Shown in pieces: positions 1 through 64,000 of a stretch of 64,000 nt of DNA. The stretch is from Pilasporangium apinafurcum (lineage: Eukaryota; Oomycota; Peronosporomycetes; Pythiales; Pythiaceae). Below the pieces are notes generated by a model that did no database searches, was not told where the DNA came from, and saw only the letters and a list, made by a program, of their open reading frames with translations. The position numbers and the translations under genes are program-made. Location: NCBI GenBank assembly GCA_001600495.1, contig BCKE01000036.1:247694-311693 (forward strand). The letters run 5' to 3'. Each line of letters opens with the position of its first letter. Position 1 is the stretch's first letter.

Positions 1-2146
1 TTTGTCAAAGAAGGATTGCGAGCAAGTCGCGGAAAAATTGATAAAAGCACTTGGATTTGAAGGTACACGAAAAGCGAGTTCAATATCATTTTACCATGCC
101 GGACTGGAACCGGAAGATCGCGCATTTCGTCACCACGAATGGAGTAAAGGCAAAATTAAGCTCATAGTAGCAACGGTAGCGTTCGGTATGGGTATCAACA
201 AACCCGACGTGCGCTACGTCATTCATCACACGATTCCACAATCTGTCACACATTATTATCAGGTAGGTTATGTTGCCGTAATTCCTATGTTTTGGTGCTT
301 GTATTTTGCAGCTGAGGATACCGTGATGCTTTAGGAAGCTGGGCGTGCTGGTCGAGATGGAGAGGTTGCAAATTGTATTCTCTATTACTCTTTTGTGGAT
401 CTGGTAAGTGTAGTATTACTTATATACAAGTAGTTTACATGACTGATATGAATATGTTTGCGTTACAAATGAAAAAAGTCCCGTCGACGGAAACTGATCA
501 CGAAAGATAGGGACAACATGCAACATCGCAATGTTCATCTTCAAAATTTGCGGCGCATGACTGAGTTTTGCGAAAATCAAATCGAGTGCCGACGAACTTC
601 TCTTTTGGAGTATTTTGGCGAACATTTTGGAGCCGAGCAATGTCGCGGAACTTGCGATAATTGCAAGAACCATGCCATGGGGTTGGTTGTCGAAAAGACC
701 GATGTGACCGATGACTGCCTGGTAATTCTTAACATGGGTAAGCGATAAACCTTCTATTTTCTGCTTACACCAGGTGCTTTTCTAATGCGTTCTCTTCCAG
801 TGAAAACGCTTCAAGAAGATAATGAATTAAGTACGCTCGTACAGATCTCTCAAGCGTTTCTTGGGCAAGTTGTCAAGGGAAAGGAATGGAAACAGGGACA
901 ATTTTCTCATCTTTCTGGATACGGAGTGGGGAAATCACGCTATGAAAGAAGTGAAGTTGAGCGGATTCTGTATCACATGGTTCTTCGGCAATACTTGCGA
1001 GAAATTGTGAGTTCGCACATATCATGTACTTATATAATTTCTGAAGCTATCTCACTTAATACTGGCTTTTCAACAGGATAAAAAAAACAAAATGGGCTTT
1101 ACAACAACTTTCCTTGCCGTCGGGAACAACGCAAGTCGCCTTGAGCGTGGGGAACGCGTTCAGATTGTGTGCAAGACACGGCATCGGCCACGAGTAGTAA
1201 TAAACGATGAGTCACCACCTACAGCAAACGAGAAGAAGGCACGACAAAAAGCACCTAAGAAGACAAAGGCTCCTCGAGCTAAAAAGAAGAAAGTTACGAA
1301 TGCGAAAGCTGATATTGAAGAGCTCAGTGATGACTTTGATGATGTTGAAATCATCCGACCTCCAACTCAGTATCCGCTCATTCCTGCACCGAAGTCAGCT
1401 GGAAGGTATCACGAAATCCGTGTTCTTTCTTATGATATGTATTTATTTAAAACTTTTCTGGTGCGTTAGAATCCCTGAAAATCATGTCGAGGCTCTTGCG
1501 CAACTACTCAAGGATTGGCGGGCGAGTGTCTGTGATAACTTCAATGTTATGCCTTATCACATTCTCCCTACATCTGGCATTGCAGCCATTGCGAATGCGA
1601 TTCCAATGACAAATGCGGAGCTTCTGGGAATTGAAGGCGTTGGTAAAATCCGTGTGAAGAAATATGGTGAAGCGATCGTTGAGATTGTCAAATCATATTT
1701 AAACAAGGTACGGATTTGTTTAGATCCACTGGTGGATATAATAGGATGGCTTGACCTTTGTATCTTTGTTGCATTGTAGCACAAGTTGACACCAGCGCCT
1801 GCTCCAAGTACGCGGGGATCGGAGGTTCTTGATGATTTAGAAGAATTGGATGCTGCAATGGAAAGTTCCAATGTGTCTGCATCGAAATCGTCTCCGTTTT
1901 TTAAAGACAAAGCTCAGATCAAGGTAAGATAGCTATATCTAACGATGTCTTCCTGTGTCTCTTGTAACTAGATCAAGCTCATGCTTGTGCTCACAGAAGC
2001 CAGAAGTTCACGATCTAATCGACGGCGGTCTGGACGATATCGACTGGGATAATATTGATGAAACAATAATGAATCAAAAAGCCACTGGGAAACATTCAAG
2101 TACTGGATCAGAATCCAACGATAATCCTAAGCGAAGGAAGATATAA
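1..2146 (+). CDS. RecQ-family ATP-dependent DNA helicase (BLM/Sgs1 type), 3' part
   Basis: The 5' part lies outside the window. Exons read as <2-262, 335-403, 479-737, 801-1006, 1077-1405, 1470-1707, 1780-1923 and 1997-2146, all with GT-AG introns in phase. The visible protein starts in helicase lobe 2 (ATVAFGMGINKPDVRYVIHH, then EAGRAGRDG, motifs V and VI). Next comes the RecQ zinc-binding region, with a cysteine in IECRR followed by AEQCRGTCDNC, then an RQC winged-helix region. A Lys-rich linker (about 1230-1300) precedes an HRDC domain (ILPTSGIAAIANAIPMT). The end is acidic and then basic (KRRK), perhaps a nuclear localisation signal. RecQ helicases unwind recombination and replication intermediates in the nucleus. 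RQC plus HRDC points to the BLM/Sgs1/RecQ1-like class; the exact orthologue is unclear because the N-terminus is missing. Confidence 0.93.
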
Positions 2147-2217
2147 AGGAACACAGTTGGGATACGACCCAAGGCTTTCTTTTTGATGAGGTGCTCGTCC
2201 CTCTTTATTATTTACAG

Positions 2218-3410
2218 TTAGATGGTAATGTTGTCAATGAGACGGCATTTGCCGAGTTTCACAGCAACGGAGATGATGGCTCCTTCATTTTTCTTTACCA
2301 GGTCTAGCTCCTCCATCGTTTCTGTAGAACCGATAGAAACGTACTGAATCTCCTTGATCTGCGGCTCGGCTTCATACTCGGCTCGTACAGCTTCACGTAA
2401 CAACGCAGCATCTATGGTTTCCCCATCTTTGCTGGACTGGAACAACTCACGCGCTCGGCATAGACCGCGGTAAACCACGCCAGCTGCCTTGCGCTCTTCC
2501 GGATCCAAATATTGGTTGCGCGTGGACATTGCAAGCCCATCCTTTTCACGACAAATATCGACAACCTGGATGTCCACCGACATGTTCAAGTCCTGCACTA
2601 GACGTTTGATAAGCACGCATTGTGCGGCATCTTTTTGGCCAAAAAATGCGTGTGTCGGTGAGACGATGTTGAACAACTTGGTAACGACCGTCGCGACACC
2701 ACGGAAATGACCAGGACGGCAAATCCCCTCAGGTAGATCATCAAACCCCACCGGGTCAATGTAACAGCTGTCCACATTGGTTAAACATGACTACGTCAGC
2801 ATTACTGAGCTATGAAGAGAACGATTGAACCACTTGGGACGTACCGATGGTTCTTCGAGTACATTTCTTCAGGAGATGGGAAGAAGACGAAATCAACACC
2901 TTCCTGTCGCAACAGTGCAACATCCTGCTCGAACGTGCGTGGGTATTTCGAAAAATCTTCGTTCGGTCCGAATTGGGTTGGATTGACAAAGATGCTCGAG
3001 ACGACAATGTCGCAGTGACGCCGTGCTTCACGAACCAATGACAAATGACCATCATGCAATCCCTATACAATTACTACTATGTCAGCAAAGTTACGCATGT
3101 AAACGCTTTGAATGTGTGCCGGTTGACTACTCACTCCCATGGTAGGCACAAAGCCAACGTTGGTATCCAATGGTAGTTTACGCCGCGCAGCTTGGAAATC
3201 TTGTACAGTTTCAAAGACTTGAAGGTCCTTGGCCGTTGAGCTCGTCGATAATGCAGCACATTGGCATACACCAGCGCTATGTGAGAGAGGCTTTAGTGAA
3301 TGAGCATGCAGCGGCGCAGACGCATGGCGAAGAACCAGACGTGTTATTATCGGCGCGACATGTACGTAGTGTGCGCGCAGCCGCGACGATGACTGGCGGA
3401 GGAAGGACAT
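2218..3410 (-). CDS. panC: Pantothenate synthetase (pantoate--beta-alanine ligase)
   Basis: Three exons: 3410-3135, 3062-2845 and 2767-2218, giving 347 aa; an in-frame ATG at 3485 would give 372 aa. The enzyme joins pantoate and beta-alanine using ATP, the last step of vitamin B5 synthesis. Family signatures are clear: [15 protein letters not shown] across intron 1 (HIGH-like motif), [40 protein letters not shown] and AMSTRNQYL (KMSKS-like loop). The 60 or so residues before the domain are rich in Arg, Ser and His with almost no acidic residues ([18 protein letters not shown]), which looks like a mitochondrial presequence; this is inference. I chose 3410 because the targeting-like sequence starts there. 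The gene converges on the RecQ gene, with 72 bp between stops. Confidence 0.95.
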
Positions 3411-3485
3411 GTTGACGTGAGCTTTCAGATCTTCCGTTTTCCGTTGTTGCGCTTTGGATGTTAAGTTCGATTTCGTGCGATGCAC

Positions 3486-4673
3486 TTAATGGAAACCGAA
3501 CCTAGTCAGGGGTCATTTGTGACCGTGTCCGGACTGCGCAGATTTCTCCGAACGATGGCAGAAATTTCCTAATGCATCAAAATTTGTGAATGCGATGTCG
3601 AGGGAAAAAAATAAAGCAGTGTGAATATGAAACGGTACAGATCCGGAATACAACGGTACTTTTGATAAAAAACGGCTCGCAAAATGCCGTTCCAAGTGAC
3701 TGAATAAACAACAACGGGAGTGTAGATTTTTGGAACCACGGTTTGTCTGCCTCTTTGAACGAATTGTACAGTACCAAAAGAAAAGATATGCTACCAGGTT
3801 TTTGTACAGGTGTAGCCAACCCACCCCATTGATGGGGATGTTTTCTAAACTAAAACTGTCGTCGGGTATTGGAACGAAAAATGAAAACGATGGGAAAATT
3901 TCCAGTTCCAGGTTGGTCGGTTAACTGGTGACGCAAGAAAACATAATTTCCCAAAATAAGGTGTAATTTGTAGTTCATATGTGAAAGAGGGGAGATGGGG
4001 TGGGTACAAAGTATCTAACATTGATCGACTAATCTTTTTCGTTCCTCTACCATGTTAGCCGCGTGAGATCGATGTCCTCATCTCCTCCTTCCACATTTGA
4101 ATTTTCAAAGTACTAGTCACAGCAACAAGTGTAGCATAACAACTACGTTGGTGTGCCTACTTCCTGATGGCCCACATTTTCAACTTGTTAGCCGTTTTCA
4201 CTTTCCCCCTACAGAAAGGGAGGGAAGAGGAAGGGGACCACATACCCACCTGCATCTATACACATCTCCATCCTATATGGGTGCTCTCTATTAACCATTT
4301 TCTTGTTCCTTCCATAGCTGTACTTATGTACATCATCGCATCTAGAGGTGCGGAACCAAGAAAGCGAAGAAATCTCTATCCATTTGGACTCTGCCGCACA
4401 CTCCATTTATTTCTTGCCACCTCTGTCCCGATTTTAACCAATTGGTGCGTTCTTTGACATCCATGGCACCCTCTTTTGCGCCAATGAAAACCACGGAGAC
4501 ATGTGGGACACTTTTCTGATGGCGCTGGCTGTACTTTGTCTCCGGTACCGAGTTGACGTCGATCGTTGTTGGGACTTTTTTCCTCCTTCCCCTCAGCAGG
4601 GAGTAGCACGTCATTCCACACTCGCTCTTCCTTTCCAATCGTCGGAGCGGACCACCTTCGTAATCCTTCTTGG
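3486..4673. other. Intergenic region between panC and the kinesin gene
   Basis: About 1.2 kb between two divergently transcribed genes. Several short open frames exist on both strands (for example 3513-3824 minus and 4376-4638 minus), but none has a recognisable domain or good splice context. It probably holds both promoters. I see no convincing motif or repeat. Confidence 0.5.
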
Positions 4674-7177
4674 ATGGCTCCCGTCGTGCCCCTGCCGTCC
4701 ACCGCTACGGCCGGTCGAGAGAAACGCATCAAAGTCTGCGTCCGACTGCGTCCCTTCACGAAAAACGAGGCCGTTCGCGCCGGTGGCAAAGCCGCCTGGA
4801 CCTGGTAATATGTGTGTGTCGTTTTGTGTGCAAAAGCCTCATATGTCTACATTTGAAATGCGTGAAATTATGGATTATGACCCAAATGGTTGCCTGTTTT
4901 TGTCGTCTTTGCCAATAGGCACGAAAATACTATTTATCAACAGATTTTTCCGGCACAAATCCCCTCGCGCAAACTTACGTCCGAACGCGAGAAGAAAGGA
5001 GGTTCCACCAGTTCAGTGTCGACCGTCAATGCCACCAGCGATAATGCAACGCTGCCTTCATCCTATTCTTTCGACTACCTTTACCCACCCACGTCCAAGA
5101 CCGAAGAGATCTACGAGGAGACTGTCAAGGTACTTAATCACTTTTGGCACTATCACCAGGGTCTTCATTAATGAGACCTCGCTGACATTATTTATCGGAT
5201 GTGTGTGGAAAAAGGATGCCATCATAGCAGCAATGGAAGGGTACCATTCGTCCGTGTTCGTCTACGGCCAAACAGGCACGGGCAAGACCTACACCATGCA
5301 GGTTGGATGCATTGTTTTTTCTACATGCTCATCTACACGACATATTGACCTCTCGTGTACACTATTGGGCTTCATTTTTGTAGGGGGCGAAGCGATATCC
5401 TGGCGTCATTCAACTCGGCGTGCAGGACATCTTTAATCATATCGCTGCACATCCAGAGATGGAATTTCTGTTGCGGTTCTCCTATTTGGAGATTTATAAT
5501 GAACGAATCTACGATCTCTTAGCCGCTGGCGCAAAATCTGATATCAAAATATTTGACGTCCACAAGTCCAGTAACAACAATAATAACCAGTCACGTGACG
5601 GCAATGTCTGTAAGGACGTGGTCATCAAAGGTTTGCGGGAGGAGATTGTGCTGACAGTGGAACACGTACTGTCATTGGTAGAAGTCGGCAATCTACATCG
5701 TCATATGGCCACTACGGACATCAACGATCAGTCCTCGCGCTCACATGTGATATTTCGGATGGTCATTGAAAGCCAACGCAAACGACCCGCTGGTCGAGGT
5801 GGTTTATCCTCCTCCTTCACTTCTTCCAACACTCCCGTCCGCTCCGCAACACTCAATCTCATCGATCTCGCTGGATCGGAAGGCGTGCGCTTGGCAAACA
5901 CCACTGGCAAGCACCTCGAAGAAGGCAAGTACATCAACCGCAGTCTGCTCACACTAGGCCATATCATCTGGAAACTTAGCCGGGATCGCATACCAAAAAC
6001 TGGTAGCGCACGGCAAAACCTCAATCACTTACCGTATCGCAACTCAAAACTTACTCGCATTTTGCAGCCCTCGCTCGGCGGTCAGGCACAAATTGCGATT
6101 ATCTGTACAGCATCTCCCTCGGTCGAGTGCCTCATGGAGACGCATAGTACACTCAAGTTTGCGAGCCGCGCGCGCCGTGTCAAGAACCGCGCCGCGGTTA
6201 ATGAAAGTCTTGGTGAATCGGCGCTGCTGAAGAAATATCGGGCGCGGATTCGTGAGTTGGAGGAACAGCTAGAAACGTTGCAACGACGGAAATCCAGCGC
6301 AAGCTTTGGACCGAGAGGGGCGACGCAGGCGAACGTTAACTTGTCAACGATTGAGGAGCGCCAGATGGAGCTGAAATTTGCGATCAATAACATCAATCGC
6401 GCCATCCTCAACTCGTCAAACGTCAACCCGCCTCGTTCTACAAAGGAGTACGATAATAACGGGGACCACGACCTGAGTCATACACAAAATATGGAAGACG
6501 AAGATGTGGAGCAAGAACAACGACGACCTGCGTCTGCACCGACCAGCAACAATAGTAATAAAACTGCCTCATCGACAGGTGCAACGCTGCCTACTATTAG
6601 CGAACGACCAACAATCATCACATCTGGGACTACATCAGGCGAAAGCTCGGCGAACAACTCAAACAAGACGTTACTGGGCAGTGGTGGCAGTGCAAGTACC
6701 AAGACACTGCCCCTGTCGACATCGTCATCGCTTCCAGATCCTGGTGAAGACACAGAAATGAAAGGCGACGATGAAGGAGAAGAAGAAGAGGAACCAGAGC
6801 GCGAGACTGCGCCATCGGAATCCCGTTCATCAACCATGGGATTTGCCGCTTCTGGAGGAGCGCGATCTTCCACCCCAAGTAGTGCCCGTTCGTCCCTGAC
6901 GACGTTACTTCGATCAAAATATATGTCAGAACTAAATAAGATGGACCAACGCGTTGGCCGGTGGAGCATGCGTGACGAAGACGAGATCCATACTCAAAAA
7001 GAGTTGCTGCTTGAATTTGTGCGTGGACTGGAGATTGCTGAGGCGGAGCAAGAGACACGCATGAGCAAGATCCACGAACTGGATTTGGAGAACCGGCAGC
7101 TGCGGCAGATTCTGCGCTCACGTGAAGAAGAATTGATGCATTTAAAGAATATTCGCGGCGAGGACGAGACGCTTTAG
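4674..7177 (+). CDS. Kinesin with N-terminal motor domain
   Basis: Four exons: 4674-4804, 4919-5129, 5215-5301 and 5384-7177, giving 740 aa. The motor starts near residue 18 (IKVCVRLRPF). It has the P-loop VYGQTGTGKTYTM around residues 130-142, switch I NDQSSRSHVIF, switch II LIDLAGSEG and the helix EEGKYINRSLLTLG, then a neck (FASRARRVKNRAAVNE). A short coiled coil (KYRARIRELEEQLETLQRR) follows. After it comes a long low-complexity Ser/Thr/Asn-rich linker with an acidic stretch (DDEGEEEEEPERE) and a C-terminal coiled coil. N-kinesins walk to microtubule plus ends. The motor and neck look like the CENP-E (kinesin-7) group, but I cannot place the family firmly without a tree. The start ATG at 4674 leaves a short Pro/Ala leader before the motor. 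Confidence 0.95.
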
Positions 7178-7427
7178 TCTGACTACCCAAGGCAACACAA
7201 TGCGAAAAAGAAAGGAATATGAAAGTGATGGTGTAACATTTGGGCTATATTTTGGTATCGTATGATAAGACTGTAAGTATTTCGCCCCTGTAAGTACAAA
7301 AATGTGAATGTCTATGAACTCTTTACTTAGTCTTTTTTTTGTGGATTTCGTCAGCGAGTCTCTGCTGCACTATGATACACTGAGGGTTTTTCCCATTTAT
7401 CTTCTCATTGTGGGTATTTTGGGTTCC

Positions 7428-9012
7428 ATGGCGGAGCCAATCATTCCCGCAGACACAATCACGCTTAGTAAAAAGCAACAGCGGAAGCTGGACAAAGCGC
7501 AATGGCTGGCAAAGCGCAAGACTGAGCGCAAAGCTACTGGCGAATGGAATCGGCAGCGCAAGCGCAGGGGCCAGCGACAGGCGCATATGACCATACATGC
7601 CACAGTTCCAGAAACTACCACTATTGAGTATGTGCCATGTGCATCTGTGACTTGCGCTACCTTTAGCACAGGGACATGCCAATTGCGAGTGGTTAGACCG
7701 TATGTTTACCGTTTCCAGACATACGTCAAAGGCCGCTGGTGTGGACGCACGTTGTTTGAGGTCTTTCAGCAAGAGTTTGAAGGTTTGTCATCTACGTATT
7801 GCGTAAGTAAAACTCATTGTCCGCTCAGAGAGAATCAAAGGAAGTACTATCAGCGGAGTTGACCACTTACCTGTTGGATGTATGGACATCTTTTTTTAGG
7901 AAGATGCGATTCGTCTCGGGCTGATTCGAATCAACCAGCAGCCTCAAACAAGTAGCTACGTGCTGCGGAACGGCGATTTCGTGGAGCATGTGATGCATCG
8001 CCATGAACCTCCGGCGCATTTTATCCATCAAACGTCATCGTCATTGTCAACGTCGTCAGCAGCAGTAGCATCGCTGATCCGGTTTGAAACGAGCGACATC
8101 GTTGTCGTAGACAAGCCATCCAGTATACCAGTACACCCAAGTGGGGCCTATCGCCACAACTCTATGACATTTCTATTGCAAAATGAGCTGAACTACCCAG
8201 AATTGTTCCCAGTGCATCGACTTGATCGACTTACGTCTGGTTTATTGCTCTTGGCCAAATCGGCGGATAAAGCACGTGCGCTTAGTGAAGAAATCGCAGC
8301 AAGAAATGTGCAAAAGCATTATGTGGCACGTGTAGTAGGGAACTTCCCGCTCACCGATCAAGATTCAACTGCATTTGACGCACTAATGCATCAGGAAGGT
8401 CATAATGATGATAGTAATGCACGTGTGCGGCTCTCGCGTGTGGATATAAACGGCGAGACGTATTGGCGACTGGACGCACCAATCGCGTGTGTAGACCGCG
8501 CTACCCACGTACAGGGAGTGAGCATCGATCACCCAGACAGCAAACTAGCGACTACGATCTTGAGAAGACTACATGTTGTCTGTGATGCTGATGGCGTCAA
8601 GCAGAGTGTGGTCGAATGTCTGCCGGTAACCGGACGAACGCATCAAATCCGCGTGCATCTTCAATATTTGGGATTCCCGATCGTCAATGATCCGTTGTAT
8701 GGACCAAAGGTTAAGATAGAACCAATAGCAGAAGACCCTTATCTAGTCGAAGTCGCAGATTTAGAGAAGACAGCAGAAGGTGACGATGCTCTACTCAAAG
8801 AAGGGGAACCAGATGAAGATGGGAATAACATCGAAGAAGAGTGGCGACGTATTTGTCCAGCGTGTCAGGATGGTACTGATGCTGCTGTGTTGTCTACCAT
8901 TCAGCGAGAATGTTTTAGCCTATGGCTGCATTCGTTCAAGTATGAGTCCTCGCACTGGAGCTTCTCCGTGCCATTGCCATCGTGGGCAATGGTAAAAAAA
9001 TCACAAGGATAA
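7428..9012 (+). CDS. RNA pseudouridine synthase, RluA family (RPUSD2/Pus9/Rib2-like)
   Basis: Two exons, 7428-7802 and 7900-9012, giving 495 aa. The N-terminus (about residues 10-50) is very basic (KKQQRKLDKAQWLAKRKTER). The catalytic domain carries VVVDKPSSIPVHPSGAYRHN, typical of the Rib2/Pus9/RPUSD2 branch. It also has HRLDRLTSGLLLLAKS, where the Asp of HRLD is the catalytic residue, and GRTHQIRVHLQYLGFPIVND near the end of the fold. The enzyme isomerises uridine in RNA, probably tRNA; the exact position and cell compartment cannot be read from the sequence. The C-terminal 70 residues contain an acidic insert and an I-C-P-A-C motif. An in-frame ATG at 7311 exists, but the peptide before 7428 is hydrophobic and unlike the family. 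Confidence 0.93.
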
Positions 9013-9063
9013 AACACCACTGCAATAACAAGATCCAAGGTAATAATTTCAATGACATTCATT

Positions 9064-11556
9064 CTATGCCTCATTAGCCACTTTGCCCGCAGAATTGAGG
9101 TAAATTGGGTCCTTGTACCCACAATCGCCCCGATCTCCTTCGTTACCATTTCCATCGCTACTTGTGAAGCCAAACGCGCATTCGCACTGGCCAGTCAAGT
9201 GGTTACAAGTACCACGATTCGAGCAGACTGCGTCTTCTTTAGTACCCTTTCTGGAATTACCCACGCCATCGACGTTGATGGTCATCGTTAATGCACCATC
9301 CAAGATCCACCGCAGCGATGGCAAATCGCCAAAATTGTTGAGAAACTCGATGAGAATTGCGTTCGTACCCGCCAAAGTACACGCAGGTCCAGTTGAGGCG
9401 CCAATGCTATAAGTCACCTTCACGTCTCCGATTGTCGTCAACGCTGACAATGCGCTTTGAAGGACTGGTGCCGTGATGGAAAACGGCAATTGTAAAGTAA
9501 CAGCATCGCGAAATTTCAGACTGAAGAACCCGGAAGTGCCTTTGCAAAAGAGCTCCTGCTTTTCGTTTTCCTGTAGGGCGCCGTCTCGGAGATAGACCGT
9601 CATAGGGTCATCGCCTGTGGGGCAGGATCGTTTTGAACAATCGTGGCCCTCCCACCCATCACTGCAAAGACATCCACGGACCATGTCGTAGTCCCATGTC
9701 TACGTACAACAATAAAGAATAAGTGAGTCCTCTAGTTTCTCTTTCTCGACAGTCGATTCGTTACATACCGAGTTCTTGTTGGGCACGGCACCATATGTCC
9801 AACCCATAGTTTCGCCGTTAAGTTTCGAGCGCTTGGCGAGATCTTCCATTGTGTAGCATGTCCCATGTCCACTGCAATCCGATGGGCAAATGACTACAAG
9901 GAATTATCACAGAATATAGGATACATATTAAACGGACAAGCGAATCCCTCCACATGTGTTGGTTATTTTGCTTACGTCGATTGCATGCCGCTCCGGTGAA
10001 TCCACTTAAACACGCGCAATCGCCTTTTGTGCGGTCACATGTGCCAGCATTTGAACACTCCACAAGCTGGTGAGCCGTGTCATCTGCTATAGGCAGATCG
10101 AACCAGGCTTTACCCTTGGGACATGCGCGTTCGCTGCAGTCTCCACCGGTAAAGCCATCGTTGCAGATGCAGTCATAGGTCGGTGGACCTCTACACGTGC
10201 CTTGGCCACTGCAGGCGATCTCGCCTGGACAGCTCGTGACTGTCGTGGCTACATACCCACAGTCCCCTCGCTGGCCGATTTTCCCGTTGCCGTTGCTGGA
10301 GAAATAGTTGCTGTAACAGTTGCAGACACCCGTGGTTCGATCACAATTCCCTCTTCGTGAGCACGGGAGGTTCTCTTTTGTACCTTGAGTGACGGTTGTA
10401 AAAGTCAGTGAGGGCGAGACCGATGGGGTTGAGTGTACCAATTGCGAGGCATCGCCGTACATATCGGGCAAACTATTCAGAAGCAAAAGTGTCTCAATCA
10501 CCAAGTACAAACTGGGAATTGCTGAGGGTAAATTACTTACTCGCCAAAGTTTTGCGTGAACTCAAGGGTGATATCGTTACCTATGGTGGTGCAAGCGACA
10601 ATGGTGATGCCGCCAAATGTGACAGTAATTGCGCGAATTGAAGGCAGCGCCAGGAGCTTCGACTGCACGATTGCGGCCGAGTCGGTCGTGAGGATTGGCT
10701 GGGTGGTGTATCCACGAAATGTGAGCGTGAAGGAGCCGCCTGTGGCTTTGCAGGTCACACGCTGCTTCTCATTGCGCTGGATGCCGTTTGGGTCTTGAGC
10801 CGTGCCGGTCAGCGGATCATCTCCACGTGGACATAAGCCTAGAGAAATAACCAAAGGCTAGTCAGTCTATCTTGACTATAATCTGAAGATATGGATTGAA
10901 GGGTTATTGCCGCACGTTCGGAGCAGGTTGGACCAGTGTATCCTGAATCGCAAATGCATCCGTGGATCTTGTTGCTGTCCCAGATGTTGGCATATGAGTA
11001 AACTTGGCCAACACCAGGATCTTTCACCAGTGCATACCGCCGCATGGATTCGCAGCGTCCGTGGCCATTGCAGGTGCAAGTCACTATGGGCAAAAACATT
11101 ACACAACAAAACGAGAATGAGAAAGAAATTACAATATTGGGTCATCGATAAAATGAGCGCGATCTTACTGCGTTCGCAGGCTGCGCCGGTGAAGCCGGTA
11201 TCACAGGCACAAACACCTGTTTCGGGATTACAAGTACCGCGATTGGAACACGGTGCGAGGTTGTGACCCATGTCGGAGCCTATAACCTGATCTGCCCATG
11301 CGATTCCCGTCGGACAAGTGGCTACAAGAAATGGGAAATACAACAGTGACGTCAAATCAACTGGACGCATCACGACCGGAAGAAAATGATAAAACAAACC
11401 TATGGAGCAATCGGCACCAGTCCACGTTGGTGGGCAGAGGCAGATTCCCGGTTTAATGCAGATACCGCGAGTGGAACAAAAATTTGGACATGTGTAGCCA
11501 TCTATGCCTGGCACTGCGATCATCAGGCCTGCCAACAGTAACCCCAATGCTTTCAT
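9064..11556 (-). CDS. Secreted multi-EGF-repeat protein with two copies of a ~110-residue beta-rich domain
   Basis: Seven exons, all in phase: 11556-11400, 11321-11169, 11083-10916, 10838-10541, 10472-9976, 9893-9769 and 9699-9064 (677 aa). A signal peptide (MKALGLLLAGLMIAVPGIDG) is followed by tenascin/teneurin-like EGF modules (GICLCPPTWTGADCS, GVCACDTGFTGAACE, CNGHGRCESM, IHGCICDSGYTGPTCSER, GDCACLSGFTGAACN, CSGHGTC, GCLCSDGWEGHDCSKR). Two blocks begin CP(R/T)GDDP(L/M)T and end (Q)NFGDLP. They share NEKQ..C.A/GT.G.F.L.FR and spaced hydrophobic strands, so they look like one repeated domain, about residues 160-275 and 465-590. There is no transmembrane helix or GPI tail at the C-terminus, so I predict a soluble extracellular or wall protein. 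The ligand is unknown. Confidence 0.88.
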
Positions 11557-11933
11557 GATGCAACGAGAGTGAAGAATACTCTTTGTGACAGATAAGTGAA
11601 GAACGTGTTCGATCACAGAGTTGAAGCAGCAGTGCATGAAACACGAAGTAGTTCAAGCGAAACTCCTTTTTCCTGGCGGAACCGTTTCATTCAAATTAAA
11701 CCGTAGCTAGTGGTACTGAAATAAGTTCTGATATGCATTGACTCGTAAATTACCGAATGAGGGTAAGGGGTAATCCTGAAATTGTACAGAAGGACCGGTA
11801 GTTTACGATCCATAACACAGAGTTGACGGTAAAATACGGCAACACATCCACACGAAGAGGTCTTCTTCAAACAGCAACAGACCAACTCCTTCGTGCCACA
11901 CGTGACTCTCCCCCGGCATAGACACAAGCGACG

Positions 11934-13232
11934 ATGTCTGCGCTCCAAGCGAAGAAGCGGAAGGAAGCGGAGGAAAATATGAAGCAGGCCGACAAGTACC
12001 TGGCCAAGACCATGTTCCGCTGGCAGCCAGACTACCTTGGAGCCGCACCATACTTGGAGAAGGCTGCTGAGGCGTATCGCGCCGCGGGTGATTTAGATCT
12101 CGCCAAGAAAGTGTTCACGCAGGCGTCAGCCGTACAGCATAAAAATAAATCGAGTTTTCGTGCGGCGCAAAACCAGGAGAATGTTGCCAAAGTCGTGGTC
12201 ATGCAGATCCGTGAACAGCGTCCCGGTGTGAATGACAAAATGAAGCTACTGCTTGAAGTCAAGAAAGCGTACGAGGCTGCGAGTGGATACTATGGTGATA
12301 TGGGCGAACTAGGCAAAGCCGCTGAAGCGCTGGTGAAAGGCGCATCGACCTGTGAAGAAAATGGGATTGACGATGTAAAGGACATGTATCTTCGTGCATG
12401 TGGCCTACTCGAGACTCAAGAGAAGCCGCATTTTGCGATCGACACATTCCGAAAGACATTGTCGTATTTAGTGAAAAAGCAATTGTACGTGGAAGCGTTA
12501 GCACTGCAGGAGCGACTAGTGGCGCTGTTTAAGCAAATTGACCAAGTAGCAAATGTGCACAAGTGCTATTTGAGCGAGGCCGTGCTGCGGTTGACAATTG
12601 GCGACATCCCTGCAGCGGATAACGCGTATACGAAGCATTTGCAGGAGGATTCGTATTTGACCTCGGATGAGTGTGCGTTGGAAGAGGATTTGGTGCGTGC
12701 GTTCAAGATGGGCAACGAAGAGTTGCTGCAGGAAACGATTCGCAAGCAAGGCTTTAGTTTCCTGGACAACCAAATCGCTCGATTGGTGCGGAAGTTGTCG
12801 GTGTACGGTGGAAAAGAGGGAGTGACTGCAGCCCCAGCTCCTCCACGGCGCGCACCTATAGCTCCACCTGCTCCATCTGCAAGACCGCAACCATCGAGCA
12901 CCAATCCTTTCGCTCCTCCAGCTCCTCAGCCCGTGCGGACTGCTCCAGAAGTGAACAATTACGAATACGTCCCATCTGCACCAGCAGCAGCAGCAGTTTC
13001 AGCGGAGAATGAGTATGATGCGAGTTCCAGCATGGCAAACATGACAATAGCGTCAGAGGATGACCGTCGAACGTCCGAGTTCAATTTCGATGCGCTCAAG
13101 TTTGCAGATTCTGCTCCAGTGCCAGCACTAGAGAAGACTGTCCCCTCCTCGTCCTCAAATTCTGAACCTCAGCGACCAGCGCCGACAGCTGCTCCACCAG
13201 TAATGGATGATGAAATGCTCGATCTGACTTAG
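11934..13232 (+). CDS. Gamma-SNAP (soluble NSF attachment protein) with long Pro/Ala tail
   Basis: Single exon, 432 aa. Residues 1-300 match the SNAP family: TPR-like helical repeats such as YLEKAAEAYRAAGDLDLAKK, AASGYYGDMGELGKAAEAL and CYLSEAVLRLTIGDIPAA. The opening KKRKEAEENMKQADKYLAKT and the overall pattern fit gamma- rather than alpha-SNAP. SNAPs recruit NSF to SNARE complexes so that they are disassembled after membrane fusion. Typical gamma-SNAP is about 310 residues. This one adds about 120 residues rich in Pro, Ala and Ser that contain an NPF tripeptide (STNPFAPPAP) and end in DDEMLDL. NPF motifs bind EH domains and DxxLxL-like ends resemble endocytic adaptor motifs, so a link to endocytosis is possible but only inferred. 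Confidence 0.9.
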   Translation: MSALQAKKRKEAEENMKQADKYLAKTMFRWQPDYLGAAPYLEKAAEAYRAAGDLDLAKKVFTQASAVQHKNKSSFRAAQNQENVAKVVVMQIREQRPGVNDKMKLLLEVKKAYEAASGYYGDMGELGKAAEALVKGASTCEENGIDDVKDMYLRACGLLETQEKPHFAIDTFRKTLSYLVKKQLYVEALALQERLVALFKQIDQVANVHKCYLSEAVLRLTIGDIPAADNAYTKHLQEDSYLTSDECALEEDLVRAFKMGNEELLQETIRKQGFSFLDNQIARLVRKLSVYGGKEGVTAAPAPPRRAPIAPPAPSARPQPSSTNPFAPPAPQPVRTAPEVNNYEYVPSAPAAAAVSAENEYDASSSMANMTIASEDDRRTSEFNFDALKFADSAPVPALEKTVPSSSSNSEPQRPAPTAAPPVMDDEMLDLT

Positions 13233-13279
13233 CAAGAAAGAACATTATAACACTAAGTGCATGCTCAGTTTTTTTGTGT

Positions 13280-14860
13280 TTACGAGAGTTGTCGCACTAA
13301 TTGTATCTCCTCTCGTCGACTCTCTGCCTGCTTCTTCTCGGATGGTGTCAAACGAGCGCTACTGCCATTATTATTCTTTACCTCCCCTGCATTCATAGTC
13401 GACTGGACTGGAGTTCCTCGTCCACCCGTTTGTGTAGGCAACGAAGAACGTCGTCTCAATGGAGCCCCTGAATTGCCAACATTACCAATGTTACCAATGC
13501 TGCTTACCGTGTACTTGACAGCACCATTGTCCTGTTCATGCTGCTTAGCCCACACCATCTCAGAGTATTCGTGGTCATGAATCAAATCAGCAAAGACAAT
13601 GCTTTTCCCCACAGATACAGCGCTCGAATCAACTTTGTTGCCATCCAGTGCGACGTACTGTGGATCGTTTGGATTCACGCGGCGGTTGCTGCGAATACTA
13701 TGAAGATGTGTATCAGCCTTGGCTCCTCGAATGTCTTCTGTGCAATTGGTAACGCGAAAATCGCGCCGCATCCCATTGGTGATGCCTGCAACAACAGTGG
13801 TGGCTGGGTCACTACAGCTAGCACCTGCGATATCGGAAGTCTGAAGTGCATAAGCTGGTTTGTTCTTCAGTGGATGTTGCGGTTGTGGATGGCAATACTG
13901 ATCATCCTGGTAAATCATGCCATTGACCGTGTAGACTGGATCAAGTACGTTCCTATCCAGAAAGAACAAAGACCAGATAAGAAATGGATGTAATAGGTTT
14001 CCAGTTTCATGAAATGAATAACGTACGTGATGCGGCTGGATTTAAAATCGACGTTGGTGATGTCCTGGACGTTAATGATATCGCGTGGCGGGTGTTCTCG
14101 TAGTCCTCGTTTATTCCGCGGCAGCCAGCCAGCCTGAGAGCCTGGTAAATCGTCCTACGCAACAAAACAGTGATCAGGACTGCGTTCTTTCTTACTACTG
14201 TGAATGACTAATTCTGGAGTTTAGAGAAAACCTCACCAGTTTCATCGGATCACGAGGGTGGGTGATGATTTTTTTTTTGAACGATGTGCCTTCAATATCG
14301 GTGACGTTGTAGCTGTCACGAAGAAAGACTGGGGTGACCTGTAAAACGATTCAAATGCATCAATCAAGCGTCCATGGAACAAAGAAAAAGTAAAGCAGGA
14401 AAGTGCGCTCACCAGGGGTGCACTGGTGAAGGTGGGCAGCTTGTATTCGGGCGAGAGGGGATTGCAGACGCGATTCGTTTTGAAGCCAGAAGGGCGAGGA
14501 TTGGAACCTGCATAAATATCGCATATGTCATTCAACAATTCATAATTTTTCAAGTTATGCATGATCAAGCTCAAAGTATTGTGCACTGAAACCTTCAATG
14601 GGCAATTGCTTGAATCGATCATCGTCCCCAACTCTGCGGTTGCTTGGGTGCAATTCCTTGCTAACTGAGCCCCGAATATCGTGTGGATCATAGAAATGCG
14701 GTTTGTTGATAAACAAGTGGTTCTTCAGCAACGGTTGGGCTCCGGAAATGTCTGACACATTGTTCGTTTGTCGAAAAGGTGGGTCTTGATGTGCGTGCCG
14801 AAGTTCCTGGTGCAAAAACTGTTGCAGCCGCTGCTGGTGGTGATTCGAATCCAGCGTCAT
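13280..14860 (-). CDS. Conserved-looking protein with repeated D-I-x-G motifs, unknown function
   Basis: Five exons: 14860-14593, 14507-14413, 14338-14237, 14154-14027 and 13952-13280 (421 aa). I do not recognise a named domain. A short motif recurs at intervals: NNVSDISGAQP, DPHDIRGSVS, YNVTDIEGTSFKKK, INVQDITNVDFKS, LQTSDIAGAS and CTEDIRGAKAD. Several are followed by 15-30 basic or Pro-rich residues such as THPRDPMKL or LHSIRSNRRVNPNDP. The regular spacing suggests a chain of short linear repeats that bind one partner many times. Architectures like this occur in flagellar and cytoskeletal proteins of protists, but that assignment is a guess. The C-terminal 70 residues are Ser/Gly/Arg-rich with an I-G-N-I-G-N-V-G-N run, ending in a basic helix (EKKQAESRREEIQLVRQL). 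Confidence 0.8.
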
Positions 14861-15078
14861 GATTTACCGCGGAAGAACACTAGGCAGTTTTCCCGTCACT
14901 TCTACGGTCAATGCAGCAAATTTACCCTCCTGGAGGTTCAACAGGATCACATAACGAGCAGTGATGCGCGTGCAAGTATTTATAGCGTTTGTTCTGCTAT
15001 TTGAAGCTCCAGGTGTGTAGCCATTTTCATTCTTGACTAGATCAGGTTTGCTGAATATTAAATTGCTAGATACAACTT

Positions 15079-15622
15079 CAAAAGATCATATGAGATATCA
15101 AAGTACCTCAGAGAAAACCTCCTGTTTTTTGTTTGGATCCGACTCAATTAAGACTAGACAATCGCGGAGTAGCCATTTCCGACATCTGGACTCGATGAAT
15201 AAGGGTTCATTCTCGAGAAAGATGTTCCTAGCAGCGTTGATATATCTGTCAAAGACAAACTTGCAGTGAGAACAGTCAAAGGCTTTTTAGTGCTTCATCG
15301 CGTGGTTGATTTTTCCACACTGAGAACAAGTCTTTATTGTTGTAGTGTTCCTCACAGTCATATGTGTGATCTTTGCCTTCCTTTCGCATCAATACTACCA
15401 CGCCACGCTTTTCAGACAATCACTTTGACTTTCCACGCACTCGATGTCCACAGGAATACATTGTCATCGCCTCACATCCGTTCTTAAAAAGAAAAATGGC
15501 GCTGAAAAGCGCTCATTGCGGAGAATTGGAAGCAAGTTTCTATTGATGGTGGATCTATTCGCTTCAAAAAAGACATCACAGTATATCCTACCAGTAGGAG
15601 AATCGGGGATCGAGGTTAAAAA
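15079..15622 (-). mobile_element. Relic of a TnpB/Fanzor-like (OrfB) element, longest of three copies
   Basis: This stretch is shared with 26841-27245 and 60851-61255, with the same outer ends: 'caaaagatcatatga' at the left and a block near 'gaggttaaaa' at the right. It also has about 132 bp (roughly 15232-15363) missing from both others. On the minus strand that extra piece encodes KTCSQCGKINH, a stop, then FDCSHCKFVFDR and INAARNIFL. This is the spacing of the OrfB/TnpB C-terminal zinc ribbon (two C-x-x-C pairs, then D-R-x-x-N-A-A-R-N-I). Stops and frameshifts occur throughout, so the gene is dead. RuvC motifs could not be identified. I infer an IS607/Fanzor-type origin; the ribbon itself is read directly. 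Confidence 0.65.
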
Positions 15623-15712
15623 AGCAGCGCATTTAATGTGTGGTTCCCCCAGGGGGTATTAAACATTCTTCTTCAATAATAACAGCGTAAGTTTACAGAG
15701 CAATTTTACCAC

Positions 15713-17263
15713 ATGAACATGGACACAAAGGCAACACCACAGCAACAGCAACGACATCATAAGAAGCGCAGCTACACGGTCGAGGAGAAGCTCGCGATCG
15801 TGCAGGCCGCTAAAACTGATTCGCTGCGTGCTGTGGCGAGGCGGTTCAATGTGGACCGTAATTGTATTCGCGCGTGGCGCGACAAGGAATCACAACTGGC
15901 GGAGATCCATCCAAAGGCGCGGCGGTTGCCTGGTGCGGGCCGCCGGCCGTCCACAACCACGACCACAGGCGACCACAAACGTAAAAGCGTGGAAGGCGAT
16001 TTGCTGGACATGGATGCATTGGATACACTAGCGGAGGGCAGCGGATCTACCGCTAACAGCAATGGTAAGGCGCGGAAGGCTACGAAGAAACCAAAGGTGC
16101 TGCAGGATTTCCTGTTGATTGGCTTCCAAGGCAAAGAAGGCGCCTTTTCCGACGTGGCTGCACGATCAGCGTTTGAGGAATTGCAGCAAACAAAAGCACT
16201 CACTCCCTCAGAATTTGAGACGGTTGGATATGCGCAAGTGAACCACGTGATGGAAGCCATCGAGCGTGGTGAGGTCGAGTATGGCGTCCTGCCGGTGGAA
16301 AACTCGATTTCTGGAACATTCCATGGCATTTTAGATCGTTTGATTGCATCACCGCTCAAGATTGTCGGTGAAATTGCATGTGTTCAGGAACTGTGTCTCT
16401 GTGCTCTGCCAGACACCAAGATTGAGGACGTCACGTGTGTGTTGTCGCACCCTGCGATTTTGGATCACTGTGAGGATTTCATTTGCGATATGGAGCGGAA
16501 AACGGGTGTGATTATTGATCGTCAAGCTACATGGGACAGCGCAGGTGCCTGTCAGATTGTGACCAATGAAGCCAACAAGAGCGTGGCTGCTATCGCCAGT
16601 GAAAAAGCTGCAGTCGTGCATGGTCTAGTGGTGTTGGAGAAAGGAGTGGGCGATGAACTTAATAATGAAACGCGATACATGATCCTGGGACGAAATGATG
16701 CTTCAGCGTTGCCGCTGGGATCGAATTCGCTTACCACGCGTACACAGAAATCGAGTATTGTCATTGCGGTACCGAATGAAGCTCAAGCACTTTTTAAGAT
16801 CGTTGCGGCGTTCGCGCTGCGGAATTTGGTGATCGTCAAGATCGAAAGCCGACCAGCAGCGACTGCAGGAAGTCTTTTTACCTCGCAAACACACCATTGG
16901 TAATACCGCATATCAGCAATTATGTATTTACCTGGTCAAATTTGGTCTGATTCGGTAAATGTTTTTTCGTTCTTGCTTTTGAATGATAGGGACTATATCT
17001 TCTACGTCGACTACATTTCCAGGTAGAAATGATATCCTGTTTTTAAGGGGCATTTATCGTGATTATCGTTTAAGAGAATTTACCGTCAAATGTTTGTGTT
17101 TCATGCTTGTAGTCCGGACGAAAATGTGAATTTCCGACTTCGTAGTAACTTGGAAGAGTTTGCACTCTGGGTGAAAGACCTTGGCACGTACTCAAGTAGC
17201 GCCGTGAAGACCAACGTAGAACCACCGCGCTGGAAGAACCTCATGAATGTTGTGTCGTGCTAG
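15713..17263 (+). CDS. Prephenate dehydratase with ACT domain, fused to an N-terminal helix-turn-helix domain
   Basis: Exons 15713-16899, 16990-17022 and 17113-17263, 456 aa. Residues 18-62 form a homeodomain-like/Psq-Brinker-type helix-turn-helix (YTVEEKLAIVQAA, then RAVARRFNVDRNCIRAWRDK). A Thr-rich and basic linker (KARKATKKPK, a possible NLS) follows. Residues 135-326 are prephenate dehydratase: GFQGKEGAFSDVAA, GVLPVENSISGTFHGILD, and NETRYMIL, which carries the catalytic TRF/TRY motif. Residues 346-430 are an ACT domain (ALFKIVAAFALRNLVIVKIESRP, DYIFYVDYIS). The enzyme converts prephenate to phenylpyruvate in phenylalanine synthesis; ACT domains sense phenylalanine. The fusion lies within a single open exon, so it is not a splicing guess. 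A DNA-binding regulatory role is inference. Confidence 0.93.
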
Positions 17264-17314
17264 CTATTGTTCCCGATATTGGTGTTATTGGAAATAATGC
17301 ACCTATAGACACCA

Positions 17315-18952
17315 TCAGTAACTATATCGTTTTCCCGATAGCGGTCGTTGTGGAGCTGCTCTTGGAGACGAATGAGTGGTACAAAGAGATAATCTTGATA
17401 CTTGAAATTTGCGAGGCGAACTAACAGTAACTATTGGAGGAGTGATCGGTATGGAAACCTTGGTATCCATTGACGTTGGAGCTACTGCAGATATTGTTGA
17501 TATCGTAGATGAATTCCCTAAAATGTATTCATTTGTATTTTGCGCCTGTGGTTGTTGAACGACACTGGATGCTATTGAGGAACAAGGAAGAGGAGAGGAT
17601 TCTTCAGCGCTCTCATTTTCTCGTCCGAGCGGCTGACTTAGGACGGATGACTGGATGACGAGCACCTTCTCGACATCATCGGCTTCACTATGTTCTTTTT
17701 CCATTCTGCCATATTGCGTAGATTTCCGTTGTGCGATATCTCGAGATGATTCCATTGACATAGCATAATTTCTAGGTGTGTCTTCGCCATAAAAAGATCG
17801 CTTTGGTTGCGATGGAGACCAACTATTTATTGACGCATCTTTGTGCGGAAGGGCCGCCTTTGCGTAGAGAAAACAGTCAGATGTAGCCATTGCAGTTGAT
17901 CCAGTGCTCATCATCACCCCGCTTAAAGTGGTCCTAGCTTTGCTTTCCTGACCTTCTGAGACCTCTGTTGATGGTCGCACTATTCTTTTAGTAGTCACTG
18001 GACACGAGTTATCTTGGGCAGAAATTGGCGATGCTGTTGCAATCATTGGTATTTTAGAAGACGCATCGGTGGATGCTACCCGATTAAGTATCTTGTGAAC
18101 TTGCTGAATCTTTCGCTGAACTTCTTCCGTGTTTTCATGAAACTCCAATCGGAGTACTTGTAACTTGGATGCTAACTGCGTTTGTCCTGCACGAAGTCGC
18201 TGCATCGAATCCTCGGTCGTCGACCGAAGTTCTTGGTGTTGCTTAATACCATGCGATTCTAACTTTTCTATTCGTCGCTGGATACCGTTAATATCACTTT
18301 CCAGTGTATTCTGTGTAGTTGATAGTGTAGCGATGGATGCAGACATAGCTGCTTCCAAGTTTGCAATTTTGTCACGATCTTCTACGAGCTGTTGCTGAAG
18401 CTGTCTGACATTCGTTTTGACGGACCCTACTTTCACTTCATAGTCGCTTTGATTAGCCATCATTATTGCTGCAGTCTCATGGCTGAAGTGTCGGATTTTA
18501 TCCTCAAATTGCTGTCGATGTTCATTCATTCGATTTTCATGCTCCATGCGAATCGAGTTCTGTGTGTACATAAACTCTGAAGTGCATCGATGAAAATGAT
18601 TTTGTTGGGTCCGTGAAATCTCTTGTCTCATTAGCTCCAGATCGGTTTGGAAGAGCAGTCTCTGTGATGTACTTTGTGGTTTGCACGTGTTGTCTTCATC
18701 AACTGCTGAAGTACGTTGCGCTTGGCACCCTTGGCAGACTTTTAATCGGCGACAACACTCTACAGTCCATCGACTCACCAAGTGAAGTTCCGCTACAATC
18801 TGAGTGAGATAATCTTGGACGCTGGCAGCCAAATCACCACGCAGCGTGAGATCCACGTCAGTGGACATCGAACAGACATAGGAATCGTCATCTACAACGG
18901 TTGACGATGCACTGGTGGTGTTTTCATCACGATGAGTTTCGGATGATGACAT
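17315..18952 (-). CDS. Coiled-coil protein, unknown function
   Basis: Single exon, 545 aa, starting at an ATG (MSSSETHRDENTTSASS). Residues 30-85 contain a hydrophobic helix and a Cys cluster (ECCRRLKVCQGC). Residues 100-290 are a continuous coiled coil (LMRQEISRTQQNHFHR, HENRMNEHRQQFEDKIRHF, LQQQLVEDRDKIANLEAAM, IQRRIEKLESHGIKQ). The remaining 250 residues are Ser/Thr/Pro-rich and probably disordered. The stop lies 52 bp from the convergent prephenate dehydratase stop. No catalytic motif is visible. A structural or cytoskeletal role is likely but not shown. Confidence 0.8.
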   Translation of the reverse strand: MSSSETHRDENTTSASSTVVDDDSYVCSMSTDVDLTLRGDLAASVQDYLTQIVAELHLVSRWTVECCRRLKVCQGCQAQRTSAVDEDNTCKPQSTSQRLLFQTDLELMRQEISRTQQNHFHRCTSEFMYTQNSIRMEHENRMNEHRQQFEDKIRHFSHETAAIMMANQSDYEVKVGSVKTNVRQLQQQLVEDRDKIANLEAAMSASIATLSTTQNTLESDINGIQRRIEKLESHGIKQHQELRSTTEDSMQRLRAGQTQLASKLQVLRLEFHENTEEVQRKIQQVHKILNRVASTDASSKIPMIATASPISAQDNSCPVTTKRIVRPSTEVSEGQESKARTTLSGVMMSTGSTAMATSDCFLYAKAALPHKDASINSWSPSQPKRSFYGEDTPRNYAMSMESSRDIAQRKSTQYGRMEKEHSEADDVEKVLVIQSSVLSQPLGRENESAEESSPLPCSSIASSVVQQPQAQNTNEYILGNSSTISTISAVAPTSMDTKVSIPITPPIVTVSSPRKFQVSRLSLCTTHSSPRAAPQRPLSGKRYSY

Positions 18953-19136
18953 GACTATTGCCGTCTACAAGCTAGGGGTGTAATTTATATACGAAGGATT
19001 GGCATGAGCGAGAAGTAAAACCAGGAAAGAGCAAACCCAAAATATCCAAACGCGTTACCCGATTGCTTGAAATAGAAGATCACGACCACTCACCAATGTC
19101 GCCCATACTTTTCCACTATCGTCATGTGACTTCACC

Positions 19137-19976
19137 TTATATTGCAAGATGCAATGAGCGACAAAAGCTCTCTGTGGTTGTTATTTTGTTCTTTTCCTGT
19201 TCCATCTGGTACCGTAATACGGCATTTTCTTCACTTAGCCTGATCAGCTCGTTCCGATATAAAATATTTTTCTTCTCTGCAAGAAAGCGGCGTTTTTTCT
19301 CACGATCCAGGGTTTCTTCCAGCTGCTTGAGCTTCATCTGCAAGTCTAAGATAAATTCAATCTTATGCGGTGATGCAGGTGGCGATGATGTTGAAGTCGT
19401 CGCAGCGGCAGCGATTGTTGCGGCAGTGGAACTTAATCGTTGCAAAACCGTCCACCGTTTTGGATATCGCTTTTCTTCACCTTGTTGCGCGCTTTCCTCA
19501 TTTTTATTCTCTTTATCAGCGTCACGTTTGTCTTCCAAATCTAGACTCTGCGTCACCACTTCCTCTTTTGACGATTTGGAGTGTTTGCGAGTTCTCATCG
19601 ATGTTTCTTCTGCTGGTCTCCTAAAAGTGAGAGTCACGTCTCCTGTTGGGATAGAGCGAAGCGCTTCTACAATCGAAGGAAACGATAGCAACTGGAGATC
19701 CTCACCATCGATAGCGCATAAGATATCTCCGCATGCTATGACTCCACTTTTTTCTCCTGGCGCAAGTTCGCCATCTGGTAAGCGATAAAATGGTACTTTC
19801 CGGTCCACAATCGCCATACCTTCACTCTCAGTGAAATAAATCCCCAATCCAAACACATCTTTGCTTAAACGAACGTCATATTCATGCGTCTTCGCCGCTT
19901 CTGGATGACACGACTGCTGCTTCTGCTCCATGTTTCCCTTTGCACCTGTTGGATCTTTTTGAGAATGATGGTCCAT
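19137..19976 (-). CDS. PDZ-domain protein with C-terminal coiled coil
   Basis: Single exon, 279 aa from the ATG at 19976; the frame stays open a few codons upstream, so a small 5' exon cannot be excluded. Residues about 35-120 look like a PDZ domain: a GLGIYFTESEG carboxylate-binding-type loop, then GVIACGDILCAIDGEDLQLLSF, IVEALRSIPTGDVTLTFRR. A Lys/Glu-rich linker and an Ala/Thr/Ser stretch follow. The last 80 residues are a coiled coil (LQMKLKQLEETLDREKKRRFLAEKK split over two segments). PDZ domains bind C-terminal peptides, so this is probably a scaffold. It lies head to tail with the coiled-coil gene downstream (about 185 bp apart). Confidence 0.82.
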   Translation of the reverse strand: MDHHSQKDPTGAKGNMEQKQQSCHPEAAKTHEYDVRLSKDVFGLGIYFTESEGMAIVDRKVPFYRLPDGELAPGEKSGVIACGDILCAIDGEDLQLLSFPSIVEALRSIPTGDVTLTFRRPAEETSMRTRKHSKSSKEEVVTQSLDLEDKRDADKENKNEESAQQGEEKRYPKRWTVLQRLSSTAATIAAAATTSTSSPPASPHKIEFILDLQMKLKQLEETLDREKKRRFLAEKKNILYRNELIRLSEENAVLRYQMEQEKNKITTTESFCRSLHLAI

Positions 19977-20294
19977 GCAAGTTGTTGGCAAAGCGCTAAA
20001 ATGAGGTAATTACAGTACATTGCTAACGAACGGGTTCAGACAGTATGGGTTCAGGTTAAAGTACCGAGTGATCACTCATACCCATTTATCGAAATTTATA
20101 TTGAGTATCATTGTCGACAGTGATGGATATTCTCGCAGACGGGTCTGTTGGGTTTATTAATAATTACCCATTCAACCCACCCACACCTGGCGTATCACCA
20201 GGAAGCCAATACACACACGCATATATACCAAGCATAAACGTACTTGACCCAGTCACTCCGTCCATACTCATTTAATAAATACTCGGAGCCAACG

Positions 20295-21751
20295 ATGAGT
20301 TACAATAACCGGCGCGGTGGCTTTGGCGGCCGCAGCAGCAACCGCGGGCGTGGTGGACGACATACAGGTGGTGGACGACACACAGGTGGTGGCCGCGGAC
20401 TCAGTGGGTCCGCACAAAGCGAGATTTGTCGGAAATTTGTGGACGGCGGCAAGTGCGATTTTGAGCAGATCAATGGCCGTCCGTGCCGGTATCCGCATTT
20501 CCTCAAGAAGATCGGCGAGACACGCGGTCATAGTGGTGCCATCAAGGACGTCGTCATCTGGGGCGCAAGACAGCAATTGTTCACATGCGCGGCGGACTCC
20601 ACCGTGAAATTGTGGGATTGCGCGACATGGAACGAACTCACGACGCTCACTGTGCAAAAGACCAATACAACGGCCAGTGGTGGCTTGGGTAGTGGAAGCA
20701 ATAATCGTGGTGGCAGTGGGCAGAAGGACAAGAGTGAAGGAGTGGTAGCCATGGTATTGGAAGGGCCGTTCCTTTTTGTTGGATTTGAAGGCAGTTTCCC
20801 ATGCAACCCTGCCGTAAATGTCGGCATGGTGCGTGGGTGGAATTTAGAAAACCCGCAGGCATCGCCATTTGAGTTTCATGCCTCGGATAGCATGCCGTTT
20901 GCGCATACGATGAATGTGTTGTCACTCACGGTGGCGACCGATTCGACAGGCAATGCGACGCTGTTCAGTGGTAGTTCAGATGGATCGATCCGCTATTGGC
21001 AATTGGATGGAACTACGAATGAGTTCAAATGCAGAGGCGTGCTAGAGGGTCATGTGCGTGGTGTGACGCGGTTAAAGACATTCGTGGTTAACGGAACCCC
21101 TATGTAAGTGTGTATATGTGGCCAGACATAATTATAGTGAATTTAGGAACTGACATTTTTTGTATTTTTTTTAGTTTGGCATCGGCATCGATTGACACAA
21201 CGATTCGATTGTGGGATTTGTCGACATACCAATGCGTCAAGCTCTTGTCGGCGGACGATAATGGACATACGGAGCCGGTGATGGATTTGGAATTTTGGGT
21301 GAATCAGAACGAACCGTTTCTTATCAGTGGCGGATTGGATGCCGAAATCATCGTTTGGAGCCTGTCACTGCCGTTCCAGCAATTGTTTAAAGAAACGCAG
21401 GAGACGGGAGTTACAGCACTCGCTGGTACGACCGACGCTAACCAAGCACCCATTCTGCTGATCGGCACAGCGGTGAGTAGCTTTGAAAAAGAAAGGCGTC
21501 TTGTCTATTGTAGCTTTTCTCTTACCATATAAATCTTTCTCGCGGTTTATTAGGATGGATCGATTACGGTGAAGGAGCTCCCATCATTCGCATACAAGAC
21601 TACGTTAAGTCCCGGGTCCAATTATGGTCATACAGATGTCGTGCGACGGATCACAACCGGTCCACTGAATACGTTTTTCTCGGTTGGCAACGATCGCAAG
21701 ATGATCGCATGGCAGATTACAGGAGATGTCGCCTCTATCCAGTCGAAATAG
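20295..21751 (+). CDS. CCCH zinc-finger and WD40-repeat protein (ZFWD-like)
   Basis: Exons 20295-21103, 21175-21472 and 21554-21751, 434 aa. The N-terminus is an RGG-type Gly/Arg-rich stretch with a tandem RHTGGG repeat. A CCCH finger follows (CRKFVDGGKCDFEQINGRPCRYPH, C-x8-C-x9-C-x3-H). WD40 repeats run to the end (FTCAADSTVKLWDCATWNE, FSGSSDGSIRYWQLDG, ASASIDTTIRLWDLSTYQC, ISGGLDAEIIVWSL, TADGSITVKE, FSVGNDRKMIAWQI), making one propeller. This layout matches plant ZFWD proteins. Together with the RGG stretch it suggests an RNA-binding scaffold, but the targets are unknown. The ATG at 20295 sits right before the RGG stretch; an upstream in-frame start at 20244 is less likely. Confidence 0.92.
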
Positions 21752-21955
21752 GCAGCATACGACAGAGAAAAAACATGAAGAAGTTCTGTGATGGACAAGA
21801 GATCAAAATCCATGGTAGGAAGAATAGGAATTGACACTGGCAAGAAGACAAACCAGAACGCTCACGATGCAATATCGTGCCTTGATTCAATACAATAAAA
21901 GTTCCTGTTGTAGGTGCACTTTATAAGAGCGTGTTTACTTGATCTAAAATCCAAT

Positions 21956-24743
21956 TTAAAATGTTACTGATTGATCCATCACTGAAGACGACGACATCTC
22001 TACTTCTTGAGATTGCTCACTTGTAGTACTCGGACGATCTGGGCTCATTTCTGACGCTTTGCGAGAGCCTCCTTCTCCTCCACTAGGTCTTGATGTCAGA
22101 CTTGATCGCTCTATGGCTGTTTCTTCTTCGTGATCAGGCATTACCAGCTCAATCTGCTGCACGAGGACATCCTCTGGAGTATGACCACCAACTCGAACAA
22201 TGACTGTTCCTTCCATATCTGACTGATCACCCGCAAGCACTGCTAGTTCCTTCCGCACTCGCTGTAGCCATGTTGCAGCCTTCTGATACGAAGAGTTTAA
22301 TCCGTACGCTTCTTCAAAGCACTTTGCTGCCAAGTCCAACTGACGTTTGCTGTAATGACAAAGCCCCATGTTATGGCTTGTGACATGATGTTTACCCATT
22401 TCTTGTGTGGAAAGCGTGTAAAACGCCAACGCACTATCGTAATCATGGATGCCGTAGTATAGCCGCCCAATCTCGAATGCAATGTCCTTCTCCTTGTCCA
22501 ACGCATAATAATTTTTCCAAACAAACGGAATCCCATGCCGCACATCTTTCTTTAATTTCGGCGGACAGGAAGGTGATTGATCGAGCAACACGTCGCGGAA
22601 TTTATAAAACACATCCGGATCCCAGCAGCTTAATTTCAAAAGTGCGAGCACAGCTTTGAGTGATGGCGCTTTTGAATCTTCTTTCATCGCCTTTTGCATC
22701 ACAAAGAAATCATTTGGACCGAAGGATACGATTTCATCCTCAAACGCGACTGTGAGATGTGGAAACGCTTGACTGCGCTCTGCACAAACGTGGTCCAATC
22801 CCTCGCCATAAAGCATAGACATGGACGGTTCCTGTTGCTTTTCAACATGATCGGCAGCTGGTGCGGTCAATTGACCAGGCAGCACGAAGGCCGATACTTT
22901 CAGACTCGCTTCTTCTTGGGGGCTATGTAATGCGAACCCACCACGACTGGCAAAGTAGACACCAATTGCATGATAATTCACCATCACTGAGAAGCTGCCA
23001 TGGACAGCGATATGTGGGTCGGTCACGCCTCGAAAGTGGTCAGGATGGTTGTTGCCTTTGTCTCCTGAGAGCACAATCAATCGGTTGGACGACAGTTGAC
23101 TAAGCCGCTCAATCGCTCGGAGTGCACCGATGGGCACGAGGATCGTCGCACCCGAAGATACAGGGTCGTAATAGTCGTGGTACCATTTCAAGATATTATT
23201 GAAGTGCGGTTTGTCTTCACCGTAGAAGGTTTCATCGATTTGTTTGTACTTGAACTCATTGGCTAAGCGTTTAATGATTTCTGGATCCAACGGATCAGGC
23301 TCTTCGGCACGTTTTGAACCGACGCTGATGAGTCCCTCCTTCAAAGTGCCTTTGTCGACTTGAAAGAGATCATGATAGAGCGTATCGAACAAGTAATTCG
23401 CGATAATGCATAAAGGGTTCTTCAAATCGCCAGGACGAACAACTTGCTTGGAAGTGTATAAATGCAGTTCCGTGTCATTTGTGGCATCAAAAATCGCGAA
23501 ATCCACGATCCCACGCTTCACAAACTTGGCTAACGCTGGATGAGTTTTCCAAAAATTGAAATTCTGCTCCGTGAAGTCCGTCATGATGTATTTTATATTA
23601 CTGAGTGGGAAATCCAGCACTTCTTCGACGTCTGCTAGTGCTTTGAGGAAGTAAAAGCTGAATTTACCTGAGCCAGTACCGAGTTCGACGATGTAGAACG
23701 GTTCTGATGGATCCAACTGCAAATCATAGCATAAATCATCAATGGAATTACGATGAGTAAACATTCAACGTTATTCAGACAACAAACATGAAAAACATAA
23801 TCACAAGCAGTAAATTACCTGACAAGCACTATTCGGTTTGGTGGCGTCGCGCATAAAGGCGCGCAATACATTGCTGTAGCGTTTGGCGATGAATGTGTTG
23901 GACGTGATGAAGTGCGGTACGATGCCCTGCGCCCAGGACTCGACACCTTGACGATCGTAGAACGACATCATGAGTTTCCAGAGGTGGCACGTGGAAAATG
24001 GTGTGAATGGCTCCAATTCACACCGCACTGGCGATGGTGACGACAACCGTGTCTCCGACATGCGCACTTCATCTTCCTTAACTCCATTCATTGATATTAC
24101 ATGTGGTGACTCGACTATCAACGGCACAGGTGGTGGTGCTAGATCCACAAAATCAGAAGGAGAAGATATCGACTGGGCTGGTGGAGGTTTAATGACGGAG
24201 CTATTGCCTCCAGCAACTGTGGGCGAAGGATGGATAGTACTGACGTGCGTGGATTCAGTTGTTTCATCCGTTGCATCATGTAGTGGAGTGTCTGGTAGCG
24301 TCATAGCTGTGCTTATTGTTCCTTGGGGCTTTGCTTGTCTTCGGATGGTTGCGCTATGGCGCAATGGGTCGGGCGGGATGCCGCACGCTTTACAGAGTTG
24401 GAGTCGAAACGTCCCTTTGCTTCCTTCCTTTCGGCCGTTACCTACATTTTTTACCGAGTGATGTTATTTAGTATAACTAAATACATAAAATAATGTATAA
24501 GATCTCAAACCGCAAGATTTGATATTTGATGATGATGCTATTTACCAATTTTGGATTTGCTTTGAGATGTGGGTTGACTGATGAGACTACAACAGTTGGA
24601 TCGATAATCGTTGATCGCCCACTGTTGATGAGAAGAGCGAAAATTCGAACCGATTTGCAACACTTGGCTGCGCACATCCTCTTCTTTAGTGGATGTTGTT
24701 GAAGATTTATATGAGCGACTCGTTCCTGCGGCTTTTTCTCCAT
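21956..24743 (-). CDS. SAM-dependent methyltransferase-like protein with C-terminal TPR-like region
   Basis: Well-supported exons are 23716-21956 and 24441-23819. A further 5' exon ending at 24546 (donor attg|gtaaat) joins in phase as S-K-I-G|N-G-R-K, but that frame has no ATG. The real start is therefore uncertain: an ATG in another frame sits at 24743, and the first in-frame ATG lies inside exon 2 (AMTLPDTPL). Exon 2 begins with LQLCKACGIPPDP, then a Pro/Ser/Thr-rich linker and HLWKLMMSFYDRQGVESWA. Exon 3 has a nucleotide-binding glycine loop (PFYIVELGTGSGKFSFYFLK), MTDFTEQN and ANYLFDTLYHDLF, which fit class I methyltransferases, perhaps the MidA-like DUF185 group. The end has TPR-like helices (DIAFEIGRLYYGIHDYDSAL). 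The substrate is unknown. Confidence 0.75.
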
Positions 24744-24914
24744 GTTCAGACAGAGAAACGAACAAAGACCAAGCTAATCAATAGACATAGAAAATGACAC
24801 TGCATTTTGTCACACCAAACGAAGAAACATTAACCTACGTTCGATAAGACATGATGTACCCTCACCACATTTACTTATGTACACTAGCTGAGGGTCTCAA
24901 GAAGATGGGGGGGT

Positions 24915-25841
24915 TTAATAGCCTGCTTCAAAGCACGAGGCGCCAAAGAGCGGCTTCAGCTTGCTATCGATGACCTTGTTAAGCAGCGACTTGCCGAGCG
25001 TGTTGAGCACGTCAACCACTGTGTTGTACACATCACCCTTCTTGTTGATGATCTCAGTCGTGAACTTGAGCAGCGACTTGATGATCTGCGTCACGAACGC
25101 ACCCGAGTTCTTAAAGTTGAACGCCAACTTCGAGAGCGATTCAAAGCTGAGCGACAGCGTGTTAACCGACGCGTTCGTGAAGCGCAATAGGATGCGGTTG
25201 AGGATACCCTGGAAATCACCTGAAATCGCCGCGATCAAAATTTGACTCACGGTCAGTGGCTTGCAGGTCTTGGAGGTCGAACCAGCAGGGCAAGCGAGCA
25301 TATCGGCAACCAAATTCGCCAAAACGGCGGGCTTGACAATACCAACACCAACATCGACCGTGATGACACTGGGGCCACAACGGGCAGGGTTAAGGATGTC
25401 AGTCCAGCAAATCTGCCACCACTGGTGGTTGAGCTGTTGGATCGAGAGCGTAATGGTCGCATCGAGGTTGATGGATCCGTTGAAATCCGCACCCAAGTCG
25501 ACCGTGTCATAGCCCGTGACGTTAAGGTGGCGTGGTAGGACCGTCGAAATACCGGTGGCGTTCAATGAGTCGATCGACGGCGTCACAGCAAAATCGAGAC
25601 CGAGCAACGAGAAGTCGAGGGGGTCTAGCACTTGGTTCGAGATCGCGAGAGGGTCCAAAGCAACCAAGTTAGTTGCTAAGAGACCCGAACTGATGGCGAG
25701 GTCAATGACCGTGTTGAGCGTCGTGAAGTCAGCTGCCTTGGCCGTGAAGTTGACGGCCGTGCAGGTCGAGACATCACCAGCCTGAACGCTAGCGACTGTG
25801 GCGAAGAGCGCAGCAGCAGCAGAGAAGAAGAACTTGGCCAT
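24915..25841 (-). CDS. Secreted six-cysteine protein, copy 1 of a three-member family
   Basis: Single exon, 308 aa. A signal peptide (MAKFFFSAAAALFATVASVQA) is followed by GDVSTC. The mature part has six cysteines at positions shared with the copies at 27496-28419 and 38624-39553: STC, QIC, ARC, LAC, KTC and ASC. That suggests three disulfides. The central part alternates hydrophobic residues as in amphipathic beta strands (SINLDATITLSIQQL, then WQICWTDI). The C-terminal part holds long helices (FVTQIIKSLLKFTTEIINKK) and the protein ends GASCFEAGY. There is no membrane anchor or GPI signal. The strand/helix pattern resembles TULIP/BPI-like lipid-binding folds, which is only an inference. Codon use is strongly C/G-biased at third positions compared with neighbours, hinting at high expression. 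Confidence 0.88.
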   Translation of the reverse strand: MAKFFFSAAAALFATVASVQAGDVSTCTAVNFTAKAADFTTLNTVIDLAISSGLLATNLVALDPLAISNQVLDPLDFSLLGLDFAVTPSIDSLNATGISTVLPRHLNVTGYDTVDLGADFNGSINLDATITLSIQQLNHQWWQICWTDILNPARCGPSVITVDVGVGIVKPAVLANLVADMLACPAGSTSKTCKPLTVSQILIAAISGDFQGILNRILLRFTNASVNTLSLSFESLSKLAFNFKNSGAFVTQIIKSLLKFTTEIINKKGDVYNTVVDVLNTLGKSLLNKVIDSKLKPLFGASCFEAGY

Positions 25842-26840
25842 TTCTGATGGAGAAAGAGACACTTGAGGCCAATCGAGCGAATTGGATTGTGAGTGATAGG
25901 GCAACCATGATCGTAAGCCTTTGCAGTGACTGGTGATAGAGGGAGAGTTAGTGTCACTTGCTGTTTTTCTGTTTGAGTTGGACTACTGCCACTGGTTGAG
26001 GAGAAAGGGAGATGGAAAAGATCTTCACCACCTTGAAATGCCTTGATGGAAAAGCTCGCGTCTAGTCTACGTTCATGAATCGTCCCGCTTCTGCGCAAGT
26101 GTCATCTTTCACTTTTATTGGCGTCTGTTACCACTGTGCACTAGCATCTGCCAATCAATTCCTCAACTCACCACAATGGTGGGACTCACGGTGGTATCTA
26201 TGACCCAGACGCTGGTCAAGGTTTCCATAACGGTTAGGTGGGACATGTGCGCTTTCCTGTTCGAAATTCGTTGCCACTGAGGATCCAACAAAGAGAAAGA
26301 CGGGGGTCATCAGCTCAGCTTCGGAATTTCGAAACCGAGTTCTTTATCTTCGCTTACATTGTACTTCATGATGTCGCTCATAGTCTGATCCCCTTCAATC
26401 TCCTATTATGTTCTATGGCCCTTCGATTTGGTTTCTAAGAGACCAATGCTGGTAGGTTGATTGCTGTCTCCCATCTCATGGTGTCCGAAGTCATCATTAC
26501 CAATCCGTTCGAAATCAGTGACTATGCGACGTGTGCTTCACTGCGCATTCTAGAAATTAATCATGCACGTTTCATAGGCTTTTATGCACGCCAGAAAGAG
26601 GAGAAAGTAAGTGTCCCAAGCATTCAGGTCACCGACAGATTATCATAGAGGAGAATGGATAGAATGACTGGCTAGTAGATGTGAACATGGATCGACCACT
26701 ACATCGAATGCAGCATTGTGTTTTTTCATGAAAGGATATTGCGTAATTTATTGGAGGCTTTGGATCAAGCCTGGATTTGCACCGGAACTTGCCATTTCAA
26801 GTGACACTAAATTTTGTATTAATCAGATGTCGCCTCAACC
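25842..26840. other. Intergenic region upstream of the first secreted-family gene
   Basis: About 1 kb 5' of the minus-strand secreted gene. It contains its promoter, but I find no clear TATA box or repeated motif. Short open frames such as 26457-26648 have no recognisable product. Confidence 0.4.
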
Positions 26841-27245
26841 TCAAAAGATCATATGATATCAATGTTCGAGTAACTCAGGGAAGAGCCCCTGTTTTTTCTT
26901 TGGGTCCAACTCAATTAAGACTAGACAACCGCAGAGTAGATATCTCCGATACTTAGACTTGATAAATAAGTGTTCATTATTGAGAAAGATGCTTCTAGCA
27001 TGGTCTTTGCCCTCCTTTTACACTGATACTACCGCGCCATGCTTTCCATACACTCGATCTCCTTGAGGATGCACTGTCATCATCTTGCATTTGTTCTTGA
27101 AAAGAAGAATGGCGCTGGAAAGAGTTTATTACAGCGAATTCGAAACATGTTTCTGCTTCTATTGATAAGGATTGCTTTGCTTCAAAGAAAACACGTCAAG
27201 GTGTACCCTATAGGTAAGAGAAATGGAGGATAGAGGCTAAGAATT
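26841..27245 (-). mobile_element. Relic element, copy 2 (zinc ribbon deleted)
   Basis: About 405 bp with the same ends as the copies at 15079 and 60851. The block 'ctcaattaagactagacaa' and the block around 'agaatggcgctg' are conserved. The ~130 bp ribbon piece seen in the first copy is absent; the join reads ...cttctag/catggtctttgcc. The remaining minus-strand frame encodes an A-R-S-I-F-L piece, where copy 1 has A-R-N-I-F-L, directly after K-E-G-K-D-H. It cannot code for a functional protein, so this is a non-autonomous, MITE-like derivative. Confidence 0.6.
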
Positions 27246-27495
27246 GTAACATCTGACGTGAAAGAGTACGCCAAGTTGAAGTTTCAATAATGAGCTCTTT
27301 TCTAACAGTAAACTGATGGGCGATGTGTCTGTCGCGGCGGCTGCTTGAGAAATTCAATTTCATGGTTGCCATGATTTATACTTGATGATGAAAGGGCAAT
27401 ACGATCAACAGCAGCAAATCTAGTGCTATATTACTTTTCGCAATGCTTAACCAAAACTTCACTCACTACATCGTCACTTGTTGCTATTTTAACAT

Positions 27496-28419
27496 CTAAA
27501 ACCCAGTGTCGAAGCACGAGGAGCCAAAACTTGGCGCTAGACCGGTACTGATGAGCACGTTAAGCAACGACGTACCCAAGGTATTGAGCACCGAGATAAC
27601 CGTTCGGTAGACGCTGTCTTTCTTGTTGATACTGTCCTTGGTAAAGTTGAGCAATAATTTGATGATCTCTGAGATGAACGCGTTTGAGTCATGGAAGTGG
27701 AAGCTGAGTTTTGTGAGCGAATCGAAGTTGAGTGAAAGCGAGTTGACTGATGCACTCTTGAAGCGCAACAGGATACGCGCAAGTAGTGCCTCTAACTGGT
27801 TCGATAACGCCGCTATGAGGATCTGGCTGACTGTGAGCTGTTTGCAGGTCTTGGAAGTAGAACCGATCGGGCATTCGACCATATCGACGGCAAGATTACC
27901 TACGACCGAGGGCTTGACGACCCCAAGGGCGACATCGACGGTGATCACGGTGGGGTTGCAGCGCAGCGGGCGAAGGATATCGGTCCAGCAAATCTGATAC
28001 CATTTGTGGTCGAGTTGCTGGACACTAAGTGTGAAGGTGGCGTCCAAATCGATGGTGCCATTGAAATCCACACCGATGTCGAGCGTGTTGGCACCTGATA
28101 CGTTCAAATAGCGAGGCACGACGGACGAAATACCTGTTGCATCCAGCGAGTCAATGGTTGGTGTCACGGCAAATTCCAAACCCAACAACGAGACGGTCAA
28201 GGGATCAAGTGTTGTGCTATTCAGCGCCAATGGGTCCAATACCGCCAAGTTGGTTGCCAGTAGCCCCGTGCTGATCGCGATGTCGATGACAGAGTTTAGT
28301 GAAGTAAAGTCAGCCGCCTTATTGGTGAAGTTGACCGGGTTGCAAGTCGAGACGTCTCCAGCATGGATACCAAAGACAGTGGCGGCAAGTGTGACGGCAG
28401 AGAGGATGAATTTGGCCAT
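27496..28419 (-). CDS. Secreted six-cysteine protein, copy 2 of a three-member family
   Basis: Single exon, 307 aa, signal peptide MAKFILSAVTLAATVFGIHA then GDVSTC. The frame stays open to 28680, but the family start and the signal peptide fix the ATG at 28419. Cysteines are STC, QIC, LRC, VEC, KTC and SSC, matching copy 1 one for one. Shared blocks include WYQICWTDIL, GSTSKTCKQLTVSQILIAA, ARILLRFKSASVNSLSL and LLNFTKDSINKKDSVY; the end is GSSCFDTGF. It runs in the same direction as copy 1, about 1.65 kb upstream of it, consistent with tandem duplication, with the relic element inserted between them. Confidence 0.88.
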   Translation of the reverse strand: MAKFILSAVTLAATVFGIHAGDVSTCNPVNFTNKAADFTSLNSVIDIAISTGLLATNLAVLDPLALNSTTLDPLTVSLLGLEFAVTPTIDSLDATGISSVVPRYLNVSGANTLDIGVDFNGTIDLDATFTLSVQQLDHKWYQICWTDILRPLRCNPTVITVDVALGVVKPSVVGNLAVDMVECPIGSTSKTCKQLTVSQILIAALSNQLEALLARILLRFKSASVNSLSLNFDSLTKLSFHFHDSNAFISEIIKLLLNFTKDSINKKDSVYRTVISVLNTLGTSLLNVLISTGLAPSFGSSCFDTGF

Positions 28420-29082
28420 CGCGGGACAGATGGAGATGAAGTGGGGAGGAGGTGAGTCGTGGGGCCGAGAATGAAAATTGAAAAGTGAGAGATTGCCAAG
28501 CGAACGGATTTTGGACGAGTGGTGGTCTAGCTGCTCCTTTGCTGGAACTGAGTGAGGGGATTCGGCTGACAGGCATGACTGGTATGGAAGTGCATTGTGT
28601 TGTCTACATCCCCAAATTTCGAACCATGACTTGCATTCCCGCCACAAAACAGCAACTCTGAGAGGTACTCCACCTATCATGACGCATGATTGTCGGGAAG
28701 AGAATCACGAAATCATCCTCTTTTACTGTTAGTGGCATTGCATTCGGACACTTTTTTGTCTGTGACATGCGTTTCCTTTTCTATTTGAAGTGCATGTCTG
28801 ATTACCATACCAAAATGGTCGCGATGATCACGCACAGGCAGTCACTGGTTCGTCTGTGCACTTCCACTACCACAGCAAACTCAAGAAATGTTGACGAGTA
28901 TTTAGCCATCAACGAGTGCACATCAGCTGTGATGGATTAACATGCATTGCACATACAATCACGAGCTATGCGCTCGAATATTTAATATCCACAGCACCAC
29001 GAATGTTCATCATGTGAGTGTTTGATTTGTAAACATCCATTAACGACCGTTAACTTTCATTAACGAAGTTGAAGTAAGAGTG
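28420..29082. other. Intergenic region, divergent promoters
   Basis: About 660 bp between the minus-strand secreted gene and the plus-strand small coiled-coil gene. A short near-repeat 'taacgaccgttaactttcattaacg' lies at about 29041-29065. No other structure was seen. Confidence 0.4.
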
Positions 29083-29923
29083 ATGGTCATGCTCGGCAAT
29101 GTTGCCTTTTGGATAGATGAGCACAGTGCGGAATTAGAGCCGAGCGATGGCGGATGTGAGTGCTCCATGTATGTGTTATGTGGGTATGCTCCAGCGATCG
29201 CTTATGTCTTGGGTATGTATGTGCGTGATAGAAACAAAATGAAGTGGTTCTCGATTGTGAAGAGAACGATGAACAACATGATGCCGAGTCCGAGGAAGAA
29301 GTTGCATATTCGCAGCCGAACGACAAGAGTAATCCACCTGTATCGCCTGAAAACGAAGTAGCGGGTCTATCAGAATTTATTCAAGAATCTCAAGAAGTTG
29401 GGTTGCGTATAGCTGCTAGCACCGACGAGCTCGCTACATGTGCCAATGGTGTGGTTGTGGAATATCAGAAACGTGGCGATGAGATGACACCGTTTGTGGA
29501 GCAATGCCACACTCATCTAGAAGAATTACGAAAACGAAAGCGAGAACAGGAAGAGCGTATCGAAGCTCTGATGGAAGGTTAGCGATGCAATGCTGTATAA
29601 TTATGCTGGAAACCCATCTTAGTAATTCATTATGTCGCTGGATCACCATAGAGTCACTTGGTCAGATTGAAGTATTAATCAATGGACTTGTGAGCACTAT
29701 CCAAGAAGATCACGCTGCATCTCGTGAGCAATTCGAGCACATTGATGCCAGTCTTACAAGCCGTCTCCGTGCCCACAACTGTGTAAGAGTACTGGTCATA
29801 TCGAAGGTTTCCTCATCCACTCGCTGAATAGTCTAACCACTTTCATGCACAAACTATGCAGATGGAAAAGAAATTAAAGCTGATCGCATCCATCTTGCGT
29901 CAGGACGAGGATAGCAATTTATA
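29083..29923 (+). CDS. Small acidic coiled-coil protein, unknown function
   Basis: Four short exons assembled by phase: 29083-29155, 29245-29577, 29652-29782 and 29861-29923, giving 199 aa. The first exon encodes MVMLGNVAFWIDEHSAELE. The second is acidic then coiled-coil (CEENDEQHDAESEEEVAYS, HTHLEELRKRKREQEERIEAL). The third continues helical (LGQIEVLINGLVSTIQEDH, REQFEHIDASLTSRLRAH). The last ends KKLKLIASILRQDEDSNL. The regular helix suggests a small subunit of a larger coiled-coil complex, in the manner of BLOC-type or kinetochore subunits, but no family can be named. The first exon is the least certain part. Confidence 0.65.
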
Positions 29924-30073
29924 AGAAGAAAGTTTATTATTTAGGTCATCAGTACGAGTAAGGAATGGATTTCTTCTCATAGCCAAAATGTCTCGAAAAA
30001 ACCTCGATGCACACTGATATGTAAAACCTTGACATGAGCTTTTGGTCATCCACACTGAAATTGGCAACGACGA

Positions 30074-33000
30074 ATGGCGCCCCATCAATACCATTCCGCT
30101 TCTTCGTCAGCATTACTTGTGGATGCAGCACCGATCGAAGACGCCACAGATCGACACATTCGTACTCTATTGGTAAATGGGTGCTTCTCGTACTACAACC
30201 ATTGGAAACACACTTTCGACGTCGCGTTCAAAGGTCAACTCACGAAATTGCGCATTACGCTCGATAAATTCTTGCCAACGGTAATGTGATGTACAATTAG
30301 CGTTGGCGCTTTTATTATTCGCGAAAATATTTTACTGATTGGCGCATTTATCTGTAGCTAACTGGCGCTAGAGACTATGCCGGGGCCGCAAAGGTCCTTT
30401 CGATGATATACAAGCGCTACTATTCTTCATCAGCATTATGTGTCCAGGTAAAACTCTTGTGCTTTTGTTAACTGCAATTGGAGCCAAGTATACTGAAGCT
30501 ATATTAGACTAGCCTTGAAATTATACGACGACAGCCCGAGCATCGAGACAGTCTGTTGCGATTTTATAAGACAGCCCTCGAGGATACTCAATTGGATGTG
30601 AGTTTTTTTGTCGTTCTATAGTTTCCCATGTCAGTACTCATTTCTGCTCTTATATGCCATGATGTTGCCAGAAACTCATGATCCTCAAGGAGTTATGGCT
30701 GTTTTACATTGCAGAAGGAGACTTTTATGAGGCGTATCAGCTGTTTAAAGATAAAATTCAACATGTAAGTGTATTGACGTCAACGCGAGGTTTCGCTATG
30801 AGATGCGTTTATAATCCCAAGAGTGAAACTGAACTATGTTTGCAATCTTACATTGCAGTTAGATATCCAAAATGATGCAAGATTACTTGCAACATTTGGC
30901 ATCTTGTGCTATTGGTTGATACTGATTGAATCCAGTGACATTCGTCAGAAGTTAGCCAAGCCCGACGATGAAGAATTTGATATGGAAGTAGACGACGACG
31001 AAGATAATGCCAACTCATCTTCGACCGATGAAGAGTATGATAGCGTGAACGACAGGGCAGATGTGAAGCAGGCGAAGAAGAAGCGGCGACACAGTGTTGC
31101 GGAACAGGAAACAGCGGAAACGATGATTGGCAAGAAATATTTATTCAAAGCACCCATTGGCGTCCATATTTTATACCAAGATGCATCCAGTGCGTTGAGC
31201 CGAGCAGTCTCACTAAGTCCTAGGTCCTCTTTGTTTGTCGAATACTACGTACAATTGCTGGTTCTCGTGGGAGACGTCCCCTCAGCGTGTGATTACTTGG
31301 AAAATTTCTATCATTCCAATCCAGATGATCCACATGGAGCAAAAATGGTAACGATATTCATGTGATGACTCCAATGTGTGTTTTGATGAAGTTATCCTCA
31401 TTAATCATATTCTGTAGCTGGTTGGATTTTTAGAATGCTACTATCCTAGCTCTGTGGATGCCCAGGTTGACATTTATACCAGGTATCGTATTTCTAAAAT
31501 ACTTTCAAGTTATATCATAGAATTCCGTGGATCTTATGGTGTGGTATGTAGATGGCTTCGAAACGACCCATCATGCAGTTATCCTTTGGAAAAGATTGCA
31601 GATCTTGTGAGCGCTGGCTCCGTGTCATCGCTTGATTTTGTGAAAGTTCTCGTTGAAGCAATAGATACTTGTGGTGGAGATCTCCATCTTAAACAAAACA
31701 CTGCCGGGACAGTGATGTTATGGAAGCATTTAGCAGAAGTATTAGTGGCAATGGATGACGAAGAAGTGCCTCTTGCCCAGGTTGAAGAAGATACCGGAGA
31801 CAATCAATCAGTTCTCAGCACATTACTTCGAATCGGAGCGGAAAGGAGGTGGTGGATAAGAGTTTATTTTTCAAAACCAGTTACGATAGATCAAGTCATC
31901 GCAGTTGCGCATGGACGAGAGGAACATCTGGAAATGTGCATCTACAAATCAGTTGTTGCCACCCGATTATTTACAGATAGGTTGACAATGGTGGATATAC
32001 TGCATATTGCCATGAATTTGCCCCATCCCGCGATAAAACGAGAGCATCTCCGTTTGTTTAAAAGGTATACTTTTAGTTTTCATGCACGGCAATTTTTCTT
32101 TTCACTGATGTACTTGTTTGCATATTAACAGCTTTTTTGGACTAAAACTCGATGAAGAAACCTCGTCAATGGAAAGCAGACCATTGCGTGCATCTGCATC
32201 CTTTAACGACATGGCATTTATGCACGTCACAGCTGCCATTTCCTCGGATAGGCCATCAATGCCTGAGTTTTGTGGCGATACTTTTGTGGGACGTGTATTG
32301 GATCGCCATACTCTATTGAAGAAGAGTACAGATTCAAGTGATACAAGGGTAACAGTAACAAAAGAAAAAGAAAACCAAGAGATCGATAGGGCTTTAATAT
32401 TTGAATTGGAGGCGGCTGCTAGAGATGACTCTCTATCACCGAACATGGGAACTGGACTACCGAAGGAGATGGTGACTACCAAGGAAACTGCTGAAAACAA
32501 CTTGATTAATTTACCGCTGTACGTGACTCTAGTGGAAAACGAATCGTACAATGACTACGAAGTGGTTGACAACCGCGATGGTCAAGTTGATCATTTATTT
32601 TCACTCGCTAAGGAAGTACTACGCGATACGAATGTTGTGATACCAACAAGACTGGATATTGAAGTGGCATTCGACTACTTTCGCTCGCGTTGGTGGTGGA
32701 ATGAATTCTATTATGGCCATCGTGGGCTTTTATTGCGATATGAAAACTATATCGCAAGATACTTATTACGGAAATTCCAGGAACAGAGTGGTATGCTGAA
32801 GGTAACCACCGATATGATTGGTGAAGTAATGAGTGAAATGAAGCGCAACGTAGCTCAGTCCCATGCACACTTTCCTTCGCGAGAAGTAGTTGAGTTCGTG
32901 ATGCGGAAGAAGGCGCCGACATTCAGACGTCAACACTTACAACTACGTCGAGCATACAAGAACGCAATATGGCATCTAGTTCAGCAGCACACCTTCATAG

Positions 33001-33337
33001 AAGTGAATGATTTGATCGCCACCGCATGGGAAGTCTGCAAGCAAAACTCCCATGACGGCTTTCTCTCCAAGGACGATATCAAGAACGCATGCATAGCGCT
33101 ACTGGTGGCGAGGTATGTGCGTATCAGGAAAGGAATACGGACGATATACCGTATTTTTATAACAGACTGCGCCTTGCGGGGGCACATTTCCAATCCAGAG
33201 GTGATTATGATGCACTTGAAGAAGAGATATTCACATACATCGGTTACGATTCCAAAAATTCAAGTTCTTCTGTTTATGATAGATTACGAAAAAGAAAATG
33301 GACCTATTTACGAAGACAAAGAAGCATAGGGCAATAG
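30074..33337 (+). CDS. Large helical-repeat protein, candidate TAF1A-like RNA polymerase I factor
   Basis: Nine exons, in phase throughout: 30074-30280, 30358-30447, 30508-30597, 30672-30764, 30859-31347, 31418-31482, 31552-32064, 32132-33112 and 33166-33337 (899 aa). TPR-like helical hairpins run through the first 400 residues (LTGARDYAGAAKVLSMIYKR, LWLFYIAEGDFYEAYQLFKD, VQLLVLVGDVPSACDYLENF, NPDDPHGAKM). They are interrupted by an acidic/basic insert (FDMEVDDDEDNANSSS, KKKRRH, a likely NLS). The segment DIYTR|WLRNDPSCSYPLEKIADLV resembles TAF1A (TAFI48), part of the SL1 factor for rDNA transcription. The C-terminal 450 residues have FDYFRSRWWWNEFYY and are unrecognised. TAF1A is a tentative call; human TAF1A is about half this length. 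Confidence 0.7.
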
Positions 33338-33774
33338 CACTGATGATGGCAATAGACATGATGGTAGCTGAAGAAAGTGTCATGTGACACATGATTGGAT
33401 ATATTAATGGTATATCCCAGTGGTTTTACTCGTCAGCAACGGTCTTATTAGTGACACCAATCCTTTATTCTTCGAGTTGGATCCATTTTAACATCACAGG
33501 TACGTTTACGAGTGCATGATGGCTATTTACCACTTCATTTATCACCTGATCAGCAACACTATGTGGCATGTAGATGATACTTTCATCGGCTATTTCTTTG
33601 TGGAAAAGAGTTCGACATGATCAGGTATGACATGGAAGATATTGCTTTCTCAGGGCTCATATTTGACACCTCGATAAGGGATCTCGGTGACTGTACGCAA
33701 TTGTTGTTGACTCAAACCTCGAAAGCTTTCACTACATGCGTTCACGCTCACATTATGAAAAAAGCTTGTCAAGT
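33338..33774. other. Convergent intergenic region
   Basis: About 440 bp between the 3' ends of the TAF1A-like and FkbH-like genes. I see no gene or repeat here. Confidence 0.4.
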
Positions 33775-36472
33775 TCATCTCCGACGCCGAGCATTTTGAT
33801 GGGTATCACACCAGTTGTTGTTCTCATCGTATTGCATCAAAATATCAATAGAATCCACCTGAAAATCATTTTGTAGCATCTGCTCGGCACTTTGACGAGC
33901 AGCCTCGTGCTGATGTTGTGTAGCTCGTGTTAATAACCGCTGGATCCGATAACAACAATTGCGACATCGCTGAAATGCACAGTGGTTATTAGACTGGATT
34001 CGCGATGCACATTGCCGGGTTTGGCAATGACTACGCAATCGAGTGACATGCTGATTTTTGTTGCCATACTCAGCATCATCTGCTGCCTCCTCTTCATAGG
34101 TGCGATTCGCAGACCAAATGATGTTTGGAATTTCGCCATGCAAATGGTTTATCAACGCAAGCTTGGCTTGGTACCGGGCCTTACGACGAAACTTGCCATC
34201 TTCTTGGTTTGTATTGACGTCGTGCTTACCAGCATCGAAAGAGTCTGCAACGTTTTTCGCATTAATATCACCCAGCCGAGATCGAATGAAGTCGTCTAAC
34301 CCTCGATGAGAGAAAATTTTGTAGCACAATAAACCCGACTCGCTACTGTATCTACCAATTATGTGATTTGACGCTCTACACCACCGAGTGAGTACTAGAA
34401 GCCATCGTGGTATGAATCTGAGTATCCAACTCACAAGCAATCGAGCAAATCTGCTTAAAGGCTTGAGTACTCGAAAAAACCATAATGTCGCTGAAGTCTG
34501 AAATGGTTTGTCGATATTCTTTAAGAATGACAGCTTGATCGCATTCGTGGTATTGACTATCCATACGCCACGAGATCTTGCACTTTGGCGCATTTTTGTA
34601 TCGCGATCGTCGTAAAGACAGCCATTTTCTTGGTCCACTTGTGAGCAAGAGCTCCGAAATTTAAAATCAGACAAGGACGAAAACAACAATCTCGCTGGTT
34701 CGTTTCGTTCTGTAGGCTCCCAACAGAATTCGATTTTTGTGGCTTGCATTGATGTGGCAATCTCGCCTATTTTTCTGATCATGGCATGCTCGACCCCTCG
34801 ATTTAGCGCACGACAACTAAGCAAGAAGCTGTCAACATGTAGTGCTTGGCAATCACCGGATGGGCGACAAAGAGCGGTGCTCACCAGCCCATAGTGTCCA
34901 AACCGATCCGTGACGTGCGCACAAATAACGACATTCCCTTCCGACTTGATGAATCGCTGAAGCATATCCTCTGTGAGCTGTTTGGATAGGGATGTCGCAA
35001 TATTGAATTGGTTTGTGCGCTGATGCAATTGTAGCACCCGCAGGAACGAATCGCGGTGTGTGTCCACCACTGTCGCATCAGCGAGTTCTTCAAACGTGAT
35101 TTTGATACCAAGTGAGCTGAGAAATGCGGTATGAGTTCCTGTTTTTTCAATCAGTTGATTTCGCCTTAAGTTTTGCTGGTAAAGCTTCGTGCGCTCGCTG
35201 TCTTCCATCGTGGCCTTGTTTGCAACGCGTTTTTTGATAGTTGTGTCAAACACCCACTGACTATGCATGAACGAGCAGCTCAGCTCTTGTGGGACGTTGA
35301 TAACAGTAACCATAGGAAGGCGGGACGCCACTTCGCTACATTCCACAGGGTTATCATCAATGAAGATGAACGAGTCAAGCCCTAACAAAATGAATCAGTG
35401 ATGAATTTCTCCGACATTTAGATGATGCAAGTCTATACGCTTACCGAGTGATAGATCTTTTGCAATTGCCTCGATATTCGCGGATTTATCCTGCCAATTT
35501 ACTTTGGACAACACGATGTGCTCGTCCAGTCGTAAAATTAGGTCGTTCTTTCGGTGGTTAAACACATCGGTCACGTCTTGCAGTATGTTTTTGCTGCACA
35601 GACACAACAGCATGCCTTGCTGTTGCTGCTCTAATACAAATCGTTGCAGTGCCAAGTGCCCAGGCGTGAATTGAATGCCATCGACTCCCACTTCTGCGAC
35701 GGCGCCACTCCAGAGCGTGTTGTCACAATCCAGCACGATCACTTTCTTCTTGGCGATGCGATACAATCGACAAATTTGACGACACGACGCCAAACTCACT
35801 ACGTTGAGCATCGGCTGTGTATACGGGGCATGTTTCCGCCTATCTGTGATCGGATCGTAGTAAACACACTCAGTATCGTAGCAGTCGACAAAAAGCTCCA
35901 TTATCCGAGTCGATGGGTAAACCCATACTTTATTCAGTTCCTGCAATTGCGAGGCAAATGCTTGCTCCTTCTTGTCAAATTCGGTCATTCTATCAGGTGG
36001 TGAAGGGCATATGATAATCACTATTGGTGGTGACGCATCCAAGGCATCAAACTGGGTCAAGTCCTGCACCAATTGATCTGTTAAAGCACTTGATCTATTG
36101 CTTGCATCATCCTGTGCATTGTGTTGCAATGTGAGCTCTGGATGCGCGCCATCGAGATCACTCATGCGAACCAACAGCACCACCAAATCGATCTCATTAG
36201 TATCAGAATCATCCAGGTATTCAATTAACCAGCTCTTTAACGTCAACGCGCTACCATAAGGAAGCCATTGGACAGCCACCTGCACGTCCGCTACTGCCTA
36301 CATCCACAAGACAAAACCACAACCATCATATAACCAAATGGATGTTTCATTTATATTTATATATAGAGAGAGAAATAGCAAATTGCACCTCTGTAAGTAG
36401 CACTTGTAGTGGTTGTTCAAGCTCATCGTCACATGCAAACGTCGCACCGATTAACACTTGTTTCTTGGTCAT
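33775..36472 (-). CDS. FkbH-like HAD-superfamily protein with GNAT-like domain and long novel C-terminal tail
   Basis: Three exons: 36472-36389, 36297-35445 and 35381-33775, 847 aa, starting MTKKQVLIGATFACDDELEQ. An N-terminal domain (LKSWLIEYL, PPIVIIICPSPP) precedes a HAD core. The core has VIVLDCDNTLWSG near residue 218 (nucleophile Asp and second Asp), LCLCSKN (motif II) and FIFIDDNPVECSEV. A GNAT-like part has HQRTNQFNIAT and DRFGHYGLVSTAL. FkbH proteins of bacterial polyketide clusters move a glyceryl unit from 1,3-bisphosphoglycerate to a carrier protein. The protein here ends with about 300 extra residues: a hydrophobic patch (LLVSWILRFIPRWLLVLTRW), then a Cys/Arg/Gln-rich tail. Neighbours give no pathway. 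The bacterial-type architecture with introns suggests an old transfer. Confidence 0.82.
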
Positions 36473-36609
36473 GGTTGTCAACCAAGAAACCTCAGTAATA
36501 ACACATCAACAGTTATAAAATTGTTATCATAACAAAAATGCCGAGCAACAACGAACACGTATCTACTAATAAAACGATTACTGTACTATCGATAGCTTGA
36601 CTAGCTTCA

Positions 36610-37451
36610 TCACTCTTCAGTGATTTTGTCATACTTGGCTGGATCAATGCGATACCTCCAGGTAAAAAATAAGGCAATGACCGTCAAATATGCGATTCAG
36701 GAAGCTCTGTGCATGTATATGCAGGATTTTACTTACATATTGCCATATTGGATGGTCGGTGTATGCTCACTGTCGACATCCACAATACACACTGCCATGG
36801 CTAAACAATAGACCAAGTATAAGCAAATAAAGCAAAGCAGCGATGTTGGTGATGTGAAATGGATGAGCGATCGTACTATTGGCGTCGAGGATGCGGTAAG
36901 TGATGGTGACCATGGACTCCTGTAGACAAAAATTGAAAATTGCGACACTTGCTTCAGGTTTGAAGACGCCATGGCAAGTCACGCCTTCAAAACTCCATTC
37001 CATGAACGTGCCTTGCTCATCTGGAATGAACTATACATCACAAAAAAATAGAGTTATGAGAAACGATAATGAATCTCAACTCGGTGCTTGTGGTGGATAC
37101 CTGAATAGTGTAGGCGCTGACGAGATCCTGCTTCTTTTGAGTTCTTCCAAACGACCATTTCAGAAACCTATGGGCAGCATTTATCACTACCAAGTATCGA
37201 ATAGACGCTAATCAGAAGAGAGATAGTTTTATAACGCACTGGGTATTAGGTTGCCGGGCTGCATCGAGGTCTTCTTCGATGAACACGACGTTGTTTGTGG
37301 AGCGCAAATGCTTGAAACTCGCGCCAAAGTGTCGCCACTCGAGATTACGCTTCCAGAAACCTTTGAGGTATCCACAGAAATCGCCATTCTCGACCGCATA
37401 TCGCGTAGTATCCGCCGCTGCTGGCGCGGGTGCTTGTTGGACCATAGGCAT
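36610..37451 (-). CDS. Small protein with one membrane segment, unknown function
   Basis: Four exons: 37451-37240, 37167-37101, 37030-36771 and 36655-36610, giving 194 aa in one phase-consistent frame. The N-terminus (MPMVQQAPAPAAADTTRYAV) leads to a polar domain (FCGYLKGFWKRNLEWRHFGA, FLKWSFGRTQKKQDLVSAYT, FMEWSFEGVTCHGVF). One hydrophobic segment follows (IAALLYLLILGLLFSHGSVY), then a short cytosolic-like tail RQYRIDPAKYDKITEE. No signal peptide is seen, so a tail-proximal single-pass protein is likely. I recognise no family. The acceptor of exon 4 (accuggag in RNA terms) is the weakest splice site, but the tail it gives is in frame and ends properly. Confidence 0.65.
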
Positions 37452-38215
37452 CTTGCGTCTCAGGGAACTGCTCGATTCAACATCATTTAGAACGATTAGT
37501 GCAACATTCTACTAGTTACCTTCGTGCAACCTTCTATAACTTAAATATTATTTCATCAGATACGGTAAGACTTTAGTGCTAATTTTTTCGAACAGTGTTG
37601 TTTGATTGCACTCTTTGACAGCTGTGATCCTTTTTGATGCACCTTACAGCTCCTCACATCTGTATGGGCATTGCTGGCCGTCTCAGGAATGATGAAGTAC
37701 AAGGCTCTCTTTCTCTTTTTTACCGTGCAATTGGGGCTAGATTGTTACCTTAGTCGCTTCATTTTATGAATGAATGGGTACCGATGAATTACAAAGAGAT
37801 TAATGCCAAATGCTGAGACCAGTCTGTTATTCCTCAAACGCATGGATCCTGGCTTACAATACGCGAAACTGCTCTTGGCACCGCAGCAATTTGTGTATTT
37901 CAGTGTGCGGTTTCTACGCCGTTCGAAAAAAACAAGATGCGCTCAATCTGTCGCTTTACGGTGTGATAATTCCATTGCATCCATCAATCCTTTCTTCACG
38001 CTGCAATACGCAAACATGTCCCAATTCTTCAATGAACCCTCCTGCCTTTCCAAGTGCCATTTTTTGCACGCAAGATCGTCCTAGACAGGACAGAAGGACT
38101 ACACCAACGTGGGATGGATCGGCGCTCTCAGAGATCTCCGTTGCGTTTGGATATGTTATTTTCGATATTTATCTGAGCAGGTCTGCAATAAATAATGCTG
38201 ATCCATTTGCTCTTG
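37452..38215. other. Intergenic region downstream of the first membrane-protein promoter
   Basis: About 760 bp. Open frames at 37803-38084 and 37810-38220 overlap in different frames and show no domain. They could be remnants of a dead gene, but nothing is recognisable. Confidence 0.35.
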
Positions 38216-38315
38216 GATGAACATTCTGTGCTGATTCTCAATAAATTGAATCGCCACTTCTTTGACCCAGTAACTTTGCAGACTATCATCTTAACCACTC
38301 GGCCAAGCTGTCATC
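38216..38315 (-). pseudogene. Degenerate tRNA-Ser-like sequence
   Basis: On the minus strand the 5' part reads GATGACA-GC-TTGGCCGAGTGGTTAA, with an almost perfect tRNA A box (TGGCCGAGTGG). The 'ATGATAGTCTGC' arm that follows resembles tRNA-Ser(GCT), but the anticodon stem does not pair properly. The expected B box (GGTTCGANNCC) is decayed, read only as a GATTCAATTT-like string. The outer ends (GATGACA and TGTTCATC) still nearly pair. This is best read as a tRNA pseudogene or tRNA-derived SINE head, not a working tRNA. Confidence 0.4.
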
Positions 38316-38623
38316 ATCTTGTTTGGTTTCCTAGGTCCCTGCGTATTCGATATTCTCGAAGTTGCTGAGGTGATCAATGGGCCTGAGATAAAAAAGTAGA
38401 AGTGGCATTTGACCAGTGCTAAATGATGTGAACAAGGGCGAGGCAACCTTCCCCCACCTCACCGCGCAAAAGTTGAACCTATGACAGTTTAAGAAACCTG
38501 TCATGCCAAACCGATCCTTGCACATGGATTATATAACAAGAGCTGTATGCACGCTGCAAAGCTTGTTGACCACAGATCCTCATAATCCAACCTTCTCAGC
38601 CAAGTGCAAATCGTACAAAACCA

Positions 38624-39553
38624 ATGGCAAAGCTCTTTTTCTCGGCCGCTACCGCACTCTTCGCTGCCACGGCAATTGGCGTTCATGCGGGTGATGTCTC
38701 CACGTGCACAGCCATCGACTTCACAGCCCATGCATCGGACTTCACCTCGCTTAACACAGTCATCGACTTGGCCGTGAGCTCCAACTTATTGGCGACGTAC
38801 TTGGTGGATGTCGATCCGCTTGTGGTCACGAACCAAGTGCTGGATGCCGTTGACTTCTCGCTCTTGGGGCTCAGCTTTGAGTTAACACCGACAATCAACT
38901 CGTTGAACGTTACGGGCATCTCAACCATCGCCCCTCGTCACCTTAACGTGACTAGTGCCGATACGTTGGACATCGGTGCGGATTTCAAAGGGACTGTGTC
39001 GGCGACCGCCACCGTTACGCTTTCGATCCAGCAGCTCAACCACAAATGGTATCAGATCTGCTGGACCGACATCCTCCATCCGACTACATGTGGCGCCACG
39101 TCCATCACAGTCGATGTATCGGTGGGTGTTGTGGAGCCATCACTTGCAGCGAACTTGACTGCCGATATGCTTGGCTGCCCCACAGGCTCGACCACCGCCA
39201 CATGCCCAACACTTACTGTTACCCAGATCTTAGTTGCGGCCATCTCCGGTGACTTCACGACCATCCTGAACCGGATTCTGCTGCGCTTCACCAATGCCGC
39301 CGTCAACTCATTGACGTTAAGCTTCACATCGCTCTCGGAACTTTCATTTGACTTTAAAGACTCGGGCGCGTTCGTGACGCAGATCATTAAGTCGCTGTTG
39401 GATTTCACGGTTGAGATCATCAACAAAAAGGGTGACGCCTACAACACAGTCATCAGCCTCACGCAGACCCTTGGCAAGTCGCTGCTCAATAACATCATTA
39501 CCGAGTACCTCGCACCGCTCTTTGGCTCGACGTGCTTCGATGAAGGGTATTAA
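38624..39553 (+). CDS. Secreted six-cysteine protein, copy 3 of a three-member family
   Basis: Single exon, 309 aa, on the opposite strand to the other two. Signal peptide MAKLFFSAATALFAATAIGVHA then GDVSTC. Six cysteines (STC, QIC, TTC, LGC, ATC, STC) match the other copies. Shared blocks are WYQICWTDILHP, TLTVTQILVAAISGDF, NRILLRFTNAAVNSL and FVTQIIKSLLDFTVEIINKK; the end is GSTCFDEGY. Copies 1 and 3 look closer to each other than either does to copy 2 (for example ISGDF and GAFVTQIIKSLL). Third positions are strongly C/G-biased, as in copy 1. Function unknown; a secreted lipid-binding or host/wall-interacting protein is plausible only. Confidence 0.88.
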   Translation: MAKLFFSAATALFAATAIGVHAGDVSTCTAIDFTAHASDFTSLNTVIDLAVSSNLLATYLVDVDPLVVTNQVLDAVDFSLLGLSFELTPTINSLNVTGISTIAPRHLNVTSADTLDIGADFKGTVSATATVTLSIQQLNHKWYQICWTDILHPTTCGATSITVDVSVGVVEPSLAANLTADMLGCPTGSTTATCPTLTVTQILVAAISGDFTTILNRILLRFTNAAVNSLTLSFTSLSELSFDFKDSGAFVTQIIKSLLDFTVEIINKKGDAYNTVISLTQTLGKSLLNNIITEYLAPLFGSTCFDEGY

Positions 39554-40228
39554 GTCACCATTTTGGACCATGTGAATGTATGGAGCTATGGGTAAGTGCA
39601 AGATGCGCCTTCTGTTCCAGATTCGTGGTTGTACGTGCATTGTGGTTATTCGAAGCAAATTGCATATTATGAAAGAAATGTTGAACAGCTTTCTCCGTTG
39701 TTTCTTCTTCTTGTGTTAAACTGAATAGACTTCGGTTGGTTTGGTTGTTGCTGATTGATCTTTCCATTCAGGAACACAAAATCACCAAGAATGTGTCTCG
39801 TCGACTAGCGAATCGCCAATACAAGAAACCAAACAATCAAATGCATCAGGGACTCATACACATCATTTTCCTTGCCTGGGCAGAAATGGCAAAGCCACGA
39901 TTTCAAGAAGAACATGCATGTGATCGCCGCATGTCCACTGAATTTGGCTAAGTATCTCACTGAACTCGAACTGACTGCTTCAGAATATAAACCCTATATT
40001 GTCACTTTTGGCACCCTGCCTTGATCCTCCAAATGGCAGGCACATTATCGTCCAATTATAATGCTCTTTCGTTAGATATTGTTGTTTTACTGGATAAAAA
40101 CTATTATCGTTGGTAGCAGAAGTGAATATCGTCGATTTTCGAGAGCAAGCTGCAGGAAGAGAAGAGGGAAGTTGTCGAAGGAAGAGGCAGCAAAAGCAAG
40201 AGCAAGCGAGTATTTTTTTTCAATAGCC
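39554..40228. other. Intergenic region between secreted gene copy 3 and M96-like gene A
   Basis: About 675 bp. A purine-rich stretch (about 40140-40210) directly precedes the start codon of gene A and is probably its 5' leader. No gene or repeat seen. Confidence 0.4.
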
Positions 40229-41780
40229 ATGGAGCTCCAGGAGCTACCGACTGTGTGCGCACTGGACTGGAGCGACGATGACCAGATTATGCTAGATTTA
40301 TTGCTGATGGAAAACGTCTCCACGAGCGCACTCGCCAATAACAATAACATTATCCACAAATCTCAACAACAGAACATATCAAAAGCCCAAATTTCGGCTC
40401 AGGAACGTCGCATTAAGCATCGTGAAGTTGTTCGACGAGCATATCATCGCAATAAAGTGCGTTATTACTATACATATTTGGCCACTAGGGTACAAATCCC
40501 GTTAACTAGGCTGAATACATATGGGTATTTTTACAGGCGGCGATGATGAAGTTGCGGGAGGAGGTCAAGACGTTAGAGAATCAACTACAGGAGCTTTCGC
40601 TGAGTAAACAGCAGCAATATAGTAAAGACAAAGTCATATTACCAAATCTCTCAAGCGATCATGCGGATAAAACTCGGCAGAAAACATTGGAATTGTCATC
40701 ACAACTTGAGGTGTTGCAGCAGGAATCAAAGCATTTACAGAACACCTTGGCCGCTCATCAGAGATTGTTGCAGACTGTATGTGACAGCGCAAGCGAAGAT
40801 GAAGGGGACAATGGCAATAATGAAATTGCGACGACTCCGACTAAGATAATAGCGAGTGACGACTATGCATTTGGCTTGGAGGGAACGTCGGAAGAAGATT
40901 TTTCGCCGGAGAAACCAGAGAAAGACAAGTTTTATGCAAAACCCCGATCGACATACATTACGAGTGTTGCTCGTCTACCACCATTAGCAATGAATATGCG
41001 CAGAGATATCGGCTACAATTCTATGACGCTGAGTGTCGCGAAGACGCTGGTGAATGAAACATACCAAGCCATTCTTAATTTCAGTTTGAGTGGGGAAACC
41101 GTGAGTACGGGTGTGCCATTTATGGGCTGGGAAGATAAACGACTGATTGATGGCACGAGTGTCAAATTTTCGTTGAGGAAAGCTTTCCCACATGCACATG
41201 CCATGGATTTTATGATAAACACTTGGATGTGCTTCTCCGATCCAGAATGTTCGGATTCAAAATTTCGAGGACTAATGAAGGTATGGAATGCCACATGGCA
41301 TGCATATATTGAGTATTATTTAAACACACTTGTACTGTCATGCTTTCGTAGCTGCGTATTCTTCAGCGAGTGAACGACGACACAATTGTAGCCATGCGAG
41401 ACGCAAACAATTTGAGCGAAGCCAAAATTTACCGCACGGTGTACTTGCTTTTTCGTGTACGTACACGGAAAGGGTTTATCATCTGCGTCCGTTCAGTGGA
41501 TCCACTCAAAGTCACGACCAAGGCGCTGGAAACCCACACGCGCGATGGAAGAGAGATCCAATGGGTCGACATTTTTGGGTGGTTTGTCTTTGACCAGCTT
41601 GGATATATAGATCATGACAATTGTTTCCAGAAGACAGGATCGACTGTGGAATACGGAGGATGCATGGACTATGGTGAGCGGGATCACTTGGCAGTATTAG
41701 CGATGGACACGCTGTCACTTGTCTTGAGATGGGAAAGTTTCATGGTCAGTCCGTTATTTGCGCTGCCACCGTCTAGTTGA
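40229..41780 (+). CDS. bZIP plus START-like protein, M96-like gene A
   Basis: Exons 40229-40456, 40537-41280 and 41352-41780, 466 aa. Residues 60-105 are a bZIP: a basic region ERRIKHREVVRRAYHRNK, intron 1 exactly at its end, then a zipper (LREEVKTLENQLQEL). A low-complexity acidic stretch (ASEDEGDNGNN) follows. From about residue 190 the protein resembles the START-like C-terminal part of oomycete 'M96 mating-specific' proteins: MTLSVAKTLVNETYQAI, LQRVNDDTIVAMRDA, RTVYLLFRVRTRKGFIICVRSVDP, WVDIFGWFVFDQ and LVLRWESFMVSPLF. By family, such proteins may be lipid- or ligand-sensing transcription factors; this is inference. It is the first of five relatives in this 19 kb. Confidence 0.85.
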
Positions 41781-41976
41781 CGATCAGGAGGATAGTTGAT
41801 GATGTGATATAAGTACAGATGCGCACAAAGTTCCACGCAATAGATTCTTCCGTGGTATTTTTTTATTATTATGTATGGAAATCAGTTCTTTTCATGCTTC
41901 GTGCTTGTCGACAATCGAAAAAATGAAGACATTGTTTAGTTCACTTACTTCATAAAATCTTGGATGTAGTGTTATT

Positions 41977-43297
41977 CTAATGGGTGAAGGACGAAGAATC
42001 TGTAGTTGGAAGTGAAGTTGAAGGCGCAAAATTCATTTGCGGAGATGAAATACCCAGAGAGTGCAAGATGAGATCAGTTGCCATCGTTTGTTTCAGAAGT
42101 AGCTGCTTCACATGCGTCAACTCTTCTGCTGTTTTGGTTTCTAGTGCCACGAGTCGTTCTTCAAAGACATGCACAGCCGACGCAAAGTTCTCGGCGACCT
42201 GTACGGCATCCTGTTGCGCTTTCTCGCGTAACTCTAGTTCCTTGCGTTGTGAGTCAATGATAGAGAGCAGTGTCGCTCGTTCACTACGCACAATCTCGCT
42301 TCATTATCATTGTTCAGATAGAAAACAAAGCGATAGCAGTCTTTACCTCTCCCACAACGGTTCCTTTCTGTCGAGAACTGACTTGTCTCCTGAATGTTGT
42401 ACTGGTGATTTTCGAGCTGACTTCTTGCTGGTCATAGTGCTGCTAGTCAGTTGATTCTCCTCTGCTTTGTCTCGTGTGGGTGACTCAGACGTTGATCGTC
42501 GTGATTTCTATCAATCATCATGGATTTAACTGTGTCATTTTTGCACATTATGGCTGAGAAAATGCTGTCCACGTACTCTATTGCCGACACTGAGCGTAAA
42601 CGGCTCACATGTGGTCACTTTGGAGAAATCTTTTGGTGGTTGGGCAGAGAACAGTCTATGGAATAGAATAATGAGAATAAGGATCACGTTTCGTCAGACG
42701 GATCTTCCAATAGCTGTGTATACTTCTGTTGCGCTTCTAGGGCATGTTCACGCGCTCGTTCCTGTCTTCCGAGATGGAGTTGAATGGAACTCTCTTGTGA
42801 CTCTGTGGGGTGCATAGTAGTCATTCGGTTGCTTTCGTTTTCTGCAGCTGCAGTGTCATCATTCTTCTGCCCTTTTGGACTGAAAGAAGCTACAGCTGCT
42901 ATCTCCCTTACGTACTCCGGTTTAGATTGTGAATAAGTTGAGTCCACGGATTTCGGTATTGTCTTGTTAATCTAACACGCATTTGAAGATCCCTGCTCAT
43001 CCAAAGTTCTGTATATGTCTTCATGCACGAATGCTCAGGAACAACAAAAAAAAGAAAGACCTTTGGAGAAAATGTGCATTCTTCTTCCTCACGACTCTGA
43101 AGTTCTTTCGTTTTGTTCATCAACTACTTGATGAGTGTGCACAGAATAATGAAGGATGCTATCATTGTTCAATTCTGTCCTCAGCTCAATTACATCTATC
43201 TTACCTTTCGCTGGCCATGCTGTTTCCAGGCTACTTGCTTATCGTAGATAGCCGCGCCAATATTGCTGGGTATCTCTGCTTTCATTGATTTGGTCAT
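41977..43297 (-). CDS. Coiled-coil protein with E-E-E-E-C-T-F motif, unknown function
   Basis: Six exons: 43297-43205, 43123-43061, 42962-42688, 42655-42577, 42507-42347 and 42298-41977, giving 330 aa. Exon 1 encodes IGAAIYDKQVAWKQHGQRK and exon 2 ELQSREEEECTFSPK. Exon 3 carries SQESSIQLHLGRQERAREH. Exon 4 has QPPKDFSKVTTCEPFTL, which recalls TPX2-like motifs. Exon 6 is a coiled coil (SERATLLSIIDSQRKELELR, FEERLVALETKTAEELTHVK). 'EEEECTFxP' blocks are common in protist microtubule- or flagellum-associated proteins, so a cytoskeletal role is likely but unproven. The acceptor before exon 3 (taacaag) is weak. This is the only non-M96 gene between M96-like genes A and B. Confidence 0.7.
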
Positions 43298-44421
43298 GAT
43301 GTGCGTAGCTTTTTGGCAATTCTTGTTTTCATTTCCACGCCTCTTCAAGATCTTGCTGCATAACTCCAACCAATCGACATGCGACCTGGTGTGTCCACAT
43401 CGTTCATTGGTGGAAAACGACCGGCTCTGCTGACTATGTTCGTGATTTGTGTTGCGGCGTTACGCCATCCACGAGTTCGTCATTTAAGCAATATAAGATT
43501 TCTATATATTATGATTTTCCTCGGGGTGTTGTAATTTGCACTAGCTTGCTAGTGTGGAGAACGACCCACGCGTTGATTGTTTGGAAGAAATTCAAAGTAA
43601 ACAAACAAAGATTGTCCCTGAGTTACCAAATGATAGCTCATATAATCTTTTTTCAATATTTACCATATTTAGCATATGTTAGATATTAGTGAGATGTACT
43701 ACTTCGTGTGGACACCAAGTACAGTCAGTCAAACTGCTTTGATTTGTAATGATGACCCAGTACACACACACATGCACTTGAACTAAACGTAGCCAGTACT
43801 GTAGTCGGCAACTACGAGCGGACGCAGCTGTGATGCGTACCCTCAAGATCCAGAACGGGTGGTGGATCCATCTCCACCCCAAAGTGGAAATAATGCAATA
43901 GGAAACCGGCCAATATCGGAACGGGACACTACGCGGTGGGGAGTGGAGCAAAAAAGATCGGGAGATGGCGAATTTCTCATTGCTGGATCTATTTATCTAT
44001 CGAATCACAAGAAGCGGCCAAAGATACACCCAAAACTGTAAAGCGCATTCGTGTAAGTTAGGAAGATAAGTGGAGCATGGAGTGGGTATAAGGGTTGGGT
44101 GTACGTACCATTAGTGTTCCATTTGTAGCTCTCCGTCTCTTTCTTTGTAAGTGCCAAAGGAGGAGGAGGAAGAGAGGAGAACAAGTTTGCTCAACAGGTA
44201 GAGTGGACGAAGGCGTGGACTCTGGGACGGAGAGCGAGTGTACGAACCGAGAACTGCGTGGACTATTACTCTCAGACTCTGATTCCACGCGTAAGTGCCC
44301 ATTCATATCTCATTTTTATTTTACACCTGTACTACGTTTTTCCGTTTGTGTGGGTGGGTGTGCGTGGATCCATTATTACAAAATTTGTTGTGTGTGGACT
44401 TCCACATAAAAAAAATTTGTC
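43298..44421. other. Intergenic region upstream of M96-like gene B
   Basis: About 1.1 kb between divergent genes. Around 44150-44200 is a GA-rich run (ggaggaggaggaagagaggag) that may be part of the promoter or 5' leader of gene B, like the purine-rich leader before genes A and E. No gene was recognised. Confidence 0.4.
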
Positions 44422-45979
44422 ATGGATTTGCCTGCTTACACCACCTCTATAAACACCACCGATACGAATATGAATCTTTATATTCTAGAAGACTCGACTG
44501 ATTATTCTATTCCACCGTCACCTCCTCCTATGCAGGTCCATCAGTACATGGCCGCCGCTCCGCATGCGCCTTCACCTGGCCAAGAGATGGCCTTCTTGAA
44601 GCCACGTTCGCTTTCACCCACCGTTCACACGTCAGGATCAAAAAGTGATCCCACAACCACGCCCAAACGCAGCAATAACGAAAAATACGGAGCAGTTCCA
44701 GCCACCACCACCGTCGTGTTGGTCAAACAACCAAAGTGCCCTCCAGTGAAGCAGTCGGTCACGCTGGACGAGGTCGAGCGGGAGATTCTCAAGCGCAATG
44801 CGCATTTACCTGCGGATACAAAAAAGAAAATGGCAAAAGCTGAATTCAAACGGTTAAAGCATTGCGAAACAGTTAGGCAGTCCCGCGTCCGCAAAAAGGT
44901 AAGAAAATGGAACAACAATAAAAATGTTTATATATACCTATCCAAGATAGATTGCCTAACCAATTATGTTCCGATTCTTTCATGAAAATCAGAACCAACG
45001 AAAAGATCTGCGGGAGGTGAATGAAGAATTGGAACAAGAACTACATAGATGCTTGATCACTTACCGATCGCAGCACAACTGGATGGAATTTGATGAATCC
45101 AGTCTACGTGACGTACTATTCAAGAAGTTTGTGCACTCAATCTACGAAGTGCGAAGCTTACGCCATGAACGGTCGGAATTAAAAGACCAATTGATGGTCT
45201 TCGATACATTGGGCGAGCATTTTCAGCGGCTGCAGGATGATTTTCGAGTGCCTCGGTCGATCGGTCAACGTACGTTGATTGGCACGATCCATTTCCAGGA
45301 GCTTTCGGTCGAAGAAGCGCGGGAGATTATGATGGATTCTCATGCACAGGCAACGTCATTTTTTGAGAGTATGCGCCACAGCACTGACGTACCAGAAGAC
45401 CAAGAAAAGACAATGGGTTGGTCCAAACACCAACGGATCACTTCGGACGGCCGCGTACAATTCAATTTTACCAAACGCATCTACACGATCTGTGCCCATG
45501 ATTTGGTGGACAAAAGCTGGGAGATGTATTGTGATTTCAACTTGTACCACGGCATCTACTCGTCCGTGCAAAAATATGAGATTTTGCAGAAAATCAACGA
45601 AGACACACTGCTGATCCGTCGAGATTTACAAGAAGGCAGTTCAGCGCCGATCTTTCGGACAATTTTTCTGTTGTTTCGGATCAAATTGGAACACGGATAC
45701 CTCATCTGCTTTCGCTCTCATAATCCACGCGTGTATATCGATGATGATGACGACCCAAACGTGCAGTGGATGGACATGTTTTACTGGCTCATGGTGACCG
45801 ATCCACCTGGAGAGCCAGGTATGGGACGCACGTTGGGTTGCGATGTTACGTTTGGTGGGAATCTGCTGAACGACCGTACAAGTGTACAGCATGCGATCCG
45901 ATGGAAATACCAGATTGCCATGGCATTACTGCGGTGGGAAAGCAACGCCGTTGCGCCGCTCTTTTCGTTGCTGGGGTGA
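44422..45979 (+). CDS. bZIP plus START-like protein, M96-like gene B
   Basis: Exons 44422-44898 and 44993-45979, 487 aa. A Ser/Pro/Thr-rich N-terminus (SIPPSPPPMQVHQYMAAAP) precedes a bZIP at about residues 138-185. Its basic part is EFKRLKHCETVRQSRVRKK, the intron falls at the end of the basic part, and the zipper begins LREVNEELEQEL. The C-terminal half is START-like: YTICAHDLVDKSWEMYCDF, YEILQKINEDTLLIRRDL, RTIFLLFRIKLEHGYLICFR, WMDMFYWLMVTD and ALLRWESNAVAPLFSL. These blocks align with gene A in order and spacing. A Asp-rich loop (IDDDDDPN) is specific to this copy. Confidence 0.87.
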
Positions 45980-46631
45980 GCTGTTGGGGGATTTTCATTC
46001 TTCTTTCCTCTTTCTCTCGCTCTTGGTCGTACTATTACTTTTTTGCAACATATTTAAACAGCGAATGTAATGAAATGGAGTTGAAAATGTCAGCGTATCT
46101 GAATGGATTTCTCTGACTTGGTCAATTCGTATGCTGGAAGAAAATGAGTTTTATTGCAGGCTTCAGTGAAAATGAGCTGGTTTCATCTCTCGGTCATCTG
46201 CTTTCGCATGAATTCTCATCTAGTGTGTTAATTATAGTACGGCATGAAGAGCAGAATAGAAATGAGAAAGAAGAATCGTGCAGAGAATTTTCTACATGTA
46301 CCAACGTCTTCAAGTTGGGAGGCAAAAACAATACTGCTCGAGGATGATCATAGATGGTGCTGTCTATAACCCAACCGCTATTGCCAACAATATGTTGAAG
46401 AAGATGAAGATATCAATTCACCAGTTGAACTGTACTTTATCCATGCGAACGTGATAAAACTGCTGTCAAGCACCGTTCGTGAAACGCTTCACATAATAAT
46501 GCTTCTCGCCCGTTTCATTTGTTTAGTTTCATGCTGAAGCCATCTAGGTTGGAGTGACTGCATTAGCAAACAGCATAGCTGAGGTGCATATCACTAGCTC
46601 AAACGTCTCAGACTTTTAACTAGTGATACTC
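45980..46631. other. Intergenic region between M96-like gene B and the DUF4360-like gene
   Basis: About 650 bp, no gene recognised; it carries the terminator of gene B and the promoter of the next gene. Confidence 0.4.
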
Positions 46632-47467
46632 ATGGCAAGCAAACTCAGGATCTACGTCTTACTAGTGCTCTGCATTTGTCTATGCAACAACTTTGTGCTT
46701 AGTGATAAGAACGACAACGATCGAGACTACCAATCGCACTGGCGACCAAACAAGAATGGCGACCACTACAATGGTCGACCAAGAAAGCAATTCCGTGGCG
46801 GACGCGTCGGGAATCCGTTCTTCCGCGGCTCTGGGTGTCGTGAAGCGACTGTGGGGCACGTCAATGTCTCAGACGAAACGTCGTTTGCGTTGTCGATCTT
46901 GTTTACTGATTTTCAGGCGCAGACGAACGGCACCATTTTGAAAGACCGGCGTTTCTGCAACATCAACGTTGAGCTCGATGTCGAACCCGTAAGATGTAAT
47001 TGGCACATATTAAGAGTCTTTATGCCTCACTCTTATGCTTTTTGTATGGTCACACGTAGAACATGTCGATTGGAATCGTGCACATTGATTTTCGAGGGTC
47101 GGCGTTCGTGCCTGAAGACGCTGTCGATTCCTTTGCTAAACTTCGCGCCAAGTACCACATTCGAGGCGGACAGCACGGGCTCATCACCAATGCTACGTAC
47201 ACTACTGGTTTCAGTGATTCCGTCTATGAAGCCGTCGATTTCAAGCCGACACTCTGGACGCCATGCTCGCGTCGGAAGAATGTGCATTTGGTGCATATCG
47301 AGAGTAGCATCGTCGCGGCCAAGCAGAACGCCGAAGATGAAGACGTGCAGATCGCTATCGATAGTAGTGACTCGTTATATGCAAAGCAGAATGACGTCGA
47401 GGAGTCTCAAGGCATCGTCTACCAGCTTGTGGCACGTTCGTGTACTCCTAAAGAGACTCTCAACTAG
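46632..47467 (+). CDS. Secreted DUF4360-like protein
   Basis: Exons 46632-46988 and 47060-47467, 254 aa. A signal peptide (MASKLRIYVLLVLCICLCNN) is followed by a Gly/Arg/Asn-rich basic segment (RPRKQFRGGRVGNPFF). The rest fits DUF4360, a small secreted family known from fungi and other eukaryotes: GCREATVGHVNVSDETSFAL, LFTDFQAQTNGT, RRFCNINVELDVEP, HIDFRGSA, ITNATYTTGFSD, LWTPCSRRKNVHLVHIESSI. Cysteines in GC, RFC, TPC and SC probably pair. N-x-S/T sites are present (NVSD, NGT, NATY). DUF4360 has no known biochemical role. The domain assignment rests on pattern recognition, so it is moderately sure. Confidence 0.75.
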
Positions 47468-47477
47468 TGGGTCGTTA

Positions 47478-49294
47478 TTACTGGAGAGTGCATGATGCCT
47501 GCCCCTGTTCTTGTTGAGCAGCAACGTCTTCTTCATCAGCCAGCATGAGGCGGATAGCGTAGATGGCGTGTTCTTGTACTTTCTGATCGAGTGGAAAGCG
47601 AATGCGGCTTTTTTCACAGACTGGGAGGGCACCAGCTTCCAAACATGCCGTTGCCAATTCTATATAGATGGTGAATAGATTTTTTTTGCATTTGCAATGA
47701 ATGTCAATAAAGTGCCTGAAACTTGAATGATAAACAACAGTATATTGCATTCCTCTAACTTACCGTTGTTCTTGGCGCTGACGATACCGAACAATCGACA
47801 CCCAGCAGCCTGGATAAGGCTGGCTTCTTGAAAGCGCTTCATTGCAGCAACGACAGTCTCTAGCCCTCCCTTGTTCACAATTTCCAGCAAGCTTTCATCT
47901 GGACAATATGACAGCTATAATCAACAGGAATGCTTATACACTTTACGGAAGCCGTCGATCTGTCTCATTTTACCTTGTCGTAGACTGAGATTACCCAGTG
48001 CCAAGCAGCTGAGCCCCTGGATTTGTTCACTCTGTGGAAAGCGCTGCATAGCAGATAGCACCAAACGGCGACTTTCTGGATTCACACGCACCACCGAATC
48101 CGCTATACCAGGAAATGCACACCAAGTAACCAATCAGACGAAGCAGGAATAGCATCTTGACATTTGACATGTACCTGCAATATGTGGATGTGCCAAAACC
48201 GAAAGTCCGGCAATATTGGCCGCCAAATCATCCGGTAGCCGTGCCAAAGCGTCTATAATTGATATAACCCCACCAGTAGCAGCGACAATCGCAACATTGC
48301 GTTCACCTCCAGCTATATGGACATACTCAGACAAACAAAGCAGACCATCCCGCTGCAAGCCCAACGCGTCCCGGCACTGTTTCATCTTGCTTATTACCAT
48401 CTGAATTGCAATTTCCACCTGTTTCCCTGAAGAGTTGGGTTGAGCGTGACTAGCTTCACCATTGGCAATGGCATCATCCTCTTCCTCGTCTGACTCATCA
48501 GACTCTGTTGAGTACTGACGGCTGGATGGCTCTGGGTGGCTACTTGCTTTGACTATTTGGTTATTGGATGCATATTTCCGAATTACGCCCTTCAACGCTC
48601 GTACTCCATGCGTTTGGATGCGCTCATCTGTTGGATATTTCCGCATAATCTCCAAGACGGCGGTACCATCACCAGTGTCTCGACTCACAGCACGCTTCAT
48701 GATTCCCGACGGATCTACAGCCATTGCAGTTGTAGCGGACTGAGAGACAGCAGACTTTACATCTGCCCTTTTTGTACCAGTGCCTTCGTCTTCTTGATGT
48801 TTTGATAGTTGGGAACGTCTGCTACTAGTCATTGAACGGCTCGATTGTGTATCATCTTCATTTTCATCTTCATCTTGTGACTCAGGTATTGTATTTAAGT
48901 CGGCGACGACCACTTTAATAATCTCTTGGGTTGTCTCGTGAGCCGACTTATTGTTCAGTAAGTGGTCATGCAATAGCATCAGCAACGCACGCGTGATTTT
49001 AGCATACATCACAATGGAGCAGACAAATTCCACTACTCTGTGCGATGCATTATCATCTCTGCTGCCGTTGCGTAGCAACAGTTTGACGATTAATTTCTCT
49101 AAGATGTGCTTTGGTAGACGATCGAGCTGGTGGAAAGACAGCACACCGGCAGGAGGTGCTAATCCCGTCGGTAGTTGCCGCAATAGACACGCCAGCACGA
49201 GCGAGAGCGGTAAAAACGACTCATCCTGGGGTTTCTCGTTCTTGATTTGTGCTTGTTGTAGCAACAATAGCATATGATCTGTCGTATCCAGCAT
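47478..49294 (-). CDS. Armadillo/HEAT-type repeat protein
   Basis: Four exons: 49294-48175, 48102-47974, 47898-47764 and 47659-47478, 521 aa. After an N-terminal helical part (LLLLQQAQIKNEKPQDES) and an acidic Ser-rich linker, it has repeats of the LRRK2/ankyrin-armadillo kind. Each carries a helix pair with a G-C or G-L core: GGVISIIDALARLPDDLAAN, RFPQSEQIQGLSCLALGNLS, GGLETVVAAMKRF with IQAAGCRLFGIVS, and VQEHAIYAIRLMLADEE. The frame continues upstream of the first ATG for about 11 codons without ATG, so the start may be further 5'. It lies 96 bp downstream of the armadillo-BTB gene in the same direction, so the two might be one transcript or one split gene. Confidence 0.8.
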
Positions 49295-49389
49295 CTTTGC
49301 AAGCAAATATATTGTCAGTGTTCTCAATAATGGCCGACGTCTATTGGTAGAAGTTTAGGGACAACCAGTCGGTTGATATTAATACGACT

Positions 49390-51618
49390 TTATGTGGCAA
49401 ATAGATCGCTGATGAATTCACATGCAGCAATTTTGATTTCTGTGTACAAGCGAACGTTGAGATCAGCTGAGCAGGTCAGTTGAGAGCGGTTTGACTGCTG
49501 CTGGTCATGCAAGTCCAGGGCAAATCGCAATGTTCGTAAGATCAGCATCGGATGTCGAATCTTAGCGCCAAACCGAAAGATTTGGAGCCAGTTTTCTTGC
49601 GTCAATGCACGACAGATTGCGAACGTTGTAAAGTGCCAGCACTTGGGTGAATCTACGTACTTGGCAAATTCCAACAAATTGAGCATTTGAGCAAGTGGAT
49701 GGTAGGTGAGCGCTATCGCTGCCTCCTGTTGACTCTTTGGTAGTAGATCCAGCCATAATCGCACGGTGCTGACCTGAAAATGATCGGGTAGAGTGATGAA
49801 AGAACCATTTTCTGGCAATTCTTGATGAGTTTGATCTTTGAATCGCTGAAGCAGATTGCTATGCATTGCGAGAAGCTTTCCATCAGCAGTCAGAAGCTCT
49901 CGATCACTTGCACACCGAAGTTCAATGGGTGGTAATATTGAAGTAGGATGACTTGGCGAATTGGTACTACTACCATTCCCACTCTTGTTCGTCAATATCT
50001 TCTTGGAATCTCGACCTGTATCCTCCAACTTTAGAGCTGAAGATTTATCACAAAAACTCAACGCAGCTGATAGCAATAACGCGGCTAATTTGGCGTCTTC
50101 ATCGTCACTAGACTCGATCACAACACGCACAATGTCTTGGTGAAACCGTTCAGCTTGAAGCAAGTCTTTGGCAGCTGGACTGGATCGACTCAGCAACAAC
50201 AAGCCCAGAATCACGTTTTTTTGCAACAATATGTTGGTACTACGCATTATAGAGCTGATACTCGCCTGGATAATTACTTCTTGTTGCGCTTCGTTTTTAA
50301 TCCATTGGAGTACTTTCTTTTTGGGTTCACATAGACTGAAATTATCGCTATTTGGTGGTGATGGTAGTGTGTTCTGAAGGAGAATGTGACAGATCACCAG
50401 ACAGCCTTGCTCGATCATTGCTCGCACAAGGTCAGTCTTGGGTGAGTTAGCGATGATTAATTCCATCACTTTCACGGCAGCGAGAGCAACTTGTGGACTG
50501 GAATGTCCCATTAGCCACAAAATCGTGATCAATGTGCCTGACAAACGGATGAACGCGCAAATGTGAGTGATGTGTATGGCAGTGCTTGGCGGTTGCAACA
50601 ATACAGTCAGCAAAGTCAAAGCGTGATGTTGCAGCTCGGTATTGGGGTGATTAAAGTATTTTGTACACAATTGCAAACCCGTGTTAGTCTGTTGACTTAC
50701 AATTCGATTTGCTGGTATAGAGTGGCGAGTCACTGCGTGAACAAGTACTTGGAGGTAGAGCGATTGCAGCAACCGTTGCTCTATCGTAGTGTCTTTTTCT
50801 TCTTCGGGAGCTTGGAGTAGCCACATGGCCATCATATCGACTCCAGTATTGGTCAAGACATACTCTACTATATCATGATTAAGTTCATTGACTGGCCAGG
50901 TCAGTAAACGTAGTAATGCGGTAGTTGCAGCAATGGTGATGCGATTGACTTTCGCTGATGTAGCCAACTCCCACAGCAGATCAACAATGCGTGTTTGCGT
51001 CTCCACACCCAAACCTTCTCCAGGACAATCAAATTTCGTAGGAGGATGAGGAGAGAAAGTGTGATCGTTGCAGTCGACAGTGTAGGTCATCAGGATGTCC
51101 ACCAGCACATTAAGCAATCGGATGGGAAGCTCCTGCACATCGTCGCTGTTGGACTCTTCCATGTTCTCCACAACTGAAGATTTAAGACATATCTTTACTA
51201 CCCTCGCAGATTGAATAGCTTGTTCGTGGTAATCCCGAATTTTTTCCATGATGGAGTGGCTCCACTCCACTATCCATCTTCTCTCCAAGAGAGGATGGAG
51301 AGGAAGCGGACGGTCTACGACCTGCTTGATGTCAATTTCGTGCTGTGGTTGGGTCCTGTCTTTGGTAGACACTACACATCCGATCTTCACTATCGCTTCC
51401 ATATTTGCGACCACAGCACGGACAATGTCCTGGTTACATGAGAAGAGCAGTAACCCCAAGCGGCGCCATTCTTTCGCGTGGAGCGGCCACTGATGTGTCA
51501 ACACTTGCGTATGGGTGTCACTGGAGGTGAAACACGGCTCTATTTCATCATTGAGACATGTGAGTTCTTGCCATCGCGTGAATAACATTAGCTCTTGTCT
51601 CAAGTCATCATCGTCCAT
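49390..51618 (-). CDS. Armadillo-type repeat protein with C-terminal BTB/POZ-like domain
   Basis: Single exon, 742 aa from the ATG at 51618 (MDDDDLRQELMLFTRW); an in-frame ATG at 51654 adds 12 residues. Residues 1-560 are helical repeats: ELPIRLLNVLVDILMTYTVD, RIVDLLWELATSAKVNRITI, LQHHALTLLTVLLQPPS, VALAAVKVMELIIANSPKTD. Near residue 600 a BTB-like fold begins with CASDRELLTADGKLLAMHSN, then LPDHFQVSTVRLWLDLLP and LLEFAKYVDSPKCWHF. BTB domains dimerise and often bridge to Cullin-3 ligases; armadillo-BTB proteins are known in plants and protists. The substrate is unknown. Confidence 0.8.
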   Translation of the reverse strand: MDDDDLRQELMLFTRWQELTCLNDEIEPCFTSSDTHTQVLTHQWPLHAKEWRRLGLLLFSCNQDIVRAVVANMEAIVKIGCVVSTKDRTQPQHEIDIKQVVDRPLPLHPLLERRWIVEWSHSIMEKIRDYHEQAIQSARVVKICLKSSVVENMEESNSDDVQELPIRLLNVLVDILMTYTVDCNDHTFSPHPPTKFDCPGEGLGVETQTRIVDLLWELATSAKVNRITIAATTALLRLLTWPVNELNHDIVEYVLTNTGVDMMAMWLLQAPEEEKDTTIEQRLLQSLYLQVLVHAVTRHSIPANRIVSQQTNTGLQLCTKYFNHPNTELQHHALTLLTVLLQPPSTAIHITHICAFIRLSGTLITILWLMGHSSPQVALAAVKVMELIIANSPKTDLVRAMIEQGCLVICHILLQNTLPSPPNSDNFSLCEPKKKVLQWIKNEAQQEVIIQASISSIMRSTNILLQKNVILGLLLLSRSSPAAKDLLQAERFHQDIVRVVIESSDDEDAKLAALLLSAALSFCDKSSALKLEDTGRDSKKILTNKSGNGSSTNSPSHPTSILPPIELRCASDRELLTADGKLLAMHSNLLQRFKDQTHQELPENGSFITLPDHFQVSTVRLWLDLLPKSQQEAAIALTYHPLAQMLNLLEFAKYVDSPKCWHFTTFAICRALTQENWLQIFRFGAKIRHPMLILRTLRFALDLHDQQQSNRSQLTCSADLNVRLYTEIKIAACEFISDLFAT

Positions 51619-52535
51619 AACAACGAGTCGCGACCGTGGTTCACACACACACAAGAGTTGCTGCGGAATCTTTCGTCCACGATGCTATTTTGTTGAATGG
51701 CATCTATCCCTTAGGATCGATCCCACTCGCGCATCGCCACATTGGGAACATTACATCCACAACCGGTTATTTATAGCTAGCTAATGCATGTGTGTGGATG
51801 GATGGGCCATCGTGTTAGTCTGGTTATTGCCGTCGTAATGGATATGTGTGGATGGATATGTTTCCACCTTACGCAACAACAAAAAATCTTGTTTTCTTCA
51901 ACTGCTCACGCTCCTCACCAAATTACACATGTTTCTGGCTATCATGATTGGACGGAGAAAACCAGCTGTTGTCAAGTCGCGTTCTGTGAGCCAAAAAATC
52001 TATTTTTTTTGACTAACCAAGATGGCTCCGAATGGAATCTTCTAAAACTTAATCAAATTGTGTCCTACGCCATCCATCAATAGATATTATATAGTGGATG
52101 AATACTTTAACAAAATACCGCGTCAAGATCTGCATGCAGGACATAAACATGATCAATTAGGTGTCACAACATGACGGCATAGATCATTTTTGCAAACTGT
52201 ACCCAACGCGTTACTTCACACGAGTGTGTAACCCTCCCGTGTCGTTGGTGCTGCTGGTGGTGAACCTGAGCTCTTGGGGCTGAGACAGCGAAGGAAGTTG
52301 ACCAGAGTCGCACATTTGCTCATCTCGAATGGGTGTGTAAGCTTACGCGCGCGCGCAAAGCCGGGGAATGAACGTGACAGCTTGACGAGGCTGGGCAGTC
52401 ACACGACGAGCGGACACACAAGGGAGGTCTTGATGATGTAATGGTCTCCACTTACTCGTTCACTCTGCAACTTGCCTCCTTCCAAGCACAAGCGTGAACG
52501 AAAGAAACGCTGGTTGTGGTGTGCATCTTTACCGA
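51619..52535. other. Intergenic region between the armadillo-BTB gene and M96-like gene C
   Basis: About 920 bp between divergent genes, mostly unremarkable. It has a 'gcgcgcgc' run at about 52349. No gene found. Confidence 0.4.
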
Positions 52536-54413
52536 ATGAGTCTAGCAGCTCATCGTTATTTCATCCCACCGATTCATGTTAGCACGACCAACTGCATGAA
52601 TCCGTATAACAACAACAACAGCAGCAACAACAGCAGCAGCAACAGCAGCAACAACAGTAATACCAACCCTCCTCCGTTGGAGCACAACACTGTCATCACT
52701 CCCTCATCTTCGCTAGGTCATTCCGCCACATTTGACGAGGACATCCTGCTCAGTCTCGATTTTATGAACACGTTTGGCGACGTCCAGAATGTGCTGAAAT
52801 GTGACATCGATGATCTCGTAGAGTTGCAACAGCAAGTCTCTACCTCTCTAACCTCTGCTCCAGCAAGTGGAGTTATTACGGCCACGTTGACATCTGTGAC
52901 GACGTCTACTACAACGAATGCATTAGCTTCATCGGCTACTACAACAACGACAACGACAACGACAACAACAGCGCCAGCTGCAGTTCGACGAGGCGGTCGC
53001 ACGTCTCAACTCACCGCCAAAGAACGACGAGAACGTCACAATGCGAATGAACGTCGGCGAACCAATGCTGCCAGGGTAAGTAAATACAGCAGATCGTTGT
53101 GTTTCCGACTGATAGTTGGACTGATTAATCTAATGATTCATTTATGACTTTGTTATTATTAGGATCGAATTCGGACGATGCGGCAAACTTTGATCGATCT
53201 GGAGCGAGAACGCAACGAATTGAGCGTTCGACGAAGCCAGGAATTAGCCAGAGCTGCCGAAGAAGAAGAGAAAGAAGTTAAGACTGATGATCCGAGTGTA
53301 AGTTTCAAGCGATTACGACTTGATTCGATCGAGTCGTCGTATATGAAGCTAATTGCAACTGTGGACCGCCTGCGTGAGGAGAAGCGATATTTGGAAGATC
53401 AACTTGACCGATTCGACACACAGAACAGCGGTGTGCAAGCGATTTTGACGGAAATAGACGTCAATATGAGTACCGACACTGGTAAACGCAAACATCATGC
53501 TATCGATAGTGACGCTCGCGCTAAGAAGATGATGACTACTAGCGTTGGAGCAACCAAAGTTACGAATGCCTCGGAATCCGAATATGATGACGAAGATGAG
53601 GGTGCTTTTGGCCACCAAACGGACGAAATCTCGCCGATGTACCTGAAGGTCTTGTTCGACAAGCCTATGAGTATGGACGTGGCTATTAACTGGATCAAGC
53701 AAAGCTATGAACACGTCATGGCATTCCAACACGAATGGAAGGCTACCGCTGGCACCACTAATCTCTTGGACAGTAATATGAATTCAAGGGTAGCGTTTGG
53801 CTGGCGGCCAGTGTCGGAGGTGAAGGCGGACGCTTTCACGCAAGATTTCCCCAGTGTTTTGTCTGGAGAATTCGTGGCAAAGACCTGGAATTTGCTTACT
53901 TCATTGCAGGGGATCCGTCTGTTGCACCCACGCGTGAAGGATTTCAAGATCTTGCAACGTGTGAATGGTGACTGCATTGTCGTGCAGGTGAGCATAGCAA
54001 CCAGCGATTCCAAAGGTAACGATGACGAGGATAAACTCGTTCACTCAATCGTGGTGATTGCCCGTGGTCGCATCGACGGTGGGTACTTGATCAGCTGTCG
54101 GTCAATTCCGTTGTCCGTCGGACTGAGCGAGTTTGCGCAAAACGAAGGGACGTACGTGAACGTATTCCGGTGGTTCCTCTTTCTGGACAAATTCGACAAG
54201 GACGATCTGCCTGTGTGCGAAGTGACCATTGGTGGGCGGCCGGTGGCAGTTCGCCCCACCGTTGTGAAACGAGAGGATCCGCCGCAACACGACGAGACGA
54301 TCGAAGTTCTCGCGACACTTGTGCGGTGGCAAGGTGCGGTGGGTCATGGTGGTTGGGCGATTGAAGGTGATGATAATGCCGAACACACCGCATGGGCGCA
54401 AAAAATAGAATAA
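52536..54413 (+). CDS. bZIP plus START-like protein, M96-like gene C
   Basis: Exons 52536-53075 and 53163-54413, 596 aa. The N-terminal 145 residues are low complexity (Asn/Ser runs from a CAA/CAG microsatellite at about 52605-52665; a Thr run at about 52935-52975). A long acidic patch (DEDILLSLDFMNTFGDV) may be an activation region. The bZIP follows, with a basic region LTAKERRERHNANERRRTNAAR; the intron again sits at its end, then DRIRTMRQTLIDLERERNEL. The START-like part is ILQRVNGDCIVVQVSIATSD, VVIARGRIDGGYLISCRSIP, YVNVFRWFLFLDKFD and ATLVRWQGAV. It lacks the WES near the end but otherwise aligns with A and B. The start at 52536 is the first ATG. Confidence 0.85.
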
Positions 54414-56049
54414 AATTATAGAACTTTTATAGAGGATTATTATTACAAAATTGGGATGAATCGAGAAACCAAGCAAAAACCAGATAGTGCATATTTTCTA
54501 TTTCTCACAATTAAAAATGCTCTGGCTATAAAATTACTGACGAGCGCGAATGAGAGACAGTGTTTGATAGACGTATGGATCCATGGCGGATAACACCAAA
54601 GCCTCCGTTGGACACAGTATCGTATGGGCAGCCATGTATCCAGTCGTGTTATCTAAACTTCAACAAAACCCTACAACAAATTCGTACAGTAAAAACCATG
54701 CCGATCACCACAATGTCGTCACGTGGTGGGGATACCATGAATATGTGGCTCCTATCAACTTGCTCACTCTCTAAACTATCTATCGTACCATGGCAGGAGG
54801 CGTTTACACCCACCATGCTCACAGAACGCGTTTGTTTCTATCGTCGGCACGCATGGTCTCCGTCTTTTTGATTCTGGAGAACATTTCTCTGTAAAGACGG
54901 TTGTTAGCAGATAGATACATCCGTGTCCACTTCATACACTCATAAAATATATTGCATTATACAAATTCGATTCACTATTTGTCCATGGTTGTGAGAATTT
55001 CATCAATATAGACAAGTACAGTATTTCCCTGAACGACGCCAAAATACAACCGCACAATACCCGATAGCAATAGTCGGAATAACGCATTATTCCTTTACCA
55101 TGCCCATTACGCTTTACAGTCCCACGGTCATCAAAACTCGTCTCTGTAGTTACAAACACCAAGAAAGCCCCATCATGATTTTTCCACAAGCATTTGACTA
55201 CATCGCTTTGTTTACATGGAACGACAAACAAATACGCCGCTAATGGTCGCAAGTTTGGAGAAATTTATGATAAAAACGGCAGAAAAACACGCCTGCGACA
55301 TCTGAGAAACATGATTGGCTAAAATAGTTTCTCCAACGATATCATTTCAGCATTATAGCCAACATCATATAATTGCAGAGGCTCTCTTTGCAACGCTATT
55401 ATTTTAAACTCAAAAGTATGTACTTATAATATTTTTGTGATCTTACATATTGATAATTTTATTCTGTGTAATTGTTGCAAGATAAGTCGAGCGTAGTGGA
55501 GCCACTATACTCACACTGGGCTCTTCTTTCGTAAGAGCGATTAGCTGCATCTTCATATGCTCTTAAGGTTTAGCAGGAAGAGGGAAATCATTTCGTATTC
55601 TATTTGAATAGTCTATTTGATTATTGTAAATATGCGATGCTGACTGGTTCTGATTATGTCTTTGTGTTGTGGAGATATTTCCATCGTTTTGTAATGATCT
55701 CCTTTCTTATATTCGAGCCATCGTTCCTATTTATCGCATAAGTTCCGTTTTGTGCGTGATCGTCTTCTTCTTCTGTCTTCCGCCCTCTCAGTATATTTCT
55801 TCGAGAATAGTTATGGCGCCCTATATCGAGTCGCGTGCTGTTCAGCTTCAGTTACATCATAGAAGAATGGCGAATCGAAGACCAAGGGTTCAGTACTTTT
55901 TCCCTGTCGTTCGATCGATTCGTTCAACTTAGCTTGTGGCCGTACGACCATGATATCTGTCCAACGTCCCTTTCTTCTTCTCCGATTTCTATTCAAGATT
56001 GTCATTTTTATTTTGACTGTGTCGACCGCAATCCAAAAAATCGGCGTCA
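54414..56049. other. Gene-poor region upstream of M96-like gene D
   Basis: About 1.6 kb. Short open frames such as 54560-54871 and 54932-55252 show no domain. AT-rich stretches (55380-55480) occur. No repeat or RNA gene recognised. Confidence 0.4.
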
Positions 56050-57204
56050 ATGCAAGTTGCACACCTGTCGACCAGTACTACGGAGTTCATGACGCCTTTG
56101 GATCGAACTTGGAACGCTGAAGAAATCGCGATTTTACAAGAGTTCCTCTTTACACCTCGACCAAGCCTAGAGCTCTTACAACAACCACAACATGTCGACG
56201 CTTTCACGTGGAACCACGCCAGCGCGCCATGTACACCGGTGACACCAAGCACCAACACGCCCACACACGTCGCAGATGTGGAGATATATAGTCCTGCCCC
56301 ACCAACGGCAAAACATGAGTTCAAGACACTCACATCCATGCAATGTCTGCAACGAATTCACAAGAGTTTTGAACTCTTGACGGCCATAAAACAACGCATG
56401 CACGCAGCTCGTTCAACTGACAATGCGACCGCTCCATGTATGTCCTTATCTCCTATGGGATGGGTTATCCAACGTCCTAAGCTGGAGGCTAGTCTTTCCA
56501 GTAAATTGAAAGGCATGACACCACCGACTTGCTTCCTTTTGGAGAAGGCGATTCCTGCACAAAACGTCCAGACACTGATGCATAAAACTTGGCAGCAATG
56601 GACTGATCCAGTTAAGCTCATGCGCCTACATCCATCGAAGCAAATTGAGCTTGAGATATTCCAGCGGTTCAACGGCGATGGACTGATCATTCGCCAAGAG
56701 AATTGCTCGATAAACCCTCTTAACGGTGCGCAGATTAGAGAGCGTAGTGTCTATCTGCTCTTCCGCATCCAGACCAAACTAGGCTATACCATTTGTGCTC
56801 ATTCTTTGGATACCGCCACACTTCAAGCAAGGTTGAAAAGCTCCAATGTCACCCCAATGACCAGCGTCTTTCACTGGTAAGTCATAAAATGCGTTTATTA
56901 TGGGGATTACTTGATCTTTCTAACGTCTAAAATCGACTTTCTTTGTAGGATCACATTTTCTGCCTTGGAAGGGAACGGTGACGGCAGTGTCCACGTCGAG
57001 TTCGGCTGTACACTCAAAGACAACCATTATACCAATCTTGGCAACAGCAACACTACTTCAGTCGCACAACAGTCTGAAGTGTCTCGAGAGCATGAAATTC
57101 AAGAGCAATTGGCGATCATGTCCCGATGGGAAGCTGCAGTGACCGAAATGAACAGACCGCGGTCAGCCACCACACCATCGATGGTGTATTCTTACTTGCG
57201 TTAA
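56050..57204 (+). CDS. M96-like protein without an evident bZIP, gene D
   Basis: Exons 56050-56876 and 56949-57204, 360 aa (a start at 56089, MTPLDRTWNAEEIA, is also possible). The N-terminus WNAEEIAILQEFLF matches WTSEEISMIQEMFL of gene E, linking these two as close relatives. There is no clear basic region or zipper; the linker is Thr/Pro-rich. The START-like part is intact: LMHKTWQQWTDPVKLMRL, LEIFQRFNGDGLIIRQEN, RSVYLLFRIQTKLGYTICAH, SVFHW-ITFSALEG and MSRWEAAVTEM. It may keep ligand binding but have lost direct DNA binding, and could work with the bZIP members; this is inference. Confidence 0.82.
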
Positions 57205-57642
57205 AACAAGACAAACAACAAACAATCAGTCAGCCACACACCGCATTTTAAACTGGTGTATATTGTCATTTATGTTGAGAAGAGCATCGTCTTCAAGTGA
57301 AAACCATAACGCTGCTTGCAACTGTACGGGAAAATGAGTTTAGTATCTAAGTGGGAGTTTTATGTTGAATTGTGATAAGAAAACCTGTTTTTGGTTGTTG
57401 CATTTTGGATATCGTAATAAGTTATTGCATTTTGTTTACGTTCTTGTCCACAACATAATTAAAAAAAAACAATGGGCATCAAATGCCACGACAATACTCC
57501 TCTCAACTTATCTCCCTCCGTACACTAATACTAAAACCTATGTAGTGATACATTTCGTGATACTCTTCACTCCACTAGAGGAGGAATGAGTGAATTTTCT
57601 GCTATCTGCAACTACCAGTAAGTTGCGACATCGTCTTTATCT
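57205..57642. other. Convergent intergenic region
   Basis: About 440 bp between the 3' ends of M96-like genes D and E, A/T-rich, nothing recognised. Confidence 0.4.
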
Positions 57643-59043
57643 TCACAGCTTGAAGAATGTCTGGCCCATGGCATCTTGCTCTATCCGCATGTGTACACAG
57701 AGCACCTCAACAGCCATGAATGCTGAATCGGCCATCGATTCATACCCCAAATGACCACCAAATGTGAAGCTAAAGCCACCATCCGCTTCTCTTTCAAAAA
57801 GCTCCCATACTGTGCTCTCTACCATCTGCACGTTGGCATTCACATTCTCAGCATTGGCTTGTACAGGATTAATGGACTTGGAGCACAACAGAGTACGGTT
57901 TTCGTCCAATTTGGCTTGGTACATAACCGAGATTGATCGATTGATGCGTGTAGCGTCGTTGTTAGTCACGTCAAAGATCATAACCGCGGTCTCGTCGTTA
58001 ATTACCTTAACCGGGTGCACCTTGATTGAACCACAGTAGATGGATGAGTACTTAGCCGAGGAGCTTCGCAGCTCCACACACCGACGGATAACATCATCCA
58101 TATTCATGTCCTTGCCGTATTTCTTTTTCAGTTGGAATGAGAATGCACCAGTCTTAGAGATTGCCGTAGTATATTGTATATCTGGGGACACATTGTGCTT
58201 GGTGACTGTACCATGGCTCTCCACGTTGAAGTTAACGGCAAAGTTGATCCCTTCAGCCATCGCATCGGCACACACCTTGTCATTTAGCTGCTCTTTGATC
58301 TGCTCTGTGGCTTGGGGGCTGTAGAGCACGCTTTCCAATAATCGCGCACTTTGCTCCATGAAGCTGCTCGTTTGTTTAGTCAATACAGCGTTTTCTTTGG
58401 CTAGCCCATCGACCACACGGCGGAGCTTCTCGAGCGCATGAACCAATTTGATCTTGTCGACATCCACGGGGGTGTTCTCTGAAGCACCGTGCAATCGCTG
58501 ACAGCGTGTGTAGTACATTTTGCTCAATGCATCAACTTTCGCTTGCAATTTCGCCAAGATCTTCTTAACTGGTGGACTGACCTCATCGTGACTGCTTGGC
58601 GATGTTGTGGATGCATTTCGACCTTTAAATGGTTGACTTGCCAAGATGTTCTCGAACGGATCGATGGCTTCGCGGTAGAACGCATCCATCGCATCGGCTT
58701 TCTCGTCAAAGAGGAACTGCTGGAAAGCCGCCGTCGCGTTCACCTCCTCTGATCCACCGCCAATGGGGGAAAGGAGTACACTAGTGGCGTCCTCTTCCCC
58801 TACTGTGGTCATAACAGCGTCCTCATACTTGACCATAAGCGGATCATCGTTGGGAGAGATGTGGATGTCGCTGATCTGGAAATCCTTGTCGGAAATGTTG
58901 TGTGGAGGAGGCTGCTGGTGGTGCTGGGGCTGTAGGAACATTTCCTGGATCATAGATATTTCTTCACTTGTCCACGCCATGTTGGCGTCCACAGCGTTTA
59001 GCGTATGGACGGTGGGGGTCGTCAGTAAATCTACAAAGCTCAT
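57643..59043 (-). CDS. M96-like protein, gene E
   Basis: Single exon, 466 aa from the first ATG (MSFVDLLTTPTVHTLNAVDA). N-terminal WTSEEISMIQEMFLQPQ is shared with gene D. A helical stretch (VKKILAKLQAKVDALSKMYY, VHALEKLRRVVDGLAKENAV) may be a coiled coil but lacks a proper bZIP basic region. The C-terminal part keeps the family order: GKDMNMDDVIRRCVELRSS, VMIFDVTNNDATRINRSISV, YQAKLDENRTLLCSKSINP, WELFEREADGGFSFTFGGHL and EVLCVHMRIEQDAM. It is the most diverged of the five. Genes D and E converge. Confidence 0.72.
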   Translation of the reverse strand: MSFVDLLTTPTVHTLNAVDANMAWTSEEISMIQEMFLQPQHHQQPPPHNISDKDFQISDIHISPNDDPLMVKYEDAVMTTVGEEDATSVLLSPIGGGSEEVNATAAFQQFLFDEKADAMDAFYREAIDPFENILASQPFKGRNASTTSPSSHDEVSPPVKKILAKLQAKVDALSKMYYTRCQRLHGASENTPVDVDKIKLVHALEKLRRVVDGLAKENAVLTKQTSSFMEQSARLLESVLYSPQATEQIKEQLNDKVCADAMAEGINFAVNFNVESHGTVTKHNVSPDIQYTTAISKTGAFSFQLKKKYGKDMNMDDVIRRCVELRSSSAKYSSIYCGSIKVHPVKVINDETAVMIFDVTNNDATRINRSISVMYQAKLDENRTLLCSKSINPVQANAENVNANVQMVESTVWELFEREADGGFSFTFGGHLGYESMADSAFMAVEVLCVHMRIEQDAMGQTFFKL

Positions 59044-59199
59044 GCTTCCGTGATGTGTAGATTGTAAATGAAGATGTGTGTGTGTGGAAGGCAGCAAAAG
59101 ACCAACTAACACAAAGAGTGACGGAGCGAGTGGCGAGTGATTGATGCATCCTCCGTTTTTTTCATGACGTGAAAATAGAGTAGGATCGTGGATGGATTG

Positions 59200-59345
59200 A
59201 GGATTTTTTATACATAATTCTCTTCTTCCTCTTGTCTTCTCAAAGTCTGTCTCCTCTCCTGTCCGCTGCTGCTACTCTTTTTCCACTTCACCTCCACTCC
59301 CTTCAGCTCCGCTCCTCCCCTTCTCTCCTCTCTATTACAGTTGTG
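59200..59345 (-). promoter_or_regulatory. Possible promoter and GA-rich leader of M96-like gene E
   Basis: On the minus strand, upstream of the gene E ATG, there is a TATAAAAAA string (plus strand 59203-59211, 'ttttttata'). Just 5' of it lies a long run (59212-59345) that is almost pure pyrimidine on plus, so purine on minus. Similar purine-rich runs sit before genes A and B. This looks like a shared promoter or leader feature of the family, but transcription start sites are unknown. Confidence 0.35.
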
Positions 59346-60850
59346 CTGCTAAATTGAGTGAAGATGATCAGCTCATCTCCCCCATCGCACCCCAACTTGA
59401 AAGAATGCAAAGTTGTCCTTTTTGCGCTGGATCCTTTGCCAATGAGGAACACAAAACATGAGTAGAGACTAGCCAATCTACCAGGATAAACATGAGATTG
59501 GCAATGCTCGCGATCTGCTTGTTTATGTCAATGCGTTTCACTATCAAGTGTTGATCCCAGGAATAGGCAAGTACGAAATGCCAAAAGGTTTGTGGACCAG
59601 AGGAAATGCTAAGATGGCGTGATTGGAGGCTGTCCCCTTTCGTGAAGGGTGTGTGATTGTGTAAGTAACTAAGCTGTCACGTTAACAGTTTAAAAAAAGC
59701 AAGAATTGATTTACCTCCACATTCTGATATTTTTATGGAGAGTTGGATTTCGATTGTCACTGATACGCACGTTTTAGTCATCACTTTTTATCCGTGCGAT
59801 TGTGCACAAGTCAATTTCAGATATGCATGCCAGTTGGTTTTCGCTTCAAAAATGCCTGAGTTTCTTCACTCTTGCAAAATCGAATTGGCAGACATAAATC
59901 CAATTCATCTTGCAAGCAATATGCTGTTGAGCTTTCAATTGGCTGCATGAAGTTAAATCATCGTAATTGTAAGCTGGGTTATTGATTGTGTATCCAGGTG
60001 CTAGTCCACTCTAGTCCATATCGCCTGTCTTTCGCCGATCCCACTCTACTCACACGTCAGTCCGTGATGTGCCGACAAGAGTTTACCGGTTGTGTTCACA
60101 TAGTGGAAAGAGTGCTTGTGAATTTTAGTTGATCCACCCTCTTTTCTCCAACAAAAAGCGCGAGTGTAATATCAGAAACCAAGATGATTATTTCTTTATA
60201 GAGGGGCTTTACTGTATTCATACAGTAAAGGACCAGATTCCGAATTCGCCAGCTCATATAGGTGCTATGGATGGCTGGTGCAGCAAAATTTCGGTAACGA
60301 TAGAAGAGAGAGGCGCTCATGTGAAAAAAGTGCGGCCGCACGCAGCACCAGATTGGGGAAATTTTTTTGCGTTTGCGTTATTGGTCGCATGTAACCAACG
60401 ACGGCTGATGGAAGTGCAGTGATTTCCCAACAGCCGTAAGTAAGAGTAGGATCGGACGGGCAAGGTTGCGTGTGAAATTCGTGTGAGAGCATCGACACGA
60501 GACTGTCGCCAGTGCTCATTGCCAGCACACGACGTCCGACAACCAGTCGGTTCGAGGCAAAACATGACGAGTATTTCCAAGGAAAACGGTAAGAAAAAAT
60601 CGAACACACAGTCGTCAGATGTGCCTAATGGACTCACTCATGAAATAATTTTGGTATTTTTGATGAATATCTACTGACCAATGAGGCATCATCGATTACC
60701 TGAGGAATGGAGGGCAAAGATGCTGCATGCACTGGTTACTCGTGCTGTCCATAGTTAAGGCGGATGCAAAAACTTGATGACCGTCTACCTTTAAACAAAA
60801 AAGTACCAAAGAAGTATGCTTAAAAAGTGCTTGATGTGTCCATTTAAACC
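59346..60850. other. Gene-poor region
   Basis: About 1.5 kb between M96-like gene E and relic copy 3. Several 180-320 bp open frames overlap on both strands (for example 60265-60637 minus), without recognisable domains or splice structure. Confidence 0.4.
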
Positions 60851-61255
60851 TCAAAAGATCATATGAGATACGAAAGTACAAGTAACTCATAGAGGATCTC
60901 CTGTTTTTTGTTCGAGTCCGACTCAATTAAGACTAGACAACCGCGGAGTAGGAATCTCCGACACCTAGATTTGATGATTAAGTGTTCGTTCTTGAGAAAA
61001 ATGTTTCTAGTGTGATCTTTGCCTTCCTTTTACACTGATACTACCGCACCACGCTTTTCATACACTCGATCTCCTCTAGCATGCGCTGTCATCACCTCGC
61101 ATCCATTCTTGAAAAGAAGAATGGCGCTGAGAAGAGTTTATTACAGAGAATTCGAAACATGTTTCTATTACTATCGATGTGGATATGTTTGCTTTGAAAA
61201 AATACGTCAAAATGTATCCTAGAAGTAGGAGAAATGGGGGATATCGGTTAAGAAA
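60851..61255 (-). mobile_element. Relic element, copy 3 (zinc ribbon deleted)
   Basis: About 405 bp with the same ends as copies 1 and 2. It keeps 'ctcaaaagatcatatgaga', 'ctcaattaagactagacaa' and 'agaatggcgctgagaagag'. The ribbon is missing exactly as in copy 2; minus-strand reading runs K-E-G-K-D-H-T-R-N-I-F-L-K-N-E. It is the best conserved of the deleted copies. No flanking terminal inverted repeat was recognised, in line with IS607/IS605-type elements, which lack them. Confidence 0.6.
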
Positions 61256-63286
61256 ATTTTATTTTGAAAAGAGTGTCCTGAAACACTTCAAAACGTACCT
61301 GCATTAAGATTGACTTCGGTATCCGACGCTCTTGAGATACTACTCACTTTGCTATGGATTGCTCATAGATAGATGTGCCATGCACCCCACATCACTGGTG
61401 ATGGCTGCTCAAACTTCATAACATCTATGTATTCTCTTTTATCTCCTCATTGTTTATGAATAACAATCGTGGATGGAGCTATCGTTCTATAAATCGTGGA
61501 TGGAGCTATCGTTCTATAGATACAATATGTTGATTGGATTAATGGTTACAAGATCGACATATTCTTCTTCTTCTTTTTATATCGATATATAACGGATTTA
61601 CTTCAGAAAAAGCCAATTATAAGTGCTGGTTCAGATCTGGCCGACTTCGTTTCAGAATGGTAAGAACTCTCCCGACTTTGTTTCAGAACAGGAGCCCATG
61701 CGCATTTTAGGAATCTTCACACAATTCCCATCCTGTAACAACACCCTCACTGGCGCATGCACACCATACCACGCGCGGAACGGTACTGTACATTTCTTGA
61801 ATTTCGTCACGAGAAAAGCCATTTGGGAACAATCAAATCAACGGAGATAACTAACCATAAATGTAAACATTCCTTTTTGCGTAGCATTGCAATGCTTCAC
61901 CATTCTTTCGCTAGTTGACCCTCCAGTGCCACAATTAAATCCAAAGAGTGGCATGAATGGATGAGCAAGCGGCGTAGAGAAGAGCCCAATTTGTACACGA
62001 ATGGAGTAACGCAGCGAAATGATGACAGATAAAAAAATAAGAGTGGGCATCAGCATTTCAAACGTCGTTTTTTTGTTTTATTTTCGCATTTTAAAATTTC
62101 TCCACAAAGTCCGTTTTTTTTTCAAAGCAAATATTGATATTGTGATATTGTTATTTTTTTTTACGAAATCACGTTTTTGCTGTATTTTTGTTCAGATTAT
62201 CATGTAGGAAATGCCCGATCCAAAATCGCATCCACATCGTGTTTCTATATGCTCGGTTTTGAATAAAGACGACATCCTTCTACTTCAACTTCTTGAATGC
62301 AATGGTGACACTGTGGTACATCAACACTTGCGCATGCATGAGTGGGTGGAGACAACTATCGAATTTCTGGGCATGTGACGGAATGAACCACTGTCACTGA
62401 ATTTGGGGACGACGATCTCATTCAATTTCTGAGTTGAATATGCCCCACGTTTATTACCTTCTGATTTCTTTGATAACGATGTCCCTTTTCCCTCCCCCTT
62501 CTCATGAAGTCTTCAGAAAATTTTCAACGAAGAGCTTCACCATCCATTCTTTACTGATACTTAAGTATCTGGGCTTATTTCCATTGTTTTTAATCGAGGA
62601 TCCCTGACATTGGAAGTCACAAACGGGAAGCTTGGATCCTGACCATCGTTGAATGATATAATCGCTGGCGTGCGCATTGTGAACGAAACACCTCATCTTT
62701 GATGACACGGCGATGTTGTGTGTCAACGTCCAGGCTATGTCGGTCGTTACCTGTCTGTGATTGGTAAAGCCCACTCTTGCAAAATCTGATACACGTCATC
62801 TCAACCGATCACCTAAAGCGTTTTGCATCCAAACCATCATGCGCTTTTATCCTCCTACGGGAGAATGAGAACCAATGGCTTGGAGAGAACGCGTGCGCCC
62901 ACTTCAAGGTTTCTTGTTACTCAGCAGGCAAAAATTCGTAGCTCGGCCACATCAGTTAGTTATACGGGGTATCGCTGCATAGACAAACGCATTCTGTTGC
63001 TTGCACACACTTGAGGACTGATCGGATGTACATGGTTTGCTTGTTTGCTCGTCAACCACACAGGCTGACTGACGATTGTAAATGATTAGTCTTTCCTCAC
63101 ATTCACGATTGCGCAGGTGTGTTGCAAACGCTTTGGTCATCCTTCACCTGTGACTACTAGGTTGCTACTTTTACGACCAGCGGGTGTCGGCACGTTGAGT
63201 ATCTTCAGAAAATACACAAAAGCATGGGGAGAAATGTTTGCAAGGCTTAAAAAATATGCATCATATAAAAAGATTTTTATTATCAG
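61256..63286. other. Gene-poor region before the ABCA gene
   Basis: About 2 kb, AT-rich in 62040-62180. On the minus strand 62502-62799 carries overlapping frames (SLDVDTQHRRVIKDEVFRSQ and SISKEWMVKLFVENFL) that could be remnants of a transposon gene. The family cannot be named. No rRNA or tRNA seen. Confidence 0.35.
61465..61518 (+). repeat. Perfect 27-bp tandem duplication
   Basis: The unit 'aatcgtggatggagctatcg' plus 'ttctata' occurs twice head to tail with no mismatch (61465-61491 and 61492-61518). It looks like a recent replication-slippage event or an assembly duplication. Confidence 0.85.
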
Positions 63287-64000
63287 CTATATGTGGTGTT
63301 CCGTGTTGTTTTGTTGCATGTCATTGTAAACACCACGTGCGACACCCTTCTCTTCAGCCTGTTGTCCTGCGAAATAGTTGAAAATCTGTTCCAATGTGGT
63401 TTGTGAGACACTGTACTCGCGGATATGCAACTTCGCCTTCATGTTTTCTACCAACGCAAACACCTTGGACAACTTCAAGTCACCATTTTGATCACGAAGC
63501 TTGAAGCGACAGAAGTCGTTTTGGCGTTCCATCACCAACACGGAATCGCGACCAAACGCTTCCTTCAAGAAAGCACTCAAAGCATCGAAGCGCATCTCCT
63601 CCACACACCACGAGCAAAAAGCAGGAGACCGCACAAACCCATCGCGTTCGAGCGCAGCCGCTAGATTGTACCCAGTTGGATGCGACGCCACAATGCGTTT
63701 CGCGAGTTGAGCGTTGCCGAACGAACGGCATTTTTCCTCGAGATCTGCTGCAGTCACATACCCGCTATCTGGATTCATATGTTGGTCCACAAGATACTGA
63801 AGCTCGTCAGGTGATGGAGGAGCAAGTTTCACATCAAACATAAGACCATCACCGAATCGAGATTTCAAATGCTGTACACTTCCCAAACAACGCAGTCGAC
63901 CACCNACCATAATACCCACACGCGAACACAGCGCTTCACATTCTTCCATACTATGAGTCGTCAGTACAATGGTTGCTGACTTGGAACGAGTTGAGATTCC
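63287..64000 (-). CDS. ABC transporter, subfamily A (ABCA) type, C-terminal part
   Basis: The gene continues past the end of the window. Visible parts are the H-loop of the last nucleotide-binding domain (IVLTTHSMEECEALCSRVGI) and GGRLRCLGSVQHLKSRFGDG, which is typical of ABCA proteins. A regulatory C-terminal domain of about 190 residues follows (FCRFKLRDQNGDLKLSKVFA, IREYSVSQTTLEQIFNYFAG). The QTTLEQIF string is a hallmark of ABCA/ABCG-like C-termini. ABCA proteins move lipids across membranes. One base at 63905 is undetermined (N), so one residue in 'GIM-X-GGRLRC' is unknown. Between the NBD and the C-terminal motif there is a longer loop (VTAADLEEKCRSFGN) than usual. Confidence 0.9.
   Translation of the reverse strand, partial: GISTRSKSATIVLTTHSMEECEALCSRVGIMXGGRLRCLGSVQHLKSRFGDGLMFDVKLAPPSPDELQYLVDQHMNPDSGYVTAADLEEKCRSFGNAQLAKRIVASHPTGYNLAAALERDGFVRSPAFCSWCVEEMRFDALSAFLKEAFGRDSVLVMERQNDFCRFKLRDQNGDLKLSKVFALVENMKAKLHIREYSVSQTTLEQIFNYFAGQQAEEKGVARGVYNDMQQNNTEHHI

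Follow-up and report, generated by a model that had tools for sequence, protein, structure and literature searches.

The question raised by this locus is what three short, decayed and clearly related sequences of an oomycete genome represent, given that one of them carries a zinc ribbon of the kind found in TnpB and Fanzor proteins: parts of a working system, or fossils of a mobile element. The window, by which we mean the whole 64-kb stretch of DNA that was analysed, has a G+C content of 46% and contains matches to eukaryotic genes (kinesin, SNAP or SNAP-like, and WD40), and the evidence base is this window together with relatives found in other databases. Searches with the region of copy 1 (BLAST) and with the three copies together (nhmmer) gave three convincing copies, the strand of which was set by the sense of the ribbon:

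15073-15619, minus strand: copy 1, 547 bp with the limits adopted here, the sole keeper of the ribbon (BLAST, nhmmer)
26837-27240, minus strand: copy 2, 404 bp, ribbon deleted (BLAST, nhmmer)
60848-61250, minus strand: copy 3, 403 bp, ribbon deleted (BLAST, nhmmer)

In all three the similarity breaks off at matching positions, give or take a few bases, and the flanks are unrelated, in agreement with the original prediction that the relics share their outer ends. No further copy in the window did better than E 0.01 with nhmmer; a weak nhmmer match to part of the element at 43604-43651 (+; E 0.01) is possibly one more decayed fragment and was left out of the copy count.

Copy 1 holds the relic of a TnpB/Fanzor-class ribbon, located as follows:

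15224-15331, minus strand: TnpB/Fanzor zinc ribbon relic (TCSQCG ... FDCSHC ... DRYINAARN), by PF07282 and a ribbon profile, with one internal stop

The motif T-C-S-Q-C-G is read at 15314-15331 (-) and is separated by a single TAA from F-D-C-S-H-C and the following D-R-Y-I-N-A-A-R-N, the latter at 15224-15250 (-). When the stop is read as X, the stretch reaches 39.4 bits against PF07282 (E 7e-10; cut-off 26.3), whereas the two stop-free pieces taken singly score 14.2 and 21.5 bits, so that an alignment above the Pfam threshold is obtained for the joined stretch and not for its parts. A profile made of 74 IMG/VR ribbons and searched against the six-frame translation of the window, cut into 858 overlapping chunks, gave 56 bits at the ribbon (E 9e-17), with the runner-up place at E 0.19; this profile, which comes from the best 80 of 100 IMG/VR relatives drawn from 600 candidate stretches, is partly non-independent because the alignment used to find its loci included copy 1. 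Its maximum on five first-order Markov windows was 11.4 bits, and for a strict ribbon pattern the window gave one match, 60 windows of that type none. Moreover, the ribbon stretch matches a transposase family in PHROGs (E 6.4e-10) and TnpB models in NCBIfam (E 8.8e-7 and weaker, far under the whole-protein cut-offs). The ribbon claimed by the original prediction is thereby confirmed.

Comparison with the PDB, using the ribbon with X, matched 15 different sequences at E 1 or below, headed by the TnpB-like protein L79 (PDB 9b0l; E 2.9e-5), a mimivirus protein; the second ribbon piece alone gave only E 0.051. No Fanzor-named chain was present among these 15 matches (E <= 1), nor among the 60 listed of 70 in another PDB comparison. 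Identity over the ribbon is 35-44% with prokaryotic TnpBs and 44-47% with L79, two sources that this measure does not separate because the stretch is too short. The string KTCSxCGKI is common to copy 1 and L79. L79 also has a Glu separated from the first Cys by six residues, close to which place copy 1 has a Glu codon; in L79, unlike copy 1, Glu and ribbon stand in one frame.

That Glu bears on which branch of the class is involved. According to the relevant part of PMC10711439, the second catalytic Glu of Fanzors lies six residues ahead of the ribbon, as against about 50 residues ahead in most TnpBs. Close to the Fanzor position, copy 1 has:

15333-15353, minus strand: E-E-H-Y-N-N-K, in another frame just upstream of the ribbon, close to where Fanzors have the alternative catalytic Glu

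The codon of the second Glu of this string starts 22 nt before the codon of the first ribbon Cys, where the rule asks for 21 nt. Since the Glu is one base off the ribbon frame, a frameshift probably splits the motif, which would be the natural reading of these letters. A Glu no more than one base away from the alternative position accompanied one of the two ribbon-like patterns in the window and none of 11 in 40 simulated windows. The alternative Glu is also found in 10 of 74 IMG/VR ribbons and one of five GTDB ribbons among those listed, and hence is not exclusive to Fanzors; even so, and though in another frame, its presence near the Fanzor-type place may lend some weight to a Fanzor origin. 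Searched alone against Pfam, the Glu piece gave no PF07282 match, its only hit being to an unrelated family (E 0.035). A DNA pattern for alternative-Glu ribbons was also tried on IMG/VR and discarded: it marked 18 stretches, from which came none of the 10 alternative-Glu ribbon proteins found by a script run over all the loci collected.

The rest of the catalytic machinery is damaged or missing. The last catalytic Asp of RuvC (in RD after the ribbon) is replaced by Tyr in copy 1, which reads D-R-Y, a change consistent with decay; together with the stop inside the ribbon and the probable frameshift, it bears out the earlier description of a decayed element. From the Glu to the far end of copy 1 there remain about 266 nt, insufficient for the remainder of a Fanzor gene; nor are the copies long enough to include RuvC-I, where Fanzors have their DPG motif. 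A profile of 67 IMG/VR prokaryotic N-terminal parts found no upstream TnpB part in the window, its best place scoring 3.7 bits (E 1.6), although a prokaryotic profile could miss Fanzor1. Taken together, the short remaining length, the Tyr in place of Asp and the lack of an N-terminal match indicate that copy 1 is itself a remnant.

The alignment of the three copies shows two stretches of copy 1 that are absent from the other two, with coordinates converted from alignment columns:

15232-15364, minus strand: first stretch, a gap of 133 alignment columns in copies 2 and 3
15415-15435, minus strand: second stretch, a gap of 21 alignment columns in the same two copies

The 133-column gap common to copies 2 and 3 takes out the ribbon, and corresponds to the deletion of about 130 bp that had been proposed from the letters; the further proposal that a deleted derivative spread would follow from its presence in two copies. 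At 281 alignment sites all copies agree and at 19 all differ, with 57, 38 and 24 differences restricted to copies 1, 2 and 3, respectively; for the excess in copy 1, base composition revealed no direction of change.

A frame upstream of the ribbon, which we infer to be that of the Fanzor gene, has one stop column common to all three copies, and therefore their common ancestor was probably already non-coding. Two other stops in this frame are common to copies 2 and 3 only, copy 1 being sense there, and still others are private to copy 1. In this regard, the view of copy 1 as the ribbon-bearing relic needs amending: the ribbon is there, but its bearer is a remnant whose ancestor was, by the common stop, probably defective already. 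On the other side of the ribbon a frame has stayed open:

15101-15223, minus strand: reading frame after the ribbon, no stops in 123 gapless columns in all three copies

In copy 1 an open piece at 15101-15286 (-) covers this tail. Three stop-free tails arise in 23% of null simulations, and there is no sign of protein selection on the tail, with 40 non-synonymous codon differences between copies against 38.9 by chance and no synonymous excess. The upstream frame that is probably Fanzor's runs on in phase into that of the tail in both ribbon-less copies, 2 and 3, which chance alone would give in a third of cases. Among IMG/VR sequences, relatives of the tail were confirmed neither by protein nor by an invariant DNA string.

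The explanation that we favour, and consider likely, is that a transposon carrying a Fanzor gene gave rise to a small non-autonomous DNA element, of which these are three old copies. On this view they are fossils of a known kind of transposon and not a working system. The simplest history would start from an ancestor unable to make protein, followed by the ribbon deletion and by further copying. An element already missing most of the Fanzor gene would have been copied, and a descendant would then have lost the ribbon as well and been copied again, its mobility presumably supplied by the transposase of another element; the three copies would now be inert and drifting without selection. This order of events is itself conjectural because three copies can be rooted only by the deletion. 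Under the same explanation, a Fanzor gene would have eroded stepwise, probably losing most of its length before the ribbon, while the ends of the element kept spreading. Three copies per 64 kb hint, and do no more than hint, at a large family with an intact parent.

Non-autonomous elements of the MITE type are short deletion derivatives present in several copies, with terminal inverted repeats and target-site duplications. Copies 2 and 3 resemble them in being a short deletion derivative of an element in several copies, and differ in that target-site duplications were not detected here, nor any clear terminal inverted repeats. Regarding Fanzors proper, the part of the survey by Bao and Jurka (2013, PMC3627910) that deals with their distribution reports them across many eukaryotes, including Phytophthora, Pythium and Albugo, in several transposon types. 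Like the Fanzor1 and Fanzor2 elements described there, the family is a repeat in eukaryotic DNA that carries, in copy 1, the PF07282 C4 ribbon; unlike them, copy 1 keeps only the C-terminal end, with a stop and a probable frameshift. As for the Fanzor motif given in that part of PMC3627910, copy 1 agrees in the Thr four places before the first Cys and departs from it in having Ile at the next motif place and Tyr for the last Asp. A closer parallel comes from Spizellomyces punctatus, where the portion of Saito et al. (2023, PMC10432273) on these loci counts 134 ghost Spu-1 loci lacking the Fanzor gene. As described there, they are likewise short, share their ends, lack a usable Fanzor gene, and measure about 550 nt between repeats against 403-547 bp for the whole copies here. 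They have also retained inverted repeats of 30 nt and a conserved end for the guide RNA, neither of which is demonstrated in our three copies, and, unlike them, copy 1 retains a piece of the gene. By analogy, then, the family would match the ghost pattern in outline, as a new case of a known kind of element.

The same parallel suggests that the copies could still serve, the 3' end being a guide-RNA gene whose product would act in trans, serving an intact Fanzor encoded at some other locus, as the original prediction also envisaged for the flank of the ribbon. We regard this as improbable. The ghost scaffolds of four loci were functional with SpuFz1 in human cells, according to the section of PMC10432273 on that assay, and in our copies the 3' part is 83.4, 84.3 and 83.4% identical in the three pairs, which upholds the earlier observation of a very similar stretch beside the ribbon. 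Upstream, identity is 69% between copies 1 and 2, 76% between copies 1 and 3, and 83.0% between copies 2 and 3 (Fisher p for 3' versus upstream 0.001, 0.057 and 1.0), so the contrast of copy 1 is the single result leaning to a constrained 3' end, but copies 2 and 3 are equally alike in both parts. Nor is the longest invariant run, of 20 nt, unusual (permutation p 0.078), and most of the similar stretch belongs to the reading frame that follows the ribbon instead of forming a 3' flank of its own. Folding predicts a hairpin at the 3' end of copies 1 and 3; however, in none of the three copies do the 3' 150 nt fold more stably than shuffled sequences (z -1.38, +0.75 and -1.24; -0.23, -0.95 and +0.11 at the other end), none of the 40 pairs of the predicted consensus fold has compensatory changes among these three sequences, and Rfam has no match over 14500-16000. 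The folding check, consensus fold, Rfam and conservation thus lend no support to a guide (omega) RNA. The combined version, with a lineage of ghost Fanzors whose ribbon loss was coupled to the spread of the remnant and whose 3' ends continue to provide an intact Fanzor at another genomic locus with guide RNAs, is very unlikely.

A second alternative, to which we give a small chance, is that the source was a TnpB element of bacterial or phage type acquired by the host, and not a eukaryotic Fanzor. Nine GTDB loci (E 1e-8 to 3e-5) and at least 80 IMG/VR loci (E 2e-7 to 7e-5) match, in both cases with E-values computed over candidates only, and the alternative Glu has the prokaryotic and viral occurrences given above. 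The eukaryotic neighbour genes, the strong decay, L79 as the top PDB match and the Fanzors known from many eukaryotes (from the same part of PMC3627910) argue instead for the Fanzor-derived element.

Local duplication, as opposed to transposition, would account for three copies lying within about 46 kb in one orientation, and no target-site duplication was found (direct-repeat p 0.83, 0.52 and 0.09 for the three copies against random 40-mers of the window). Old copies may nevertheless have lost such duplications, and duplication is highly improbable given that all three have the same two ends and that the similarity does not reach into the flanks. The sole candidate terminal repeat, the 6-base AACCTC, is intact at both ends in none of the three copies; with neither this pair nor a target-site duplication, it is from the discrete ends that transposition is deduced. 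The lowest p of the six tests on target-site duplications and inverted flanks was 0.05, for the inverted flanks of copy 2 (26797-27280), where an 8-base inverted match, TCAGATGT, between the two 40-nt flanks is probably due to chance.

That the ribbon is a chance string is scarcely conceivable, because its stop, its probable frameshift and the low Pfam scores of its stop-free pieces, which would suit such an origin, are strongly outweighed by the profile score in the six-frame search of the window against the five simulated ones.

Two features of the surroundings deserve mention in their own right. An ORF at 15713-16903 (+), about 90 nt off the end of copy 1, encodes a prephenate dehydratase (PF00800, 148.8 bits) whose N-terminus matches a transposase-like helix-turn-helix (BrkDBD 25.6 and CENP-B_N 22.5 bits, both above the cut-off), and three adjacent ORFs at 9064-11637 (-) have EGF/teneurin-like matches.
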